Origin: Azotosporobacter soli
GTDB lineage: Bacteria > Bacillota > Negativicutes > SG130
Direction: 5' to 3'
DNA: 64,000 bases
NCBI RefSeq assembly: GCF_030542965.1
Contig: NZ_JAUAOA010000001.1
Location: forward strand, 372,001-436,000
Shown: piece by piece, positions 1-64,000 of the stretch
Layout: every line of letters begins with the position of its first letter
Position numbering within the stretch: the stretch's first letter is position 1
Program-made: the position numbers and the translations under genes
Notes under the pieces: generated by a model
The model's database searches: none
Told to the model about the DNA's origin: nothing
Seen by the model: the letters and a program-made list of their open reading frames with translations, nothing else

Positions 1-121
1 ACATAGGTATTTTAAATTCTTCGTACGGATAACGATTCCTGCTTACTTGAAAATATTATTTATTTCCTGTCGCCCGCATCGCTGACGCGCAAACGCATGG
101 CGAAACTTCGCCCCGCGCTTT

Positions 122-165
122 TGTGAGCCAGCTCACAGACAAACGCTTTGTCGCCATGTTATATT
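122..165 (+). promoter_or_regulatory. CRP/FNR-type activator site and -10 box
   Basis: A 16-bp site at 122-137 reads TGTGA-N6-TCACA with perfect 7-base arms. The best -10 hexamer, TATATT, lies at 160-165, so the start of transcription would be near 171-172 and the site would be centred close to -42. This is the classical class II activation position for Crp/Fnr-family regulators. The -35 region overlaps the site and has no good consensus. Which family member binds cannot be read from the site alone. Confidence 0.55.
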
Positions 166-194
166 GAGAAGAAACACACGGGGAGGTCTGCTCT

Positions 195-881
195 TTGGAT
201 ATCAGTAAGATCCCTTTCCTGAACAAGCGCATCAAATTTCCGGTCGCCCCTCATATTCCCGGCGGCATCACAACGCCCGAACAACTGCGGCAGATCGCCG
301 CTATCGCAGCCTCACGCTCCTGTCGCATCAAGATCAGCGGCAATACGCTGACGCTGCTGGATCTTCCGGCCGCCGACGGCGCCGCGGTCTTAGAAGAACT
401 CGGCTGCCAGGGAGAATCGTTCATCAATTCCGCCGTACGCGGCGTCAATTTTTGTCCCGGCAAAGGCGACTGCCCGCGCGGCATGCAAAACAGCAGTGAA
501 CTGGGACTCGAACTGGACCGGATCTTTTTCGCACAGGAAACACCGGGCAAAGTTCGCATCGCCGTCAGCGGCTGCCCCAATTGCTGCGCGGAATGCTTCG
601 TGCGCGACATCGGCCTTTTCGGTACTGCCTCAGGCTATACGCTGCTTGTCGGCGGCAGCTCCGGCCGCCAGGCCCGCATCGCCACCGAGGTCCGGCGCTC
701 CATTGACGGCGCAGCCGTTCCTGCGCTGATCGAGGCGATCCTCGCGTATTACCGACAGCACGGTAAGGCCAAAGAACGTCTTGGCGCCATGCTCGACCGA
801 ACCGGCTGGGCCGCCTTTCAAACTTATCTCGACCAAGCATCCGGCAACGCCGAAGAAAGAAGAGCGCAAGCGGCAGAATGA
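195..881 (+). CDS. Single-domain siroheme/[4Fe-4S] sulfite/nitrite reductase-like protein
   Basis: A 228-residue protein resembling one half of a sulfite/nitrite reductase. The siroheme-[4Fe-4S] cysteine pattern is intact: C87-x5-C93 (CPGKGDC) and C127-x3-C131 within SGCPNCCAEC, with further cysteines at 130 and 134. Full assimilatory enzymes are roughly twice as long and have two ferredoxin-like repeats, so this belongs with the small one-domain siroheme proteins whose substrate is often unknown. The start is a TTG at 195, chosen because GGGAGG stands 8 bases before it and no ATG fits better. The CRP/FNR-type site upstream and the Bfd-like [2Fe-2S] gene downstream fit a redox role; the reaction itself is not established. 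Confidence 0.8.
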   Translation: MDISKIPFLNKRIKFPVAPHIPGGITTPEQLRQIAAIAASRSCRIKISGNTLTLLDLPAADGAAVLEELGCQGESFINSAVRGVNFCPGKGDCPRGMQNSSELGLELDRIFFAQETPGKVRIAVSGCPNCCAECFVRDIGLFGTASGYTLLVGGSSGRQARIATEVRRSIDGAAVPALIEAILAYYRQHGKAKERLGAMLDRTGWAAFQTYLDQASGNAEERRAQAAE

Positions 882-914
882 CTTTCGCCGCTTTATTTTT
901 TCTCCGTTTCCCCT

Positions 915-940
915 TATAATGGTAATTGATAATCATACGT
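915..940 (+). promoter_or_regulatory. -10 box overlapping a Fur-like box
   Basis: TATAAT at 915-920 is followed by a sequence at 922-940 that matches 12 of 19 positions of the Fur consensus, including an intact GATAATCAT core. A Fur site here would sit over the start of transcription and repress the Bfd-like gene when iron is plentiful. The match is partial and the -35 is weak. Confidence 0.4.
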
Positions 941-956
941 AAGGGGGAATCGTTCC

Positions 957-1163
957 ATGGACGAAGAGGTCAATCCCGCGATTCTTGATAAATTGACAAA
1001 GGTCTGCCTTTGTAAAGGCATTAGCCGCGCCAGCATGAAGAAAGCGATCAGCGGTGGCGCGACTACGCTTGAAGCGGTGCAAAAAGCGACCGGCGCCGGT
1101 TCCGGTTCTTGCTGCGGACGTCGCTGCGGGCCTAAAATCGAAGAGCTGCTGCAACAACGATAA
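957..1163 (+). CDS. BFD-like [2Fe-2S]-binding protein
   Basis: A 68-residue protein made only of a BFD-like [2Fe-2S] domain. It has the N-terminal CLC pair (C17 and C19) and a C-terminal cysteine cluster (CCGRRC). In bacterioferritin-associated ferredoxin this fold passes electrons to ferritin; the same domain occurs inside NirB-type nitrite reductases. Both contexts are present here: a siroheme protein directly upstream and a bacterioferritin gene at 28.7 kb. An AGGGGG site precedes the ATG. The Fur-like box over its promoter favours the iron-mobilisation role. The partner is inferred, not shown. Confidence 0.75.
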   Translation: MDEEVNPAILDKLTKVCLCKGISRASMKKAISGGATTLEAVQKATGAGSGSCCGRRCGPKIEELLQQR

Positions 1164-1207
1164 AGAAACGAGCGAATGACCTTTTGGCGTCATTCGCTCG
1201 TTTCTTT
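1162..1207. terminator. Bidirectional terminator
   Basis: A perfect 19-bp stem (1162-1180 with 1189-1207) and an 8-base loop lie between convergent genes. Runs of A and T on both sides allow it to work both ways. The last codons and stop of the minus-strand yqxD-like gene are encoded inside the right arm. Confidence 0.85.
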
Positions 1208-1651
1208 ATTCGCTTGCACCCCTTCGAGAATCATCTCTTCGAGTACACGGCCAAAGCGTTCATCGGCCTGCGGCTCGCGTTTTTTCGGCCCTTTCGTTCT
1301 TCCGCCGCTGCGACGTAAGCGCGCTTTCGCCTCGCGCTCTTCGAGCAGGAAGCCGATCGTTTCCGTTTGATAGCGCCGTCCGTTCGGATGCAGGCATTGC
1401 GCGCCTTTGCCGAGGATCAGCGCCGCCAACCCCCAGTCCTGCGTCACGACGAGATCACCTGCCGCACTGAGATTGGCGATCTTCATGTCGGCCGCCTGTG
1501 AGTCGCCATCGACGACGATGTGACGCGGCGACTCGATCTGGTGATGATAATTCGCTACGGTGTACAGCTCGATTCCGTAACGCTCTCCCAGTCGGAAACA
1601 CTGCGCAAGCGCCCCTTTCGGGCAGGCATCGGCATCCACGATAATCTTCAC
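1190..1651 (-). CDS. YaiI/YqxD family (UPF0178, DUF188) protein
   Basis: A 153-residue member of the DUF188 family, which has a PIN-nuclease-like fold and no settled function. The family N-terminus (MKIIVDADACP) and the acidic VTQDWGLAA segment are clear; the C-terminus is a basic then acidic tail. The start codon is GTG at 1651. It lies one base past the TGA of the metallophosphoesterase gene, so the two are probably translationally coupled. The stop codon falls inside the terminator hairpin shared with the convergent Bfd-like gene. Confidence 0.85.
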   Translation of the reverse strand: MKIIVDADACPKGALAQCFRLGERYGIELYTVANYHHQIESPRHIVVDGDSQAADMKIANLSAAGDLVVTQDWGLAALILGKGAQCLHPNGRRYQTETIGFLLEEREAKARLRRSGGRTKGPKKREPQADERFGRVLEEMILEGVQANKETSE

Positions 1652-1652
1652 T

Positions 1653-2837
1653 TCATCCCTCTTTCCTCAACGTGATCAGACTGACCTGCGGCGGACAATT
1701 CACGCGCAGCGGCAGCCATTGTCCGGTGCCGGTATGAACATAGCCGTAAGAGCGGCCTTCCTGGTAGAGACCCGCCAAATAACGGTAGCCGAAATTGATC
1801 AGGTAACGACCGAACAGCTTCACCTGTCCGCCGTGCGTATGTCCGGCAAGCGTCAAAGGCACCCGCTTAACGAATGCTTCTTTCAAAAAATCCGGATGGT
1901 GTGCGAGCAAGACATGAAAAGTATTCTCCGGAATCTCGGCAAGCGCTGCTTCAAGGAACGGCAACCGTTTTTCTTCGACCTCTTTTTTGTGTCCCCGAGG
2001 ATAGTCGACGCCGGCCAGATAAAGTTCTCCTTCTCCCACCTTAATATGGCAGCTTTCGTTTTCCAGTATTACGATCCCTGCTTCCTCGAGTTCGGCTCGC
2101 ACTTCATCAATGCGATGATAATATTCATGATTGCCCCAGCAAAAATATACCTTCTGCTTCAGCCCAGCTGCCAAATCGCTTATTTTTTTCACGCCTTGTC
2201 GCAAAAGCGCCATATCGCCAATCAAGTCGCCGGTAATCACCAACATGTCCGGTTTTGCTTGCGCAACCAGCGCCAGCGTTTCATCTAAACGCGCCAAAGA
2301 AAAATAGGGACCCAAATGCGCATCGCTGATTTGCGCAATCACAAAGCCATCCAAGGTAACCGGCAAATCTGGAAAGGCTACTGTCAGTTGTTGCAATGTC
2401 ATCTCTCGCATCGCCTCATAAACAGCTTTTCCGCCCATGCCAAACGCCAGCAACGGCGCGCCCAAAACCGAACCTTGCAAAAAAGCGCGCCGACTAATGC
2501 GCAGCGAATTTACCGCAACCTCTGTCCCGCATTTTTTTGTCGCGCTGGCCAAAAGACATAGCGCCGTAAAAATCGGCAGCAAAAACAGTTGCCCACTAAG
2601 CCAGACAACAGCAGCGCACACCAGTGGCGGCAGAATTTCATCAAACACAGAAGTAATTATACGGGGCTGCGCCAGCCAAATCGGCTGCAATAAAAAAGCA
2701 GCCGTCAACGTCGCTACGCCGTAATACCATGCCGTGCGGCTGGATATTCTTTTGTCGCCCAAAAAATATAGCAACCGTATATTGATTGCACCAATCAGGC
2801 AAAAAAACACTATCGACATAACATTAATCGTCCCCAC
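1653..2837 (-). CDS. Membrane-anchored metallophosphoesterase (YkuE/YaeI-like)
   Basis: About 394 residues. The first 110 or so hold several hydrophobic segments, followed by a calcineurin-like phosphoesterase domain with the expected metal motifs in order: ISDAHLG, ITGDLIGD, WGNHEYYH, AHHPD and AGHTHGGQ. Relatives hydrolyse phosphodiester or UDP-sugar-lipid substrates at the membrane; the substrate here is unknown. I chose the GTG at 2837 because AAAGGAGG lies just before it, while the more upstream possible starts have no ribosome binding site. It is immediately followed by the YqxD-like gene. Confidence 0.8.
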   Translation of the reverse strand: MGTINVMSIVFFCLIGAINIRLLYFLGDKRISSRTAWYYGVATLTAAFLLQPIWLAQPRIITSVFDEILPPLVCAAVVWLSGQLFLLPIFTALCLLASATKKCGTEVAVNSLRISRRAFLQGSVLGAPLLAFGMGGKAVYEAMREMTLQQLTVAFPDLPVTLDGFVIAQISDAHLGPYFSLARLDETLALVAQAKPDMLVITGDLIGDMALLRQGVKKISDLAAGLKQKVYFCWGNHEYYHRIDEVRAELEEAGIVILENESCHIKVGEGELYLAGVDYPRGHKKEVEEKRLPFLEAALAEIPENTFHVLLAHHPDFLKEAFVKRVPLTLAGHTHGGQVKLFGRYLINFGYRYLAGLYQEGRSYGYVHTGTGQWLPLRVNCPPQVSLITLRKEG

Positions 2838-2926
2838 GTCACGCCTCCTTTCTTTAGCCGTTTTATCTTCTTTTTCCCAAAGCACAAATAGCCTGCGAAA
2901 ACCATTCGCAGGCTATCCCCCGAGAC

Positions 2927-4090
2927 CTAGAACGCTGCCGTCAAAATTTGCAGCACCGCATCCTTGTCCAATTTTTTCAATGCACCCAGCATGCCAAAGC
3001 GCACCGCTTTCTCCGCCATTTCTTCCAATCGGTCGGCCGCTACGCCGCATTCCTTTAGACTGCCCGCCAGACCTAAGCTGCGGAAAAACGCAGCCGTCGC
3101 TAGGATACCCGCCTTGGCAGCCTTTAGATCATCGCTTTCGCTGATCGCCCAGACGTTGCGCGCATACTGCGCGAAACGGCCCATGTTCTCGCCGTTCAGG
3201 ACGTGCTCCATCCAAAACGGCGTGAGAATCGCCAAGCCCAGACCATGCGTAATATCATAAATCGCGCTGACTTCATGCTCAATCATATGCGTCGCCCAAT
3301 CGCCCGGCGTCTTGCCGGTCTGCAGCAGTCCGTTCAACCCAAGGCTGCTCGCCCACATCAAATTGGCTCTGGCCGCGTAATTGTCAGGTTCACGCACCGC
3401 GATCGGCCCGTAATGGATGCAGGTCTTCAGCACGGCCTCGCTCATCCTGTCCGCCAGGAACGCGTCGTTGACCGGTCCGAAATATTGTTCCAGCACATGG
3501 CTCATGATGTCCGCCGTACCCGCCGCCGTCTGACTGGCCGGAACAGAAAACGTCTGCGCCGGATCGAGGATCGCGAATTTCGGCAACATCGCCTTATGCA
3601 TGACCGGCAATTTTTCATCCGTCTCTTCGTTGCTGATTACGGCACCGCTGTTCATTTCCGAACCGGTCGCCGCGAGCGTCAGCACCGAGCCGAGCGGCAG
3701 CGCGTCGCTGATCTGCGCCTTGCGCAGGCAAAAGTCCCAGGGATCGCCTTCGTAATAGACCGCCGCGGCAATGACTTTGGCGCAGTCGATGATGCTGCCG
3801 CCGCCCACCGCCAAGACAAAGTCCAACTGATGTTCGCGGCAGAGAGCCACGCCGGCGCGGACACTTGTCACACGCGGATTCGGCTGAACGCCCGGCAATT
3901 CCTGAAAGAAGATGCCGTTCTCCTGCAGCAACCCAGTGATCGTTGCATATAAACCGCTTCGTTTAATGCTGCCGCCGCCATAGACGAGCAGCACCCGGCT
4001 GCCGTGCAATCGAATCGTCTGCGGCAGCGTTTGCACTTGCCCCTCGCCGAAATGCACGACCGTCGGCAGTGAAAAAGTAAAGTTCTTCAT
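2927..4090 (-). CDS. Iron-containing alcohol dehydrogenase (butanol dehydrogenase-like)
   Basis: A 387-residue group III alcohol dehydrogenase. The nucleotide-binding GGGSIIDCAK motif, the TGSEMN segment and metal-ligand histidines in MSHVLEQYF and YDITHGLG are present. The closest families are NADPH-dependent butanol dehydrogenases (BdhA/YqhD type), which reduce aldehydes to alcohols. The ATG at 4090 follows GGGAGG at proper spacing; a longer reading frame to 4126 lacks one. It lies 32 bases downstream of the old-yellow-enzyme gene, so both reductases are probably made from one transcript. The natural aldehyde is not known. Confidence 0.88.
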   Translation of the reverse strand: MKNFTFSLPTVVHFGEGQVQTLPQTIRLHGSRVLLVYGGGSIKRSGLYATITGLLQENGIFFQELPGVQPNPRVTSVRAGVALCREHQLDFVLAVGGGSIIDCAKVIAAAVYYEGDPWDFCLRKAQISDALPLGSVLTLAATGSEMNSGAVISNEETDEKLPVMHKAMLPKFAILDPAQTFSVPASQTAAGTADIMSHVLEQYFGPVNDAFLADRMSEAVLKTCIHYGPIAVREPDNYAARANLMWASSLGLNGLLQTGKTPGDWATHMIEHEVSAIYDITHGLGLAILTPFWMEHVLNGENMGRFAQYARNVWAISESDDLKAAKAGILATAAFFRSLGLAGSLKECGVAADRLEEMAEKAVRFGMLGALKKLDKDAVLQILTAAF

Positions 4091-4122
4091 CGCTTTTCCT
4101 CCCGTTTCACTTTGCTTTCTTC

Positions 4123-5136
4123 TCAAAATTTGGCCCGCGCGTACGCTTCCGGCCAGGTGACCGTTTCCTGCAGGCTATGCGCCGCCTGCAGCGCCCAATA
4201 CGGATTGCGCAACAATTCGCGCCCCAGCCAGACAAGCGAGAGTCCCGCCTTGATCGCCTGCTCGGCCTGCAGCGGCTCTGTGATCAGCCCGCCGCCCAGA
4301 ACTGGCAGACCGGTCTCCTCGGCGATCACGAGCGCCATCGGGATCTGATAGCCCGCATAGGCGCGCGGCAGTCGGTCCACGACGCCGCCGGAACTCACAT
4401 TGACCAGGTCGATGCCGAGCTCCTTCACCAGATTGATCAACTGCGCCACATCTGCCGGATGATTACCGTCCGCATCGTAATCCTCGGCCGAAACGCGCAG
4501 CAAGAGCGGCAGCGTTGCCGGCACGACCTCGCGCACCGCCTGCAGGATCTCGCGCAGCAAACGCACTCTGTTTTCCGGACTGCCGCCGTATTCGTCCTCA
4601 CGCCGATTCGTGAGCGGCGAAAGAAACTCGTTGATCAGATAACCATGCGCCGCATGGATCTCGATCGCGTCAAAGCCAGCCGCCACCGCGCGCCGCGCCC
4701 CTTGCGCGAACGCAGCGACGATACCGGGCAGTTCGGCGAGCGTCAAGGCCTGCGGCAGCTTGTAATCGGCATTGAAGGCAAGCGCAGACGGCGCGACCGG
4801 CGTCGTATCCGGCAGATCGCTCTTTCGTCCGGCATGCGCCAATTGAAGCGCGATCTTGCCACCTTGTGCATGCACGCCGTCGACGAGTTCTTTTAAGCCT
4901 GCGATCTGCGCATCTTCCCAAATGCCGAGATCCCGATTCGAAATACGGCCGCGATATTCAACCGCAGTGGCCTCGACGATAAGCAGTCCGACCTGGCCGA
5001 CCGCCCGGCTCGCATAATGGATGCGATGCCAATCCTTGACCTTGCCGTCATTGTCGGCCTTATACATGCACATCGGCGGCATGACGACCCTGTTTTTCAG
5101 TTCAAGCGTCCCGATTGCGTATGGCGTAAAAAGCAT
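4123..5136 (-). CDS. namA: NADH:flavin oxidoreductase, old yellow enzyme (NamA/YqjM-like)
   Basis: A 337-residue FMN-dependent ene-reductase. The N-terminal PPMCMY contains the cysteine typical of the YqjM subclass, EIHAAHGYLINEFLSP is the central active-site signature, and NRREDEYGGS is conserved. Such enzymes reduce activated C=C bonds with NAD(P)H. GAGGAGG precedes the ATG. It is first in a pair with the iron alcohol dehydrogenase, which would allow stepwise reduction of unsaturated aldehydes; that pathway is an inference from adjacency only. Confidence 0.88.
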   Translation of the reverse strand: MLFTPYAIGTLELKNRVVMPPMCMYKADNDGKVKDWHRIHYASRAVGQVGLLIVEATAVEYRGRISNRDLGIWEDAQIAGLKELVDGVHAQGGKIALQLAHAGRKSDLPDTTPVAPSALAFNADYKLPQALTLAELPGIVAAFAQGARRAVAAGFDAIEIHAAHGYLINEFLSPLTNRREDEYGGSPENRVRLLREILQAVREVVPATLPLLLRVSAEDYDADGNHPADVAQLINLVKELGIDLVNVSSGGVVDRLPRAYAGYQIPMALVIAEETGLPVLGGGLITEPLQAEQAIKAGLSLVWLGRELLRNPYWALQAAHSLQETVTWPEAYARAKF

Positions 5137-5296
5137 CGTTCTTCCTCCTCGCTTTCTGCAATCTTCGCGCCGGCATTTTCAGCCAGCCTAAAGAAAAGCA
5201 GTCTTTCCTTATCATTTTAATGCCGTTCTTAGACAAGTACGCACTTTAGCGTAACCTAGTATCTATTTGAATACCGGCAAAGAGGCGCTTTGCGTC

Positions 5297-5338
5297 TAAA
5301 AAGCCGCGCATTTGATTCTTCATCGAATGCACGGCTTT
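5297..5338 (-). terminator. Terminator after the SemiSWEET gene
   Basis: On the minus strand AAAAGCCGTGCATT pairs imperfectly with AAATGCGCGGCTTTTT, ending in a T run. It begins directly at the stop of the SemiSWEET gene. Confidence 0.75.
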
Positions 5339-5602
5339 TCATTTCTTCATCCGATTGCAAAGCTTCACCCAGACGATGACCGCGACGCAGCTGAAGGTCA
5401 CCGTGTTTGACGCCACCAACGGCATACTGCCGATGAATACGCCGTAGGCGAGCCAAAGAGCGACTCCGGCCAATGTCATGAGCGCCCAGCTCCAGGAAAG
5501 ATCATCGGTCGAACGGCTGCGCACCGTCTTGACGACCTGCGGGAAAAAGGCTCCGGTAGTCAAAACGCCCGCAATACTACCGACCCATTCAACATCAAAC
5601 AT
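5339..5602 (-). CDS. SemiSWEET sugar transporter
   Basis: An 87-residue protein with three hydrophobic helices and the PQ-loop signature FFPQVVKTVRSRSTDDLS in helix 1. Size and motif match bacterial SemiSWEETs, which dimerise to form a facilitative sugar pore. It stands alone with its own terminator, and no sugar-use genes are nearby, so the substrate cannot be guessed. A GGAGG-type site precedes the ATG. Confidence 0.88.
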   Translation of the reverse strand: MFDVEWVGSIAGVLTTGAFFPQVVKTVRSRSTDDLSWSWALMTLAGVALWLAYGVFIGSMPLVASNTVTFSCVAVIVWVKLCNRMKK

Positions 5603-5685
5603 GCTTTCCTCCTCGAGCCCGTTCCTCCGTTCTTAGTTCGCCCCGGCTCGCTTTGCCTCCTGCTGCTGCGCTGCGTTTTCCGCTA

Positions 5686-5723
5686 AAAAAATGCAGGACG
5701 CAATCGTAAACTGCGCCTGCATT
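5686..5723 (-). terminator. Terminator after the coiled-coil gene
   Basis: On the minus strand ATGCAGG-c-GCA pairs with TGCG-t-CCTGCAT and is followed by seven T residues. It begins a few bases past the stop of the coiled-coil gene. Confidence 0.8.
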
Positions 5724-5726
5724 CGT

Positions 5727-6380
5727 TTATGCCTGTAAATCGATTCGTTTCTCGCGCTCGCGTTTTTCTTTTTCCTCTTCCGTCTCGCCGTTCGCTTGCG
5801 CTTCGTCTTTCTCTTGCTGGCGCTTGACGGTATTCTGCGCCTCTTTGCCTTTTTTCATGATCTGACTGTTCAAATCCGCCGTACTGTTTTCTAAATCGGC
5901 CGCCTTGGCCTCTTTCTTCGCTGCACCGACGTCATTAAGGTGTAATCGATCAAGCGCCGCTTCACTTCTGAGCACGCGTCCTTGACCCTCGGTCTGCCCT
6001 TTGATCTTCGCCATCGTTTTCATCTGTTTCACATCGGCGCTGAGTTCGAGGAGAACAGCGTTTTTTCGGTCTTCCTCCTGCTTCGGATCCTTCGGTTCCT
6101 GCTCTTTCGAGCTCGCTTCGTTCTTACGCGCTTCCTGACGCGATTTTTCCGCCTGCGCCGCCTGAATCTGCGCATCCAGATTTTGCAGTTGTTCCTGCAG
6201 CGGTTTCAATTGTTCTTGTTTGGTCTTGGCATCCGCCTTACTCTGCTGAATTTTCTCCATCTGCTTGCTGACATCGTTTTTTTGCTGTTGCAGAAATTTG
6301 ATCCGTGAATCCAGTTCCGCCGTTGAACTTGCTACAGCAGACGGTGCTTGCGTTTGCGCTCCGCTTCCTGCTATCCGCAT
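5727..6380 (-). CDS. Coiled-coil protein, FlxA-like
   Basis: A 217-residue, very charged protein rich in Q, K and E. Residues 20-90 form a long predicted coiled coil (heptad-like LQQQKNDVSKQMEKI), and a second highly acidic/basic helix runs to the C-terminus. There is no signal peptide, membrane segment or enzyme motif. The Ser/Ala/Gln-rich N-terminus followed by a coiled coil recalls FlxA-like proteins of motile bacteria, but the similarity is general. It is monocistronic with its own terminator. Confidence 0.55.
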   Translation of the reverse strand: MRIAGSGAQTQAPSAVASSTAELDSRIKFLQQQKNDVSKQMEKIQQSKADAKTKQEQLKPLQEQLQNLDAQIQAAQAEKSRQEARKNEASSKEQEPKDPKQEEDRKNAVLLELSADVKQMKTMAKIKGQTEGQGRVLRSEAALDRLHLNDVGAAKKEAKAADLENSTADLNSQIMKKGKEAQNTVKRQQEKDEAQANGETEEEKEKREREKRIDLQA

Positions 6381-6525
6381 TTTTCCTCATCACCTTTCCG
6401 TGGTCTTCTACTATCACTATCGATTATTTTTATGGCTGACTTAATAGTCAAATCCAAATTTGCCCAACCGTCTTTTCAAATCGCGAGCTGCCAAAAACGA
6501 CCGCTCTCTTGGACGGCTTACTAAG

Positions 6526-6580
6526 CAAGGGGTGGACCTTCCGCCGGACTAGCAGCGTCCCGCTGAAGATCCACCCTTAC
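6526..6580. other. Imperfect hairpin after ppnP
   Basis: GGGTGGA near 6528 pairs with TCCACCC near 6570, with further partial pairing inside. It lies directly downstream of the minus-strand ppnP gene, but no T run follows on either strand. It may be a weak or Rho-assisted end of the hydroxyproline operon. The rest of 6381-6586 shows nothing else. Confidence 0.35.
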
Positions 6581-6586
6581 ACTTCC

Positions 6587-6868
6587 TTATTCGTAGCGGC
6601 AAAGGTAGGAGGTCGGTTCTGTCGCTTTCACGTCAAAGGCCGCCCCCGCCGGCACCTTGAACGAAGAGCCGGCAGCATACGTCTGGAACGAAGTTTCGCC
6701 CGGCAGTTTCACTTCGAGGCTGCCGCTGACGACCAGCATCGTCTCGAGTTGCGAAGTGTTGAACGTATACGCACCCGGAACCATCACACCGACCGTGGCG
6801 GGACCGACCTGATCGGCGAAGCCGATTGAAATTACCTGCCGCTCGAAATACTCATTTACTTTTAACAT
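6587..6868 (-). CDS. ppnP: Pyrimidine/purine nucleoside phosphorylase PpnP (YaiE, DUF1255)
   Basis: A 93-residue single-domain cupin matching the DUF1255 family over its full length: N-terminal MLKVNEYF, central GVMVPGAYTF and SQLETMLVVSGSLEVKLPG, and ending SYLCRYE. The E. coli member phosphorolyses many nucleosides to base plus ribose 1-phosphate. It begins only 4 bases after proC and is the last gene of the hydroxyproline operon, an unexpected partner. Either it simply shares the transcript or it has another small-molecule role here. Confidence 0.88.
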   Translation of the reverse strand: MLKVNEYFERQVISIGFADQVGPATVGVMVPGAYTFNTSQLETMLVVSGSLEVKLPGETSFQTYAAGSSFKVPAGAAFDVKATEPTSYLCRYE

Positions 6869-6872
6869 ATCC

Positions 6873-7688
6873 TTACTCCTTTTGGCTCATCGCCTTTGAT
6901 TTTGCCACACAGTCATTGACCGCCTGAATGACGGCGCTGCGAAAGCCGCATTCCTCGAGCGTCGCTACCGCTTCGATCGTCGTGCCGCCCGGCGAGCAGA
7001 CCATATCTTTCAGTTCGCCCGGATGTTTGCCGGTTTCCAGCACCATTTTCGCCGAACCATAGACCGCCTGCGCCGCAAAGCGCATCGCCTGCTGGCGCGG
7101 CAGGCCTGCCAACACGCCGGCGTCGGCAAGCGCTTCGATGAACATGAAGACATAGGCAGGCGAGGAACCGCTGATGCCGATGACGCCGTCAATCAGATAT
7201 TCCGGCACGACTTCCGCCTGGCCGAAACTTTCAAAGATGGCTTTGACGTTGGCCAATTCTTCCTCACTCACTTTGTCGTTCGGACAAAGCGCCGCCATGC
7301 CCGCTTCGACCAGAGCCGGCGTATTCGGCATCGTCCGCACCACCTTGACCGTCTCGCCCGCCATGGCCGCGATCGCCGCCAAGGATTGTCCCGCCGCGAT
7401 GCTGATCACGACTTTACCGTCCGTCAGCAAATCTTTAATGGAGTTAATGACCGGCGCGTACACATTCGGCTTGACCGCCAGGATCAGATAATCGGCTGCC
7501 TGCGCCACTTCGCGCCCCTCCGTCGTCGTCGTTATGCCATATAGCGCCTTCATCTCGGCCAGCTTTTCTTTATTCAAATCGGCCACGATAACCTGTTTGG
7601 CCGGCACCAGTCCTGCCGCCAGTATGCCGCCGATCATCGCACTGCCCATGTTGCCGCTGCCGATAAAACCAATCGTCTTCTTGTTCAT
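6873..7688 (-). CDS. proC: Pyrroline-5-carboxylate reductase
   Basis: A 271-residue reductase with an N-terminal Rossmann motif (IGFIGSGNMGSAMIGGIL) and the C-terminal family signature around KDMVCSPGGTTIEA. It reduces 1-pyrroline-5-carboxylate to L-proline with NAD(P)H. GGAGG stands before the ATG at 7688, which is preferred over the upstream in-frame ATG. Placed just after hypD, it completes the route from trans-4-hydroxyproline to proline, since HypD makes pyrroline-5-carboxylate. It may also serve ordinary proline synthesis. Confidence 0.95.
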   Translation of the reverse strand: MNKKTIGFIGSGNMGSAMIGGILAAGLVPAKQVIVADLNKEKLAEMKALYGITTTTEGREVAQAADYLILAVKPNVYAPVINSIKDLLTDGKVVISIAAGQSLAAIAAMAGETVKVVRTMPNTPALVEAGMAALCPNDKVSEEELANVKAIFESFGQAEVVPEYLIDGVIGISGSSPAYVFMFIEALADAGVLAGLPRQQAMRFAAQAVYGSAKMVLETGKHPGELKDMVCSPGGTTIEAVATLEECGFRSAVIQAVNDCVAKSKAMSQKE

Positions 7689-7778
7689 TTTACTGCCTCC
7701 GCTTTTCACTATCGTCTTGCCGCTTCATCTCTATTTTATTTACACACCGAAGAAAAAATTCCTGCCGAATCGGATTCC

Positions 7779-10154
7779 TCAAGCAAAATGCTGCTCAGTC
7801 CGTTCGATAATCTCATCCTGCAGTTCCTTGCTCAAATTGCGGAAATGGTCGCTGTAACCCGCTACGCGCACGATCAGATCGCGGTATTCTTCGGGCCTTG
7901 CCTGCGCGTCGAGCAGCGTCTTGCGGTCGATGACATTGAACTGGATGTGATGCCCGTCCTGATTGAAATAGGCACGAATCAGCGAAGCCATGCCATTCAG
8001 CCCGCTTTCACCCGCCACGACCGCCGGCGTGAATTTCTGATTTAAAAGCGTCCCGCCCGTCATTAAGTGCTCCATCTTAACCGCGGATTGGATGACCGCC
8101 GTCGGCCCGTTGCGATCGGCCCCTTTCTCCGGTGAAATCCCTTCGGAGACCGGTTTTCCCGCGCGCCTGCCATTGGGACTTGCACCGATCACGGAACCGA
8201 AATAAACATGGCAGGTCGTCGGCAGCATGTCGATCCGGTAACTGCCTCCCTTCATGTTGGGTCGTCCGGTAACCAAATCGTAAAAGCACTGGAACACCTG
8301 CCGCATCACGTCATCGGCCTTATCCTCATCATTGCCGTATTTCGGCGTCTTATCGCGCACCAAGTGGAGAAGTCGCTCATGCCCCGCAAAATCATCGCGC
8401 AACGCCTGCATCAGTTCACCCATGGTAAAGCGCTGTTCTTCAAAAACATTGCACTTCAGCGCGACCAGACTGTCAGTGATCGTGCCGATGCCAACGCCTT
8501 GAATATAGTTGGTATTGTAGCGTGCTCCGCCCGCGTTATAATCCTGCCCTTTGCTGATGCAGTCGCTGGTGACGATCGAAAGGAACGGCGCCGGCATGTG
8601 CCGGGCATAAATGGCCTCGATCCGGTTATTGCCGTCTACCTTGATATCAATGAAATGCTTCATCTGCTTTTCAAACGCCGCGAACAGCTCGGCATAGTTT
8701 TTAAAATCGGCCGCCTGTCCGGTATGCAGGCCCAGCTGTTTTTTTGCGACAGGGTCATAGCCGTCATGGAGCGTCAGTTCCAGGATCTTCGGCATATTGA
8801 AATATCCGGTCAGAATATAGGCCTCTTTGCCGAAGGCGCCCGTCTCGACGCAGCCGCTCGCGCCGCCTTCTCTGGCGTCCACCAGTTGCTTCCCGGCATT
8901 GAGCATTTCCTGAATCATCGCGTCGGTGTTGTAAAAGGCGGGCTGGCCCCAACCTTTGCGCGAAATCTCACAGGCCTTCTTCAAAAACGCCTGCGGCGTC
9001 TTACGGCTGATCTGCACATTCGAACTGGGTTGCAGCAGTTTCATCTCATCCATCGTTTCCAAGATCAGATACGACACTTCATTGACGCCGTCCGCCCCGT
9101 CGGTTGTGACGCCGCCGGTATTCAGATTGGCAAAGTCCGTGTACGTGCCGCTTTCTTTCAGCGTGATCCCGACTTTTGGCGGCGCAGGCTGGTTATTGAA
9201 CTTGATCCAGAAACACTGCAAAAGCTCCTTAGCCTCTTCACGCTTTAGCGACCCGTCAGCCAGACCGCTGCGGTAAAATGGAGCCAGATGCTGATCAAGC
9301 CGCCCCGGGCTGTAAGCATCCCAGGGGTTCATCTCCGTTGTCACGCCCAAATGCACGAACCAGTACATCTGCAGCGCCTGCGCGAAAGTCTCCGGCCGCT
9401 GCGCCGGGACCACGCGGCAATTTTCGGCGATCCAGAGCAGTTCTTTGCGGCGTTCCTCGTTCGCTTCGCTTGCCGCCATCGTTCGCGCAAGTTCCTCATA
9501 GCGGCGTCCCAGGCAGATGATCGCATCACAGCAGATATCCATCGCCTGCAGCTGCACCTTCCTGTCGTAAGCCGCCGGATCGCTGAGAAAATCAAGTTCG
9601 GCCAGGCTGCGCGCAATGTCCGCCTTGAAATCGAGAAATCCCTTGTTGTACATCTTACCGTCCGCCACCGTATGACCCGGACCGCGCTGCTCCATGAACT
9701 CGGTGAAGATGCCGCTTTCATAGCAGTCGAGCCACTGCGGCGTCATATGCTCGAAGATCCGCTTGCGAATCGAACGCTTTTCCCAGTACGGGATAATCGT
9801 CTCTTTTTGGATCTGCCGGTCCTTCTCGCTTACCCGAAAGAAAATCTGTTCCCGCTGATCCATAACCTCCATATCCTGAAGCGTATGGCAGCAAAGTTCC
9901 GGAAATGTCGGCGCGCCCTGCGGCCGTTCGCCTTTTTCTCCAACGATCAGCTCACCGGGGTTGATGCACAGCGTTTTGTTCTGCATCAGATGAAGAAACG
10001 TCAACGCGCGCAGAATGGGCGTCTCCACACTCCCTTCCCATTGCCGGTACGCTTCGGTCACCAGCACCGCCCGTTCCATGGAAAGATGAGGCTCCTGCTC
10101 CAGGCTTTGCGCCCGCAGTCTTGCGATCCGGCTTGCCATTCCGATTTCTTTCAT
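7779..10154 (-). CDS. hypD: trans-4-hydroxy-L-proline dehydratase (glycyl radical enzyme)
   Basis: A 791-residue glycyl radical enzyme. The thiyl cysteine C435 and the base E437 lie in GASGCVETGAFGKEAY, and the glycyl radical site G766 lies in RVAGYSDHF near the C-terminus. From memory these sit one residue later than the corresponding residues of the Clostridioides difficile enzyme, and large stretches match it closely. It dehydrates trans-4-hydroxy-L-proline to pyrroline-5-carboxylate in the cytoplasm. The activase gene ends 7 bases upstream and proC follows, exactly the partners expected. Pyruvate formate-lyase is excluded because its CC active-site pair is absent. The enzyme is oxygen-sensitive, implying anaerobic life. 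Confidence 0.95.
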   Translation of the reverse strand: MKEIGMASRIARLRAQSLEQEPHLSMERAVLVTEAYRQWEGSVETPILRALTFLHLMQNKTLCINPGELIVGEKGERPQGAPTFPELCCHTLQDMEVMDQREQIFFRVSEKDRQIQKETIIPYWEKRSIRKRIFEHMTPQWLDCYESGIFTEFMEQRGPGHTVADGKMYNKGFLDFKADIARSLAELDFLSDPAAYDRKVQLQAMDICCDAIICLGRRYEELARTMAASEANEERRKELLWIAENCRVVPAQRPETFAQALQMYWFVHLGVTTEMNPWDAYSPGRLDQHLAPFYRSGLADGSLKREEAKELLQCFWIKFNNQPAPPKVGITLKESGTYTDFANLNTGGVTTDGADGVNEVSYLILETMDEMKLLQPSSNVQISRKTPQAFLKKACEISRKGWGQPAFYNTDAMIQEMLNAGKQLVDAREGGASGCVETGAFGKEAYILTGYFNMPKILELTLHDGYDPVAKKQLGLHTGQAADFKNYAELFAAFEKQMKHFIDIKVDGNNRIEAIYARHMPAPFLSIVTSDCISKGQDYNAGGARYNTNYIQGVGIGTITDSLVALKCNVFEEQRFTMGELMQALRDDFAGHERLLHLVRDKTPKYGNDEDKADDVMRQVFQCFYDLVTGRPNMKGGSYRIDMLPTTCHVYFGSVIGASPNGRRAGKPVSEGISPEKGADRNGPTAVIQSAVKMEHLMTGGTLLNQKFTPAVVAGESGLNGMASLIRAYFNQDGHHIQFNVIDRKTLLDAQARPEEYRDLIVRVAGYSDHFRNLSKELQDEIIERTEQHFA

Positions 10155-10161
10155 GTTTCCG

Positions 10162-11049
10162 TCACCCTCCTACCTGCACTTTATATTGCGCTGCGGCAAA
10201 ACGTCGGCTGATCGCAGCCAGGCGCTCTGCATCCGGCGCTGAAAACGCTTCCTTGAGGCGGCCGCCTTTGTCGCAGCCCAGACTATGATACGGCAACAGG
10301 TATACCTTCTCCAGCGGACGCTTTTTTAAGAAGGCGAGGATCGCCTCGATGTCTGCATCGCTGTCATTTACGCCCGCGACAAGCGGCAGACGAAGCGCGA
10401 CGTTCGCGCCGCTTTCGAGCAGAAGGTTCAAGTTGTCGAGAATCAATTTATTTTCCTGTCCGGTATAAAGACGATGCTGTGCGGCATCCATCTGCTTGAT
10501 GTCGTAGAGGAAGAGGCTCGTCCATTGCGCCAGTGCCAGGAGTGCAGACGGAGAGCCGAAACCGCAGGTCTCAACCGCAACATGGATTCCTTTTTCGACC
10601 AGAGATTGCGCCAAAGCCGCCGCTTCTTCTCCCTGATGCAGGACTTCGCCGCCCGAGAGCGTCACTCCGCCGCCCGACTCTTCATAAAAAGGCTGGTCAC
10701 GCTGCGCAAGCGTCGCCAGTTCCTCGATGCCGTACAAGCGGCCGGCCATCTCGCGCGCCTCTTTAGAACACGCCGTTACGCATGCGCCGCAGGCAAAGCA
10801 TTTTCCCCGTTCCGTCCGCAGCTTTCCCTCTTGCCGAGAAAGCGCGTTAGCGGGACAGACCGCTGCGCAGCCTCCGCAAGCGTCACAGCGTTCCGGGCGG
10901 TACATCACCTCGCGCCCATTCGCCTGGCCTTCCGGATTATGACACCAACGGCAGCGCAGCGGACAGCCTTTGAAAAAGATCGTCGTCCTTATGCCCGGCC
11001 CGTCGTGAATCGAAAACTTTTGCATATTGAAAACCATGATCTGCATCAT
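10162..11049 (-). CDS. Glycyl-radical enzyme activase for HypD (radical SAM)
   Basis: A 295-residue activase. The radical SAM cluster motif is C29-x3-C33-x2-C36 (CPLRCRWC). It is followed by a two-cluster ferredoxin insert with C55/C58/C61/C65 and C84/C87/C90/C94. The SAM-binding GGG and SGGE motifs come next. It abstracts a hydrogen from the HypD glycine to form the stable radical. GAGGGAG precedes the ATG. It sits between the cupin regulator (18-base gap) and hypD (7-base gap), so partner assignment is firm. Confidence 0.93.
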   Translation of the reverse strand: MMQIMVFNMQKFSIHDGPGIRTTIFFKGCPLRCRWCHNPEGQANGREVMYRPERCDACGGCAAVCPANALSRQEGKLRTERGKCFACGACVTACSKEAREMAGRLYGIEELATLAQRDQPFYEESGGGVTLSGGEVLHQGEEAAALAQSLVEKGIHVAVETCGFGSPSALLALAQWTSLFLYDIKQMDAAQHRLYTGQENKLILDNLNLLLESGANVALRLPLVAGVNDSDADIEAILAFLKKRPLEKVYLLPYHSLGCDKGGRLKEAFSAPDAERLAAISRRFAAAQYKVQVGG

Positions 11050-11067
11050 ACGCTCAGCTCCCTCGTC

Positions 11068-11637
11068 TTACAACGTTTTTTGCTGAAAGGGATTCGGCAG
11101 ACTGACAACCAGTAAACGCACCAGCTTATTGGTATAATTCGCCCAGTTGTGCGGCTGCTCGGATGAATAGTGCGCCGAATCACCGGGAAACAGTTCCTGC
11201 TCTTTCCCGTCGAGTGCCAAGGTCAGCGTCCCTTCCAGGACATAAACGAATTCTTCGCCCTCATGTCCATAGGATTGGATGCCTTCTTCACTGTTGATCG
11301 GCAGTAGTTCGATCAGGCGCGGCAGCATGCTGCGACTGGCAGCGTCTGCGCTTAGATGATAATGCAAAAAGCGTCCGCTTTCGATCTGAAACAGTTCTTT
11401 TTCATAGCTGCGCACGACCGGTTTCGCAGCGCGCGACGGACGCGGAAAAAAGTAACCCGCTTCGACCCCAAGTACTTCTGCGATATGGGCGAGCGAATCC
11501 GCTGCAATGCTGCTCAATCCCCGCTCCAGCTGCGATAAAAAGCCCACCGACAGCCCCGTGGCATCGCTTACATCTTTCAGCGTCATTTTCTTGCGACCGC
11601 GCAGCTCTTTGATCTTTCTGCCAATATCCTCTATCAT
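11068..11637 (-). CDS. XRE-family regulator with C-terminal cupin
   Basis: A 189-residue regulator with an N-terminal helix-turn-helix (KKMTLKDVSDATGLSVGFLSQ) and a C-terminal cupin_2 domain (EGEEFVYVLEGTLTL, DSAHYSSEQPHNWAN). This architecture commonly senses a small amine or amino acid and controls the next operon. The ATG at 11637 follows GTGAGG; a longer frame to 11733 runs through AT-rich leader sequence and gives an unusual N-terminus. As the first gene of the hydroxyproline operon it probably controls its own transcript, with hydroxyproline or proline as a candidate signal. Confidence 0.85.
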   Translation of the reverse strand: MIEDIGRKIKELRGRKKMTLKDVSDATGLSVGFLSQLERGLSSIAADSLAHIAEVLGVEAGYFFPRPSRAAKPVVRSYEKELFQIESGRFLHYHLSADAASRSMLPRLIELLPINSEEGIQSYGHEGEEFVYVLEGTLTLALDGKEQELFPGDSAHYSSEQPHNWANYTNKLVRLLVVSLPNPFQQKTL

Positions 11638-11708
11638 GACTGCGTCCTCACTTATCCTATTTATATTTTCATTATATTCCATATTCACGCCTATAAAAAG
11701 CACTTTAT

Positions 11709-11744
11709 TTCGATATATCTTAATAATTTTCATTATATCGATAT
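11709..11744 (-). promoter_or_regulatory. Possible operator of the hydroxyproline operon
   Basis: In the AT-rich leader of the regulator gene, TTCGATATAT (11709-11718) and the 10-base palindrome ATATCGATAT (11735-11744) repeat a TCGATAT core with centres about 28 bp apart. The spacing of whole helical turns suits a dimer-of-dimers regulator. A -10-like TATAAT lies nearer the gene. Binding by the XRE-cupin protein is a guess. Confidence 0.35.
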
Positions 11745-11772
11745 TTTAGACATTGCTGGCTTGGGTCGAAAT

Positions 11773-11823
11773 AAAAAAACAAGCGAGTAAGAATCGCCGT
11801 TCGATTCCTACTCGCTTGTTTTT
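11773..11823 (-). terminator. Terminator after the 11829-12194 gene
   Basis: A long stem (AACAAGCGAGTA plus GAATCG, one mismatch) with a short loop is followed on the minus strand by seven T residues. Confidence 0.85.
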
Positions 11824-11828
11824 GACCC

Positions 11829-12194
11829 TCAGGTCATTTGCCGCCAGAATTCTTCCACCTGCTTGCCGAGACGCCGCGTCGCTTCGCCCATGTGCGCATG
11901 CGCCGCAAGCCAGTCTTCTTCGCTTAACGATTCGAGAAGGCCATAGCAGAGCACATCCTGCATCGTCCGGTCGGGCGAGGCCGCCATATCTTCAAAAAAA
12001 TCAAATAAGCGTTCGATCACATCGCTTTGGTCGGCTTGCCAAAGACGGGCTTTCATGAACGGACCGACTACCGCGCCAAAAATCTCATGCACCGTCGGCT
12101 CTTCGAGCGTCCGCGTCTTCATATAACTCTGGTAATCCGGCCATAATTCCGGCATGTAACAGAGCATTCCTTCTTCCAGACATTCGCGATTCAT
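11829..12194 (-). CDS. Unrecognised acidic protein
   Basis: A 121-residue, mostly helical acidic protein with no signal peptide or membrane segment. I do not recognise a family. Notable parts are the Trp/Tyr-rich N-terminus (MPELWPDYQSYM) and a C-terminal amphipathic helix. The layout recalls small single-helix-bundle proteins found beside toxins or as immunity-like proteins, but no partner is adjacent. The second ATG (12194) is chosen because AAAGGAAGG stands 6 bases before it. It lies downstream of the small-RNA unit and could be read from the same promoter if termination is incomplete. Confidence 0.65.
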   Translation of the reverse strand: MNRECLEEGMLCYMPELWPDYQSYMKTRTLEEPTVHEIFGAVVGPFMKARLWQADQSDVIERLFDFFEDMAASPDRTMQDVLCYGLLESLSEEDWLAAHAHMGEATRRLGKQVEEFWRQMT

Positions 12195-12326
12195 CTGCAT
12201 CCTTCCTTTCCCGCAAGCCGCCTTTTTCTTCTACTGCTACCCTATCAAGAACTTTTGCACGATGCAATATTTTACAAGTTATTTAAGCGTCGTCTCAAGA
12301 CTAAAGTCCCGGTATTTTTAAAAAAC

Positions 12327-12340
12327 GCGACTTAAGTCGC
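12327..12340. terminator. Second palindrome after the RNA gene
   Basis: GCGACTTAAGTCGC is a perfect 14-base palindrome followed on the minus strand by GTTTTTT. It stands directly downstream of the main terminator of the 12344-12462 RNA and may act as a back-up terminator. Confidence 0.45.
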
Positions 12341-12343
12341 AAT

Positions 12344-12462
12344 AAAAAAAAGGCAGCGCAGTATCCTGCAATGCCTGGTCTTGATAAAACGGGCAACGGA
12401 GTCCCCCCTGAACCGACGGCGTCCACCCCAGCAACCGCACGGTTCAAATTCTCCGTTGCTTC
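12344..12462 (-). ncRNA. Unassigned structured small RNA with own promoter and terminator
   Basis: A free-standing transcription unit of about 118 nt with no open reading frame. The ends of its 70-nt body pair as GCAACGGAG with CTCCGTTGC (9 bp). Inside, GAACCG can pair with CGGTTC, or AACC with GGTT around GTGC, two mutually exclusive folds. The 3' end is a terminator, GGCAtTGCAG-GATA-CTGCgcTGCC plus eight T residues. I compared it by eye with SRP RNA, tmRNA, RNase P, 6S RNA and the common riboswitch consensus sequences and could not assign it. It could also be a leader controlling the small gene at 11829-12194. Confidence 0.65.
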
Positions 12463-12468
12463 ATAAAA

Positions 12469-12497
12469 AGTATACCATAAAATGGTTTTCTCGCCAA
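12469..12497 (-). promoter_or_regulatory. Promoter of the small RNA
   Basis: On the minus strand TTGGCG (12492-12497), a 17-base spacer and TATACT (12469-12474) make a good housekeeping-type promoter. Transcription would start at about 12462, one or two bases before the 5' strand of the long closing stem. Confidence 0.7.
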
Positions 12498-12581
12498 GCG
12501 TGTTTTTTCACGTTTTAAGGACGACTTTGGCCTTTGCACTCCGAACCTAACGTCCCGTCTTTTCCATCCTGCCACACGCCG

Positions 12582-13571
12582 CTAAAAACTGGCGGCGCTT
12601 CGATAGCGACCATGAATCATGGCCGACAAAGCGAGCGGGTCGAGATTGCCGCCGCTGACAACAAGCGCGACCTTCGCGCCGCGCTGCGGCAGTTTGCCCG
12701 CCATCAATGCGGCAATGCCGGCCGCACCGGCGCCCTCGACCATCAGTTTACCGCGTTCCAGCAGCAATAGGACGGCATCGGTCAACTCGTCCTCACTCAC
12801 GGTCACGATATCATCCACGTAACGCTGCACATGCGCGAACGTCAGCGCACCCGGTTGACGGACACAGATGCCGTCCGCAAGCGTCGCCGCCGCATCGAGA
12901 CAACGCAGACGGTCGCTGGCCGCCGAAAGCGCCATCGCTGCCGCCCCGGCCGCCTGCACACCGATCACCGTAAGGCGCGGATTGATCTGTTTGGCCGCGG
13001 CCGCAAGACCGGCAATCAGACCGCCGCCGCCGACCGGCGCGACCAGCATATCGATATCGTATAAGCGTTCTAAAATTTCTAACGTTATGGTGCCTTGTCC
13101 CGCGATCACGGCCCGGTCATCGAACGCATGCACGAAGGTCATCGCCGATTCGGCCTGCAGACGGCAAGCTTCCTGATACGCCTCTTCATAACTGTTTCCC
13201 GCCAGGATGACTTTCGCGCCGTAGCTTTGCGTCGCGCTGCTTTTCGTTTCCGGTGCATGGCGCGGCATGACGACAACCGCAGGAACGCCCATCGCCTGCG
13301 CCGCAAGCGCGACGCCCTGCGCGTGGTTGCCTGCCGATGCCGTGATCACGCCTTTTGCCGCTTGCTCGGGCGTCAGGCCATAAATCTTATTGACCGCGCC
13401 GCGCACTTTGAACGAACCTGTCTTTTGCAAATTTTCCAGTTTCAGATATACTTCACGGCCGCTTTGCTCGCTCAGCGTACGACAGCGCTGCAGCGGCGTC
13501 CGGTGAACCACAGAGCGGATCCGATCCATCGCCTCGCCTATTTCTTCCATGCCAACCAATTGTTCTGCCAT
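12582..13571 (-). CDS. ilvA: Threonine dehydratase (PLP-dependent, short form)
   Basis: A 329-residue fold-type II PLP enzyme. The PLP lysine is K55 in SFKVRGA, ASAGNHAQG binds substrate, and GGGGLIAG binds the phosphate. It deaminates threonine to 2-oxobutanoate, the first step to isoleucine, or serine to pyruvate. It lacks the C-terminal ACT-type regulatory domain of classical IlvA and so resembles catabolic TdcB-type enzymes in length. The T-box leader, however, argues for a biosynthetic job controlled by tRNA charging. The ATG at 13571 has AAGGAGG in front; a longer frame runs back through the T-box and is not real. Confidence 0.9.
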   Translation of the reverse strand: MAEQLVGMEEIGEAMDRIRSVVHRTPLQRCRTLSEQSGREVYLKLENLQKTGSFKVRGAVNKIYGLTPEQAAKGVITASAGNHAQGVALAAQAMGVPAVVVMPRHAPETKSSATQSYGAKVILAGNSYEEAYQEACRLQAESAMTFVHAFDDRAVIAGQGTITLEILERLYDIDMLVAPVGGGGLIAGLAAAAKQINPRLTVIGVQAAGAAAMALSAASDRLRCLDAAATLADGICVRQPGALTFAHVQRYVDDIVTVSEDELTDAVLLLLERGKLMVEGAGAAGIAALMAGKLPQRGAKVALVVSGGNLDPLALSAMIHGRYRSAASF

Positions 13572-13594
13572 ATTCCCAGCCTCCTTCAATTCCA

Positions 13595-13629
13595 TAAAAA
13601 AAAGACTCCATCCCTGAAGGGACGGAATC
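13595..13629 (-). terminator. T-box terminator
   Basis: On the minus strand TCCGTCCCT and AGGGATGGA form a hairpin followed by eight T residues. It lies directly between the T-box sequence and the threonine dehydratase start. It is the terminator that charged tRNA would favour. Confidence 0.85.
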
Positions 13630-13886
13630 AAATCCGCGTTACCACCCTGATTGCCGTGAAAAACACGGCCGCTCGCCAAGTACGGAAACAGAAAACTGCT
13701 TCGATACCCCGGCACGATAACGGATGCCTCGGCCAATGGCCGCCGTCAAGGCTTACTTAGTTTCAGCCTGCAACTCACGAAGGATGTTCCGTTTGACTCG
13801 GCTGCCAGGCTCCCACCTTTTCCCGGCTCTCTGTAAACCATTTGCGTCATTCGTACTGTTTCGCTCATCGTCTTTACATATTTGTT
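13600..13886 (-). promoter_or_regulatory. T-box riboswitch, probably isoleucine
   Basis: A leader of about 285 nt before the threonine dehydratase gene. The conserved T-box sequence AGGGTGGTAACGCG is present, followed by the terminator hairpin. Upstream, the Stem I landmarks AGTA, AGAGAGCC and GGTGGGAG are in the right order. The 3' side of Stem I reads GGAACATCCTTCG. The likeliest specifier is ATC (isoleucine), which suits the gene, but I could not fold Stem I well enough to exclude a neighbouring triplet. Confidence 0.9.
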
Positions 13887-13892
13887 TTTATA

Positions 13893-13922
13893 ATAATAAC
13901 AACCATCCGCCCTGCATGTCAA
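13893..13922 (-). promoter_or_regulatory. Promoter of the T-box transcript
   Basis: TTGACA at 13917-13922 on the minus strand and TATTAT at 13893-13898, separated by 18 bases, would start the leader near 13886. The 175 bases from here to 14062, upstream of the plus-strand GGDEF gene, are AT-rich and hold nothing else I can identify. Confidence 0.6.
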
Positions 13923-14062
13923 TTCTTTTTTTAACTTTCGCTTTGTTTCCAGCAGGATTATTTAATTTTTTATTCCCGTTTTCCTTCACTTTCGACAAAG
14001 GAACTGTCTTTCTTTTGCAGAATCACTTCCTTATATTCTCTATTTTTCCTAGGAGGCATCTT

Positions 14063-15844
14063 TTGCATCAGCTACGCATCATCGTAATCCTACTCCAGCT
14101 GCTGGCCGTTTCCTTTTGCGCCGCTGCGTCGCCGCCCGAACTGTCGCAGGCCGCGCAGCATATCGACAGCAACCCTGCCTACGCGCTGGAACTGCTCTTG
14201 CCGCTCATCGAACAGGCGCAGGAAAATGAAGACAGCAAAACGGAAGCCATCGCGCTGCGTTATGCCGGCATGGCTTATCACCGCATGGGCAAACCCGCGG
14301 ATGCGGCTTTGTTCCTGCAGGACGGCCTTTCTGCGGCGCGCCTGAACGGACACAGGGCCGAAGAGGGCGATCTTCTCAACACCTTCGGCATTTACTGTTT
14401 CGATATCGGCATGTACGAACAGTCGCAGCGCTATTTCCTGCAAGCGCTTGAAATCCGCAAGCAGTCCGACGATACGCTCGGCATCGCCCGCACGACGAAT
14501 AATTTGGGTCGCATCCAGGACAAGATCGGCAATTTCGACCGGGCAATCGAATATTATCAAGAGTCGCTCGCACTCAAGAATACCACCGCCGAAATCAACG
14601 GCCGCATTCTGACCCTGAGCAATATGGGCCTTGCCTATAAGGGCAAGGGCGATCTGGAGCAGGCGATCCGCCTTTACCAGGAAGCGCTGCTTTTATCGGA
14701 GCAAACGACGTATCCGGAAGGCGAAGGTTATGCGCAGCAAAACCTCGGCGAGGCGTACCGTCTGCTTGGGCGTCTCGACCTTTCTCTTTCGCACTGCACG
14801 AAGGCCCTTGACGCCTACCGCTCCGTCCGCTATCAGCCCCGTCTCAGCCAAGCGGCGTTTGAAACCGCGCTTACCTATCAGGCGCTAAAAGATTATCCGA
14901 ACGCTGAGCAGCTCTACAATGAAGCGCTCGAACTGGCGACAAGCCAGAATCAGCAGGAACTGATCCGCGATATCATGAAGCAGCTTGCTCTGCTCTCTGA
15001 AGAAGAGGGCGATCTTTCGAGCGCGCTTAGCTACTTCAAACGTTTTGTCGCGTTGCAGGATGCGCTTTCTTCCGTTTATAACCGCGAAAAGATCCTCATC
15101 CTCGATGCCGAGCACCGCTCCCGCTACCAACAGGCGGAGATCACGCTTTTGCGCCGGGATGCCGAATTGAACCAGAGTAAACTCCAGCAGCAGCATTTCA
15201 TCGTCTTCGCTTTATCCGCGCTGTCGCTGACCGCCTTAGGCAGCATCTACTATTTCCGCCGCCAGGTCAAACTGCGACGCGCCAAAGAAGCGGAACTGCT
15301 CATCGTCACGCAGGCGCTGCAGGAGGCGAACAGCCGCCTGAACCATCTGGCCGCGACCGATTCGTTGACGAAACTGAGCAATCGCCGCCAGTTCGATCAG
15401 TCCTATCCTGAAGATTGCGCCCGGGCGAAGGAGAACGGGCTCGACATCGCGTTGATTCTGGCCGATATCGATTTTTTCAAACAGTACAATGACCAACTTG
15501 GACATCTGGCCGGCGACCGCTGCCTGCGTCAGGTGGCCTCGCTCCTGCGCCGCTGTTTGAAGGAAACGCCCTACTGGGCGGCGCGCTATGGCGGCGAAGA
15601 GTTTGCGATCGTTCTCTATAACGCCGGCGTTGCCGAGGCCGCGAAAGTCGCCGAATGCTTCCGCCGATCGCTGGAAAATCTCACCCTCGCCCATCCGCTA
15701 AGCCCGAACGGCCAGATTACGATCAGCCTCGGCATCGCGAGCGCGCTAAGCTGCGGCTCCTATCAGCCGGACGTCCTCTTCAAAGCGGCCGACGACGCGC
15801 TTTATCTCGCCAAATCCGGCGGACGCAATCAGGTTCAGCAATAA
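14063..15844 (+). CDS. TPR-repeat sensor with C-terminal GGDEF (diguanylate cyclase)
   Basis: About 593 residues. A short signal peptide (ending near FCAAAS) is followed by about eight TPR repeats outside the membrane, one transmembrane helix (HFIVFALSALSLTALGSIYY), a short coiled coil and a GGDEF domain. The active site reads GGEEF, a functional variant. The product-inhibition RxxD motif is missing five residues upstream. It should make c-di-GMP in response to an extracytoplasmic protein or peptide bound by the TPRs. The start is a TTG at 14063, set by AGGAGG six bases before it; a much longer frame reaches back into the T-box region and gives no sensible N-terminus. Confidence 0.88.
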   Translation: MHQLRIIVILLQLLAVSFCAAASPPELSQAAQHIDSNPAYALELLLPLIEQAQENEDSKTEAIALRYAGMAYHRMGKPADAALFLQDGLSAARLNGHRAEEGDLLNTFGIYCFDIGMYEQSQRYFLQALEIRKQSDDTLGIARTTNNLGRIQDKIGNFDRAIEYYQESLALKNTTAEINGRILTLSNMGLAYKGKGDLEQAIRLYQEALLLSEQTTYPEGEGYAQQNLGEAYRLLGRLDLSLSHCTKALDAYRSVRYQPRLSQAAFETALTYQALKDYPNAEQLYNEALELATSQNQQELIRDIMKQLALLSEEEGDLSSALSYFKRFVALQDALSSVYNREKILILDAEHRSRYQQAEITLLRRDAELNQSKLQQQHFIVFALSALSLTALGSIYYFRRQVKLRRAKEAELLIVTQALQEANSRLNHLAATDSLTKLSNRRQFDQSYPEDCARAKENGLDIALILADIDFFKQYNDQLGHLAGDRCLRQVASLLRRCLKETPYWAARYGGEEFAIVLYNAGVAEAAKVAECFRRSLENLTLAHPLSPNGQITISLGIASALSCGSYQPDVLFKAADDALYLAKSGGRNQVQQ

Positions 15845-15893
15845 AAAGCGGCCGTGAGACAGACGGGAACGCCTGTTTCACGGCCGCTTTTTT
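15843..15893. terminator. Bidirectional terminator
   Basis: A near-perfect stem of 20 or more bases (AAAGCGGCCGTGA with TCACGGCCGCTTT at its base) closes both the plus-strand GGDEF gene and the convergent helicase gene. Confidence 0.9.
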
Positions 15894-16953
15894 ATTGTTT
15901 TAATGCCTGGCGCAGTTTTTTCGCATAGAGTTCGTCGCCAGCGCCGACCAGCGTATAGGCGACGCCGCTTCGCCCCGCACGTCCGGTACGTCCGATGCGA
16001 TGAATATACGCGTCCACTTCGCGCGGAATATCGTAGTTAAAGACGTGGCTGACATTTTCAAGATCCAGACCGCGCGAAGCCACCTCGGTCGCCACCAGCA
16101 GCTGCACCATGCCGGAGCGGAAATCCTCCATCGCCGCTTCGCGCTGCGTTTGCGTCAGTTTGCCATGCAGCAGCGCCGTCGGATAACCGCGCTGCTGCAA
16201 AAGTTGCTGCAGTCGCTCCGCGCGCCAATGCGTGCGGCAAAAGACGATGCCCTGCCCGATGCAGTGCTGATTGATGAGACGGCACAGGACATTGGCCTTG
16301 TCCTGTTTGCCGAGCGCGATAAAGCTCTCTTCGATCGAGGCGTCTGCCTGCGCCGATTCGTTTTCACGCCAACAAAAAGGATTATTCAGCCCCACGTCCG
16401 CAAGCTCAAGAACCGCAGGCGGCAAAGTCGCCGACACTAAGACGGTCTGCCGCCGCGCCGACAGAATGCGTACGATCTCGCCGACTTCTTCACGAAAACC
16501 GATTTCCAGCAATTGATCCGCTTCGTCCAGCACCAGGCATTGGCAGCGTTCGGCGGCGATATTGCCCTGGCGCAAATGCGCCAGCAATCGTCCCGGCGTC
16601 CCGATCAGCCAGGTTGCACCCTGCTCGAGCCGATCACGCTGCGCGGCCCAATCACGACCGCCGCACAAGAGCGCCGTGTCCGCTTCGGCGACAAACGTTT
16701 CCAACACGCCGCTGATCTGCAGCGCCAGTTCACGCGTCGGCGCGACAATCAGTACCGTGCCGGGTCTCGCCTCAAGGAGCGGCAAAAGAAAGGCGAGCGT
16801 CTTGCCGCTGCCGGTTCGCGCCTGAATCAGGCAATCCTGTCCTTCGCGAAGCGGCGCCATGACGCCGCGCTGCACCGCGCTCGGTTCTGTCAAACCCTGC
16901 GCCGTAAGCTTTTCCACTAAAGCGGACGAAAGTCCGAGTTCGCTAAAATTCAT
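15892..16953 (-). CDS. DEAD-box RNA helicase (core only)
   Basis: A 353-residue helicase with all core motifs: Q motif, ARTGSGKT (K51), PTRELA, DEAD, SAT, and HRIGRTGR at the end. It has no C-terminal RNA-binding extension, so it is shorter than CshA, DeaD or DbpA and their specific roles cannot be assigned. It remodels RNA with ATP. Its ATG overlaps the TGA of the upstream histidine kinase gene (ATGA), so it is translated together with the two-component system, an uncommon association. Confidence 0.9.
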   Translation of the reverse strand: MNFSELGLSSALVEKLTAQGLTEPSAVQRGVMAPLREGQDCLIQARTGSGKTLAFLLPLLEARPGTVLIVAPTRELALQISGVLETFVAEADTALLCGGRDWAAQRDRLEQGATWLIGTPGRLLAHLRQGNIAAERCQCLVLDEADQLLEIGFREEVGEIVRILSARRQTVLVSATLPPAVLELADVGLNNPFCWRENESAQADASIEESFIALGKQDKANVLCRLINQHCIGQGIVFCRTHWRAERLQQLLQQRGYPTALLHGKLTQTQREAAMEDFRSGMVQLLVATEVASRGLDLENVSHVFNYDIPREVDAYIHRIGRTGRAGRSGVAYTLVGAGDELYAKKLRQALKQ

Positions 16954-18371
16954 GAGTCATCCCTTTCTTTTCCTTGCGCAGCATCCGCCAGCGGCAGGCG
17001 CACCGTAACGCTCGTCCCTTCGCCGGGCGCACTCAAAAGCGTAATCGAACCGCCATGTTCAGCGACGATCCAGCGTGCGATCGAGAGACCGAGCCCGGTC
17101 CCGCCGGTCGCCTTCGCACGCGATTTATCGACGCGGTAGAAGCGGTCAAAGACCTTTTCCTGTTCCTGTTCGGCAATGCCGATTCCGCTATCGCGCACCG
17201 TGATCACCGCACAATCTTCGTCGCAGTGCGTCTCCAAAGAAATCCAGCCGCCCTCAGGCGTATATTTGATGCTGTTTTCCATGAAGATGCGCAGCATCTG
17301 CTTAAGCAATAAACTGTCCGCCAGCACCACGACCGCTTGCTTCGCAACAAAGCGTACCTGATGCTGCGGCGCAATCAGCTGCGTTTCCTTGCCGACCTCC
17401 GCCAGCACGTCCGCCAAATCGATCCGCTGTTTTTTCAACTGCTGCTCGCCCTGGTCAGCCCGCGCAAGAAAAAGTAGCTTCTCGATCAGTTTTTGCATCG
17501 CCGCCGCTTCATCCTTGATCGCCTGCAAGCCTTCATCCAAGACCGCGGGATCTTCCTTACCCCAGCGGTCGAGCATCGCCGCATAGCCGCTGATCACGGT
17601 GACCGGCGTCCGGAGCTCGTGCGACGCATCGCCGGTGAAACGACGCTGTTTTTCAAAACCGGCCTGAATTCTGTCCAGCATCCGGTTGAACGTCAGCGCC
17701 AATGCATGCAGTTCATCGCGGCTGCGGCTTTGCGGAATACGGCGTTCCAGGTTATGCACCTCGATTTCCTGCGCCGCCGCGGTCATATCGCGCAACGGCC
17801 TAAGGATCCGGCGGCTGAGAAATAGCCCCGCCAGGATCGCGATCAGCATGCCAACGACAGCGGTGCCCAACAGGCTGCTGCCCAGGATGCGAAAGAATTT
17901 TTCCTGACTGGCTTCCGCATGGCTGAACAGAAGTTCATAGCGGCCTTGCCATTTGGCGCTACGCACTTCGCCCGGCTCCTCGTCCTCATGTTCCCTGCCA
18001 TGCAGTTTAGTCGCTTCGCGCTGCGTTTTTTCCACGTCTTTCGCCGAAAGCCGTTTCTCGCCATGCGGGCGGTAAGGATCGCTTTCCAGCACGACGTCTT
18101 TCTTTTCATCCAGCACACGCAGCGAAACTCCGGGCTGCAAAAGTTTACGGCGCAGCAGTTCCTCATCGAGCGGGTTCCCTTCCGCCAAGTATTGCAGCAC
18201 ACGGTCACGACTGACGTCCATGTCGCGCGCTACTTGTTCGGCAAGAAAATGCCGCGTCGCCCCCAGCGTCAAAAACGCGCTGATCGCCAGAATGCCGATC
18301 AGGACGAGCGCATACAGCGCGGTCAGTTTCACCGCCACCGGCAGATCGCGCCAGCTATTCTTTAACCACAT
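16950..18371 (-). CDS. Sensor histidine kinase
   Basis: A 473-residue OmpR-partner kinase. Transmembrane helix 1 spans roughly 14-38; an extracytoplasmic segment of about 120 residues is rich in charged residues, including a His/Glu/Asp stretch (LHGREHEDEEPGE); helix 2 is near 163-186. HAMP, HisKA (phospho-acceptor H251 in SHELRTP) and HATPase with GTGLGLSI follow. The acidic/His stretch might bind a metal cation, but this is speculation. It overlaps the response regulator gene by 17 bases and the helicase gene by 4. Confidence 0.92.
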   Translation of the reverse strand: MWLKNSWRDLPVAVKLTALYALVLIGILAISAFLTLGATRHFLAEQVARDMDVSRDRVLQYLAEGNPLDEELLRRKLLQPGVSLRVLDEKKDVVLESDPYRPHGEKRLSAKDVEKTQREATKLHGREHEDEEPGEVRSAKWQGRYELLFSHAEASQEKFFRILGSSLLGTAVVGMLIAILAGLFLSRRILRPLRDMTAAAQEIEVHNLERRIPQSRSRDELHALALTFNRMLDRIQAGFEKQRRFTGDASHELRTPVTVISGYAAMLDRWGKEDPAVLDEGLQAIKDEAAAMQKLIEKLLFLARADQGEQQLKKQRIDLADVLAEVGKETQLIAPQHQVRFVAKQAVVVLADSLLLKQMLRIFMENSIKYTPEGGWISLETHCDEDCAVITVRDSGIGIAEQEQEKVFDRFYRVDKSRAKATGGTGLGLSIARWIVAEHGGSITLLSAPGEGTSVTVRLPLADAAQGKERDDS

Positions 18372-19038
18372 ATCCTACCCCCCTGACGGTATGGATATAC
18401 TTTTCGCCGAACCGCTCATCCAATTTGCTGCGCAGGTAACGCACGTAAACATCGACAACATTGGTATCGCCCAGATAGTCGTAGCCCCACACCTCCTGAA
18501 GAATCCGTTCCCGCCCCAATACAACCTGGCGATTGCGCACGAGAAACTCCAGCAGGTCATACTCCTTTTTCGTCAGCTCCAATTGTTCCTCGCCGACTCT
18601 CGCTTCATATGCGGCAGGATCCAAGACCAGCTGCTTGATGCGCAGCTGATTCGTCCCACCCCTTTCAGCGCTCTCCGTCTTGCGCAGTGCAACGCGGATT
18701 CTGGCCAACAGTTCTTGAATCGCAAACGGTTTCGTCAGATAATCGTCCGCGCCGATATCGAGGCCCTGCACTTTATCACTCAGCTCATCGCGCGCCGTCA
18801 GCATGATGATCGGAATCTGCAAAACTTGCCGCACGCGGCGACAAATCTCGATGCCGTCCATTTCCGGCAGCATCAAATCGAGCAAGACCAGATCGAAATC
18901 TTCCTGTATGATTCGCTCGAGCGCCCGGCGGCCGTTGCCTTCCGTCTCGATCCGGTATCCTTCGTATTCCAGTTCCATCTGCAAAAAGCGGGCAATTTTC
19001 ACTTCATCCTCGACAATCAGGATGTTTTTCTTCATCAT
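18355..19038 (-). CDS. OmpR-family response regulator
   Basis: A 227-residue regulator. The receiver domain has the acidic pair ED at 10-11, phospho-acceptor D54 in VLLDLMLPEMDG, and the conserved T and K (MLTARDE, LTKPF). The C-terminal winged helix ends in GVGYVVKE, typical of the family. It is the first gene of the kinase-helicase operon and lies head-to-head with the putative membrane cytochrome gene at 19207, which is a plausible target. Confidence 0.93.
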   Translation of the reverse strand: MMKKNILIVEDEVKIARFLQMELEYEGYRIETEGNGRRALERIIQEDFDLVLLDLMLPEMDGIEICRRVRQVLQIPIIMLTARDELSDKVQGLDIGADDYLTKPFAIQELLARIRVALRKTESAERGGTNQLRIKQLVLDPAAYEARVGEEQLELTKKEYDLLEFLVRNRQVVLGRERILQEVWGYDYLGDTNVVDVYVRYLRSKLDERFGEKYIHTVRGVGYVVKE

Positions 19039-19206
19039 AATGTCCCTTCTATCCGCACTGTTTTTCCTCTATCAAACCATGTTCGGCATAACAACGAAAG
19101 ACCCCTGCGTCATTTTTAATCCGATTCTAATCTTTTGGTAGACGCAAGCAGCCCTTTTTCATGTTATTATATCAATAATAACTCTCTAAAAGAAAGGATG
19201 ATCCAA

Positions 19207-19668
19207 ATGAACCGTTTTACCACCAAGCAATCGTTCGGCGCCATGGCTCTTGGCCTGTTTGCCATTGTCTATTTTCTTTTCATAAGTTCCGCCAGCTTAA
19301 AAGGGAACCTGAAGCTTTCCGGCTCGCTGGCCGAGGCGCTGCTTTTCATTCCCCTCTTGCTGCTGCCGGTCTTTATTCTCTTTCGCCGCCGCATTCATCT
19401 GCGTTACCCGTTCCTCCTCAAACTCACCGGGCGTCTGCGTACCTGGCACGTTCCAGCCGCGCTGCTGATTGCGGCGATTTTGGTTGCGCATGTTTACTTC
19501 GCCTATCTCAAAGGCTTTCGCGTCAATCTCCGTACGCTCAGCGGTTTTCTCGCCTTGGCGCTGATGTCCGGCATGTTCATCTCCGGCATACGGCAGCGTC
19601 CCAATTCGACTCTGCTGCATCGAAGTCTGGCGCTGGCCTTGCTGGTTGCCGTTCTTATTCACGCCTGA
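19207..19668 (+). CDS. Four-helix membrane protein, putative di-heme cytochrome b-like
   Basis: A 153-residue protein with about four transmembrane helices and no signal peptide. Two pairs of histidines, each 14 residues apart, sit in the last helices: WHVPAALLIAAILVAH and LHRSLALALLVAVLIH, the final one being next to the last residue. This spacing is the usual pattern for two b-hemes across a membrane, as in ferric-reductase-like proteins, and I infer that role from it. I do not recognise the family. AAAGGA precedes the ATG at 19207. It is divergent from the two-component system. Confidence 0.65.
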   Translation: MNRFTTKQSFGAMALGLFAIVYFLFISSASLKGNLKLSGSLAEALLFIPLLLLPVFILFRRRIHLRYPFLLKLTGRLRTWHVPAALLIAAILVAHVYFAYLKGFRVNLRTLSGFLALALMSGMFISGIRQRPNSTLLHRSLALALLVAVLIHA

Positions 19669-19683
19669 GTCCGTTGCTGTCAC

Positions 19684-19716
19684 TAAAAAAAGAGATCGCC
19701 GCCATCGCGTGATCTC
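19684..19716 (-). terminator. Minus-strand terminator hairpin
   Basis: GAGATC-acGCG-atgg-CGGC-GATCTC with seven T residues on the minus strand. It lies about 245 bases past the stop of lpd and probably ends the glycine cleavage transcript. Confidence 0.6.
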
Positions 19717-19779
19717 AGAGTGTGGACAATTTAAAAACAAAATGTGCTGACAGGAAGGAAGCGAAAACGGAAAGAGAAC

Positions 19780-19920
19780 GGAAACACGAAGAAGCGAAGC
19801 GGGCCGATCGTATCGGCCCGTTGGGAAGAAAGGAAGAAAAATTTAAAAATCCTTCCGATCTTCCCTTCTTCAACTCTTCGTGTAAAAAACGTCCCTCTTG
19901 ATTCGTTTCGTCGTCAGTCT
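19780..19920 (+). repeat. Dispersed palindromic repeat, copy 1
   Basis: This copy shares with the one at 35706-35815, in opposite orientation, the blocks ACACGAAGAAGCGAAG, a GGCCGAT/ATCGGCC core, TCTTCGTGTAAAAAA and a tail near TTCGTTT..GTCG.CAGT. The outer ACACGAAGA and TCTTCGTGT are inverted repeats, so the element can fold into a hairpin. This copy has an extra inner hairpin (GGGAAGaaAGGAAG with CTTCCgatCTTCCC) that the other lacks. There is no reading frame. Confidence 0.6.
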
Positions 19921-19922
19921 CC

Positions 19923-19952
19923 GATCGCCGCAAATTGCGGCGATCTTTTTTT
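19923..19952 (+). terminator. Plus-strand terminator hairpin
   Basis: GATCGCCGC-aaatt-GCGGCGATC followed by seven T residues. It faces rightwards, against lpd. It would end a plus-strand transcript crossing the repeat element, perhaps read-through from the 19207 gene. Confidence 0.65.
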
Positions 19953-19960
19953 ACGCTTCT

Positions 19961-21355
19961 TTAGCGCGTCAGCTTTAGTTGATGAATGATCGGCCCGTCG
20001 ATGCCATGCGCCGCTTCCATCACTGTTTCCGACAGCGTCGGATGCGGATGGATCGTTGCGGCGACGTCGGCGGCGCTGAGTCCGTTTCGTATCGCCAGAG
20101 CGCCTTCCATGATCAGGTCGCTGGCATGCGCGCCCATGATGTGCATCCCCAGCACTTTACCAGCCGGATCGGTTACTATTTTAACCAAGCCATCCGTCTC
20201 GCCCATCGAGACGGCCTTGCCGTTGCCGGCAAAATTGAAGCGGCTTGTCTTGATCGCAAGCCCCTGCTCTTTGGCCGCCTGCTCGGTCAGACCGACGCTC
20301 GCAATTTCCGGCGTCGTAAAGACGCAGGCCGGAACGGCGCTGAAATCCATCGTCTTGTCGCCGCCCAGCGCATTCTCCGCCGCGACAAGAGCCGCGGCGG
20401 AAGCCGCATGCGCCAGCATCTGTTTACCGGTGACGTCGCCGATCGCATAAAGCGTTGGTATATTAGTCGCCATGCGCTCATTTACAACAATGCCGCCGGG
20501 GCTACATTCCACGCCGAGCGTCTCAAGTCCGAGATTTTCAAGAAGCGGGCGACGTCCGACAGCAACCAGTACGATATCGGCAATTACTTCCGATGTTCCT
20601 TTCGCACTTTCTAAGCTAAGCGCAGCCCGGCCGCCCTCCTCGCAAATTTCTTTAACCTTCGTGCCGGTCAACGTTTTAACGCCTGCTTTGCGCAGCACAA
20701 CGCCCATCCGCTTGATCAGATCGTCATCCACATTGGCCAATATGTTCGGCAGCATTTCAATCAGAACCACTTCAGCGCCCAAAGAACGAAACAAGCATGC
20801 AAATTCAACGCCGACCGCACCCGCACCGATAACCGCAAGGCTGCGCGGCACTTCAGCCAAATCCAACAGTGCCGTACTGTCAATCACCATCGGTATCTCG
20901 CCGCCTGGTAGCGGCAATTTGACCGGCCTCGACCCGGTCGCCAAGATGATTGCTTTCGCCGCATAGCTTTCGACCGTACCGTCTTGCGCCTTGACGCTGA
21001 GGCTTTGCGCGCCGGTAAGTTTCGCCGTTCCCCGCACCACTTCGACGCCATTGCTCTTTAGCAACTGTTCAATGCCGGAGCGCATTTGCCCGACCACCTG
21101 CTCTTTGCGGTTCTGGATCGCGGCAAAATCAAACGAGATATTTTCAGCCGTCAGACCGTATTCGCTGCAATGCTTTAGTTCCTGCCATTTTTCGGCGCTT
21201 TTTAGCAGCGTCTTCGTCGGAATGCAGCCCCAGTTCAGACAGACGCCGCCTAGTTGTTCACGTTCTACCAATAGTACCTTGCCGCCCAATTGCGCCGCTC
21301 GAATGGCGGCAACATATCCGCCTGGCCCGCCGCCAATCACCGCTACGTCAAACAT
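19961..21355 (-). CDS. lpd: Dihydrolipoamide dehydrogenase (L-protein)
   Basis: A 464-residue flavoprotein. The FAD-binding GGGPGGYVAAIRAAQ is at the N-terminus, the redox disulfide is C39/C44 in GGVCLNWGCIPTK, and the C-terminal His-Glu pair is in HPHPTLSE. It reoxidises the dihydrolipoyl arm of GcvH with NAD+. GGAGG precedes the ATG at 21355. It is the last gene of the glycine cleavage operon, 20 bases after the octanoyltransferase gene, so here it serves chiefly the glycine system. Confidence 0.95.
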   Translation of the reverse strand: MFDVAVIGGGPGGYVAAIRAAQLGGKVLLVEREQLGGVCLNWGCIPTKTLLKSAEKWQELKHCSEYGLTAENISFDFAAIQNRKEQVVGQMRSGIEQLLKSNGVEVVRGTAKLTGAQSLSVKAQDGTVESYAAKAIILATGSRPVKLPLPGGEIPMVIDSTALLDLAEVPRSLAVIGAGAVGVEFACLFRSLGAEVVLIEMLPNILANVDDDLIKRMGVVLRKAGVKTLTGTKVKEICEEGGRAALSLESAKGTSEVIADIVLVAVGRRPLLENLGLETLGVECSPGGIVVNERMATNIPTLYAIGDVTGKQMLAHAASAAALVAAENALGGDKTMDFSAVPACVFTTPEIASVGLTEQAAKEQGLAIKTSRFNFAGNGKAVSMGETDGLVKIVTDPAGKVLGMHIMGAHASDLIMEGALAIRNGLSAADVAATIHPHPTLSETVMEAAHGIDGPIIHQLKLTR

Positions 21356-21375
21356 CCTCAATTCCTCCTTTGTCT

Positions 21376-22197
21376 TCAGCGAAGCATCGTCCAAGCCGCG
21401 CAGCCGTATTTTTCGTTCACCAAACTTCGGCTCGTTTTGCGTTCATGCTCCGACAGACTGCCCGTTTCTACTTCGACCGGCAGCACACGCCTAAATCCGC
21501 CTTCGACTGCCTCCGCTGCTTCCCGCCAACCTACCGTACGGCCAAGTAATTCATCCAAAGCAACCGCCCGTGCCGCCAGTAGTTCGGCAATGCCGTCTCG
21601 CTGTTCTTCGCTCAGACGCAACAATGCAGCCAGGCGTTCCGGGCAAAACGAAAGTAAAATCGAACCATGCTGCAATAAAATGCCATCTTTGCGAACCTGC
21701 GCACTTCCTGCCAGTTTCCGCCCTTCTGCGGTCAGCTCATAATGCGACGGCGCGTCAAAGCAAGCGGATGATGTGTGCGTTTTTTTCACTTTGCCATATG
21801 CCGCCTGTGGCGTCGTCATCGCCGCATTAACGCCGAGCTTTCGTAGTCCGCCAACCAAAGCGGAGCTGAACAACAAGTAGGAGGCCGTGATCGTCGACGG
21901 CAATAGCGGATGTTCTTCGTTCACAATTACGCTATAGGTCAGTTCCTGATCGTGCAATACCGCGCGTCCGCCCGTGAGCCGCCGCACCACATCAACCTTC
22001 TCTGCACGGCAGCGCTCCAGATCGATTTCGGATGTCGCCCGCTGAAAATAACCAAGGCTGACGGCCGCCGGCTGCCAACCATAAAACCGGATGGTCGGCG
22101 GCGCCAGCCTGTCTCGGTGCGCCTGCAAAATTGCTTCGTCAATCGCCATGTTTTCCGCGGCACTGGCAATTCCGCTATAAAGTATCCGCCATTTCAT
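21376..22197 (-). CDS. lipM: Octanoyl/lipoyl protein transferase, LipM type
   Basis: A 273-residue member of the biotin/lipoate protein ligase superfamily. The RRLTGGRAVLHD segment binds the acyl group. A cysteine, C146 in SACFDAPSHYEL, matches the catalytic cysteine of LipM octanoyltransferases, and K161 lies in GRKLAGSAQ. LipM moves octanoate from acyl carrier protein to GcvH. The cysteine argues against an ordinary ATP-dependent LplA, but LipL or a lipoate ligase is not fully excluded. It follows the two radical SAM genes by 7 bases and precedes lpd, so its acceptor is almost surely the GcvH of this operon. Confidence 0.82.
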   Translation of the reverse strand: MKWRILYSGIASAAENMAIDEAILQAHRDRLAPPTIRFYGWQPAAVSLGYFQRATSEIDLERCRAEKVDVVRRLTGGRAVLHDQELTYSVIVNEEHPLLPSTITASYLLFSSALVGGLRKLGVNAAMTTPQAAYGKVKKTHTSSACFDAPSHYELTAEGRKLAGSAQVRKDGILLQHGSILLSFCPERLAALLRLSEEQRDGIAELLAARAVALDELLGRTVGWREAAEAVEGGFRRVLPVEVETGSLSEHERKTSRSLVNEKYGCAAWTMLR

Positions 22198-22204
22198 CAG
22201 CAAA

Positions 22205-23161
22205 TTACCTCCCGCTGATCCCGCTCTCTTTAATTGCATTGCTGATTTCAAGCTCCGTCAACGGCCGCGGATAATTGTACATCACGCCGCCGGGACGTTC
22301 ATTGTAAAACGGTCGATTGCAGTCCGGGCAGCCGCTGGTCTGAAAGGCTACACCGTCATACAAACGTTGCCGCAGTTCTTCTTCCGTCAATTCCACTTCC
22401 ACTATCCGTCCCGCACGACACTTTATCATCCCGACAGATTCGCCCAGCGCCAGCAAGCGATGCGCGATCTGACAACGTCGATATTGCCCAAGTTCCGGCG
22501 GTAACCTATTCGACCAGACAGTGCCGCGAACCGGCGTAAACGCGAATAAGCCGACGGTTATGCCGAGCGCACTGCAATCACCAAGCACCTTGACGATATC
22601 CTCTTCGCTTTCACCCAGGCCAACGATAAGATGCGTTGTAATGCGTCCTGGAAAGCGGGCCGCACATGCCGTTAAGAGCATCCACTTTTCCTGCCACTCT
22701 CCCCCTTTGGCCGACAGGTAAACTTCCGGCGTCGCAGCATCCAATGCGATGCAAATCCGTTCTGCTCCAGCGGCCAGCAATTCTTCCGCCTCGGCAACAT
22801 TTTGCATAATGCCTGACACGCAGATCGGCATCCCGTCGCCGGCCAATTCTTGCAATGCTGCCAGCGTCGCCGTGCGACCATTCACTTCATTGACGACCTG
22901 AAAACAGGCGCGCCGCAAGCGCCCCGCCGCATAGGCCTGCTGGACGGCAGTCGCGGCTTCCGCCGCCTCGACTTCCGGCCACGTCACCCTCGACAGCAGA
23001 TGTCCCGCTGCTTTACTTTGTCGTGCCTGCGCGCAAAAAGAGCAGTTGTTTCGGCAGCGTTCTCCAAGCATGATATAGGCTGTACTTGGCGGCGCATCGC
23101 TGCGGCCGCTTTTTTTCCCCAACAAGCAGGCCGTGCCCGCCGACAGTTTCCAACTGTTCAT
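22205..23161 (-). CDS. Radical SAM protein, LipS1-type lipoyl synthase subunit
   Basis: A 318-residue radical SAM protein related to biotin synthase. The SAM cluster motif is C36-x3-C40-x2-C43 (CRNNCSFC). Two more cysteines, C278 and C281, lie in SGCPDCNRPFYNERPGG, close to the C-terminus. This layout matches, as I recall it, LipS1, one half of the split lipoyl synthase that inserts two sulfurs into octanoyl-protein. BioB is unlikely, as no biotin genes are nearby. The ATG overlaps the stop of the LipS2-type gene (ATGA), suggesting a fixed ratio of the two products. Confidence 0.8.
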   Translation of the reverse strand: MNSWKLSAGTACLLGKKSGRSDAPPSTAYIMLGERCRNNCSFCAQARQSKAAGHLLSRVTWPEVEAAEAATAVQQAYAAGRLRRACFQVVNEVNGRTATLAALQELAGDGMPICVSGIMQNVAEAEELLAAGAERICIALDAATPEVYLSAKGGEWQEKWMLLTACAARFPGRITTHLIVGLGESEEDIVKVLGDCSALGITVGLFAFTPVRGTVWSNRLPPELGQYRRCQIAHRLLALGESVGMIKCRAGRIVEVELTEEELRQRLYDGVAFQTSGCPDCNRPFYNERPGGVMYNYPRPLTELEISNAIKESGISGR

Positions 23162-24030
23162 AATACGCAGCATTCCTCCTTGCAGCGGATTTCGAGTCCC
23201 AGTTCCTGTGCGGCCGTTCTGGCTGCCGGCGCCGGGTTGACGATTGTATTGACGCCCAAACGAACCGCCCATTCATCAAGTTCGCTGCGATACCGCCCGC
23301 CCGGCCGCATGCAACCGAGGTGAATTGGCGTCGTGGGAAATTGAAGACGCGCCCGGGCAAGCAATTGTATCGTCTCTTCAAGCGGCGGAGGCATGTGTTT
23401 TTCGTATTTTGTCCCTTTGGTCGGCAGGAAAACGATAAACGTCAACGCCTCGACGCCCATTTCTTGCAACAATTGCAGCGCCCGGTATTCACCACGAATC
23501 GCTCCGCCATGCAAACCGATGCAAATATGCGGAACCACCCGCACGCTGTTTTTAAGACGACTGTAGCATTGAACGTAATCTTCTACCCGATGCTGCAAAC
23601 CCAAAACCTCACAAATCGTCAGATCGTCTCCGACAAAATCAAAGGAAACGGCATCGGCAAGCCTGCTAATCGTGCCTATTTCTTTTTCATCGATAAGCCC
23701 CGTATGAATATTGTAGCGTCGTCCTTGCTTCAAAGCAGTCAGTTTCGTTGCATGCTGCGCGATCGGCACCCGGCCCTGTTTGCTGCAGCCGCCGCTGATC
23801 AAGCAACTATCGGCTTGCAGATCAGCCGGTTCATGCAGTTCGGTCAGCGGCTGCATCGCCTGCAGATAATGGCCGCCGCAATGCGCGCAATTCAATGCGC
23901 ATTCGCTGCCGGTGACGCTGATCGTTTTGGTCCGCTTTGGCGTAGCAAAGGTGATTACCGGAGAAAAATTAGCTTGCCTCACTTGCCAGCCAAGACTGGA
24001 TATTTCATCGACTTCGCCTATTCTTTCCAT
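23158..24030 (-). CDS. Radical SAM protein, LipS2-type lipoyl synthase subunit (COG1856-like)
   Basis: A 290-residue radical SAM protein with C44-x3-C48-x2-C51 (CALNCAHC) inside [20 protein letters not shown] cysteine-rich C-terminus follows (C283, C287, C288). It resembles the uncharacterised biotin-synthase homologues later identified as LipS2. It is flanked by gcvPB (13-base overlap) and the LipS1-type gene (4-base overlap). With LipM upstream of sulfur insertion, the pair would complete lipoylation of GcvH without a classical LipA. No LipA-type gene occurs in this window; the rest of the genome is unseen. Confidence 0.8.
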
Positions 24031-25472
24031 CTTACATTCGGTTTGCGCGCAGCGCCGACTTCATCGAGCCGTCCCACGACGGTATGCTGCGGCGCATGTT
24101 TCACGACGTCCGGATCGCTCATCGCTTCCGCTGCGATCCGTTTCATCGCATCAATGAAGCCATCGAGCGTTTCTTTGCTTTCCGTCTCGGTCGGCTCGAT
24201 CATCAACGCTTCTTCGACGATCAGCGGAAAATAAATCGTCGGCGGATGATAGCCGTAGTCGAGCAGACGCTTTGCGATATCGAGCGTATGGATGCCCTGT
24301 TCGCGCTGCTTCTTCGAAGTCAGGATGCACTCGTGCATGCAGTAGCGGCTGAACGGCGCATGGTAATCGTCTTTCAGTCGGCTGATGCAATAATTGGCAT
24401 TCAGCACCGCGTCCTCGCTGGCCTGCCGCAAACCATCCGGCCCCATCGCACGAACATAAGCATACGCGCGCAAAATAATCGAGAAATTCCCCCAGAAGGA
24501 ATGCACCTTGCCGATCGAAGCCGGACGGTTCGTTTCGAAGCGATATGAACTTCCGTCATGTACGATAACCGGTTGCGGTAAGAACGGTTCGAGACTGCGT
24601 TTGACGCCAATCGGACCAGAACCGGGTCCGCCGCCTCCGTGCGGCGTGCTGAACGTCTTGTGCAGGTTGAAATGCACGACGTCGAAACCCATGTCGCCCG
24701 GCCGCACCAGGCCCATGATCGCGTTCGCATTCGCGCCGTCATAATAGAGGAGGCCGCCCGCCGCATGGATGATCGCGGCGATTTCCTCGATATTGCTTTC
24801 GAAAAGGCCAAGCGTACTCGGATTCGTCAGCATGAACGCCGCCGTATCTTCACCGACCGCGGCACGCAGCGCCGCAAGATCGATCGAGCCGTCCGGATGC
24901 GACTTAATCTCGACCGTCTCCATCCCAGCCACGCTCACGGTTGCCGGATTTGTCCCGTGCGCCGAATCGGGCACGATGACTTTGGTCCGTTTCAGATCGC
25001 CGCGTTGGCGGTGATAGGCGCGGATCAGCTTAAGGCCGGTCAGTTCGCCATGCGCACCGGCCACCGGTTGCATCGTAACCGCATCCATGCCGACGATTTC
25101 CGCCAGATAACGTTCCATGCGATAAAGGATTTCCAGCGCTCCCTGCACGCTCTTTTCCGCCTGCAGAGGGTGCAACGCCGCAAAGCCGCTGTAACGGGCA
25201 ATGTCCTCATTGATTTTCGGATTATACTTCATCGTGCAGGAGCCGAGTGGATAAAATCCGGAATCGACGCCGAAATTACGCTGCGAGAGCACCGTATAAT
25301 GGCGCATCAGATCCGGCTGACTGACTTCCGGCAGTTTGGCCGCATCGCGACGCAGAAACCCTTGCGGCAGCAACGCTGCGACCGGCTGCTCCGGCACATC
25401 GCAAGGCGGCAGATCGAGTGCGGTCCGTCCCGCTTTACCTATTTCAAATATCAGCGCATTCGCCTTTCTCAC
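24018..25472 (-). CDS. gcvPB: Glycine dehydrogenase (decarboxylating) subunit 2
   Basis: A 484-residue P-protein beta half. The PLP lysine is K272 in [16 protein letters not shown], and the N-terminal [11 protein letters not shown] motif is intact. With GcvPA it decarboxylates glycine and passes methylamine to the lipoyl arm of GcvH. The start is a GTG that overlaps the gcvPA stop (GTGA); the next in-frame candidates lie inside conserved sequence. Two-subunit P-proteins are typical of Bacillota and other anaerobes. Confidence 0.96.
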
Positions 25473-26815
25473 AGGATCGCCCCCAATCGTTCGACAAAAC
25501 GGTCAATCTCCGCTTTGCTCCGTTTTTCCGTAACGCAGACCAGCATGCAGTTTTGCATTTTCTCGTCATAACGCCCGAGATCAAGACCGCCGATGATCTT
25601 ATCGCCCAGCAAGCGTTCATTAATTTCAGCAATCGGTTTTGCACAGCGGATCACAAATTCTTTAAAGAATGGCGCGGCAAATACAGCGCTGACGCCATCC
25701 AGTTTTAACAGGCTCTCATATGCGTAATGCGCTTTTTGCAGCGACAGATTGGCAACCTGCGAAAAGCCCTCCTTGCCGACGGCCGCGAGATAAACGGTAG
25801 CCGCCAAGGCGCAAAGCGCCTCATTGGAACAGATGTTTGAATTCGCTTTTTCGCGCCGGATGTGCTGCTCTCTGGCTTGCAGCGTCAATACAAATCCTCT
25901 GGTTCCTTCATGGTCCGTCGTTTGCCCGACAATTCGCCCTGGCATCTTGCGAATCAATTTTTCCGTCGCGGCAAAAAAGCCCAGATAAGGTCCGCCAAAG
26001 GAGAGCGGAATTCCCATTGCCTGTCCTTCGCCGACGACGACATCCGCGCCCAGATTGCCGGGCGCTTCTAAAAGTCCAAGTGCAATCGGATCGGCAGCTA
26101 CAATCAGCAGCGCGCCTTGCGCATGCGCAATCTCCGCCGCCGTTTTGACATCTTCGATGCAACCGAAAAAGTTCGGATATTGCAGAATGACCGCCGCGGT
26201 ATCGCCGTTGACCATCGCCTTAAGCTGCGCCAGATCCGTAACGCCGTTTTCCTGCGGCGCGTCTGCGATCGCATAGTCGCGATCGATGCCGTAGGTGCCG
26301 AGAATCGTCCGGTAATGCGGATGCAGCGTCGCCGGCGCGACGACGCCGCGACGGTTCGTCGCGCCGCAGGCCAGCATCGCCGCTTCGGCGACAGCGGTTC
26401 CGCCGTCATACATCGAAGCGTTGGCCACGTCCATGCCGGTAATTTCGCAGATCATGCTCTGGTATTCCCACAGCGCCTGTAGATAGCCCTGCGATATCTC
26501 CGGCTGATACTGCGTGTATGCGGTGTAAAACTCCGAGCGTCCCAGGACATGGTCGACTACGCTCGGGATGTAGTGGTCATATGCGCCTGCGCCCAAGAAA
26601 CAAAGATGGTCGCTCAGACTGGCGTTCTTTCCCGCCAGCGCCTTTAGTTCTTCAGCCAAATCCGGTTCCGCAAGGGCCGCGGGCAGATCGAGCGGACGCT
26701 GCAAGCGAAGCGTCGCCGGAATGTCGACGAACAGCTCTTCGGCCTTTTTTACGCCGATTGCTTCCAGCATCGCCTTGCGATCATCGTCGGTATGCGGCAA
26801 GTAACTGCGCTTCAT
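25469..26815 (-). CDS. gcvPA: Glycine dehydrogenase (decarboxylating) subunit 1
   Basis: A 448-residue P-protein alpha half, starting [17 protein letters not shown] like its family. [11 protein letters not shown] and [17 protein letters not shown] are clear signatures. It forms the heterotetrameric P-protein with GcvPB but lacks the PLP lysine, as expected. I chose the ATG at 26815 (9 bases after GGGAGG) over a GTG two codons upstream. It begins 2 bases after the gcvH stop. Confidence 0.96.
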
Positions 26816-26817
26816 CG

Positions 26818-27207
26818 TCACTCGCCTCCCGCCTGGATAAAGGCTGCGTAGGCATCGGCATCCATCAATTGGGCCACTTCGCTCGCATCGCTGATTTCAA
26901 TAACGGCAATCCAGCCTTCACCGTACGGATCGCTATTCACCGTCTCCGGCGCATCGGTCAAACCTTCATTCACTTCGACAACTGTGCCGGAGAGCGGCGC
27001 ATAAATGTCCGACACCGCTTTCACCGATTCCACGACGGAAAACCCGGCGCCGCTCTTCACTGCGGCATTGACGGACGGGACTTCCACAAACACCACGTCA
27101 CCCAGCTGGGATTGTGCAAAATCGGTGATTCCGACCGTCGCCCGGTTCCCTTCGATTTTTACCCACTCATGATCCTTGGAGTACTTCAATTCCTGCAAAA
27201 TGTTCAT
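26818..27207 (-). CDS. gcvH: Glycine cleavage system H protein
   Basis: A 129-residue lipoyl carrier. The lipoylated lysine is K63 in VVESVKAVSDIYAP. It shuttles aminomethyl and hydrogen between the P, T and L proteins. It sits between gcvT and gcvPA with 2-base gaps and is the presumed target of the LipM and LipS1/LipS2-type enzymes encoded further down the same transcript. Confidence 0.97.
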   Translation of the reverse strand: MNILQELKYSKDHEWVKIEGNRATVGITDFAQSQLGDVVFVEVPSVNAAVKSGAGFSVVESVKAVSDIYAPLSGTVVEVNEGLTDAPETVNSDPYGEGWIAVIEISDASEVAQLMDADAYAAFIQAGGE

Positions 27208-27209
27208 CG

Positions 27210-28313
27210 TTATTTCCCCTCTCTTTTATAAAATGGTTTGCCGATCACCGTTGCCGCGACCGCCTTGCCGCGAATTTCCACCGCAAAATTTTCGCCGATC
27301 TTGCCATGCTCGGCTTCGACCAACGCCAAACCGATATTTTTTTCCAGCGTCGGCGCGTAGGAACCGGTCGTGACGCTGCCGATCCTGCGCCCGTCTTTTA
27401 CGACCGGATATTCGGCGCGGGCAATGCCTCTTTCATTTAAAACGAAGCCGACCACCTTGCGCTTCACACCATCCGCTTTTTGCTGCGCCAGTACCGCGCG
27501 TCCATTGAAATCGCCTTTTTCCAGATTGACGAAACGGGGCAGCCCCGCTTCGAGCGGCGTGATTTCCGCCGACAGTTCATGTCCATAAAGCGGCAGTGCA
27601 GCCTCGAAGCGAAGCGTATCGCGGCAGCCAAGCCCCGTCGGCTGCAAGCCGTGTTCCCGTCCGGCTGCCATCAGCGCTTCCCAGAGCGGCGCCGCATCGG
27701 CCGGACGGCAGTAGATCTCGAAGCCGTCTTCGCCGGTGTAGCCGGTGCGCGAAAGCATCACTTCCTTACCGGCCACGATAACTTTAGGATAGAACCAATA
27801 GTAACCCAGCTTGTCGAGCGGCGCGTCGGTCAAGAGACGCAGGATCGTTTCGGCGTTCGGCCCTTGCAGCGCCAGTTCGGCGGTCTGATCCGAGAGATTG
27901 GTCAAGGCGACGTCAAAGCCGACGCTGTTCTCGCGCATCCAGGTCCAGTCCTTGTCAATATTCGCCGCATTGATCACCAGTAGATAATCATCCTGCGCAT
28001 AACGATAAATCAAGAGATCGTCGACTGTTCCGCCATTCAGATAGCACATCGGCGTGTATTGGACCTGATGATCGGCCAACTTGCTCACGTCGTTCGTCAC
28101 CAAACGCTGCAAATACGCGAGCGCCTGCGGACCTTTGACCGACACCTCGCCCATGTGCGAAACGTCAAACAAACCGGCCTGACGACGCACCGCATGGTGT
28201 TCCTCGATAATTCCCGCATACTGGACCGGAAGCTGCCAACCGCCGAATTCGACGATCTTGCCGCCGTATTTGTTGTGCGTGTCATAAAGCGGCGTTTTTT
28301 TTCCTGTTGTCAC
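27210..28313 (-). CDS. gcvT: Aminomethyltransferase (T-protein)
   Basis: A 367-residue folate enzyme, starting near TPLYDTHNKYGGKIVEFGGW, with the LFDVSHMGE motif and C-terminal ETGSYAPTLEKNIGLALV-like segment (here TTGSYAPTLEKNIG). It transfers the methylene group to tetrahydrofolate and releases ammonia. It is the first gene of the operon, directly after the glycine riboswitch terminator. The start is a GTG at 28313, with AGGAGG 9 bases ahead. Confidence 0.96.
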   Translation of the reverse strand: MTTGKKTPLYDTHNKYGGKIVEFGGWQLPVQYAGIIEEHHAVRRQAGLFDVSHMGEVSVKGPQALAYLQRLVTNDVSKLADHQVQYTPMCYLNGGTVDDLLIYRYAQDDYLLVINAANIDKDWTWMRENSVGFDVALTNLSDQTAELALQGPNAETILRLLTDAPLDKLGYYWFYPKVIVAGKEVMLSRTGYTGEDGFEIYCRPADAAPLWEALMAAGREHGLQPTGLGCRDTLRFEAALPLYGHELSAEITPLEAGLPRFVNLEKGDFNGRAVLAQQKADGVKRKVVGFVLNERGIARAEYPVVKDGRRIGSVTTGSYAPTLEKNIGLALVEAEHGKIGENFAVEIRGKAVAATVIGKPFYKREGK

Positions 28314-28341
28314 TATGCATTCCCTCCTTATATTTAGATAA

Positions 28342-28379
28342 AAAAAGAGACAAAGAAGAACACTGTCTTCTTTGTCTCT
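28342..28379 (-). terminator. Riboswitch-controlled terminator
   Basis: A perfect 14-bp stem (28346-28359 with 28366-28379) and a six-base loop, followed by a T run on the minus strand, lies between the glycine aptamers and gcvT. Its upstream arm is repeated in part just after the second aptamer (AAGAGACAGAGACAAAG), giving a possible antiterminator partner. Confidence 0.9.
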
Positions 28380-28380
28380 G

Positions 28381-28540
28381 TCTCTTGTACCTGAGAGCGT
28401 GACCTCAAGTGAGGCTTCCCCATCGGTGACGCCGAGCGGCGTTCTCTCCAGAGTCCGGTCCGGTCATAGTGCTTTTGCCTGAGAGTTTCAACAAAGTCTT
28501 ACTCCTCCGGCGCCGCCTTGGCGATCTCTCCCACAACCAT
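28381..28540 (-). promoter_or_regulatory. Tandem glycine riboswitch
   Basis: Two glycine aptamers in series on the minus strand. Aptamer 1 runs from GGGAGAG through GCCGGAGGAG to ACTCTCAGGCAAAA and GACCGGAC. Aptamer 2 starts at TCTGGAGAG, has CACCGATGGGGAAGCC, and ends CTCTCAGGTACAAG. Both carry the conserved CTCTCAGG. Glycine binding is expected to prevent the following terminator, switching the whole gcv operon on. Confidence 0.95.
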
Positions 28541-28580
28541 CATTCCGCATTCGTATGAATTTTTAATATCTTCTGTTAAC

Positions 28581-28610
28581 ATTTTACTAACAGCGTCCTC
28601 ACTCTGTCAA
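28581..28610 (-). promoter_or_regulatory. Promoter of the glycine cleavage operon
   Basis: TTGACA at 28605-28610 and TAAAAT at 28581-28586 on the minus strand, 18 bases apart. Transcription would start near 28574, about 35 bases before the first aptamer. Confidence 0.7.
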
Positions 28611-28736
28611 TGCTTCCCTTCGTTATATTTTACCAATCATTTTCAATATTTGGATTATACGCGGCAGGAGTTGTCTTTTTCATGTTGAACAATTTCAATA
28701 GATCGCGATTATTTGATGAAAGGGGTCTTGTGCATT

Positions 28737-29207
28737 ATGAAAGGAAATCCTAAACTGATTGAGGCCTTAAATGCCCTGCTGGCTGATGAACTGAGCGCCA
28801 TCAACCAGTATATCGTTCATTCCGAAATGTGCGCCAACTGGGGTTATGAAAAACTTCACAGCACCTTCGAACGGCGCGCCATCGAGGAAATGAAGCATGC
28901 GGAAATCCTCATCGCCCGCATCCTCTTCCTGGAAGGACTGCCGGTCGTCTCCAAACTGAATCCGATCCACATCGGCAGCGACGTGACGAAGCAGCTGGAA
29001 AAAGACCACGCTGCCGAAGAAGGCGCGATTGCCGCCTACAATGCGGCCATTCGTCTGGCTGGCGACGTCAACGATTTCGCGACGCGCGAAATTCTCGAGC
29101 ACATTTTGAGCGATGAAGACCGTCACATCGACGGCATCGAAGAACTGCAAGACCAGATCGGCCATATGACGCTGCCGATTTTCCTGACGACGCAGGTCGC
29201 CAAATAA
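28737..29207 (+). CDS. bfr: Bacterioferritin
   Basis: A 156-residue four-helix ferritin. ADELSAINQY, IEEMKHAE and SDEDRHID carry the diiron ligands, and the methionine in EEMKHAEILIARILFLEG is the usual heme ligand. It oxidises and stores iron in a 24-subunit shell. The ATG at 28737 is preceded by GAAAGGGG at slightly long spacing; a frame eight codons longer also exists. The Bfd-like gene at 957 could encode its reductant. No clear PerR or Fur box was found before it. Confidence 0.93.
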   Translation: MKGNPKLIEALNALLADELSAINQYIVHSEMCANWGYEKLHSTFERRAIEEMKHAEILIARILFLEGLPVVSKLNPIHIGSDVTKQLEKDHAAEEGAIAAYNAAIRLAGDVNDFATREILEHILSDEDRHIDGIEELQDQIGHMTLPIFLTTQVAK

Positions 29208-29222
29208 GCAAAAGAATAGAAA

Positions 29223-29265
29223 GACAGGGCATCTCAAGCATCCTTGAAACGCCCTGTCTTTTTCA
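29223..29265 (+). terminator. Terminator after bfr
   Basis: AGACAGGGC pairs with GCCCTGTCT and is followed by five T residues. Confidence 0.85.
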
Positions 29266-29280
29266 TTTCGCCGCTTCGGC

Positions 29281-29388
29281 TTATTTGCGCGAAGTCCGCA
29301 CGCACACTTCCTGGCCGCAACCGGAACATTTTCCGTTGCCGCTGCCGTCCATGCGAACCACATGACCGCATACTGCATGTATCAACAT
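29281..29388 (-). CDS. 35-residue zinc-ribbon-like small protein
   Basis: A very small gene with a strong AAGGAGG site 8 bases before its ATG at 29388. The 35-residue product has C7, H4/H9, a knuckle C21-x2-C24 and C29, a plausible single zinc site, and ends in basic residues (VRTSRK). I do not recognise a family. It is convergent with bfr and may be reached by transcription from the strong promoter at 29750-29778 if the terminator near 29650 is bypassed. Confidence 0.6.
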   Translation of the reverse strand: MLIHAVCGHVVRMDGSGNGKCSGCGQEVCVRTSRK

Positions 29389-29642
29389 ATTGATTTCCTC
29401 CTTTTTTCTTTTCTTTGACGTCCGGCTTCCGTTGCCGTTCATCCCCGTTTCTGATTTTCACCCATCTCGCAGCCGCCAGCATGGCTCGGCTTATAAAAAA
29501 CGAAAGAAGTCCTTACTCGGCTCCCTCCGATTTGACGCAAATTTGAACCCTTTACACACGAAGGACCTTGGTTGAGTCTAAATGGATCGCGCTCTCTGCA
29601 AGACCATCTCTTTCTTTTTGCAAAAGAGATCTCTTCTTGTAC

Positions 29643-29743
29643 GGAAAACAAAAAAGAAGCCCTTGGTGTCAGGCTTCTCTAAAAAACAGTTCAAATATGA
29701 TTTTCATCATTCTTTGTCAGTAGTCAGTCTTTACTCGAGCACA
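29643..29743 (-). ncRNA. Candidate small RNA or attenuated leader
   Basis: A perfect promoter would start an RNA of about 90-100 nt at 29743. It ends in AGAAGCC-tgacaccaa-GGGCTTCT followed by T6. A six-codon frame (MCSSKD) begins at the 5' end without a ribosome binding site. Between this terminator and the 35-residue gene, 250 bases contain AAGGTCCTT and AAGGACTT, which could form another hairpin. It is either a free RNA or a leader whose terminator controls the small gene. Confidence 0.5.
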
Positions 29744-29749
29744 TGGTTT

Positions 29750-29778
29750 ATTATAGTCGGATTACCTCATATTGTCAA
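29750..29778 (-). promoter_or_regulatory. Perfect consensus promoter
   Basis: On the minus strand TTGACA (29773-29778), exactly 17 bases, then TATAAT (29750-29755). Its -35 box overlaps the stop codon of the EcsC-like gene. No protein gene begins close downstream. Confidence 0.8.
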
Positions 29779-30407
29779 TACTTTTCTATTTCTTTACCAA
29801 GAAAAGCTCTTTTGGCCACTTCGCCAATCGCATAGGTCGCCAACGCATCGAGCGTGCCGCCGACAAGTGCGCCGACAAGAGGTACGCCACGCCCCAAACC
29901 GGCAATGCCTTTTTCGCTGAACTTGCGCAGCAGCACGGCGCCGATTTTTTGCTGTGTCCGCTCTAAAAGCTGCGTCGACAGTTTGGCCAGCATCCTGCGC
30001 GAGATATGCTGTCCCAGCTTAACGCTGAGTTCTTTCAACAGCTCGGTCGCCGCACTGCCGCACAGGCAGAGAAAGACCAGCGTCTTGACCTTGTCGTCGC
30101 GCACGTCATGCCCGCCCAGGCAGGCGATCGCGGTGATCATTCGGATTTGCATATAAAGGACACTCGACAGATTGGCCGGCACTGCGACCGGCAGCGTCAG
30201 TACGCCGCCCAAACCGGTCAGAAAACCCACGCTGGCGCACTTTGCATTCTGCCAGCGAATCAAGGCATCGGCCTGCTCGTGCAAGTTGCCAGGCGCTTTC
30301 CTATATTCAGCCGCCAACTCTTCTGCCGATCCGATCCCCGGCATGCCGTCAACCGCCTTCGCATATCCCCACTCTAACAAACGCCAGATCGTTGCCTGCT
30401 CCACCAT
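29775..30407 (-). CDS. EcsC family protein
   Basis: A 210-residue protein matching the EcsC domain. The family core (GFLTGLGGVLTLPVAVPANLS followed by QIRMITAIACLGGHD and VKTLVFLCLCG) is clear. A glycine-rich hydrophobic segment (GRGVPLVGALVGGTLDA) near the end probably associates with membrane. The biochemical role is unknown. It shares a minus-strand run with the small basic protein at 30419. Confidence 0.85.
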   Translation of the reverse strand: MVEQATIWRLLEWGYAKAVDGMPGIGSAEELAAEYRKAPGNLHEQADALIRWQNAKCASVGFLTGLGGVLTLPVAVPANLSSVLYMQIRMITAIACLGGHDVRDDKVKTLVFLCLCGSAATELLKELSVKLGQHISRRMLAKLSTQLLERTQQKIGAVLLRKFSEKGIAGLGRGVPLVGALVGGTLDALATYAIGEVAKRAFLGKEIEKY

Positions 30408-30418
30408 TTCACCCTCTT

Positions 30419-30637
30419 CTATACATCGAAATCGATTTTTTCTCCGACATGTTCCGGCGTCGGATGCGCCTTGTTGAGGAGTTTTTTCGGCTCAGCCTCG
30501 GCTTTACGCCGCGCGGCAGGCTTTTCCTTGCTCTTGGGACGATAGAACGGGCCATGGTGCGGCCAAATATCCTTGACTTTTCCCGCCGGTGCGACGCGCA
30601 GCAACGCTTCTACCGGTTTAAGATCGCGCTCTTCCAT
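30419..30637 (-). CDS. Small basic protein, unrecognised
   Basis: A 72-residue protein rich in K, R, P and A, with no membrane segment. An N-terminal part (VEALLRVAPAGKVKDIWPHHGPFYR) may be folded; the rest looks disordered. The ATG at 30637 follows GAGGTG. It ends 11 bases before the EcsC-like gene, so they are probably co-transcribed. I do not recognise it. Confidence 0.55.
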   Translation of the reverse strand: MEERDLKPVEALLRVAPAGKVKDIWPHHGPFYRPKSKEKPAARRKAEAEPKKLLNKAHPTPEHVGEKIDFDV

Positions 30638-30832
30638 CCAAGATGCACCTCTTTTCACGCGCAAAAAGCTGCGCAAACGATTTAGCTTGCTTCTTGATTC
30701 GCGCTGCGCCCTTTCTTTTCCTGCTGCACTTCGGCAAAGCTTTTGGGATAAATTTCCGTTTTCTTCGGCAGGGTATGCCTATTTGCCGCCGAATATAAAA
30801 AGTAACGCACCCACAGAACGAGGAGGGATACG

Positions 30833-31546
30833 ATGACTAGCGCAACTTACAAGGCCGTATTCATCCGTCACGGCCAAAGCGACTGGAATAAACGCAACCT
30901 GTTTACCGGCTGGACCGACGTCGAGCTGTCGCCGGAAGGAGAGGCTGAGGCCCGGCGCGCCGGACTCCTGCTCAAGGCACAAGGCTACGCCTTCGATCTG
31001 GCCTTCACGTCCACGCTGAAACGGGCCATCAACACACTGCATCTCGTGCTGGGCGAACTCGATCAGCTCTGGATTCCCGAATACAAGGCCTGGCAGCTGA
31101 ACGAGCGCCATTACGGCGCCTTGCAGGGCCTGAACAAAGCGGAAACCGCCGCGAAATACGGCGATGAACAAGTCAAGATCTGGCGGCGCAGTTACGACAT
31201 CCAGCCCCCGCCCTTAGCGCCTGACGACAGCCGCGCCCCCGGACTCGATCCGCGCTATCGCGCGCTTTCGCCGGCAGCTTTACCGCTGAGCGAATCGCTC
31301 AAAGACACCGAAGCCCGCGTGCTCGACTACTGGCAAAAAACAATCGCGCCGGCCATTTTAGAAGGCCAGCGCATCATCATCGCCGCCCACGGCAACAGCC
31401 TGCGCGCATTGGTCAAACACTTGAACCAGGTCGCCCCGGCCGACATCATGTCCTTTGAAATCCCGACCGGCGTTCCGCTCGTATATGAATTCGACGCCGA
31501 CTTAAAACCCCTGCGTCATTATTACCTGACAGCGGACGAGGAATAA
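30833..31546 (+). CDS. gpmA: 2,3-bisphosphoglycerate-dependent phosphoglycerate mutase
   Basis: A 237-residue histidine phosphatase superfamily enzyme. The phospho-histidine H13 is in [18 protein letters not shown], and [14 protein letters not shown] plus the C-terminal [14 protein letters not shown] complete the signature. It interconverts 3- and 2-phosphoglycerate in glycolysis and gluconeogenesis. GAGGAGG precedes the ATG. A receiver protein gene starts 35 bases downstream, an odd neighbour that may share the transcript. Confidence 0.95.
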
Positions 31547-31581
31547 GCGCGGCACTTGCGAAAGAATAGGCGGTGTATTGC

Positions 31582-31971
31582 ATGCGTATTTTAATTGCGG
31601 ATGACTCCTGTCTTTGTCGCAGCAATCTGAAACTCCTCTTCGAGGGAATCGCCTCGCTTGAACTGGCGGAGGCCGCCAACGGCGTGGAGGTTTTGGAGTT
31701 GCAGCGCAGCTTTCAACCCGACATCCTTTTCATGGATATCACGATGCCGTTGCTCGACGGTCTGGCAACGCTGAAGATCCTGCAGCTGGTCGCGCCAGCG
31801 CTGCCGATCGTGATCATTTCTTCGCTGGCCGATCAGCGTTTCGTCAGCCGCGACTGTATCGCAAACGGCGCGGTTGCCGTACTTGGCAAACCGGTCACCA
31901 AGGAAGATGCGCTGCGGGCCCTGACAAAGCTGAAGCAAGCTTCCGCGCAACAGGGAGGCGATCCGCCATGA
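31582..31971 (+). CDS. Single-domain response regulator (CheY-like)
   Basis: A 129-residue receiver without output domain. The acidic pair is in IADDS, the phospho-acceptor in FMDITMPLLDG, and the switch residues in IISS and GKPV. The ATG at 31582 follows AGGCGGTG. It overlaps the HD-domain gene by 4 bases (ATGA), so the phosphorylated receiver probably acts with that protein. The cognate kinase is not in the neighbourhood. Confidence 0.88.
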   Translation: MRILIADDSCLCRSNLKLLFEGIASLELAEAANGVEVLELQRSFQPDILFMDITMPLLDGLATLKILQLVAPALPIVIISSLADQRFVSRDCIANGAVAVLGKPVTKEDALRALTKLKQASAQQGGDPP

Positions 31972-32780
31972 GGCTGCTTTCCATCGATGAATTGAGCGAA
32001 GGAATGGTTTGCAACCAGACGCTATGCGATAACCGCGGCATCATCCTGGTTTCGCGCGGCGCCGTCCTGAGCGCGAACTATATCCGCCGCCTGCGCAAAT
32101 TCGGCGCGGAACGGGTCTGGATCCAAGACGATCCATCTGAAGGCCCGCCGCCCGCAGCCAGTGAAGAAACAAGCCTCGCCACGGCAACGCTGGCGGTGAT
32201 CCAGCAACTGACCGAGGAAATTCGCGCGCAGCAGCCCTTGAAGATTAACCGTTACGCCGCCAAGATTGCGGAGATCAGTTACGCGGTCCTGGCCAAGCCG
32301 TTTTTGCAGGATATCCTGACGCAGCTGGCCGCGCACAGCATCCTATACAAACACAGCCTGCGCACGATGATCATCAGCCTCGCAATGGGCGTGAACAAAC
32401 GTTATGACCGCGCCAATCTTGAGTGTCTTGCCCTTTGCGCATTGCTGCATGACAGCGGGATGACGGATGATTATTGCGAAGGCGACACCGAGCATCCGCT
32501 CCAGACGTTCCGTAAACTGCACGACATCGCCGATCTGGATGTGATCATCGCCCTTTCCTGCCTGCAGCACCACGAACGCTTCGACGGTCAGGGTTTTCCG
32601 CTGCATTTCTCCCGCCAGCAAACGACCGAGTTCGCCCGCATTCTTGCGGTGGCCGATGCCTACGACCGCCTCATCCTCGCCAATCGCCCTTCGCGCCCTG
32701 CCGTATTCGCGATTTTTGCAGGAATGGGCACAAAATTCGATCCGGCGATGGTTCGGCTTTTCGAGACAACGCTGCGCTGA
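31968..32780 (+). CDS. HD-GYP-type protein with degenerate motifs
   Basis: A 270-residue protein. Residues 1-60 resemble the small N-terminal domain often fused to HD-GYP proteins. The HD domain keeps LLHDSG, where canonical enzymes have HDIGK, and has HHERFDGQGFP in place of the HHE..DG.GYP signature. The lysine of HDIGK is replaced (HDSGM), so c-di-GMP phosphodiesterase activity is uncertain. It could be a binding protein or a slow enzyme. It is co-translated with the receiver gene, splitting the usual REC-HD-GYP fusion into two chains. Confidence 0.78.
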   Translation: MRLLSIDELSEGMVCNQTLCDNRGIILVSRGAVLSANYIRRLRKFGAERVWIQDDPSEGPPPAASEETSLATATLAVIQQLTEEIRAQQPLKINRYAAKIAEISYAVLAKPFLQDILTQLAAHSILYKHSLRTMIISLAMGVNKRYDRANLECLALCALLHDSGMTDDYCEGDTEHPLQTFRKLHDIADLDVIIALSCLQHHERFDGQGFPLHFSRQQTTEFARILAVADAYDRLILANRPSRPAVFAIFAGMGTKFDPAMVRLFETTLR

Positions 32781-32789
32781 TGCAAAAGC

Positions 32790-32826
32790 AAAGCCGTCCT
32801 AACAAAAATGTTAGAACGGCTTTTTC
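32790..32826. terminator. Bidirectional terminator
   Basis: AAAGCCGT-CTAACA pairs with TGTTAG-ACGGCTTT around a four-base loop between convergent genes. Confidence 0.88.
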
Positions 32827-34168
32827 ATAGCGACATTCGGTTCAAATGGCGAAACTCAAGCCATAAGAGCGCGCCGGTCAGCAAAGAGGAGACCAGATCC
32901 GCCGCCGGACCGGCCAGCCAGATTCCTGTAAGTCCGAAAAAACGGGGCAGCAGCAGCACGAGCGGCAGCAAGAAGACGAACTGCCGCGACAGGCTGAGAA
33001 AAATCGCTTGCCGCGCTTTGCCGACCGCCTGGAAATAGGTGGTGCAGACAACCTGGAAACCGATGATCGGCAGCATGAAGAGATAGATCCGCATGCCGAA
33101 AGCACCGATCGCGATCAGTTCCTCATTGCCGTTGAACAAACGGATGATCGACTCGTCGAAAATCTGAACGATCAGGAACGCCGCGCAGCAGATCAACGTG
33201 GCCGCCACCCCGGCTTTATAGAGCGTTTCTTTGACGCGTTGAAAATTATTCGCACCGAAATTGTAGCCAATGATCGGCTGCGCTCCTTGGCTGATGCCGA
33301 ATACCGGCATTACCAACAGCATCGCGACGCGATTGATGATGCCCATCGCCGCCACGCCGAGCTCGCCGCTATAGAGGATCAGACTGTGATTGAAGAGTAC
33401 GCCGACAACGCTGGCGGCAATTTGCATCAGAAACGGCGATGAGCCAATCGAAACGATCTCTGCGACGATGCTTCGCTTCGGCTTCAGATTCTTCCAGTGC
33501 AGTTTGAGGAAACTTTTCTCACTGCGCAAAAACAAGAGCACCCAGAAAGCCGCGACCGCCTGCGCAATCACGGTAGCCAGCGCCGAGCCGCTGATGCCTA
33601 AGTGCAAGCCAAAAATAAAAATCGGATTCAAAACCACATTTAAGCCCGCCGCGATCAGCATCGTCGCCATCGCCGTCTTCGGATGGCCCTGCGCTCGGAT
33701 CACGCTATTCAAGCCGAAGCTTAGGTACATGAAGATACTGCCAAGCAAAAGCACGCGCGTGAACTCTCTCGCCATCGGCAGCAGTTCGGGCGTTGCGCCA
33801 AGCAGCATCAGCAAGGGATCGAGAAAGACAAGTAAGGCGGCGGTCAGTCCCGCTGCCAGGAGAAAGAGCAGCCCCGTCGCATTGCCTAAAATCAGCTCCG
33901 CCATCGCTTTATCCTTCTGTCCAAGGCAAATCGAGATTCGCGCGCTGGCGCCGACCCCGACCAACATGCCAAAGCCCATCAGGACAATGACCAGCGGAAA
34001 GGCGATCGTGACCGCTGCCAAGCCGAGTTCGCCGACGCCGCGCCCGACGAAAACACTGTCCACGATATTATATAAGGCATTGACGACCATGCCGGTAATC
34101 GCCGGTACGGAAAACTTCCAGAGCAATCGTCCCACCGACTCTTCGCCCAAGGCATTCGGATGTTCCAT
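32825..34168 (-). CDS. MATE family efflux transporter
   Basis: A 447-residue membrane protein with 12 predicted helices in two MatE halves (N-terminal VPAITGMVVNALYNIVDSVF, and GISQGAQPIIGYNFGA in the second half). It is an Na+ or H+ driven multidrug or metabolite exporter; the substrate is unknown. It is divergent from an MFS exporter; the 143-base region between them carries the direct repeat CGAAGTA twice, 23 bp apart, a possible shared operator. Confidence 0.9.
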   Translation of the reverse strand: MEHPNALGEESVGRLLWKFSVPAITGMVVNALYNIVDSVFVGRGVGELGLAAVTIAFPLVIVLMGFGMLVGVGASARISICLGQKDKAMAELILGNATGLLFLLAAGLTAALLVFLDPLLMLLGATPELLPMAREFTRVLLLGSIFMYLSFGLNSVIRAQGHPKTAMATMLIAAGLNVVLNPIFIFGLHLGISGSALATVIAQAVAAFWVLLFLRSEKSFLKLHWKNLKPKRSIVAEIVSIGSSPFLMQIAASVVGVLFNHSLILYSGELGVAAMGIINRVAMLLVMPVFGISQGAQPIIGYNFGANNFQRVKETLYKAGVAATLICCAAFLIVQIFDESIIRLFNGNEELIAIGAFGMRIYLFMLPIIGFQVVCTTYFQAVGKARQAIFLSLSRQFVFLLPLVLLLPRFFGLTGIWLAGPAADLVSSLLTGALLWLEFRHLNRMSL

Positions 34169-34311
34169 TTATCTTCAACCTCAATCTTTTTCTATCTATA
34201 TATATCGAAGTATAGTATAGTACACTCCGAAGTAAAGCACAAAGTGTTTCCGCAGCAGGCGCTTTCTTTTCGCTCACACTGTCGATCCATTTTTTAAGCG
34301 GAGGTTTCATC

Positions 34312-35661
34312 ATGTCAGAACGTTCTGTATTGCTTATCGTCATGTCCACTTCTTTTCTGGCGCCCTTCATGGCCAGTTCCATCAATCTCGCTTTGCCGAC
34401 GATCGGGCGCGAATTTTCGGCCGATCCCATTTTGCTCAGCTGGATCGCCTCCAGCTATATTCTTGGCGCCGCCGCTTTCCTTATGCCGTTCGGCCGTTTG
34501 GCCGACATCATCGGGCGCAAAAAGATTTATCTCAGCGGCATTATCTTTTTCTCCCTTTTCACGCTTCTTTCCGGCACAGCCGACAGTTTATCGATGCTGC
34601 TGGCCTTTCGCGTCGCACAGGGCATCGCCAGCGCGATGCTCTTCAGCACCGGCATCGCCATCCTCACCTCCGTCTTCCCGGCGGCGAAGCGCGGTTACGC
34701 GCTCGGCCTGACTACCGGTTCCACCTATGTCGGACTCTCGCTCGGCCCTGTATTGGGCGGCTTTTTAAATTATCAGTTCGGCTGGCGCAGTCTCTTCTTC
34801 TTCAGCGCCGTTTTCGCAGCGCTTACCGCCGTCTTTGCCATGCGCCGCCTGCAGGGCGAGTGGCGCGAAGCGAGCGGCGAACATTTCGACTGGCCGGGGG
34901 CATTTTCTTATACCGCAGGCATCACGCTGACACTCTACAGCCTCTCTTCCTTTTCAACGCTCGCCCATTCCGCGTATTGGCTCGCGCTTGGCCTTTTTCT
35001 GCTCGCAGCTTTTCTCTACTATGAAGCACGTCAAGCATCGCCGTTGCTTCCCGTCCGTTTGTTTTGCAATAATCCTCTCTTCGCATTTTCCAACCTGGCG
35101 GCGCTGATCAACTACAGTGCGACCTTTGCCGTCAGCTTTCTTCTTTCCCTGCATCTGCAACTGATCCGCCATTTAGATTCGGCGCAATCCGGTCTAATCC
35201 TGCTCGCGCTGCCGCTCTTCATGGCCCTTTTTTCGCCACTGGCCGGTCGCCTGTCCGATCGCCTTCAACCGGCGCTCATCGCTTCCTGGGGCATGGCGCT
35301 CAGCGCCTTGGGACTCTTTTTCTTCACCTTCCTGCTTGCCGACAGTCCGCTCGCGCTTATCCTTGTGAATCTTACCTTAGTCGGTCTTGGCTTCGCCCTC
35401 TTTTCTTCGCCAAACACCAACGCCATCATGAGCTCCGTCGAAAAAAAACACTACGGCGTCGCCGCCTCAACGCTGGCGATGATGCGTCTGACCGGACAAG
35501 CCGTCAGCATGGCAATCGTCACGCTGCTCTTTTCGCTCCATTCCAGCAGCGAAAATACGAGCGCGCTCCTTTTGCAAAGCAGCCATAACGCATTTCTCAT
35601 TTTCACTGCGCTATGCACCTGCGGAATTTTCGCTTCCCTGGCGCGCGGCAAACGGCAGTAG
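34312..35661 (+). CDS. MFS transporter, DHA2-like drug exporter
   Basis: A 449-residue major facilitator protein with about 14 helices. Motif A appears as GRLADIIGRKK and motif C as GLSLGPVLGGFL, typical of drug:H+ antiporters of the DHA2 group. GGAGG precedes the ATG. It lies head-to-head with the MATE gene and has no adjacent regulator. Confidence 0.9.
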   Translation: MSERSVLLIVMSTSFLAPFMASSINLALPTIGREFSADPILLSWIASSYILGAAAFLMPFGRLADIIGRKKIYLSGIIFFSLFTLLSGTADSLSMLLAFRVAQGIASAMLFSTGIAILTSVFPAAKRGYALGLTTGSTYVGLSLGPVLGGFLNYQFGWRSLFFFSAVFAALTAVFAMRRLQGEWREASGEHFDWPGAFSYTAGITLTLYSLSSFSTLAHSAYWLALGLFLLAAFLYYEARQASPLLPVRLFCNNPLFAFSNLAALINYSATFAVSFLLSLHLQLIRHLDSAQSGLILLALPLFMALFSPLAGRLSDRLQPALIASWGMALSALGLFFFTFLLADSPLALILVNLTLVGLGFALFSSPNTNAIMSSVEKKHYGVAASTLAMMRLTGQAVSMAIVTLLFSLHSSSENTSALLLQSSHNAFLIFTALCTCGIFASLARGKRQ

Positions 35662-35676
35662 CACGCGCATTTTAAA

Positions 35677-35705
35677 AGAGCCGTCTCAGATAGAGACGGC
35701 CTTTG
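35677..35705 (+). terminator. Weak terminator after the MFS gene
   Basis: GCCGTCTC pairs with GAGACGGC, but only a short CTTTG follows. Confidence 0.5.
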
Positions 35706-35815
35706 AAACTGTCGACAAAACGAACTCAAGCGGGGCATTTTTTACACGAAGAATCGAAGAAGCGAAGTCGGCCGATAGAATCGCCCGACTTCGCTTCTTC
35801 GTGTTATCGTTTCTT
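35706..35815 (-). repeat. Dispersed palindromic repeat, copy 2
   Basis: Read on the minus strand, this is the shorter copy of the element at 19780-19920. ACACGAAGAAGCGAAG pairs with CTTCGCTTCTTCG, with the core GGCGAT-tcta-TCGGCC, then TCTTCGTGTAAAAAA and the CTTGA.TTCGTTT..GTCGACAGT tail. It starts right after the MFS gene terminator and abuts the beta-flower gene. Confidence 0.6.
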
Positions 35816-35821
35816 TTTATC

Positions 35822-36178
35822 CTAATCCCGGATAAAATCGCGCCAATCAAGCGACGACCAGTCCGCACGCGGCCCCGGCACTGCCGAAAGACGCGTCGGC
35901 AGCGGCGTCAGCGGCGGCACGACGCCAAGCGGCGAAAACGGTTCCTGCTGGCGTTCCGGCAGGCGTGGCCCGCCAAGCGCCGAATCGATGAACGCGACGA
36001 CAAAGCCGCTTTTATCGCGGAAAAAGCCGGTCGAAAAAAAGCCCAACGGCTCGCCATGTACATTGAAAACACCTTCATTGTCTAAAAAGCCCAGTACTTT
36101 AGAGCCTTCGAGGTTATACACATATTCTTTGTCGAGCCACGCCCGCACGACGCCGCGTCGATCGAAAATTGCAATCAT
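35822..36178 (-). CDS. 4-fold beta-flower-like protein
   Basis: A 118-residue protein. Its first 70 residues contain four short, similar strands pairs (IAIFDRRGVVRAWLD, YVYNLEGSKVLGFLD, GVFNVHGEPLGFF, GFFRDKSGFVVAFID). This matches the 4-fold beta-flower family, whose function is unknown. The Pro-rich tail is probably flexible. I chose the ATG at 36178, which has GAGGGGG in front; the longer frame to 36253 lacks a ribosome site. Confidence 0.72.
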   Translation of the reverse strand: MIAIFDRRGVVRAWLDKEYVYNLEGSKVLGFLDNEGVFNVHGEPLGFFSTGFFRDKSGFVVAFIDSALGGPRLPERQQEPFSPLGVVPPLTPLPTRLSAVPGPRADWSSLDWRDFIRD

Positions 36179-36303
36179 CCTTTGTCCCCCTCTTACCTCT
36201 GCTTTTCTTGTATCTTCGGCGTCGAAGACCTGTTTCCTGCTAAACGCCGCCAATCTCTCGAGCCGCAGTGCATGGCCGCTTCAGCAAAAGACCTGTTTCA
36301 GAC

Positions 36304-36354
36304 AAAAAAAGACTGCCGTAAACAGCATTTTAGCGCTGTTTTGCGACAGTCTTT
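36304..36354 (-). terminator. Terminator of the cheV-cheY transcript
   Basis: A long imperfect stem (AAAGACTG with CAGTCTTT at its base, AAACAGC with GCTGTTT inside) followed by T7 on the minus strand. Confidence 0.85.
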
Positions 36355-36385
36355 CTTTACCGTTATGAAAAAGCGTTGCTCTTTC

Positions 36386-36751
36386 CTATTTTTCAAGAAA
36401 CGGGCCGACCACTTCTTTAAATTCCTGCGCCGAAAAAGGTTTCAACAAGAACGCGTCGCTGCCCAAAGCTTTCAATTCTTCAAGCGCCTCAGGCGAGCTG
36501 TGGCTGCTGCACATGATGACCTTGGCCTTTGGCTGCGTTTCCTTAAATGCTTTCAGCACCGCGATGCCGTCGATCCCGGTCATCACAATATCCAAAAGCG
36601 CCAAATCAAACGCCTGCGCCGCCATGCTTTCCATCGCACCCGCGCCATTATCCGATTGGCTGATTTCACTTTCGGCAATACCGTTCGCCTTCAATTCACG
36701 GATGAGAATACCGCGGGCAAAAGTCGAATCATCCACCACCAAGATTTTCAT
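36386..36751 (-). CDS. CheY-like response regulator
   Basis: A 121-residue receiver with DD at 7-8, phospho-acceptor D54 in ALLDIVMTGIDG, SS in the T position and K in LLKPFS. It probably acts in chemotaxis or a related phosphorelay, because the CheV gene ends 31 bases upstream. Whether it is the motor-binding CheY or a side receiver cannot be told. Confidence 0.88.
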   Translation of the reverse strand: MKILVVDDSTFARGILIRELKANGIAESEISQSDNGAGAMESMAAQAFDLALLDIVMTGIDGIAVLKAFKETQPKAKVIMCSSHSSPEALEELKALGSDAFLLKPFSAQEFKEVVGPFLEK

Positions 36752-36782
36752 CTGCTTCCTCCCGTTTTGCCGTCAGTTATTT

Positions 36783-37706
36783 CTACAGTGCTTCTTTATC
36801 AACAAGATCGATCAGCTGTGCAATCTCCGGTTTTGAAATCTGCGCATTTGCGCCGAGCGCCTCGCCTTTACGCCGCATTTCCTCATTAATCAGCGACGAG
36901 AAGATGATGACCGGCAACGGCTGCAGGTCGCGATTTTCACGAATGCGTTTCAAGAGATGATGCCCGTCCATCTGCGGCATTTCAATATCGGTAATCAACA
37001 ACTGCACGCTTTTTTCGATCGGCTGTCCGCTCTTGCCAATTTCCTCCAGCTTCTCCCAGGCCTCTTTGCCGTTCGGGAACGCCAATACGTTCACATAGCC
37101 GGATGCATGCAGCGTGCTGATCAAGAGGTCACGCAGCATGTGCGAGTCTTCGGCGACCACCAGCGTCTTCTTGTTGCGTTCTTCGCGACGGTCAACGCTG
37201 GTTTCCGGCACGGCGCTCAATTTGCGGTTGATTTCCGGATTGATTTCGGAAACGATCTTTTCGAAGTCGAGCAGTACGACCATCTTTTCGTTCATCTTGA
37301 TAATTCCGACCACCATTTCCGAATCCGTGATATCGGGCGGCGGCTCCATCTGCTCCCAGGACACGCGATGGATACGCGAGACCTTGTCGACAAGAAAGCC
37401 GACAAAATAATTATTGAGCTCACTGACAATGATGTTCTGTCCGGCGTCCGCATCTTCCGGATCGACAACCGAGCCCAGGCAGCGCGGCAAATTTACGAGC
37501 GGCATGATCCTGCCCCGCAAGGTGAAAATCCCGTCGACATAGGGATGCGCATTGGGAAGCTTGGTCGTCGGAACGCAATTGATAACCTCTCTGACTTTCG
37601 CCACATTGATACCGTAGTTCACCTTACCGATTGAGAATTCGATGATCTCAAACTCATTTGTTCCCGTTTCAATCAAAATACCTTTTTTCTCCGCCGCTTG
37701 ACTCAC
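36783..37706 (-). CDS. cheV: Chemotaxis coupling protein CheV
   Basis: A 307-residue protein with an N-terminal CheW-like domain (FEIIEFSIGKVNYGINVAKV, GIFTLRGRIMPLVNLP) and a C-terminal receiver (VAEDSHMLRDLL, LITDIEMPQMDG). CheV links chemoreceptors to CheA and adapts by phosphorylation. The start is a GTG at 37706, set by GGGAGG seven bases ahead. It is likely to serve the chemoreceptors encoded at 53.9 and 60.2 kb as well as others. Confidence 0.93.
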   Translation of the reverse strand: MSQAAEKKGILIETGTNEFEIIEFSIGKVNYGINVAKVREVINCVPTTKLPNAHPYVDGIFTLRGRIMPLVNLPRCLGSVVDPEDADAGQNIIVSELNNYFVGFLVDKVSRIHRVSWEQMEPPPDITDSEMVVGIIKMNEKMVVLLDFEKIVSEINPEINRKLSAVPETSVDRREERNKKTLVVAEDSHMLRDLLISTLHASGYVNVLAFPNGKEAWEKLEEIGKSGQPIEKSVQLLITDIEMPQMDGHHLLKRIRENRDLQPLPVIIFSSLINEEMRRKGEALGANAQISKPEIAQLIDLVDKEAL

Positions 37707-37951
37707 GATAACACCTCCCAAATAATTCCGCTGTTCTCTATTTATTTTCAGTATGCTTACAGTCGCATCTTTTCATCAATTATTCTGCTTCGCCTGCTTT
37801 TCTCCCTGCTTGTCGTTAATATTTTAATTTAGTTAACTCCGCTTCCATTATATCCCATCTTGTGCAAAATAAAAAAGTTTTCTTTTTTATTTTTTTGCGT
37901 TACTCTTTTCTTAGAGCTTTTTAAGCATCACACAGTAAGGAGGGATTGTTC

Positions 37952-39052
37952 ATGTATGTATCCTTTCCCCTATTGCGCCGCTGCTCCATGACGCTCGCAG
38001 CATTGCGTTCTTTCACACGTTTCGCTTTGCTTGTCGCCGCATTCCTACTACTTCTTCCGTCCTCATTTTGCTCCGCCGGTGATTGGACATTGGCTACTCG
38101 CACAGAAAGCGGCACATCGTACTGGTGGAATCCGTGGCAAGCGCATTCCGTTCTCCTTGCCAACGGCGAGACAGTTTTCACGCTTCCCGTTTGCATCGGC
38201 AACCCTAACCGCCCTGGAGCCACTCGCCATCTCGTCATAAAACCGGCCAGTCAGGACTGGATCGTTTCACCCGACATGCCGCAAGACAATGGTTACATCA
38301 CCGTTGCAGAAACTGCCGGCATACAACCTTATTCCGCATCCGCCGCCGCAGGTTGGCAACCCATCATCGATAAGGCATTAGAGCTTAACGCCAGTCTGCC
38401 GGATATGCCTCTGCTCGCCGGACAGCTCGTGCCGCTGCCTTACGTCAAGACGCACGCACCGCTAGGCGCCAGCCATCCTGGTTATGCGCTGCGTGACAAA
38501 CACGGCGACAACTTTAATATTTACATTTTCACCAACTATGAAGAACGCCAAATCAATCAAGCTGACAGCGATCTAGCCTTGTCAAATGACATCATCGTCC
38601 GCGGCCGTTACTGGGCCGCCAGCGCCAAAGATAACGCTGCCGTCATCCAAGAAACCTCTCTCTTTCCCAACAACACATCCATCGGACAGTTCAACCTGTC
38701 ACGCGACATGATTTCGCTCTTGCCGCGCTGGCAAAGCTATCGACAGCCCGATTTGCTTGTTATCCGCCAAGGCGGTACGCTGAATGCCGAGCTGCGTTTT
38801 TTCTGCATCGCGGACGGACAACTTAAACCCGTCCTGCTTCGCTTGCCGGACAACAGCGTCAGTGATTACAAAGCAGTAAATCCATTCGCCGCAGCCGACC
38901 ACAGTGTAAGCGGTTATATCCAGGTTCAGCCGGACGGCCAACTTCTGCTGCGTTCTTATGATCGCAGCCAGGCAAAACCGCTCGACTATAGCCTGCTAAC
39001 TTTTCAACCGGAACAGCTTGCGCTCGTCGTCAGCAAAAGCTGGAATGAATAA
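37952..39052 (+). CDS. Secreted protein of unknown function
   Basis: A 366-residue protein with a signal peptide (hydrophobic ALLVAAFLLLLPSSFCSAG; cleavage near residue 43). The mature part is rich in W, Y and aromatic residues and looks all-beta, with no lipobox and no enzyme motif that I recognise. AAGGAGG precedes the ATG. The 245-base region upstream is AT-rich and holds only poly-A/T tracts. It is monocistronic. Confidence 0.7.
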   Translation: MYVSFPLLRRCSMTLAALRSFTRFALLVAAFLLLLPSSFCSAGDWTLATRTESGTSYWWNPWQAHSVLLANGETVFTLPVCIGNPNRPGATRHLVIKPASQDWIVSPDMPQDNGYITVAETAGIQPYSASAAAGWQPIIDKALELNASLPDMPLLAGQLVPLPYVKTHAPLGASHPGYALRDKHGDNFNIYIFTNYEERQINQADSDLALSNDIIVRGRYWAASAKDNAAVIQETSLFPNNTSIGQFNLSRDMISLLPRWQSYRQPDLLVIRQGGTLNAELRFFCIADGQLKPVLLRLPDNSVSDYKAVNPFAAADHSVSGYIQVQPDGQLLLRSYDRSQAKPLDYSLLTFQPEQLALVVSKSWNE

Positions 39053-39091
39053 GAAAGAGGTTGTCTCGATATTGAGACAACCTCTTTCTCT
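39052..39091. terminator. Bidirectional terminator
   Basis: GAAAGAGGTTGTCTC pairs perfectly with GAGACAACCTCTTTC around a six-base loop between convergent genes. Confidence 0.9.
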
Positions 39092-39106
39092 TCGCCTAGT
39101 CCTTTT

Positions 39107-39658
39107 TCAAAGCCGCGCCGCATAGTCGGTTACGCCGCGCGCCAGCGCCGCCGCGCATTCCTTTTGCTTTTCGGCACTCGCTAAGAGTATTGCCTCCTCA
39201 GGATTTGAAAGAAAGGCGAGCTCGGCCAATACCGCCGGCATAGCCGTTCGCGTTAAGACATATAAACCGTTCACGCCGGGTACGGCCGCTTTGCAGCCTC
39301 GATCCGTCAACCCCAGCGCCGCGACCAGTTGATTTTGGATGCAGTTGGCCAGTTCTCTTCCCGCAGCGGAAGCGTCGCAATACCAGACCTCCGTCCCTCG
39401 CGCCGCCTGATCGCCTGCGCTGTTGCAATGAATGCTGACAAACAAATCCGCCGCCGCTGCATTCGCCTGCCTCGTCACCTGCGCCAACGAATCATCCTGA
39501 CAGACCATCACTTCACATCCGGCAGCCCGCAAATAAGCGGCAGCCGCCGCGCCGACAGCCGCGACCACATCCGCCTCCCGCAGCCCAAGCGCCGCATTCA
39601 CTGCCCCCGGATCGGGCACTCCGCCCGGCGCATGACCGGGATTCAAAAACACTTTCAT
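39107..39658 (-). CDS. N-acetylmuramoyl-L-alanine amidase (Amidase_3)
   Basis: A 183-residue zinc amidase domain. NPGHAPG gives the first histidine, LREADV the glutamate, VSIHCNSA the second histidine, and AVLAELAFLSNPEEA the catalytic glutamate. It cleaves the amide bond between muramic acid and the peptide stem. No signal peptide or cell-wall binding domain is present, so it may be released otherwise or act in spore or lysis processes. Confidence 0.88.
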   Translation of the reverse strand: MKVFLNPGHAPGGVPDPGAVNAALGLREADVVAAVGAAAAAYLRAAGCEVMVCQDDSLAQVTRQANAAAADLFVSIHCNSAGDQAARGTEVWYCDASAAGRELANCIQNQLVAALGLTDRGCKAAVPGVNGLYVLTRTAMPAVLAELAFLSNPEEAILLASAEKQKECAAALARGVTDYAARL

Positions 39659-39934
39659 GAAAATCGCCTCCTTTTATCCTTCCAGCAAGGCAAATTCCAA
39701 CCGCCGCCGTATTTAAATACCATTCGTGCTCCTTCTTTATGATTGCACTGCTCACCCCTCTGTTTGGCGGCCCGGCAGTTCAAGCAGCGTCAATGCCGGA
39801 TACGGCGGCTATTGTTTTTCACTCCAGCAGTATAAGCGGCGCTGCTTTTACTCTCACGACTCTGCCACAGGTACGCCGTTCAAAGCGGATTGCATTGCCG
39901 CCAGCAATTCGTCAAACGCGTTCTTTAAGAACGT
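39659..39934 (+). other. Gap with a possible gene remnant
   Basis: No intact gene is seen. From 39739 the plus strand reads a signal-peptide-like start (MIALLTPLFGGPAVQAA) and a short continuation (AIVFHSSSISGAAFTL), then loses sense. A second frame continues nearby with TPFKADCIAASNSSNAFFK. This could be a secreted-protein gene broken by a frameshift, but there is no ribosome site and the match is weak. Confidence 0.25.
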
Positions 39935-39996
39935 TTTAGACCGTAGCTGAACGCACCTTAGGATTTGCGCAAGGTGCCTTTCAGCTACGGTCTAAA
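39935..39996. repeat. Long imperfect palindrome at left edge of AT-rich islet
   Basis: TTTAGACCGTAGCTGA (39935-39950) pairs with TCAGCTACGGTCTAAA (39981-39996), and GCACCTT with AAGGTGC inside. It is preceded by CGTTCTT-t-AAGAACG at 39919-39933. Neither side has a terminator-like T run. It marks the point where base composition drops sharply. Confidence 0.7.
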
Positions 39997-40020
39997 CAGG
40001 TTAAAAAAATTCTGTTCTAT

Positions 40021-40470
40021 TTACTTCGGGAAGTATTTTTTTATATCTTCATTAATATTCAATTGCTCAAAAACAAACTTTGTTTTCGTCATTGCAAAGG
40101 GGGAAATTTCTTTTATAAAATCTTCTGCTTCACTAAATGATGATAATGAAAGCACAACGATAAAGCAAGATTCACCTGCAACTCTAAAACAATATTCACA
40201 CTTTGGATAATTAATGATATAGGAAGGGGCTAATTCATATTCACTCCCTTTTAAAGTTACTTCCACTATACATTTTATCGTTAACCCTAATTTGTTTTTG
40301 TTTATCTTAATCGTATAACCCTCAATCACTCCGTTATCTTCTAATCGTCTAACCCTTTCAGTTACGGAGGGAGGAGATAAATTAATTTTTTTGGACAATT
40401 CTCGTATAGATACCCTACTGTTTTTCTGAAGCTCAGCAAGTATATTAAAATCAATATCATCAAATTTCAT
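40021..40470 (-). CDS. Lrp/AsnC family transcriptional regulator
   Basis: A 149-residue regulator with an N-terminal helix-turn-helix (LQKNSRVSIRELSKKINLSP) and a C-terminal RAM/ligand-binding domain (GESCFIVVLSL). The gene is strongly AT-rich compared with the rest of the window and uses AAA, ATT and TTA codons freely, a sign of recent transfer. The ATG at 40470 follows AGGAG. It is divergent from the SnoaL-like gene and probably controls it. Confidence 0.88.
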   Translation of the reverse strand: MKFDDIDFNILAELQKNSRVSIRELSKKINLSPPSVTERVRRLEDNGVIEGYTIKINKNKLGLTIKCIVEVTLKGSEYELAPSYIINYPKCEYCFRVAGESCFIVVLSLSSFSEAEDFIKEISPFAMTKTKFVFEQLNINEDIKKYFPK

Positions 40471-40495
40471 TCGACAGAACAACTCCTAAAATATA

Positions 40496-40566
40496 TTTCA
40501 TACGAAACATGTTTAGCTTAATATTTATTTCATACAGAATGGAAAAAATTCATTTAATATTATACT
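40496..40566 (+). promoter_or_regulatory. Divergent control region of the AT-rich islet
   Basis: Two direct TTTCATAC repeats start at 40496 and 40528, 32 bp apart (three helical turns), and each has partial dyad symmetry (TTTCATACGAAA). A -10 box TATACT is at 40561-40566 for the rightward gene. This arrangement suits an Lrp-type octamer wrapping DNA. Confidence 0.5.
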
Positions 40567-40602
40567 ATATTCATAGCAGAAATTACAGGAGGAATTGTTA
40601 TT

Positions 40603-40977
40603 ATGAATGACATCATAAAAAAATATTTCACAGGTTTGGAAAGTGCCGATTATCAATCTACCATCCAATTGTTCGCAGAAGATGCGATAGTTAAGTCCCC
40701 ACTTTATGGAACAGTCTCAGCTCAGATTTTTTATAAAGATTTATTTAAAGATACGACACAATCAAAAATCACTTTATTAAATGTATTTTCAAATAAAAAC
40801 ACGCCCTCCGTTGGGGCAGTACATTTTCGTTATGATTGGACTATGAAAGATGGTTCTCAAACATTTTTTGAGTGTGTTGATATAATTAATTTATCAGCCT
40901 GCCGTAGAATTAAAGAGTTGACTATTATCTATGATACTTTTGGAACTCGTGATGCCTTCATGAAATTAAAAGCGTAA
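40603..40977 (+). CDS. SnoaL-like (NTF2 fold) protein
   Basis: A 124-residue protein with the SnoaL-like pattern: IIKKYFTGLESADYQSTIQLFAED at the start, a central beta sheet, and FECVDIINL near the end. Such proteins are small isomerases, hydrolases or ligand binders; no catalytic residues can be picked out. AGGAGG precedes the ATG. Base composition matches the neighbouring regulator, so the two arrived together. Confidence 0.75.
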   Translation: MNDIIKKYFTGLESADYQSTIQLFAEDAIVKSPLYGTVSAQIFYKDLFKDTTQSKITLLNVFSNKNTPSVGAVHFRYDWTMKDGSQTFFECVDIINLSACRRIKELTIIYDTFGTRDAFMKLKA

Positions 40978-41043
40978 GGTAGACAAAAGAATCCCCTCTT
41001 ACTGTTTGGCATATATCTCTAAATCTCCCTTCAAACAGTTCAT

Positions 41044-41095
41044 CCGTAACCATAGAAAAAGACAGGCTTTTACCTGTCTTTTTCTATGGTTACGG
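41044..41095. repeat. Perfect 23-bp palindrome at right edge of AT-rich islet
   Basis: Arms 41044-41066 and 41073-41095 are perfectly complementary across 23 bp with a six-base loop. The arms contain AGAAAAAGACAGG/CCTGTCTTTTTCT, so the core can act as a terminator for the SnoaL-like gene. The outer CCGTAACCATAG is far more than a terminator needs. Confidence 0.85.
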
Positions 41096-41155
41096 AGCTT
41101 CTATAATTAGGATATAAAATCTGCTTATAGAATGCGCACAAAACACCCTAAAAGC

Positions 41156-41184
41156 AAAAAAGGCTTCCCTATAGGGGAACGCCT
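41156..41184 (-). terminator. Terminator of the tRNA transcript
   Basis: AGGC-TTCCC and GGGAA-GCCT form a hairpin with a four-base loop, followed by T6 on the minus strand, 14 bases past tRNA-Lys. Confidence 0.85.
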
Positions 41185-41197
41185 TAAATCATTAAAT

Positions 41198-41273
<76 letters not shown>

Positions 41274-41277
41274 GTGT

Positions 41278-41354
41278 TGGCTGGGGAGGAAGGACTCGAA
41301 CCCTCGAATGCCTGAGTCAGAGTCAGGTGCCTTAGCCAGCTTGGCGACTCCCCA
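41278..41354 (-). tRNA. tRNA-Gln (CTG)
   Basis: A 77-nt tRNA on the minus strand. The acceptor TGGGGAG pairs with CTCCCCA; the anticodon loop is CTCTGAC, reading CAG; the T loop GTTCGAGTC is standard; and CCA is encoded. It precedes tRNA-Lys by 4 bases. Confidence 0.93.
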
Positions 41355-41390
41355 TCAGCTATTTATCTGTTGTACTTTAGCTACAGATAT

Positions 41391-41419
41391 ATTCTATGAC
41401 TCTTCTCGCTTATTGTCAA
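41391..41419 (-). promoter_or_regulatory. Promoter of the tRNA-Gln/tRNA-Lys transcript
   Basis: TTGACA (41414-41419), 17 bases, TAGAAT (41391-41396) on the minus strand, about 36 bases before tRNA-Gln. Confidence 0.8.
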
Positions 41420-41534
41420 CCTCTCTCTCGTTTTTTCTTTAGCGATTCAGCAGGATTCTGCTATTGCTTTTGCCGCCTTATTGCAATAGACTAAAATGAA
41501 ATCCGCCATGAGCGCGTCAACAAAGGAGTTTATT

Positions 41535-42470
41535 ATGAAACAAGATACCGCTTCAATTCTGGCCAAGCCAGGTTTATTATCGATCGTTAGCGCCTATATT
41601 CTCTGGGGCGCGTTGCCGATCTACTGGAAACTGCTGACGACCGTCCCGGCAATGGAAGTACTCGCGCATCGCATCGTCTGGTCGTTCTTCTTCCTGCTTA
41701 TCTTGCTGCTCGTCAGCAATTCGCTGGCAACCTTTCGCCAGGAAATCCGCTTCCTCCTAGCGCATCCGAAACATGCGGCGGCGCTCTTTGCGGCCTCGCT
41801 TCTGATCAGCGCCAACTGGCTGGTCTATATCTGGGCCGTGCAGAGCAACCGCATCGTGGAATCGAGCCTCGGCTACTATATCAATCCGTTGGTCAGCATC
41901 GCCTTGGGCTTGCTTTTCCTGAAAGAGCGCTTGACGCTCTGGCAGGGCATCGGCTGTCTGCTTGCCCTGAGCGGCGTCCTGCACATGACCTGGCAGCTCG
42001 GTTCTTTCCCTTGGATCTCCCTTTTTCTTGCTGTTTCCTTCGGTTTGTACGGTTTGTGCAAGAAGGTCATCCAAGTCGGCGCCGTCAGCGGCATCGCCCT
42101 TGAGACGCTGTTGGTCTCGCCACTGGCGCTTTTTTATCTCACGCAGCTCAGCCAGCAGGAAACAGCCGCCTTCAGCACGCAGGGAACAGCAATCCTTCTT
42201 TTATGCATCGGTACCGGCGCGATCACGGCGACGCCGCTTCTTTTGTTCGCGAGCGGCGTCAAACAGCTGCCGCTCAAAATAGTCGGCTTCATTCAATATC
42301 TTTCGCCAACACTGGCGCTTATGATCGGGGTCTTCGTTTACGGCGAACCGTTCAGTTTCAGCCATCTGATATCCTTCGCCTTTATCTGGTCGGCTTTGCT
42401 CGTGGTTTCGCTCGGCGAAACAAGCGCCTTCCAGACGTTTGAAAAACGATTTTTACGCACGGCAGCCTAA
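41535..42470 (+). CDS. rarD: RarD/EamA family transporter
   Basis: A 311-residue protein with ten helices in two EamA halves. The N-terminus GLLSIVSAYILWGALPIYWKLL and the middle SLGYYINPLVSIALG are typical of RarD (chloramphenicol-sensitive protein family), thought to move drugs or metabolites. AAAGGAG precedes the ATG at 41535; the frame 13 codons longer has no such site. It is a single gene. Confidence 0.9.
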   Translation: MKQDTASILAKPGLLSIVSAYILWGALPIYWKLLTTVPAMEVLAHRIVWSFFFLLILLLVSNSLATFRQEIRFLLAHPKHAAALFAASLLISANWLVYIWAVQSNRIVESSLGYYINPLVSIALGLLFLKERLTLWQGIGCLLALSGVLHMTWQLGSFPWISLFLAVSFGLYGLCKKVIQVGAVSGIALETLLVSPLALFYLTQLSQQETAAFSTQGTAILLLCIGTGAITATPLLLFASGVKQLPLKIVGFIQYLSPTLALMIGVFVYGEPFSFSHLISFAFIWSALLVVSLGETSAFQTFEKRFLRTAA

Positions 42471-42651
42471 ACTTTAAAATGAGAAACATGGATTTTTCAC
42501 AAATTCAAGCGCATTCGTCTGATAATTCACAGAATCCCGCTTAAATTCCGATTAAATGCCCGCTTTTCCCCTTTTGCAAGACTTGTCGCAAAGACAAATT
42601 CAGTGCTATGCTTGTGGTGAGAAGACTCTTTGCAGAAAGGAGGAACGAATC

Positions 42652-42834
42652 ATGCGGGTAACCAGAATGCCTACGATGATCGCATCGTTTATCCTGTCTC
42701 CGCTTTGCATCCTTTTACTCTGCCTGGCCTACCCACTCTTCATGTGCGGCGTGACTTTGATCTGGCCCTTCGCCTATCTGGTACGCAGCATAGCCAATTT
42801 CGGTCTGAACAACAGCCGCTACGCGCCCCACTAA
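42652..42834 (+). CDS. 60-residue membrane protein
   Basis: A small protein with two tightly spaced hydrophobic segments (IASFILSPLCILLLCLAYP and MCGVTLIWPFAYLV) and a polar tail ending NNSRYAPH. AAAGGAGG stands 8 bases before the ATG, so the gene is likely real. I recognise no family. It precedes a terminator shared with the convergent GGDEF gene. An 11-codon frame at 42860 between them has a poorly spaced ribosome site and is not called. Confidence 0.65.
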   Translation: MRVTRMPTMIASFILSPLCILLLCLAYPLFMCGVTLIWPFAYLVRSIANFGLNNSRYAPH

Positions 42835-42892
42835 CGCATTACGGAGGTTACCACGCTACGATGAATTGCATAGGAGAGAGATTAGAGAAACC

Positions 42893-42935
42893 TTGATGCT
42901 ACCCTTCGGCGAAGAACGCGAGGGGTATCTTTTTT
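42893..42935 (+). terminator. Terminator between convergent genes
   Basis: GATgcTACCC-TCG pairs with CGA-GGGTATC, followed by seven T residues. Confidence 0.8.
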
Positions 42936-44102
42936 TTATTTAGCCGCCTTTTCCGCGCCGTTTTCTTCATCAAAGGCGAAACAGTTGCAGCCTTCTTCCT
43001 GCGCCCTGGATAGGGCGCGATCTGCCCGCGCCAACAGCATCGCGTACGATTCCCCTTTATGCCAGGTCGCCCCTCCGGCGCTAAGCGTCAGCGATACCTT
43101 TTCGTCTCCCCGCGTAACGTAATGATCCCGAATCGCCTCTAAAATCCGCTTTGCTGCCGTTTTCGCCTGTTCACGCTCCGAATCCTGCAGCAATACGGCG
43201 AACTCATCGCCGCCCCAGCGACCGACCCAGTCGCCTTCACGCAACAGCCCGCGGCACACCTGAGCGACCGTTTCCAATACGCTGTCGCCCGTCGTCCGGC
43301 CATGCTGATCATTAATCAGCTTGAGCGAATCGATGTCGAGCAGCAAGAGGGAAAAAGGCTTCGCCTTGCGATTCGCCATTGCGGAAGAACGCTGCAGGAC
43401 TTCCTCAAACCCGCGCCGGTTCAAGATCTTGGTCAGCGGATCGGTAATCGTCATTTGCACGATGCGTTGATCGCTTTTTTCTTTCGCCAGCAGGATGAAG
43501 CCGAAACCGGTCGTCAGCATCAAGAGATACCAGGCAAGAAAGACCACCATCTGGTAGGCGTTGTTAGCGAACAGGCCGAAGGGATTGATCAGCACCGCGA
43601 CCACACGGAACAGGACAATCCATGACAACGCCAACGTCACGCCGGCAAGGAAGCGTCGCAGGCGACTCGCACTTTTCCAATCCTTAGAAAGTTCAAAACC
43701 GACATAGGCATAGGGCAGGCTGCTGAGCAGTGAAACGATCGCGACGCTGATCGCCGGCCCGATTTTTGCGAGATAAAGATAGAATACGCTGCCGACCAGC
43801 AAGCCGATCCCGCCAAGAATGATCGTTTTTCCTTCTTTTGCATTTCCCTGCTGACGCAGTGCGATGCTTTCCAGCCAAAAACCGCTCAAGAGCAGGATAT
43901 TGCCCAGCAAAAAAGAAGCGCCGTAGGGAATCGTACCGCGCAAGAACAGACAAAGCCAGCCGCAGGCCTGCGCCGCCTTTGACCAATGCCAGTATTCACC
44001 GCCCGGCGTTTGTTTTCCCCAGCGGGCAAAAAAACTCAGATTAAAAAACAAAACCATGTTGCCTAGCGCCAACATCAGAATCATCGTTTTTGTGTCCAAC
44101 AT
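42936..44102 (-). CDS. Membrane diguanylate cyclase (7-helix sensor, GGDEF)
   Basis: A 388-residue protein. Seven or so transmembrane helices fill residues 1-215, and a GGDEF domain follows. The active site is WGGDEFAVLL and an RxxD inhibition site (REGD) stands five residues before it, so product feedback is likely. It synthesises c-di-GMP in response to an unknown membrane or lipid-soluble signal. It is monocistronic. Confidence 0.9.
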   Translation of the reverse strand: MLDTKTMILMLALGNMVLFFNLSFFARWGKQTPGGEYWHWSKAAQACGWLCLFLRGTIPYGASFLLGNILLLSGFWLESIALRQQGNAKEGKTIILGGIGLLVGSVFYLYLAKIGPAISVAIVSLLSSLPYAYVGFELSKDWKSASRLRRFLAGVTLALSWIVLFRVVAVLINPFGLFANNAYQMVVFLAWYLLMLTTGFGFILLAKEKSDQRIVQMTITDPLTKILNRRGFEEVLQRSSAMANRKAKPFSLLLLDIDSLKLINDQHGRTTGDSVLETVAQVCRGLLREGDWVGRWGGDEFAVLLQDSEREQAKTAAKRILEAIRDHYVTRGDEKVSLTLSAGGATWHKGESYAMLLARADRALSRAQEEGCNCFAFDEENGAEKAAK

Positions 44103-44283
44103 CGAAAGCCTCCCCTTTCAAAGTACAAACGGCAAAGTCCGCCTCTCGCTCCCTCTCCCCTTGGCATTCCCGCTCAATAGTATTGGAAATTTATTCCGCG
44201 TCTTAGGCTAAAAGTCCTGCCGTTTATTTCGCTATTTTCTTTTTATTTTGCAAATGGTACACTGTCGGTAAGGAGGCGATCAC

Positions 44284-44433
44284 ATGAGCAAAAAGCCGGA
44301 CAGCCCCGAGCAAAAGAAACCCGCCCCTTTAGCCAACCCCGCCGCACGCAAGGCGGAGCACCCTTTGGCCGATACCGATCCTAAGGTTTTATCCGAATTG
44401 ATCCGGCGCATCCTGACGGAAGACAAGAACTGA
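44284..44433 (+). CDS. 49-residue protein, unrecognised
   Basis: A small gene with AAGGAGG seven bases before its ATG. The product starts with a Lys/Pro-rich disordered stretch (MSKKPDSPEQKKPAP) and ends in an amphipathic helix (DPKVLSELIRRILTEDK). No family is recognised. Strong ribosome site and sensible composition support it. Confidence 0.6.
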   Translation: MSKKPDSPEQKKPAPLANPAARKAEHPLADTDPKVLSELIRRILTEDKN

Positions 44434-44588
44434 ACCCGGTTTTGTCTGTGACCGCGGCGGCAAATAAAACTGGCAACCAGCCGCAACTCGTAGTATAGTA
44501 ATGTGGAACGTTTATCTGCGCTCATGCAGCGGCCGACGACACGACGACGACGGCGGCCCGAAAATACAAGGTAAGTTGGAGGCATCGG

Positions 44589-44702
44589 ATGGGAAAGATT
44601 TCTGACAAGAGCAGTTACAAAAATCTGCTCAAGGCGACGAAGAGTTCTAAATTCTTCACCGACAAACAGGCAAAAACCGTAAAAAGCCCTAAGAAAAAAT
44701 AG
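44589..44702 (+). CDS. 37-residue basic protein, unrecognised
   Basis: A very small lysine-rich protein (MGKISDKSSYKNLLKATKSS... ending SPKKK). TTGGAGG precedes the ATG and a good terminator follows immediately, so it is probably expressed. It may bind nucleic acid or ribosomes, judging only by charge. Confidence 0.58.
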   Translation: MGKISDKSSYKNLLKATKSSKFFTDKQAKTVKSPKKK

Positions 44703-44734
44703 AAGGCGGAAGCTGATTCCGCCTTCTATTTTTT
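44701..44734. terminator. Bidirectional terminator
   Basis: AGAAGGCGGAA pairs with TTCCGCCTTCT around a five-base loop and is followed by T6 after AT. Confidence 0.88.
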
Positions 44735-45947
44735 ATTGCAATTCGTCTTTATGCGCGCAGCATTTTTTATATTTCTTGCCGCTGCCGCACGGACAGGGTT
44801 CATTGCGTCCGATCTGATCCTGGCGCGCCGTCGGTTTATGCAGCAGCACCACATTGCTGTCCGGATTTTTCAATTGACGCAGTTCCTGCGGCGCATATCC
44901 TTTAAGCGCCCACTGGCGCGTACCGTTTGAAAGCGCCACCAGCAGGTCAATCATTTTCTTGGCCAGCTTGCGCGTCGGAAACACCAGCGACTCTTCAATA
45001 AATGCAAGGACTTCGCCGACTTCCTCGCCGTTTCGCAGCATCATGACCCACTCTTCGACCTGTTCGACCGCTTCGTCCGGTTCCGCCCGCCACTCTTTTT
45101 CCAGCAATTGAACGAGGTTTTCAAAGGGCGCATTGCGTTCGACAAAATGAAGTTGCCCGGCCGCATAAAATTGCTCATAGGTGAATGGGTACGGCGTCAC
45201 ATCCGGGTACCGTTTCTGTTCCTGTCGCATCGCCTCCGGATCCCAGACCCGATAGTCGCAGAACCAATCTTCTTCCAGCGCAATGCCCCAGTCGCCTTCG
45301 GCGGCATTAATTCCGATCACCGCATAGAGGCGCTCTTCTTCCACCGCATCTCCGGTCAGCTCCGTCAGGCGATCAACCATTTCTTTTGGCGACAGGACGC
45401 CGTAATAATAAACGAGACCGCTGGCCAGGATGATCCACTGCGAGTTTTGCGCGGCAATCCTGCTCAGTTCCGCGCCGTCGACGCGCTGAAATACTGTCAT
45501 CAGTTCGCTCGGCATAATCACACAGCGCGTATCGCCGACATGCCCGAACGCGACCCAGCCGATGCTGTAAAGCCATTCCAGGCAGTGCATCTCGGCCTCC
45601 TCTTCCTGTATCGCGACCACGCCGCCTGCAGCGCAAATCTGGCGCAGCCATTGGTGCTGTTTTTCGTCAAGCAGTTCAAAGAGAACTTCGGCGCGTTCGA
45701 GAATCGCTTCCGCCACGACACGGACCAGTTCGTCCTTTTTTAGCGTAGCCGCGCCTTTCAGCGTCAGCATTTTCCTGCGTTCATTCAGCTCTTCCTTCGT
45801 CATTGCCGCCAAGACTTCTTTCATATCCGGTTTGGCGCTGAAACGCCGCGTCCAACGTTGCGCCTCTTTCTTGGCTTCCTTTTTCAACATCGTCAGCATC
45901 ATCTCTTCCATTGCCTCTTCTTCGGACTCATCAAACTTCTTGCCCAT
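44733..45947 (-). CDS. SEC-C motif protein with Rho-N-like N-terminus
   Basis: A 404-residue soluble protein. A helical N-terminus with a SAP/Rho-N-like stretch (EELNERRKMLTLKGAATLKKDELVR; positions about 50-75) leads to a long unassigned middle. It ends in a zinc-binding SEC-C motif (IGRNEPCPCGSGKKYKKCC). SEC-C alone marks many proteins of varied function, often linked to SecA-like or nucleic-acid contexts. AAGGAGG precedes the ATG. The role is unknown. Confidence 0.8.
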   Translation of the reverse strand: MGKKFDESEEEAMEEMMLTMLKKEAKKEAQRWTRRFSAKPDMKEVLAAMTKEELNERRKMLTLKGAATLKKDELVRVVAEAILERAEVLFELLDEKQHQWLRQICAAGGVVAIQEEEAEMHCLEWLYSIGWVAFGHVGDTRCVIMPSELMTVFQRVDGAELSRIAAQNSQWIILASGLVYYYGVLSPKEMVDRLTELTGDAVEEERLYAVIGINAAEGDWGIALEEDWFCDYRVWDPEAMRQEQKRYPDVTPYPFTYEQFYAAGQLHFVERNAPFENLVQLLEKEWRAEPDEAVEQVEEWVMMLRNGEEVGEVLAFIEESLVFPTRKLAKKMIDLLVALSNGTRQWALKGYAPQELRQLKNPDSNVVLLHKPTARQDQIGRNEPCPCGSGKKYKKCCAHKDELQ

Positions 45948-46075
45948 CGTATCCTCCTTCAGTTTCCGTTAAAAGTGCTCATTCGCTTCTATTTCGCTCT
46001 CTTGCGCTAAAATCCTTGCCTTATTTATCATCCTCAGGATATGGATATGCTCCGGTCAAAAGACATACTTGCCGC

Positions 46076-46900
46076 TTAGATGTCCAGCTGTCCTTCCTGC
46101 ACGCGCGCCAACCATTCTTTCAGCAGCGCGTTGAAGAGTTCCGGCTGTTCGATCTGCGCGTTGTGTCCGGCTCGGTCAAGCACGGCAAATGTCGCGCGCG
46201 GATATTGTTCCAGTAGCTGCCATGCATCTTGATATCCGACGCAGTCATCCTGCCTTCCGGTCAGGATCAGCGTCGGTTTTTGATAGCGGACGCCTTGATC
46301 GACCGGAAAGGAAAACGCATAGCCCTGCACTTCAAAGCGTTTTAGGAAATCAGCGTCCGCCAGTTTCAGACCCGGCAACACTTCTTTTTCGTAGCGCCGC
46401 CAGGTCTCTTTGCTCTGCACCACCGCCATCGCGGCATAGCCCGGCATATCTTCGGGCGGCAATTGCGCGAGCAACGCCGCATCGCGGCGCAGCACCGCAT
46501 GCGGCGGCAAGGTACGCCGCTCAGATTGCGCAACGATGCAGGGACAAAGCAGAAACAATCCCGTCACCCGTTTTTCCAACCGCCGGACGATGCCGCGCGC
46601 CAGATAGCCGCCATATGACTCGCCGGCCAAGAGAAAATCTTCGCCGGGGAGCAGCCGTTCAATGAAGGCGAGTACGATTTCCAGCATCTCATCCGCACTT
46701 TTGAGCCAAGATGCGCTCTCGCTTTGTCCCATACCCGGCAGATCGAGGTAAATCCGTTTATAGCCGTTTTCATGCAGTACGGGTTCCATGCAGCCCGCCA
46801 TCAGGCGATGATCCGGATAAAATCCGTGTAAAAGCAGGATCGGTTCCCCTTCACCATGGCATTGATAATGTAATTTCAAACCTTTAACGATGCATTCCAC
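46076..46900 (-). CDS. Alpha/beta hydrolase
   Basis: A 274-residue hydrolase. The oxyanion region is LLLHGFYPDH, the nucleophile serine is in LAGESYGGYLARG, an aspartate is in LILTGRQDDCVGY, and the histidine is in DRAGHNAQIEQ, giving a complete triad. The substrate is unknown; the fold covers esterases, lactonases and C-C hydrolases. The start is a GTG at 46900 with GGAGGGG ahead. Confidence 0.88.
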   Translation of the reverse strand: MECIVKGLKLHYQCHGEGEPILLLHGFYPDHRLMAGCMEPVLHENGYKRIYLDLPGMGQSESASWLKSADEMLEIVLAFIERLLPGEDFLLAGESYGGYLARGIVRRLEKRVTGLFLLCPCIVAQSERRTLPPHAVLRRDAALLAQLPPEDMPGYAAMAVVQSKETWRRYEKEVLPGLKLADADFLKRFEVQGYAFSFPVDQGVRYQKPTLILTGRQDDCVGYQDAWQLLEQYPRATFAVLDRAGHNAQIEQPELFNALLKEWLARVQEGQLDI

Positions 46901-46944
46901 CGAAACCCCTCCTGTTAAAACAAACTGTATCGGGCAAGTATAAA

Positions 46945-46985
46945 GGACGGTCGCAAATCAGGAAAAGCCCTGTTTGCGACCGTCC
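46945..46985 (-). terminator. Terminator after the enoyl-CoA hydratase gene
   Basis: GGACGGTCGCAAA pairs perfectly with TTTGCGACCGTCC, followed on the minus strand by TTTATAC, a short T run. Confidence 0.75.
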
Positions 46986-47001
46986 CTTGCCTTCCTTCGC
47001 C

Positions 47002-47784
47002 TCAGCAGCCGGTAAATTTCGCCTGCCGTTTTTCACGAAACGCGGCAACGCCTTCGGCGTGATCCTGCGTGTCCAGGCATTGCGCCTGTAGTTCCGCCTC
47101 CCGTGCCGTAGCCTGCGCAAAGTCGGAGCGTTCCGCTTCATGCAAAGCCTGCTTCAGCTTGGCAACGGCGAGCGGCGGTGCGAGCGTCAACCGTTTCGCC
47201 CAAAAAGCGCTCTCTTCTTCGAGCTCTTCCGGTTCCGTCAGATGGTTGAGCAAACCCCATTCCTGCAGTTTTTCCGCATTGACCACATCGCCGGTGAACA
47301 TCAGCTCTTTGGCCCGGTGCATGCCAATCAAACGCGGCAACAGATAGGTGCCGCCGCAATCGGGAATCAGTCCGACCTTGGCAAAGCTTTGCGCAAACTT
47401 GGCGGTTCGGCTAGCCACGATCAGATCACAGGCCAGCGCTAAATTGAATCCGGCGCCGGCCGCTACGCCATGTACCTGCGCAAGCACCGGCTTCGGCAGT
47501 CGGCGGATCGCCTCCGCCAATTCGCCAACCGAGACAATGAAGTCCTTCGCACGCGCCGTTCCGGCGATCGATTCCAGATAACCGAGATCGCCGCCGGCGC
47601 AAAAACCGCGTCCGCTGCCGCACAGAACCACGACACGCACAGCCGGGTCGACCGCCGCTTCACGCAGCGCCTGCCGCAATTCGGCGACCATCTCCTGGTT
47701 CAAGGCATTCAGCGAATCCGGCCGGTTTAGCGTCAGTCGCAAAATTCCATCCTGCTGTTGAACGATTACCGTTTTTTCCATCAT
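47002..47784 (-). CDS. Enoyl-CoA hydratase/isomerase family protein
   Basis: A 260-residue crotonase-fold enzyme. GRGFCAGGDLGY and GVAAGAGFNLALACD form the CoA oxyanion hole. The residues equivalent to the two glutamates of true hydratases are not both obvious (LIPDCGGTYLLPR in place of the usual pattern), so an isomerase such as PaaG or another crotonase reaction is possible. No other acyl-CoA genes are adjacent. GGAGG precedes the ATG at 47784. Confidence 0.85.
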   Translation of the reverse strand: MMEKTVIVQQQDGILRLTLNRPDSLNALNQEMVAELRQALREAAVDPAVRVVVLCGSGRGFCAGGDLGYLESIAGTARAKDFIVSVGELAEAIRRLPKPVLAQVHGVAAGAGFNLALACDLIVASRTAKFAQSFAKVGLIPDCGGTYLLPRLIGMHRAKELMFTGDVVNAEKLQEWGLLNHLTEPEELEEESAFWAKRLTLAPPLAVAKLKQALHEAERSDFAQATAREAELQAQCLDTQDHAEGVAAFREKRQAKFTGC

Positions 47785-47934
47785 CAAACGCCTCCGTTTA
47801 GCTGATATTTTGCTGCATCTTTGTTATATACTACTTCCCCTTCGATCAAAAATATCCTCTTGGCAAAGTGCAAATTAAAAGTCCTCCTCGTACATCTTTT
47901 GGCGGATCGAGCTTGTTAGCATTCTACGCGTTTT

Positions 47935-48264
47935 TTATTTTAAATCAATGTATAACGCTACTTGCTCTTGCAGAAGTTCCACTAATTGTTCATCCATAAA
48001 CCGATATTCATCTGGTATCTGCAGGCAGATCAACTTTTTCTCCCGCAACGCATCCGCAAACTTTTCTTTTAGTCTACGCACGTGTTTCTTTTCCATTGCA
48101 AAGATGATGTCAGCCCAACCGATATGACCTGCAGTCACTTTAACTCGTGCCTGTTCTTCTGTCCCGGCCGAGCGTACACTATAAGCGCTCCGGCCAGAAA
48201 ATATCTTTTCCGCAGTCAGGCTCCGCCACTTGTTGCGACTGCAAACAAATAAAATATTCTGCAT
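47935..48264 (-). CDS. Low-molecular-weight protein tyrosine phosphatase-like protein
   Basis: A 109-residue protein with an intact N-terminal CX5R loop (FVCSRNKWRS) and a compact alpha/beta fold (WADIIFAMEKKHVRRL). It matches the small group of predicted tyrosine phosphatases that are shorter than classical Wzb/PtpA. Target unknown. It is monocistronic. Confidence 0.75.
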   Translation of the reverse strand: MQNILFVCSRNKWRSLTAEKIFSGRSAYSVRSAGTEEQARVKVTAGHIGWADIIFAMEKKHVRRLKEKFADALREKKLICLQIPDEYRFMDEQLVELLQEQVALYIDLK

Positions 48265-48298
48265 GCGCCTTATCCTTTCTGCCGCATTATGCGATTTG

Positions 48299-48334
48299 AA
48301 AAAAACAGACGCGCCGCTCGGCCCGCCTGTTTTT
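48299..48334 (-). terminator. Terminator after the WG-repeat gene
   Basis: AAACAG-CG-GC pairs with GC-CG-CTGTTT, followed by a T run on the minus strand. Confidence 0.75.
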
Positions 48335-48345
48335 CACTCACACTC

Positions 48346-50031
48346 TTATAAAAACGCGTCCGCCGCATCGTACTGCGGCTCGACGAGCATCTTTCCGTCG
48401 CTGCGGATATAACCCCATTTTCCTTTCACTTTAACGGCCGCCAAACCGTTATGAAAGTCGGAGAGTTCTTCAAAGTTGGCGTTGGCCAGGATGACGAATT
48501 CGCCGTTCTTGTCGATCGCGCCCCAAAAGGTCTTGTACTTCACGACCGCGATATCCTCGCTGAACGGTCTTGCTTCATCAAATTTCCCTTTGATCGCGAG
48601 ATTGCCGCTGCGATTGATAAAGCCCCATTGCTCACCCAGTTTCACGGCAGCCAGACCGCAACTGAAATCCGTGCCTGCAGTAAAGAGCAGCCTAGTCAAC
48701 GGTTTGTTATTCTTATCCATGTAATTCCATTTGTCATCTTTTTTCGCCACAACGACCTCGTCGCTAAATTCGCCTAAGAACTCATATTCGGCCGGAATCA
48801 CCCATTCTCCCTTGCGATTCACATAGCCTTGCTTGTCCTTAACGTTAACCAGCGAAAGATCGTTCTTAAACTCCGCCACGTGGTCATACTGGGTCGGAAT
48901 CACCGCTTTTCCCGTCCGATCGAGAAAACCTCGTTTGATATTCAGATCGGTCAACTCATTGCTGTTTACACGGTATACGCCAGCCGAAGCCGCCAGCGCC
49001 ATCGTAAATACGCCGCCCCAAGAAGTGCTCCTTACTTCTTGGCGCACTTCCGCCAGACCATTGTCAAACGGGTATACGTGATCATAGTCCGCGACAAATG
49101 CGACTGCGCCGCGCGGATCAATATACTTGTACTTGCCGTCTTCTTTTATGATCGCCAAACCTTGTTTGAAGCCATATTCATAGTTGTTGAATTTTTCTTC
49201 GATGGCCAGTTTGCCTTTTTTATCGATGAAGCCAATCTTATCTTTACTTCGTACCGCGGCCAAGCCTTCGGAAAATCCATTGGCCCATTTATATGTGCAA
49301 GGAATGACCAGTTTTCCTTGTAAGTCAACATAACCATAGCGGTCTTCTTTTTTCACAACAGCCAAACCTTCAGAAAACTTGTACGCCTCCTCAAACGGTC
49401 CGGCTACCAGCGCCGCATTCGCTGCACTGTAATAATTCCAGCCCTTGTCCGTCTTTGCAGCGAGCATGCCTTCTTGCGCCGCCAATATTTCTTTGAACTC
49501 TACCGGCAAAACAACTTTGCCCGCCTGATTGTAAACGCCTTTTTTTCCATCCAGTTTGACTACGACTAGCCCATCTTGCAACCGTTCAAGTGAATCAAAC
49601 TGCGCTGCGATTCGGCTCTTTCCATTTTGATCGAACAAACCATACTTTCCTTTTTGCTTGACGATAAGCGTCTCTTTGTCATTCCATTCGAGTTCACTGA
49701 AGTCCGTCGGCAGTACGACCGCACCGTTCTGTCCGATATAACCAAATTTACCATCTTTTTTCACTTTGCCGAACACAGGGGCCGGAGCAGTAACCACAGG
49801 CGTTACCGGAGTTGAAACTTCACTTTTCCCGTTTGCGTCAACCGTACTCGCCGGTGTATTAATCGCCGCCTCCGGCGCAACAGGGGTTTGTTCGCTTGCC
49901 GCCGGCGCACTCATGCTGACCGGCAATACCTCTTTCGCCGCTTCCTCCGCGCCATATGCCGTATGGCTCCACGCTGTCGTCAATAGCGTCAGTGCTCCAA
50001 TGATCATTCTTGTCTTGATTTGCGATTTCAC
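48346..50031 (-). CDS. Secreted WG-repeat protein
   Basis: A 561-residue protein. A signal peptide (IIGALTLLTTAWSHTAYGA) is followed by an Ala/Pro/Thr linker to residue about 85. About nine to ten WG-type repeats fill the rest, each with a core such as GKYGLFDQNGK, DRYGYVDLQGKLVIP or GKWGYIRSDGKML. WG repeats form beta-rich ligand or protein binding surfaces in exported proteins. The start is a GTG with CAGGAG ahead. Function is unknown. Confidence 0.88.
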   Translation of the reverse strand: MKSQIKTRMIIGALTLLTTAWSHTAYGAEEAAKEVLPVSMSAPAASEQTPVAPEAAINTPASTVDANGKSEVSTPVTPVVTAPAPVFGKVKKDGKFGYIGQNGAVVLPTDFSELEWNDKETLIVKQKGKYGLFDQNGKSRIAAQFDSLERLQDGLVVVKLDGKKGVYNQAGKVVLPVEFKEILAAQEGMLAAKTDKGWNYYSAANAALVAGPFEEAYKFSEGLAVVKKEDRYGYVDLQGKLVIPCTYKWANGFSEGLAAVRSKDKIGFIDKKGKLAIEEKFNNYEYGFKQGLAIIKEDGKYKYIDPRGAVAFVADYDHVYPFDNGLAEVRQEVRSTSWGGVFTMALAASAGVYRVNSNELTDLNIKRGFLDRTGKAVIPTQYDHVAEFKNDLSLVNVKDKQGYVNRKGEWVIPAEYEFLGEFSDEVVVAKKDDKWNYMDKNNKPLTRLLFTAGTDFSCGLAAVKLGEQWGFINRSGNLAIKGKFDEARPFSEDIAVVKYKTFWGAIDKNGEFVILANANFEELSDFHNGLAAVKVKGKWGYIRSDGKMLVEPQYDAADAFL

Positions 50032-50263
50032 GTAACCAGCTCCTGTTTTTTATTTCATTGGAAGATTATATCATGCCTACCTTTGCATCATTCATTTAAA
50101 AAACTTACAAAACGCTTACAAAACACGTCATATATTCTTCAGTTTTCCTTGACATTTTCTTGACGGAATCTGGCCGCAAACTGAATATCACAAACGTATT
50201 CTAAATGTAGGAAGATAACCGCTCTCCCCTTCGGCAATTGCAGCATAAAGGATGTGTTCAGAC

Positions 50264-50569
50264 ATGAAAAAGAAACTTTTCCTCTTATTGGCTCTCGCAG
50301 TAAGCACGACGCTCTTCCCGACAAACGCCCTGGCGCATGGCGATGATGAACACCACCGCCCGGAGCGCCGTTCGCATCACGAACGCGCCTGGCAGGAACA
50401 CCGTGAAGACTGGGAACGTTATGACCGCGAGTGGCGCGAACGCCGCGAGGATCGCGCCTGGCGCGAAGAGCAGCGCGAAAACCGCCGCGAGTGGTACCGC
50501 TGGCATGAAGAGCACGCCGAGCTGAACCGCATTCACGTGCAAATCGGCAATCTTGACATCGATCTCTAG
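50264..50569 (+). CDS. Small secreted protein rich in Arg, Glu, Trp and His
   Basis: A 101-residue protein. A signal peptide (MKKKLFLLLALAVSTTLFPTNALA) leads to a mature region of alternating WREHRED-like repeats, very rich in R, E, W and H, and a plain C-terminus (IHVQIGNLDIDL). The HGDDEHH start and many histidines suggest metal binding. It resembles charged periplasmic stress proteins only in composition. AAAGGAT precedes the ATG. The 230 bases upstream (50032-50263) hold no other feature. Confidence 0.65.
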   Translation: MKKKLFLLLALAVSTTLFPTNALAHGDDEHHRPERRSHHERAWQEHREDWERYDREWRERREDRAWREEQRENRREWYRWHEEHAELNRIHVQIGNLDIDL

Positions 50570-50584
50570 CGTACGAAGCTCATA

Positions 50585-50632
50585 AGCAGGCTGGAAACCG
50601 GCTCTTTTGCCCGTTCCTAGCCTGCTTTTCCG
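50585..50632 (+). terminator. Terminator
   Basis: AGCAGGCT-GAA pairs with TTC-AGCCTGCT, then TTTT. Confidence 0.75.
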
Positions 50633-50724
50633 TTAAAGCGTTCGCCTTTCGCTTCCAAGCGCTTGCATCTGCGCCAAAAGCGCCGTATAGTGTAGCTGAT
50701 ACTATTCGTGCCGCCGAGGTGTTT

Positions 50725-51855
50725 ATGACAACGTTGCAGTCGACCGATTCCAGCATTCTCTCTTTGCTCGTCTTACTCCTCCTCTTTTTCCGCTCTTACC
50801 GCAAGAGCGAGCGCGCCCATCTGCCCAACCGACTCTTTCTCGCATTAATCCTCAGCAATATGGCCCTGCTCGTCATCGATCTTCTCGGCTGGGCCTTCAA
50901 CGGCCTGCCGGGCCTATTTTATTTCCAGCTTAACCGCGCTTTCAATCTTCTTTTGTATGTCGCCGAGCCGCTCGCGCCATCGCTCTGGATTCTTTACACC
51001 ACCCTACAGGTGCTGCGCGATGAAAGCCGTTTGCGCAAGACCGCGCTGCTCCTGCTGCTTTTCCTGCTGCTCAATGCCGTGCTTGCACTTTGCAGTTTGA
51101 AAACCGGCTGGTTCTTTTTTGTCGATCCTGCCAACCTCTACCATCGCGGCGAGTATTTCTTTTTTCACGTCGCCTACTGCTACGCGCTTTTTCTTTATTC
51201 CTTCTTCTTTGTTCTGACGCAGCGCGCTTTAGTTGAAAAGCGTTATTATTATTCGCTGCTCTTCTTTGCCTTGCCGTCGTTCATCGGTACGACGCTTCAA
51301 ATGTTTCACTATGGCGTTTCCTATAATTGGAGCGGCATGATGCTTTCGGTTTTGATCGTCTATCTGAACATTCAGGATCGCAGTCTGAATACCGACTACC
51401 TGACCGGCGTCTACAACCGACGCCAGCTCGACCGTTATCTGGCGTCAAAGATCAAGAACAGCCGCCTGCACGCTCCGTTCGGCGCGATCCTGATCGATCT
51501 CAACAATTTCAAAGAGATCAATGACGCTTTCGGTCACACGACCGGCGACGATGCCTTGAAAGAAGCCGCAGCACTCTTTCAGGACAACCTGCGTGAAAAC
51601 GATTTTATCGCCCGCTTCGGCGGCGATGAATTCGTCATCATCTTGGATAGCCTGTCGCACGAAGAATTGATAAAAACGGCAGAACGCCTCAACGCGGCGG
51701 CAGAAGATTTCAATCGTCGCGTTGGCAAAAGCTACCGTTTGTCTTTCTCGCTCGGCTACGCCATATATGACGCAAGAACCGCTTTGACGCCCGATGCTTT
51801 TCTGCAGCATATTGATTCACTCATGTACGAAGACAAAAAAACGCCACGCGGCTGA
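50725..51855 (+). CDS. Membrane diguanylate cyclase (7-helix sensor, GGDEF)
   Basis: A 376-residue protein with about seven transmembrane helices in the first 215 residues and a C-terminal GGDEF domain. The active site reads FGGDEFVIIL with an RxxD site (REND) five residues before it. It should make c-di-GMP under feedback control. It shares its plan with the protein at 42936, but the sensor halves differ. The ATG at 50725 is preceded by GAGGTG at close spacing. Confidence 0.9.
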   Translation: MTTLQSTDSSILSLLVLLLLFFRSYRKSERAHLPNRLFLALILSNMALLVIDLLGWAFNGLPGLFYFQLNRAFNLLLYVAEPLAPSLWILYTTLQVLRDESRLRKTALLLLLFLLLNAVLALCSLKTGWFFFVDPANLYHRGEYFFFHVAYCYALFLYSFFFVLTQRALVEKRYYYSLLFFALPSFIGTTLQMFHYGVSYNWSGMMLSVLIVYLNIQDRSLNTDYLTGVYNRRQLDRYLASKIKNSRLHAPFGAILIDLNNFKEINDAFGHTTGDDALKEAAALFQDNLRENDFIARFGGDEFVIILDSLSHEELIKTAERLNAAAEDFNRRVGKSYRLSFSLGYAIYDARTALTPDAFLQHIDSLMYEDKKTPRG

Positions 51856-51864
51856 CTCGACTAT

Positions 51865-51909
51865 CGGCCCAGAAAAACCAAGCGGTTTTTCTGGGCCGTG
51901 CTGTTTTTT
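51865..51909 (+). terminator. Terminator
   Basis: CGGCCCAGAAAAACC pairs perfectly with GGTTTTTCTGGGCCG around AAGC, then T6 after a short spacer. Confidence 0.88.
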
Positions 51910-52023
51910 CGTTTCGCAAAACTATTTTTTGTGTAAAACTTTTCCATAAATGGTATAATGATTGCAATAGCGCGCGGCATCTTTTGCCGCGACATCGAGA
52001 CTGCAGCATCGGATGGTGAGGCC

Positions 52024-53871
52024 ATGAGTTTGCAAAAAAAAGCGCGTCGTGCTTCTTTGCTTGTTTTGCTAACGCAGGTTTTAACCTTTCTGGCCGTCGA
52101 TTATTGGCTTGGTTCTGCGCTGGTCAGCGGTCGCTGGCTGGAATTGCTCGCCGCTTTGACGCTGCTCTGCGCGCCGCCGTTATTGCTGTATTGCTGGTTT
52201 CTGCAACGTAAAGTGTTGGCGCCGCTATCGCAGCTAACGCAAGGCATCCAAAATATCGATCTGAGCACGGATCACTGGAACCGTCTCTATTTTCAATCCG
52301 GCGACGGCGAAGTGGCGCAGGTTTCGCAGGCAGTAAACCAGTTAATCGATCGCCTCGCTTACTACCGCGGTACAATGGTAGATGAGGGGTTGCGCTATAA
52401 AGCGTTGCTCGAGCAAAGTACGGAAAGCATTTTTACCGTAAATCCCGTCAGCGGTCGGATTATTCAAGCCAATCCGAGCTTCGCCGCGTTTGTCGGGCGC
52501 GAGAATGTCATCGACAGTTTTCTCTGGGATGTGTTTCAAAGCCAACGCGAAGTGCTCGAACAGCATGCCAAGGCCATCTTGGAAAAAGGTTCGCTAGTTC
52601 TGCCGTCAGTCACGCTGCGTCTTTGGGATGGTTCGTGGCGCAACGTTGAAATCCGTTGCTCTTTGATTCTCTATAACGGGCAGGAATTGGTGCTTGTCAG
52701 TTTATCCGACATGACCGAATATCACCTTTTTCAGGAAGAACTGCGTAATGATCTGGCCCGCGCCGAACAATTACAGCGCAATTTTCTGCCGCCGGATCTT
52801 GACAACGATCTTCTGCAAATCCGCTGCATTTTTCACTCCTGCACCGGCATCAGCGGTGATTTTTACGATTACTTCTGGGATCCGCGCGAACGCCGTTTAA
52901 AAGGCTTCCTGCTCGACGTCTGCGGACACGGCGTCGCGACCGGCATGCAGGCTTCACTAACCGCTGCCTTTCTTTGGTATGCGGTCCACCTGCCCGGCAG
53001 CCTCGGACAGAAACTGCGCTGGGTCAATGAAAAGGCGTTGCGTTATTATCCGGAAGATTCCTTTGCTACCGTATTCTATTTCGAAGTCGATCTGATCGGC
53101 AAAAAGCTGCATTATGTGACTGGCGGCGTCAATTATTTCCTCGCATACTGCGCCGGCGAACGAAAGATCGTAGAAACAGCGTCTTCCTTGGTCGGCGTGG
53201 ACCAGAAGCCGCTTTTCAAGCAGCAAAGCTTTGAAATAAAAGCCGGCGATTGTTTTTATTTCACAACTGACGGCCTCTTCGACGCCTATCCCCGCTGCGA
53301 AGAAATCGGCTTGGATCATTTCTCCGACGTGGTGCGGTTTTTGAAAAAAACTGCGCTGCAACCGGTCTGCCGCGACGATGCTTCGGCAATTTGCCTGCGC
53401 ATTTGCATGCCGCAGGATGGCAAGCGTTGGGCAGTTCTGACAAAATTATTGGATTTGACGCTGAACAGTTTGGATGATTTCGCAGACGCGGTCGAGGAAA
53501 TCGCCGTCTGTCTACGCGAGATCATGAAAAGCGACGGGGTTAGCCTTTTTGAAATCGCCGTACATGAAGCCATCAATAATGCGTTGTTAAACGGCCGGGA
53601 TAAAGCAGGACGGCTCGAAGTCCGTCTCACGATTTATCTGCTGCACGCGACGACTTTGGTCGTGGAGGTGCGCGACGGCGGTCCCGGTTTTCCGGCACAA
53701 ATGATCCTGCGTCAACTTTCCCGTTTAGGTCAGGCGGCTTTTGACAGCGGTGCGTTGTCAGACTGCGGCCGCGGCATCAGCATCATGCTTTTGGCAGCCG
53801 ACTCGCTCAGTTACAACCGAAAGGGGACGCGCGTGCGGCTGCTTAAGGATATCGTCAGGCAAGGCAGATAA
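52024..53871 (+). CDS. HAMP-PAS-PP2C phosphatase with C-terminal RsbW-like ATPase
   Basis: A 615-residue signalling protein. Two transmembrane helices (about 12-30 and 40-58) are followed by HAMP (60-115), PAS (125-235), a SpoIIE/RsbU-type PP2C phosphatase (240-430; metal aspartates in [10 protein letters not shown] and [13 protein letters not shown]), and an anti-sigma-kinase-like HATPase (about 480-610; N box [12 protein letters not shown] box DGGPGFP). It thus holds both the phosphatase and the kinase activity for a STAS protein, one of which is encoded two genes on. The ATG at 52024 is preferred to an upstream frame from 51958. Confidence 0.88.
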
Positions 53872-53891
53872 GAAAATGGGGAGATGATAGC

Positions 53892-55880
53892 GTGCTGAAA
53901 GATTTGCGAATCAAACACAAGCTGTTGCTGATCATCCTGGGCTTTCTCTTGATCGGCTGCGGCATCGCGGTCGGATTGTCCATGTATTTTTTTAACCAAT
54001 ATGTCGCTGCCGCAACGCAAGAAGGCGCGGCCAACGGCATGGAAGGCCTTGACGCTTTGCTGAGCGAGTACCGTTCAAACGCAGAAAGCAGCGCTAAGCT
54101 TCTAGCTGCCAATCCCGATCTGATCGCCGCACTGGCGTCGAAAGACAGTGCACGACTCTTGCAAGTTGCCGCACCGCTCGCCAAACATACCTCACTCGAT
54201 TTTCTTACGCTCACCGATGAGAGCGGCACCGTCATCGCACGCACGCATGCACCAGAAAAAAAAGGTGACGTCATTACCGACGAAGCCAACGTCAAACAAG
54301 CACTGCAAGGTAAAATCACTTCTGCCGTTGAACCCGGCACAACGGTGAAACTTGGCATCCGTTCCGGCGTACCCGTCCTTGACAAATCCGGCAAATTGGT
54401 CGGCGTGGTCAGTGCCGGTTATAATCTTGGCAAGGATTCGCTCGTCGATACGATCAAAGAACTTTATAATGTCGACGCCACCGTTTTCAACGCGGATGTC
54501 CGTCTCTCTTCCACGATCCAAAAGGATGGCAAACGGATCGTCGATACCAAACTGGATCCGGCAATCGCCGCGGTCGTTCTTGGCCAGGCTAAACCATACC
54601 AAGGTACGGCTCAAATTCTCGGCCAACCCTATCGCACCGTCTATAAGCCGCTGCTCGATTGGGAAAACAAACCGGTCGGTCTTATTTTCAGCGGCAAAAG
54701 TCAGCAGAGCGCGAATAGCGTCCTGCAAAATTTCCTCTTTTCCGTCGGCGGAGCCGTTCTCCTGATTCTCCTTTTTTGCAGCGGCGCGGCAGTCTTGTTG
54801 GCAGCCCAAATCACCCGTCCGATCGAGACATTGCAAAACTTGATGAGCAACGCCAGCCATGGCGATTTATCGGTCCGTTCGAGCGTGACGTCGCGCGATG
54901 AAATCGGCCTGCTTTCCGCCAGTTTCAACGCGATGCTGGAACGCCAGGCACGCGTCGTTTCGGTCGTAAAGAGCTCCGCGCTCGAAATCGCCGCCGCGTC
55001 GGAAGAACTGGCGGCCACCAGCGAAGAAGCGAACGCCAACAGTCATCTGATCGCCGACGACGTAGCGGGCATCGCGAAGAGCAGCGATGTCGAATTCAAT
55101 GCAATGATGGAAGTATCCCGCGTTTTGCTGGAACTGTCGTCTTTGATTCAACTGGCTAAAGACCGTTCTTTGAGCGCTAAGGAAAGTTCGCAAAATACGC
55201 TGCAATCGGCACAACATGGACGCAGCACGGTAAATGATGCGATCGGCATCATGGGGAGGATTCAGGCGCAGGCGACCGAAGGCGAAACCGTGATCCGTCA
55301 GATGGATGAATACGCGAGCAAGATCGGCGACATCAGCAGCACGATTACCAATATTGCGCAACAGACCAATCTGCTGGCGCTTAACGCGGCGATCGAAGCG
55401 GCGCGAGCCGGCGAGGCCGGACGCGGTTTTGCGGTCGTCGCCAATGAAGTCTCCAAGCTGGCCGAACAGTCGAATCGCGAAGCGGGCGAGGTCGGCTCTT
55501 TGGTCGAAAAAGTCTCAGCCTGTACAAGCCAGGCGGTTCTTGCCATGCAGGAAACACGCCGCCAGGTCGAGGAAGGCGGCGTAAGCGTCAATAACGCCGG
55601 TGAAGCATTGTCGAGCATACTGACTGCGGTCAATGCGACGGTCACTGAAATGCAGTCGATCTCTGAAATCACGAGCGAAGAAGTGGCTTCCTCAGAAAAA
55701 ATCGTCAACCTGATTAATACGGTCTCCAGCAAGATCGAAGAAACCAAAGGAGCGGCGGAGCATACCGAAGGTGCCGCCAGTGAAGTCGCGCAAGGCATCG
55801 AGACGGTGGCAGCCAGTACGGAAGAACTGGCTGCACTGTCGAACGAACTGCGTCGTTCGGTTGAAATGTTCAAAGTATAG
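53892..55880 (+). CDS. Methyl-accepting chemotaxis protein with Cache-type sensor
   Basis: A 662-residue chemoreceptor. Transmembrane helix 1 (about 10-32), an extracytoplasmic Cache-like region of about 250 residues, helix 2 (about 284-310), HAMP, and a full signalling domain with the tip [20 protein letters not shown]. The start is a GTG with GGGGAG ahead. It lies 20 bases after the PP2C/ATPase gene and 11 before the STAS gene, so its output may go into that partner switch as well as, or instead of, CheA. Confidence 0.92.
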
Positions 55881-55891
55881 GAGGGAAAACG

Positions 55892-56191
55892 ATGATGTCC
55901 ATGAGAAACGGAGACAACTATCTGAAACTCGAGCCCAAAGGCGGCATTTACGTACGTGAAGCGGGCAAACTGCGCGAAGAGATGCTGGCCGCTTTCGAGA
56001 AGGGACAGTTTCATTTCGACCTGGACTTGAGCGGCGTAACGCATATCGACAGTGCGGGACTCGGCGTGCTGATCCAGATTCATAAACGGGTCGAACCGAA
56101 AGGCGGCGAAGTCGTGATTCGGGGCTTAAGCGGCGCAGTCAAAGAACTCTTTTATCTGACGCGCATGGATCGCACGTTTCGGATCGAGTAA
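55892..56191 (+). CDS. STAS-domain anti-sigma factor antagonist-like protein
   Basis: A 99-residue STAS protein. The phosphorylatable serine is S54 in HIDSAGLGVLI, as in SpoIIAA and RsbV. It would be phosphorylated by the ATPase domain and dephosphorylated by the PP2C domain of the 52024 protein. No sigma factor gene is nearby, so the downstream target may be another protein. AGGAGG precedes the ATG. Confidence 0.9.
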   Translation: MMSMRNGDNYLKLEPKGGIYVREAGKLREEMLAAFEKGQFHFDLDLSGVTHIDSAGLGVLIQIHKRVEPKGGEVVIRGLSGAVKELFYLTRMDRTFRIE

Positions 56192-56202
56192 TTATATTGA
56201 AG

Positions 56203-56242
56203 AAAAAGGTCCGGCAAATTTTCGCTTTGCCGGACCTTTTCC
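56203..56242 (+). terminator. Terminator of the signalling operon
   Basis: AAAAGGTCCGGCAAA pairs perfectly with TTTGCCGGACCTTTT. Confidence 0.9.
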
Positions 56243-56282
56243 TTTGTGCTATACTGGCGGCATTGAGGAAGAGGAGGTTTTT

Positions 56283-56774
56283 ATGTCCAACTTATTAATC
56301 CGCGGCGTCCGCTACGACGATGTCGTGCAGATCGCCGCCATAGAAAAAATCTGCTTTCCTGCCGCCGAAGCCGCAGGCCAGGACTCCTTCGCGGCTCGTA
56401 TCGCCGCTTTTCCCGATTCTTTTTTCGTTGCCGAATTTGACGGTGCGATAATCGGCTTCATTAACGGCTGTGCGACAAACAGTCCTGTCCTATATGATGA
56501 ACTATTCCACGATGCAACGCAGCATCTGCCAGACGGCGAAAATCTGACCGTTTTCGGTCTGGATGTATTGCCTGAATGTCGCAGGCAAGGCATCGCCGCT
56601 CGCTTAATGCGCCATTTCATCGAAACGGCTAGGAAAAATGGCAAAAAACGGGTCTTATTGACCTGCAAAGAGGCATTAGTTCCGTATTATGCCTCCTTCG
56701 GTTATAAGAACGACGGCCTTTCCGCCTCGACGCACGGCGGCGCGGAGTGGTTCGATATGACGCTTACCCTGTAA
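56283..56774 (+). CDS. GNAT family N-acetyltransferase
   Basis: A 163-residue acetyltransferase. The acetyl-CoA loop is VLPECRRQGIAARLM, and the C-terminal ALVPYYASFGYKNDG is typical. GAGGAGG precedes the ATG at 56283. The overall form resembles arylalkylamine/polyamine-type GNATs, but the acceptor is unknown. Confidence 0.88.
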   Translation: MSNLLIRGVRYDDVVQIAAIEKICFPAAEAAGQDSFAARIAAFPDSFFVAEFDGAIIGFINGCATNSPVLYDELFHDATQHLPDGENLTVFGLDVLPECRRQGIAARLMRHFIETARKNGKKRVLLTCKEALVPYYASFGYKNDGLSASTHGGAEWFDMTLTL

Positions 56775-56817
56775 TGCGCCGTAAGACAACTTCTTTTGCC
56801 TAACGTATTGCTTGGCT

Positions 56818-56853
56818 AAACCGCTTTCCGCCGCCTGCAGGAAGCGGTTTTTC
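56818..56853 (+). terminator. Terminator after the GNAT gene
   Basis: AAACCGCTT-CC pairs with GG-AAGCGGTTT, followed by TTC. Confidence 0.8.
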
Positions 56854-56987
56854 TTATCTTTGTGCGCTTCGCACAACGTCGCGCCGGAATATTTCGTCAT
56901 TTATCATCCGCTGTTTTGCTCTGCTTCTTTGTTATAATTAGAGAGACGAAGAATACCATACTGTTCGTTTAAGAAAGGAGTTTTACC

Positions 56988-58232
56988 ATGACGCTAGACA
57001 AAACCAGTCTTGTAAACCGTTTTCTTTCGTACACCCGCTTCGACAGCCGTTCCGACGCTGCGTTCGACTGCTGTCCCAGCACACCGGGGCAATTGGTATT
57101 GGCCAAACATCTGGCCGCTGAATTGAAGGAACTGGGCCTTAGCGACATCCGGCTCGATGAGAACGGTTATCTTACGGCCACATTGCCGGCCAACGGCTGC
57201 CCAAATGCGCCGACCGTCGGCCTGCTGGCCCATTTCGACACCGCGCCGGATTTTGCCGGCAAGGACGTCAAGGCCAGAATCGTTTCTTATCAGGGCGGCG
57301 ACATCACACTCAACGAGGATCCTGCGATCATCATGACAACGGCCGACTTTCCCGAACTGAGTCAATATGAGGGACAAGATATCATCGTCACCGACGGCAC
57401 GACTCTGCTCGGCGCGGACGACAAAGCCGGCATCGCCGCAATCGTTAGTGCCATCGAATATCTCATCCATCACCCTGAAATCCCGCATGGCACGATCCGT
57501 CTTGGCTTCACGCCGGACGAAGAAATCGGGCGCGGCGCCGACCGTTTTGATGTAGCCGCTTTTGGCGCCGACTTCGCCTATACGATCGACGGCGAGGGAC
57601 TCGGCGGCATCGAATACGAGAACTTCAACGCCGCCAACGCCAAATTGCTTATACATGGACGCAACGTCCATCCGGGTGCATCGAAGCACAAGATGATCAA
57701 TGCGCTGACGATCGCCGCAGAATTCCAAATGATGCTGCCGGCCGGAGAGAAGCCGGAATACACCGCTGATTATGAAGGATTTTTTCATGTGAACCAAATG
57801 AATGGTTCGGTGGAAAGCGCCGAATTGAAGCTGTTGATCCGCGATCATGACCGCGCCAATTTTGAAAAGCGCAAGCGCTACCTCACTTCTCTCGCGCAAT
57901 TACTGAACGAAAAATATGGTTCCGGCACGTTGGAACTGGAGATCAAGGATTCTTATTATAATATGCGTGAACAAATCGAACCGGTTTTTCATGTCGTCGA
58001 GCTTGCCTGCGAAGCGATGAAGGCAGTCGGTCTAGAGCCGAAGACTACGCCGATTCGCGGCGGTACCGACGGAGCGCGTCTATCTTTTATGGGTCTGCCT
58101 TGTCCGAATCTGTTTAGCGGCGGTCATAACGCCCATGGCAAATTTGAATTCCTGCCGGTTCCTTCCCTGCTCAAAGTCGCCGAAACCGCAGTTGAGGTTC
58201 TGAAACTGGCCGGTCAAATAAAAAAGAAATAG
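56988..58232 (+). CDS. pepT: Peptidase T (tripeptide aminopeptidase)
   Basis: A 414-residue M20B zinc aminopeptidase. GLLAHFDTAPD gives the first histidine and aspartate, LLGADDKAG the bridging aspartate, TPDEEIGRG the catalytic glutamates, and GGHNAHGKFEF the last ligand. It removes the N-terminal residue from tripeptides in the cytoplasm. AGAAAGGAG precedes the ATG. The OPT transporter gene begins 10 bases after it, giving an import-and-cleave pair. Confidence 0.95.
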   Translation: MTLDKTSLVNRFLSYTRFDSRSDAAFDCCPSTPGQLVLAKHLAAELKELGLSDIRLDENGYLTATLPANGCPNAPTVGLLAHFDTAPDFAGKDVKARIVSYQGGDITLNEDPAIIMTTADFPELSQYEGQDIIVTDGTTLLGADDKAGIAAIVSAIEYLIHHPEIPHGTIRLGFTPDEEIGRGADRFDVAAFGADFAYTIDGEGLGGIEYENFNAANAKLLIHGRNVHPGASKHKMINALTIAAEFQMMLPAGEKPEYTADYEGFFHVNQMNGSVESAELKLLIRDHDRANFEKRKRYLTSLAQLLNEKYGSGTLELEIKDSYYNMREQIEPVFHVVELACEAMKAVGLEPKTTPIRGGTDGARLSFMGLPCPNLFSGGHNAHGKFEFLPVPSLLKVAETAVEVLKLAGQIKKK

Positions 58233-58242
58233 GAGGAATATC

Positions 58243-60183
58243 ATGTCTGAACACAAACACAGCAGCGCACCTGCCGAACCGCCAATGTCACCGCATCAGG
58301 AGTACCAGGAAATCAACCCTTATGTCGTATTTTGGGGTTTGTTTTACGCCGCGTTATTCGCGCTCGCGGTCGGCTATCTTTGTCTGAAGATCGGCCAGAC
58401 GGTCGACGCTTTCGCACCGGTCTCCATTTTGGCTATGGGCATGGGCGCGGTTTTGAAGCGCAAGAACGCGTTTCCTGAAAACGTGCATATCCAGGCTATC
58501 GCCAGCGCCGGCACGAATATCTTAGGCGGCGCAATGTTCATCATTCCGGCCTTGTTCATTCTTAACTCGCCGACAATGAACTTCTTCCAGTTGGCCGCGC
58601 CGATCGTACTCGGCGGCATCCTCGGCGTCTTTCTCTCCACCATCTTCCGCCGTTATTTCTGCGAAGAGATGGCGGACGTTTATCCATTCCCTGCCGGACG
58701 CGCTGCGGCCGAGGTACTGACCTCCGGCGAAGGCAGCAAAGCCAAGCTGATGATCTTCAGCGGCGCGATTGCACTGATCTATGATTTCATCCTCAACAGC
58801 ATCGGCTGGTGGCAAGAGATCATCTCGAGCGCCACGTTCTCGCTTGGTCAACAAATCGCTTCGAAATATAAACTGGTCTTCAACCTCGACAACGAATCGG
58901 CGCTGCTCGGCATCGGTTATTTCACCGGTCTGCGTTATGCGGCAATCATCGCCGCCGGTTCGTTCTTCTCCTGGTTCGTTTGCATTCCGGTTCTTTATTA
59001 TCTGGCCGGCGATCATCACATGATCCTGAAGGGTAAAGATATCCTCTTGGCTGATGCGCCGATCCGGGCGGTATTTTCCACCTATGTCCGCCATATCGGC
59101 ATCGGCATGCTTGCAATGGCCGGTATCATCGGCCTCTTATCGATGTCCAGCGTCATCAAGAACGTAGTCCGCGCAGCGATCGCCGAAATGTCGAAAGCGC
59201 CGAATGCGGCGCGTCAGACGCTGCTGCGTACGCAACGCGACATCCCAATGCCGCTGCTTGTCGCAGGCATCTTCGGCATCCTGCTCTTGTTCACGCTGTA
59301 TTTCCACGTTTACTTCTCCGAAAGCATGCTGCAAACGGGACTCGCACTCGGCATCGTGCTCATCTTCACCTTTTTGCTCTCGGTCGTCGGCATCAGTTCG
59401 ATCGCCTTTACCGGTACCGAACCGGTCTCCGGCATGACGATCTTTATGATCATCGTCGCCTCGGTCGTTTTGGGCAGCGCCGGCATGCATGGCGACATGG
59501 GCATCGTTGCAATCCTGATGATGGCCTCCTTCCTCTGCACCACGCTGGCCGTGGCCGGCAACTTTATGTCTGAACTGAAGGTAGCGAACCTTCTCGGCGC
59601 GACGCCGCGTAAGATGGAACAATGGCAGTTGGTATCGGCAGCAGTATCCGCCCTGGTCTCGATCGGCGTCATCTTGCTGCTCAATCAGGCTTATGGCTTC
59701 GTCGGTCCGAGCGCACTGCCCGCACCGCAAGCCAACGCAATGGCCGCAATCGTTAAACCGCTGATGGAAGGCGGTGCCGCACATTGGCCGCTCTACATGG
59801 CCGGCGCGTTCTTCGCCGTCATCCTTTGGATGGTGAAAGTTCCGCCGCTGGCGTTCGCACTCGGCGCTTACCTGCCGATGGAAATCAACACGCCGCTCTT
59901 AGTCGGCGGCTTGATCTCCTACTTGGTCACGAAGAGCAGCAGCAATGAGAAGCTCAGCGCACTGCGCTTCAATGTCGGCAGCACGATCGCTTCCGGTCTG
60001 ATCGCAGGCGGCGCACTCGGCAGTCTGCTCAGCGCGGTCGTACGCATCCTGGGTTATGATTTCTTCCTCGAAGCCTGGTCGGAAACGCCGGCCGCAACCT
60101 ATCTCGGCGTCGTGGCCTACCTTGCACTTTGCGCTCTGCTTTACGGCAAAGCGGTAAGCGTCAAGAAAGTCGCTGCCGAATAA
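58243..60183 (+). CDS. OPT family oligopeptide transporter
   Basis: A 646-residue membrane protein with about 15 or more helices. NPYVVFWGLFYAALFALAVG and the LKIGQTVDAFAPVSILAMG segment are characteristic of bacterial OPT proteins, which import small peptides with protons. It follows pepT in one operon. A convergent cytoplasmic chemoreceptor with a peptide-binding domain lies 58 bases beyond its stop. Confidence 0.92.
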   Translation: MSEHKHSSAPAEPPMSPHQEYQEINPYVVFWGLFYAALFALAVGYLCLKIGQTVDAFAPVSILAMGMGAVLKRKNAFPENVHIQAIASAGTNILGGAMFIIPALFILNSPTMNFFQLAAPIVLGGILGVFLSTIFRRYFCEEMADVYPFPAGRAAAEVLTSGEGSKAKLMIFSGAIALIYDFILNSIGWWQEIISSATFSLGQQIASKYKLVFNLDNESALLGIGYFTGLRYAAIIAAGSFFSWFVCIPVLYYLAGDHHMILKGKDILLADAPIRAVFSTYVRHIGIGMLAMAGIIGLLSMSSVIKNVVRAAIAEMSKAPNAARQTLLRTQRDIPMPLLVAGIFGILLLFTLYFHVYFSESMLQTGLALGIVLIFTFLLSVVGISSIAFTGTEPVSGMTIFMIIVASVVLGSAGMHGDMGIVAILMMASFLCTTLAVAGNFMSELKVANLLGATPRKMEQWQLVSAAVSALVSIGVILLLNQAYGFVGPSALPAPQANAMAAIVKPLMEGGAAHWPLYMAGAFFAVILWMVKVPPLAFALGAYLPMEINTPLLVGGLISYLVTKSSSNEKLSALRFNVGSTIASGLIAGGALGSLLSAVVRILGYDFFLEAWSETPAATYLGVVAYLALCALLYGKAVSVKKVAAE

Positions 60184-60197
60184 AAGGCGCCGATAAA

Positions 60198-60239
60198 AAA
60201 CGGTCCCGACAGGCAAAAAGCCTGCCGGGACCGTTTCTC
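60198..60239. terminator. Bidirectional terminator
   Basis: AAACGGTCCCG-CAGGC pairs with GCCTG-CGGGACCGTTT around AAAAA between convergent genes. Confidence 0.9.
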
Positions 60240-60241
60240 TG

Positions 60242-62704
60242 TTATTCGACGATTACGTCATCGTACTTGAAGAGGCCGAGCGGCGTCAGTTTGAGGCCGC
60301 TGACGCCTTTGCGGCTGACGACGCCGAGGCTGGGGTGATAAATGAAAATCCAGGGCGCGTCCTTTACGATTTCCCTTTGGATTTCGCGGTACTGTTCCTT
60401 GCGACGCTTCGGATTGATGATCGTCATCGCGTCCGCAAGTTTCCGGTTGACCGATTCGTTGTTGTAACTGGAACGGTTCGTCTTCAGGCCCGGCGCAAAG
60501 AGCGGTTGCAGAAAATTATCAGCATCTCCGGTATCGGCAATCCAACGCGCCACATATAAATCACAGCGCTCGCGGATCAGATTGACGTCGAGATAGTTTT
60601 TGAACGGCACGGTCACAAGCGAACATTTGACGCCGACTGCTTCCAGATCCTGCACCAGCAGTTTCGTCATCTGATTGAACACAGAATTTTCCATGCCTTC
60701 GCGATACAAAATGCGCAGCGGCTGACCGGTAGCCTGTGCGCCAGCCTGCGCGATCAGCTCCTTGGCTTTACGGACATCATATTCATAGCCGCGCAGTCCC
60801 GTATCCTCGAGAATCGCGGGCGGCAACGGCCCTTTCGATTCACTGCCTAAACCGCCCAGCACCTGCGCGATGATCTTCTGCTTGTCCACCGCATGGTTCA
60901 GCGCCTGACGCAGCCTGACGTCTTTCAGCCACGGCGAGGCGGACATCATGTTAAATCCCGCATAATAGCTGCCCATGATGCTGCTCGGCCGGATGACGGT
61001 TTCCGGACGGCCTTTCAGCTTGTCGAGCGATGCCTTATTGTCGACGAAGATGAAGTCGTACTTTCCGGCGATAAAGCCATCCGCCGGATCCTCGCCCGAC
61101 AAGTCGACCCGTACTTTCGCAGCATACGCCTCACCGTTGAAGAATTCAGGGAACGACGTCATGTCGCAGTGATCCTCTTTCACGTCGAGGATATAGGGTC
61201 CGCAACCGACGAGCTTACCGCGTTCCACTTCTTCTTTCGCAAGGACGGCGCAGTAAAACTGGCCGAGATTGAGCAGGAAACCGCTGTAGGGCGAGGAAAG
61301 GCGCAAACTGATGCGATAGCGGTCGAGCACCTCTATGCCCGCCACGCTCGATGCGCGTCCGGCCATGAATTCTTCCGCCCCGGCCACATATTGCAGGCAC
61401 CAGGAATTCGGCGAATTCGTCTTCGGACTGAGCAGCATCTCATACGTATAGCGGATGTCTTCCGCCGTGATCTCCCGCCCATTGTGAAACTTTGCGCCGC
61501 GGCGCAAATTGAATACCCAGGTATCTTCGCCTTCCAGATGCCAGCTTTTCGCAATGCCCGGCGACAGATTCCCGGCCGCGTCGATCGACAGCAAGCCGGC
61601 ATGCGAATTCGAGAGGATGTGGCCGCCGATGAATTCAGACGACATCGTCGGATTAAAGGTTGAGATCTCTTTGGGCAGACAAGTGCGCAGCGTCACGCCC
61701 AAAGAAGAGGGACTTTCGACTTTGTTCAGCATATGCTCAGTAAGATTTTTCAGGTTGCCGGACGCATCGCTGAGCGCCGCCAGTGAGGTATTGACGAACT
61801 GGATATAAAGCGACGCCAGTTCCGTATCGCTCGTCAGGCGGCGGAACGCCTCGCCCATGCTCTGCGTCGAGTCGACCACGTTTTCGAGGCTGCTCGTCTG
61901 TTTCGAGATCGCCATGTGGATCTCTTCGTAGACATCGCTGTTCTTCTTCACCGTATCGATGATCGTGTTGAACACCTTGGCTGTTCCGTCAGCCGTTTCC
62001 GAGCCGTCTGCCACGCGATGAATGATCGTATCCATCGATTCAAGCGTACGCGCCAGACTGCAATTGATCTCTTGGATCGTTTGGTTGATATAGCCGATCG
62101 ATTCATCGCTGCGCTGCGCCAGGTTTTTCACTTCCTGCGCGACGACCGCGAAACCGCGTCCGGCTTCACCGGCCCGCGCCGCTTCGATCGAGGCGTTGAG
62201 TGATAACAAATTCGTGCTCTCGGTGATGTCCTTGATCACGCTGAGCAGCTGGTTGATATGCGCCGCCTGGCCGTTCAGATCGTTGACCACGCTTTTGGCC
62301 GCTTCCACCGCCTGACGGATTTCGTTCATCGCGCGTATCGATTCGCCGACGGCGACGCTGCCTTCCTGCGCCACATCGATCGTTTGCCGGGCGATATGCT
62401 TCGAACTTTCCGTGCTGGCGAACACTTCTTGCGCCAGCGCCGAATATTGGGTGATCTCATCGACGACCTTGTCGATGCTTTCCATCTGCCGTTCCACCGA
62501 ACCGGCGATGCTGTCCGTAATCTCAATCAGGCTCTCGGCGGCGATGCCGGTCTCTTCGATCTTATTGCCGATCTTCGCGACCACGCATTTTTGATTATGC
62601 TTCAGCGTCGCCAGCTCATCGCCGCTCTGCTTCGCAAGCGTCTGTTTTTCCGGCACGTCCCGTACCACATCTTCGGCCTGTCGTTTTTTAAAAGAAAAAA
62701 ACAT
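60242..62704 (-). CDS. Cytoplasmic chemoreceptor fused to an OppA-like (SBP_bac_5) domain
   Basis: An 820-residue fusion. Residues about 40-330 form a methyl-accepting signalling coiled coil with an intact tip ([19 protein letters not shown], about 161-179). From about 336 to the end runs a family 5 extracellular solute-binding domain ([52 protein letters not shown]). There is no signal peptide, no transmembrane helix and no HAMP, so the peptide-binding domain is inside the cell. SgrR shows that this domain can work as a cytoplasmic ligand sensor. The ATG at 62704 follows GGTGGGG. It is convergent with pepT-OPT, suggesting it senses imported peptides or related solutes. Confidence 0.92.
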
Positions 62705-62877
62705 ATCCGTCCCCACCTTCTTCGCTCCGTCTTTCCTGGCAACCCGTTATCCGTTTTTGTGCTCACGTTCCTTATTATATTTCATTTTACGACAAGATTC
62801 TTCTGAAAATTCAACTTATCTAATTTTCGTTCACTCCTCACTACCCGTCGCTCTTTTTATTGTTCAAAGCTGACAAT

Positions 62878-62923
62878 CAAAAGCGGCTCTTACCGGACGT
62901 CTGTCCGCAAGAGCCGCTTTTCC
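62878..62923 (-). terminator. Terminator after clpP
   Basis: AAAAGCGGCTCTT pairs with AAGAGCCGCTTTT, with GGAC/GTCC pairing inside. The rest of 62705-62928 shows only an AT-rich promoter-like stretch. Confidence 0.8.
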
Positions 62924-62928
62924 CCGAT

Positions 62929-63498
62929 TTAAAGGCTTAATTCCTCATAACGGGTAACGATATGTTCGACGATGCCGTATTCTTTCGCCTGTTCGGCATC
63001 GAGCCAAAAATTGCGCTGTGTGTCTTTTTCCACCTTCTCCAATTTCTGACCGGTAGCTGCGCTAATCATCCGGTTGATGCGACCGCGCATCTTCACGATC
63101 TCATCGGCTTCGATCTGGATGTCGCTCGCCTGCCCTTGCACGCCGCCAAGCGGCTGATGAATCATATAGCGCGTGGTCGGCAGCGAATAGCGGTTCTCTT
63201 TTTCCGCCGCCAGGAAGATCGTGATGCCCGCGCTGGCGACCCAGCCGGTTCCGATTACGATGACGCGCGGTTTGATAAAACGAATCATATCATGAATCGT
63301 ATCGCCGGCTTCGACATGTCCGCCCTGGCTGTTGATGAACAGTTTAATCGGTTCATCGCCCGCCTCCTGCAAAAGCAGGAGCTGCGTCATCACTTTTTCC
63401 GCCAGCGACTGATTGATTTCGCCCGCTATGATGATCGATCTTGTCTTTAAGAGTTGTTCCTGCAAACGTGCCTTGCCGCCTTTTTCTGCTCGTTCCAT
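62929..63498 (-). CDS. clpP: ClpP-family serine protease, atypical paralogue
   Basis: A 189-residue ClpP-like protease. The triad can be placed: Ser in GWVASAGITIFLAA, His in RYMIHQPLGG and Asp in VEKDTQRNFWL. The serine context (VASAG) differs from the usual QAASMG of housekeeping ClpP, and the N-terminus is basic and lacks the ordinary processing region. It is likely a second ClpP that may form mixed rings or serve a special substrate. A main clpP should exist elsewhere. Confidence 0.88.
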   Translation of the reverse strand: MERAEKGGKARLQEQLLKTRSIIIAGEINQSLAEKVMTQLLLLQEAGDEPIKLFINSQGGHVEAGDTIHDMIRFIKPRVIVIGTGWVASAGITIFLAAEKENRYSLPTTRYMIHQPLGGVQGQASDIQIEADEIVKMRGRINRMISAATGQKLEKVEKDTQRNFWLDAEQAKEYGIVEHIVTRYEELSL

Positions 63499-63707
63499 TT
63501 GTCTGCCCCCTGTCCTTTTCTCTCTTTCTCTTATATTCTGCGCCTGCGCGCTCTACCCTTTTAATCACAGCGCGTTTTCCTAAAAAAGCGGCTGCTTTTC
63601 TCTCCCGTAGTCACCGACAGGCTCTCTGCTTTGTCCGTCCCAGGCTTGCTTTTTTCCGCTTCATCCTTTATTCTGTTTATCTGATTACTATGAAGGAGCG
63701 AGATTTG

Positions 63708-64000
63708 ATGTTTGCAAAAATGATCCGGACCAAAAGCATCCGCCACATCCTGCAACAGGCGGAAAAAGGCGGCGGACTGCGCCGCACCCTCGGAGCCTGG
63801 GATCTTGTCTTACTCGGTTTAGGCGCCACCATCGGCACCGGCATCTTCGTTCTGACCGGCATCGCCGCCGCGACGCATGCCGGTCCCGCTGTCGTTATAT
63901 CTTTCGTCATTTCCGGCATCGCCTGCATCTTCGCCGGGCTCTCTTACGCCGAATTGGCATCCACCGTACCTCTCTCCGGCAGCGCCTATACGTATTCTTA
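63708..64000 (+). CDS. APC-family amino acid permease (N-terminal part)
   Basis: The first 97 residues of a permease that runs off the window. The cytosolic start (MFAKMIRTKSIRHILQQAEK) is followed by the family signature LGLGATIGTGIFVLTG and the next helices up to SGSAYTYS. It resembles the CAT/YfnA group of cationic or branched-chain amino acid carriers. AAGGAG precedes the ATG at 63708; an in-frame ATG six codons earlier is less well placed. Confidence 0.88.
   Translation, partial: MFAKMIRTKSIRHILQQAEKGGGLRRTLGAWDLVLLGLGATIGTGIFVLTGIAAATHAGPAVVISFVISGIACIFAGLSYAELASTVPLSGSAYTYS

Follow-up and report, generated by a model that had tools for sequence, protein, structure and literature searches.

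A soluble chemoreceptor fused to an SBP_bac_5 domain in Azotosporobacter soli, a probable sensor of intracellular amine-bearing solutes

Introduction

By the textbooks, SBP domains work outside the cytoplasm, and a separate receptor normally relays their chemotaxis signal across the membrane. In the 64,000-nucleotide stretch of Azotosporobacter soli DNA analysed here (the window) a single gene joins an MCP signalling half to an SBP_bac_5 domain. This raises the question of where such a protein resides, what its binding-protein half recognizes and which output it controls. We read it, with a probability of roughly two thirds, as a dimeric, fully cytoplasmic chemoreceptor in which an intracellular amine-bearing solute would close the SBP lobes and act on CheA, with taxis as the likely output. 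If this is true, bacteria can steer by an intracellular nutrient level using a binding-protein domain. Being soluble, a single chain and equipped with a ligand domain that is well understood, the receptor is also attractive for studying how a signal passes along the MCP hairpin.

The fusion gene and its product

The MCP-SBP_bac_5 fusion is encoded on the minus strand, from 62704 to 60242, in one unbroken frame of 820 amino acids that starts with ATG. The ORF listing placed its start at a GTG at position 62716. The ATG at 62704 is preferred because a purine-rich ribosome-binding stretch lies ahead of it (gaaggtggggacggatATG, read from the sequence) and because the fusions of relatives begin with MFWSKK or MLFWSKK at the matching position of the alignment. 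The same two observations bear out the coordinates 60242-62704 given in the earlier note. Comparisons were made within a deduplicated set of 41 sequences, namely this fusion and 40 full-length relatives of the same layout. A frameshift, a chance join and an assembly join were rejected as origins of the frame on the ground of those 40 other fusions.

Pfam assigned MCPsignal (PF00015) to residues 104-283 (E 4.8e-38, 131 bits; curated cut-off 34.6 bits) and SBP_bac_5 (PF00496) to residues 380-739 (E 4.2e-63, 214 bits; curated cut-off 32.4 bits), and both domains were matched in all 41 fusions. No HAMP domain was found in the protein by Pfam. A search for hydrophobic segments found none, the highest 19-residue Kyte-Doolittle mean being 1.19. 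At the N-terminus the 41 fusions have a median hydropathy of 0.32 (13-residue scale), versus 2.5-3.5 in 17 stand-alone SBPs taken as control, most of which also carry a lipobox. One outlying fusion (L015) has a value of 2.3, which was put down to an automatic start called too far upstream. A loose lipobox pattern was matched by two fusions, both devoid of a hydrophobic stretch. The protein has no export signal and differs in N-terminal hydropathy from the control SBPs; like a soluble chemoreceptor, it has neither a transmembrane helix nor a signal peptide. The possibility of a missed export signal was rejected, the hydropathy of the fusions being far from that of the stand-alone SBPs. With a soluble N-terminus and no signal peptide, membrane helix or HAMP domain, the fusion is most likely cytoplasmic. 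The absence of these three elements had already been noticed from the letters of the window, and hydropathy scan and Pfam agree on it. Pfam, the alignments and the structural model likewise uphold an intact MCP tip followed by a complete OppA-like domain.

An aromatic and basic start (MFWSKK, MFGLFNKN, MFKLWMKK) recurs family-wide within residues 1-12 (window positions 62669-62704); around it the N-terminal tails are otherwise unconserved in the alignment. These residues are of low confidence in the AlphaFold2 model of the fusion and could form a membrane-touching segment.

The chemoreceptor half

The AlphaFold2 model (mean pLDDT 84) has two long helices, residues 19-178 (160 residues) and 183-328 (146 residues), with the tip between them. 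This modelled coiled-coil hairpin, which contains the Pfam MCPsignal match, spans residues 19-328 (61721..62650, minus strand). The fusion matches the Thermotoga receptor 2ch7 in sequence over equal lengths on both sides of the tip. This match and the helix lengths suggest a long hairpin of the type common in Firmicutes. The kinase-control tip, residues 167-197 (62114..62206, minus strand), is intact and conserved as in the MCP family, many of its alignment columns being invariant. Residues 89-96 (62417..62440, minus strand) read ALAQEVFA, a Glu/Gln pair resembling a methylation site; such a motif occupies the same position in 37 of the 41 fusions, and methylation itself is predicted from it.

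All 18 carrier genomes sampled encode CheA, and all 18 encode flagellin. Control of CheA via CheW is predicted for the fusion from its tip, the presence of CheA in the carriers being a prerequisite only. In the window's genome (G000, 3.8 Mb) about 45 matches to the MCP domain exceed the cut-off.

Two tandem fusion genes lie back to back in four genomes of one genus (loci L018-L021, in G507, G412, G460 and G530). In the aligned member of each pair the tip has diverged to LALNASIQSAHAGQAG and the methylation motif is absent; these proteins may be a specialised receptor. Not all members of the family need therefore act through CheA alike.

Distribution and evolution of the fusion

At least five genomes in a 250-genome sample of the same class, this one included, carry a full-length fusion, the other four fusions being 58-59% identical to it. 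In 398 genomes of the phylum at least 13 more genomes carry full-length fusions of 31-42% identity; these counts are lower bounds, as scoring was limited to the best-ranked candidates per genome. Two family-specific peptides taken from the SBP half were searched against the GTDB species collection and hit 27 loci, all of them two-domain fusions; the patterns derive from fusions, and this SBP subfamily may also occur on its own. (An earlier contig scan with a single fusion protein as query had returned no locus.) The GTDB carriers are Clostridium thailandense, C. muellerianum, C. carboxidivorans and C. rhizosphaerae, Tissierella praeacuta and T. pigra, Caloramator australicus, members of Marinisporobacter, Sporomusaceae and Peptococcaceae, and others. 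Carriers thus span Negativicutes, Clostridium, Tissierella, Caloramator and other Bacillota. The spread is patchy within one bacterial family, where two of ten genomes have the fusion, and therefore points to loss or transfer.

Purifying selection acts on both halves of the protein. In close pairs dN/dS is mostly 0.03-0.18 for the MCP and for the SBP half, the highest value being 0.26 in one pair. Pairwise distances of the two halves are strongly correlated (Mantel r 0.955, with 0 of 2000 permutations as high). In the SBP-domain tree 38 of the 41 fusions stand on one branch (SH-aLRT 99), apart from the stand-alone SBPs; the other three belong to one distant genus and have a weakly supported placement. 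A single old fusion event would be the simplest, though unproven, reading.

The binding-protein half and its putative ligand

The complete SBP_bac_5 (OppA/DppA-like) domain occupies residues 338-820 (60245..61693, minus strand) and begins about nine residues past the end of the modelled coiled coil. It matches solved SBPs by sequence, and its model superimposes on DppA, OppA, MppA, DppE and GbpA with a Z of about 41 and an rmsd of 2-3 A across about 460-485 residues. Profile and two-lobed fold are thus both those of the PF00496 family.

The WIAD motif at residues 721-724 (60533..60544, minus strand) ends in D724, which aligns with D419 of OppA and D408 of DppA, the Asp residues that hold the alpha-amino group of the ligand. 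The Trp and the Asp of this W-x-A-D motif are each kept in 40 of the 41 fusions. R413, H371 and K307 of OppA and R355 of DppA read the C-terminal carboxylate of the peptide; their equivalents are not conserved in the fusions, in a region where the alignment is uncertain. Because these C-terminus contacts are not kept, a peptide and some other amine-bearing solute are both possible ligands. The retained anchor argues for an intracellular solute with a free amine, plausibly a short peptide or an amino-acid derivative.

We consider it possible, though well short of even odds, that the same receptor serves a non-nutrient ligand, be it a murein tripeptide, a glutathione-like thiol, an opine, nickel-histidine or another amine-bearing metabolite. 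All of these are bound by proteins of the family 5 fold; among the solved structures closest to the SBP part are binding proteins for glutathione, murein peptide, opines and Ni-histidine. The missing carboxylate contacts of OppA and DppA speak for such a ligand too. However, the sequence features favour none of murein tripeptide, thiol, opine or Ni-histidine, and the carriers are spread among Bacillota that include many fermenters of proteins and amino acids, which would fit peptides or amino acids at least equally well. A conserved neighbour that could name the ligand was sought near the fusion in 31 relative loci, and none was found beyond close relatives.

This silence of the neighbours, together with the recurrent aromatic-basic N-terminus that might touch the membrane, would also fit a domain that has ceased to bind a small solute and instead docks proteins or organises arrays, for example by contacting an importer from inside or fixing the receptor at a pole. 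We hold this to be unlikely, as the amine anchor is found in 40 of the 41 fusions and yet is lost in the cytoplasmic SgrR, and as the entire two-lobed fold is retained.

Proposed signalling and its output

In our preferred reading of the fusion as a cytoplasmic solute receptor, a long helix would begin at the N-terminus and extend to the tip that binds CheA and CheW, where the chain would reverse into a second helix; the family 5 SBP domain would sit at the hairpin end distant from the tip. The two SBP lobes would close on a solute within the cell that bears a free amino group and has been either imported or set free internally, a short peptide or a derivative of an amino acid being the most plausible candidate. 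This closure would be relayed along the coiled coil and alter the activity of CheA, and methylation near residue 92 would provide adaptation. Flagellar taxis would be the most likely output. We infer dimerization, the ligand, lobe closure as the signal, its transmission, the direction of the response and the taxis output from the features described above.

The fusion is conserved in many swimming, Clostridia-like bacteria, a hint that their steering depends in part on their internal state. A broader statement, that a widespread class of Bacillota chemoreceptors captured an Opp/Dpp-type SBP and uses it inside the cell to sense peptides or amino-acid derivatives, with taxis following the internal nutrient pool instead of the external concentration, is advanced tentatively, as slightly short of an even bet.

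A CheA-type pathway with an output other than swimming appears improbable. The window's genome has three matches to the CheA dimerisation domain, two of them weak, and so maybe more than one pathway, and the diverged tip of one family branch points the same way. Against this stand the flagellin and CheA genes found throughout the 18 carriers and the single CheA match in each of the 13 carriers outside Negativicutes.

Relation to known systems

Soluble MCPs with a C-terminal sensor are known, as illustrated by TlpD with its CZB domain (PMC12871147; PMC7390727). Like the fusion, Helicobacter pylori TlpD (PMC12871147) lacks a membrane segment and carries its sensor C-terminal to an MCP hairpin. 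That sensor is a zinc-binding four-helix bundle (CZB), whereas the fusion has a 480-residue two-lobed SBP. In addition, TlpD carries a PAS domain at its N-terminus, and its hairpin is shorter. Pfam found no CZB match in the fusion, which sets it apart from the TlpD type. Cytoplasmic SBP_bac_5 domains joined to a signalling output are found in SgrR/DsvR, transcription factors with an N-terminal HTH and a C-terminal SBP_bac_5 domain (PMC13060122). Their output is DNA binding, whereas that predicted for the fusion is CheA control, and the W-x-A-D amine anchor retained by the fusion is absent from E. coli SgrR. The fusion is also not of the SgrR type: no HTH was found in it by Pfam, and the NCBIfam SgrR model matched a short SBP stretch with 25 bits versus a cut-off of 476.

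OppA, DppA, MppA and GbpA have the same fold and amine anchor as the fusion; these proteins are exported and supply ABC transporters, whereas the fusion is unexported and no conserved transporter lies beside it in the 31 relative loci. Despite the common SBP_bac_5 domain, it does not count as an SBP of an ABC transporter. Chemotaxis sensing through SBPs is also the task of transmembrane MCPs that use a periplasmic SBP (PMC9602780). There the SBP is separate and extracytoplasmic, whereas in the fusion it is covalently attached and intracellular. According to an SBP survey, many of the matches to SBP profiles are sensor domains that belong to signalling proteins of the cytosol or the membrane (PMC9602780). 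No description of the MCP-SBP_bac_5 architecture was found in open-licence papers, a weak literature basis on which the combination would be a new architecture among soluble MCPs with a C-terminal ligand-binding domain.

Genomic neighbourhood

The gene had been described as lying beside peptide uptake genes and its product as an intracellular sensor that reads imported peptides. The first point holds for position alone: an OPT-family transporter gene (58243..60183, plus strand; Pfam OPT E 7.6e-81) and a gene for a PepT-like M20 peptidase (56988..58232, plus strand; Pfam M20) converge on the fusion gene. Between the OPT and fusion genes, a 17-bp inverted repeat with an AAAAA loop and A/T flanks (60198..60236) was read from the sequence. 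This repeat is a probable bidirectional terminator; a promoter and terminator scan yielded nothing, its strict terminator search not calling the repeat either. Being convergent and separated by the repeat, the OPT and M20 genes are not in an operon with the fusion.

Neither linkage is conserved. No OPT gene was found near the fusion in the 31 relative loci (about 6 kb reach, less at contig ends), and M20 gave one weak match among them. Genome-wide, OPT is absent from all 13 sampled carriers outside Negativicutes; within Negativicutes it is present in carriers and in many non-carriers. The neighbourhood is therefore no evidence for function, and the co-occurrence of the OPT/PepT pair with the fusion across genomes, which the earlier note proposed as a check, was not borne out. 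Of its sensor proposal, the cytoplasmic receptor with an intact tip and a selected SBP_bac_5 domain in genomes encoding CheA and flagellin (18/18) stands, a peptide as ligand is plausible, and the link to OPT and PepT is unsupported. That the fusion is a partner of these adjoining uptake genes has adjacency in the window in its favour and is very improbable given the convergent arrangement, the intervening repeat and the OPT-free loci and genomes of relatives. Coupling to OPT/PepT as a general rule was rejected, the linkage not being conserved in relatives.

Elsewhere, too, the fusion gene usually lacks a conserved partner. CheD, CheB, an MCP and a CheA are encoded within about 10 kb of the fusion in the Sporomusaceae genome UBA7701. 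An indolepyruvate-oxidoreductase-like gene is common to three Tissierellia MAG loci and a Na+ symporter-like gene to three fusion loci (both named by eye), too few loci in each case to support a conclusion. In two Clostridium species a soluble protein of 383 aa, with a weak resemblance to MCPs, is encoded convergently with the fusion (L044:7352-8503; L056:7566-8717). Within the window, a Cache-HAMP MCP gene directly followed by a gene for a small STAS-domain protein occupies positions 53892-56191.
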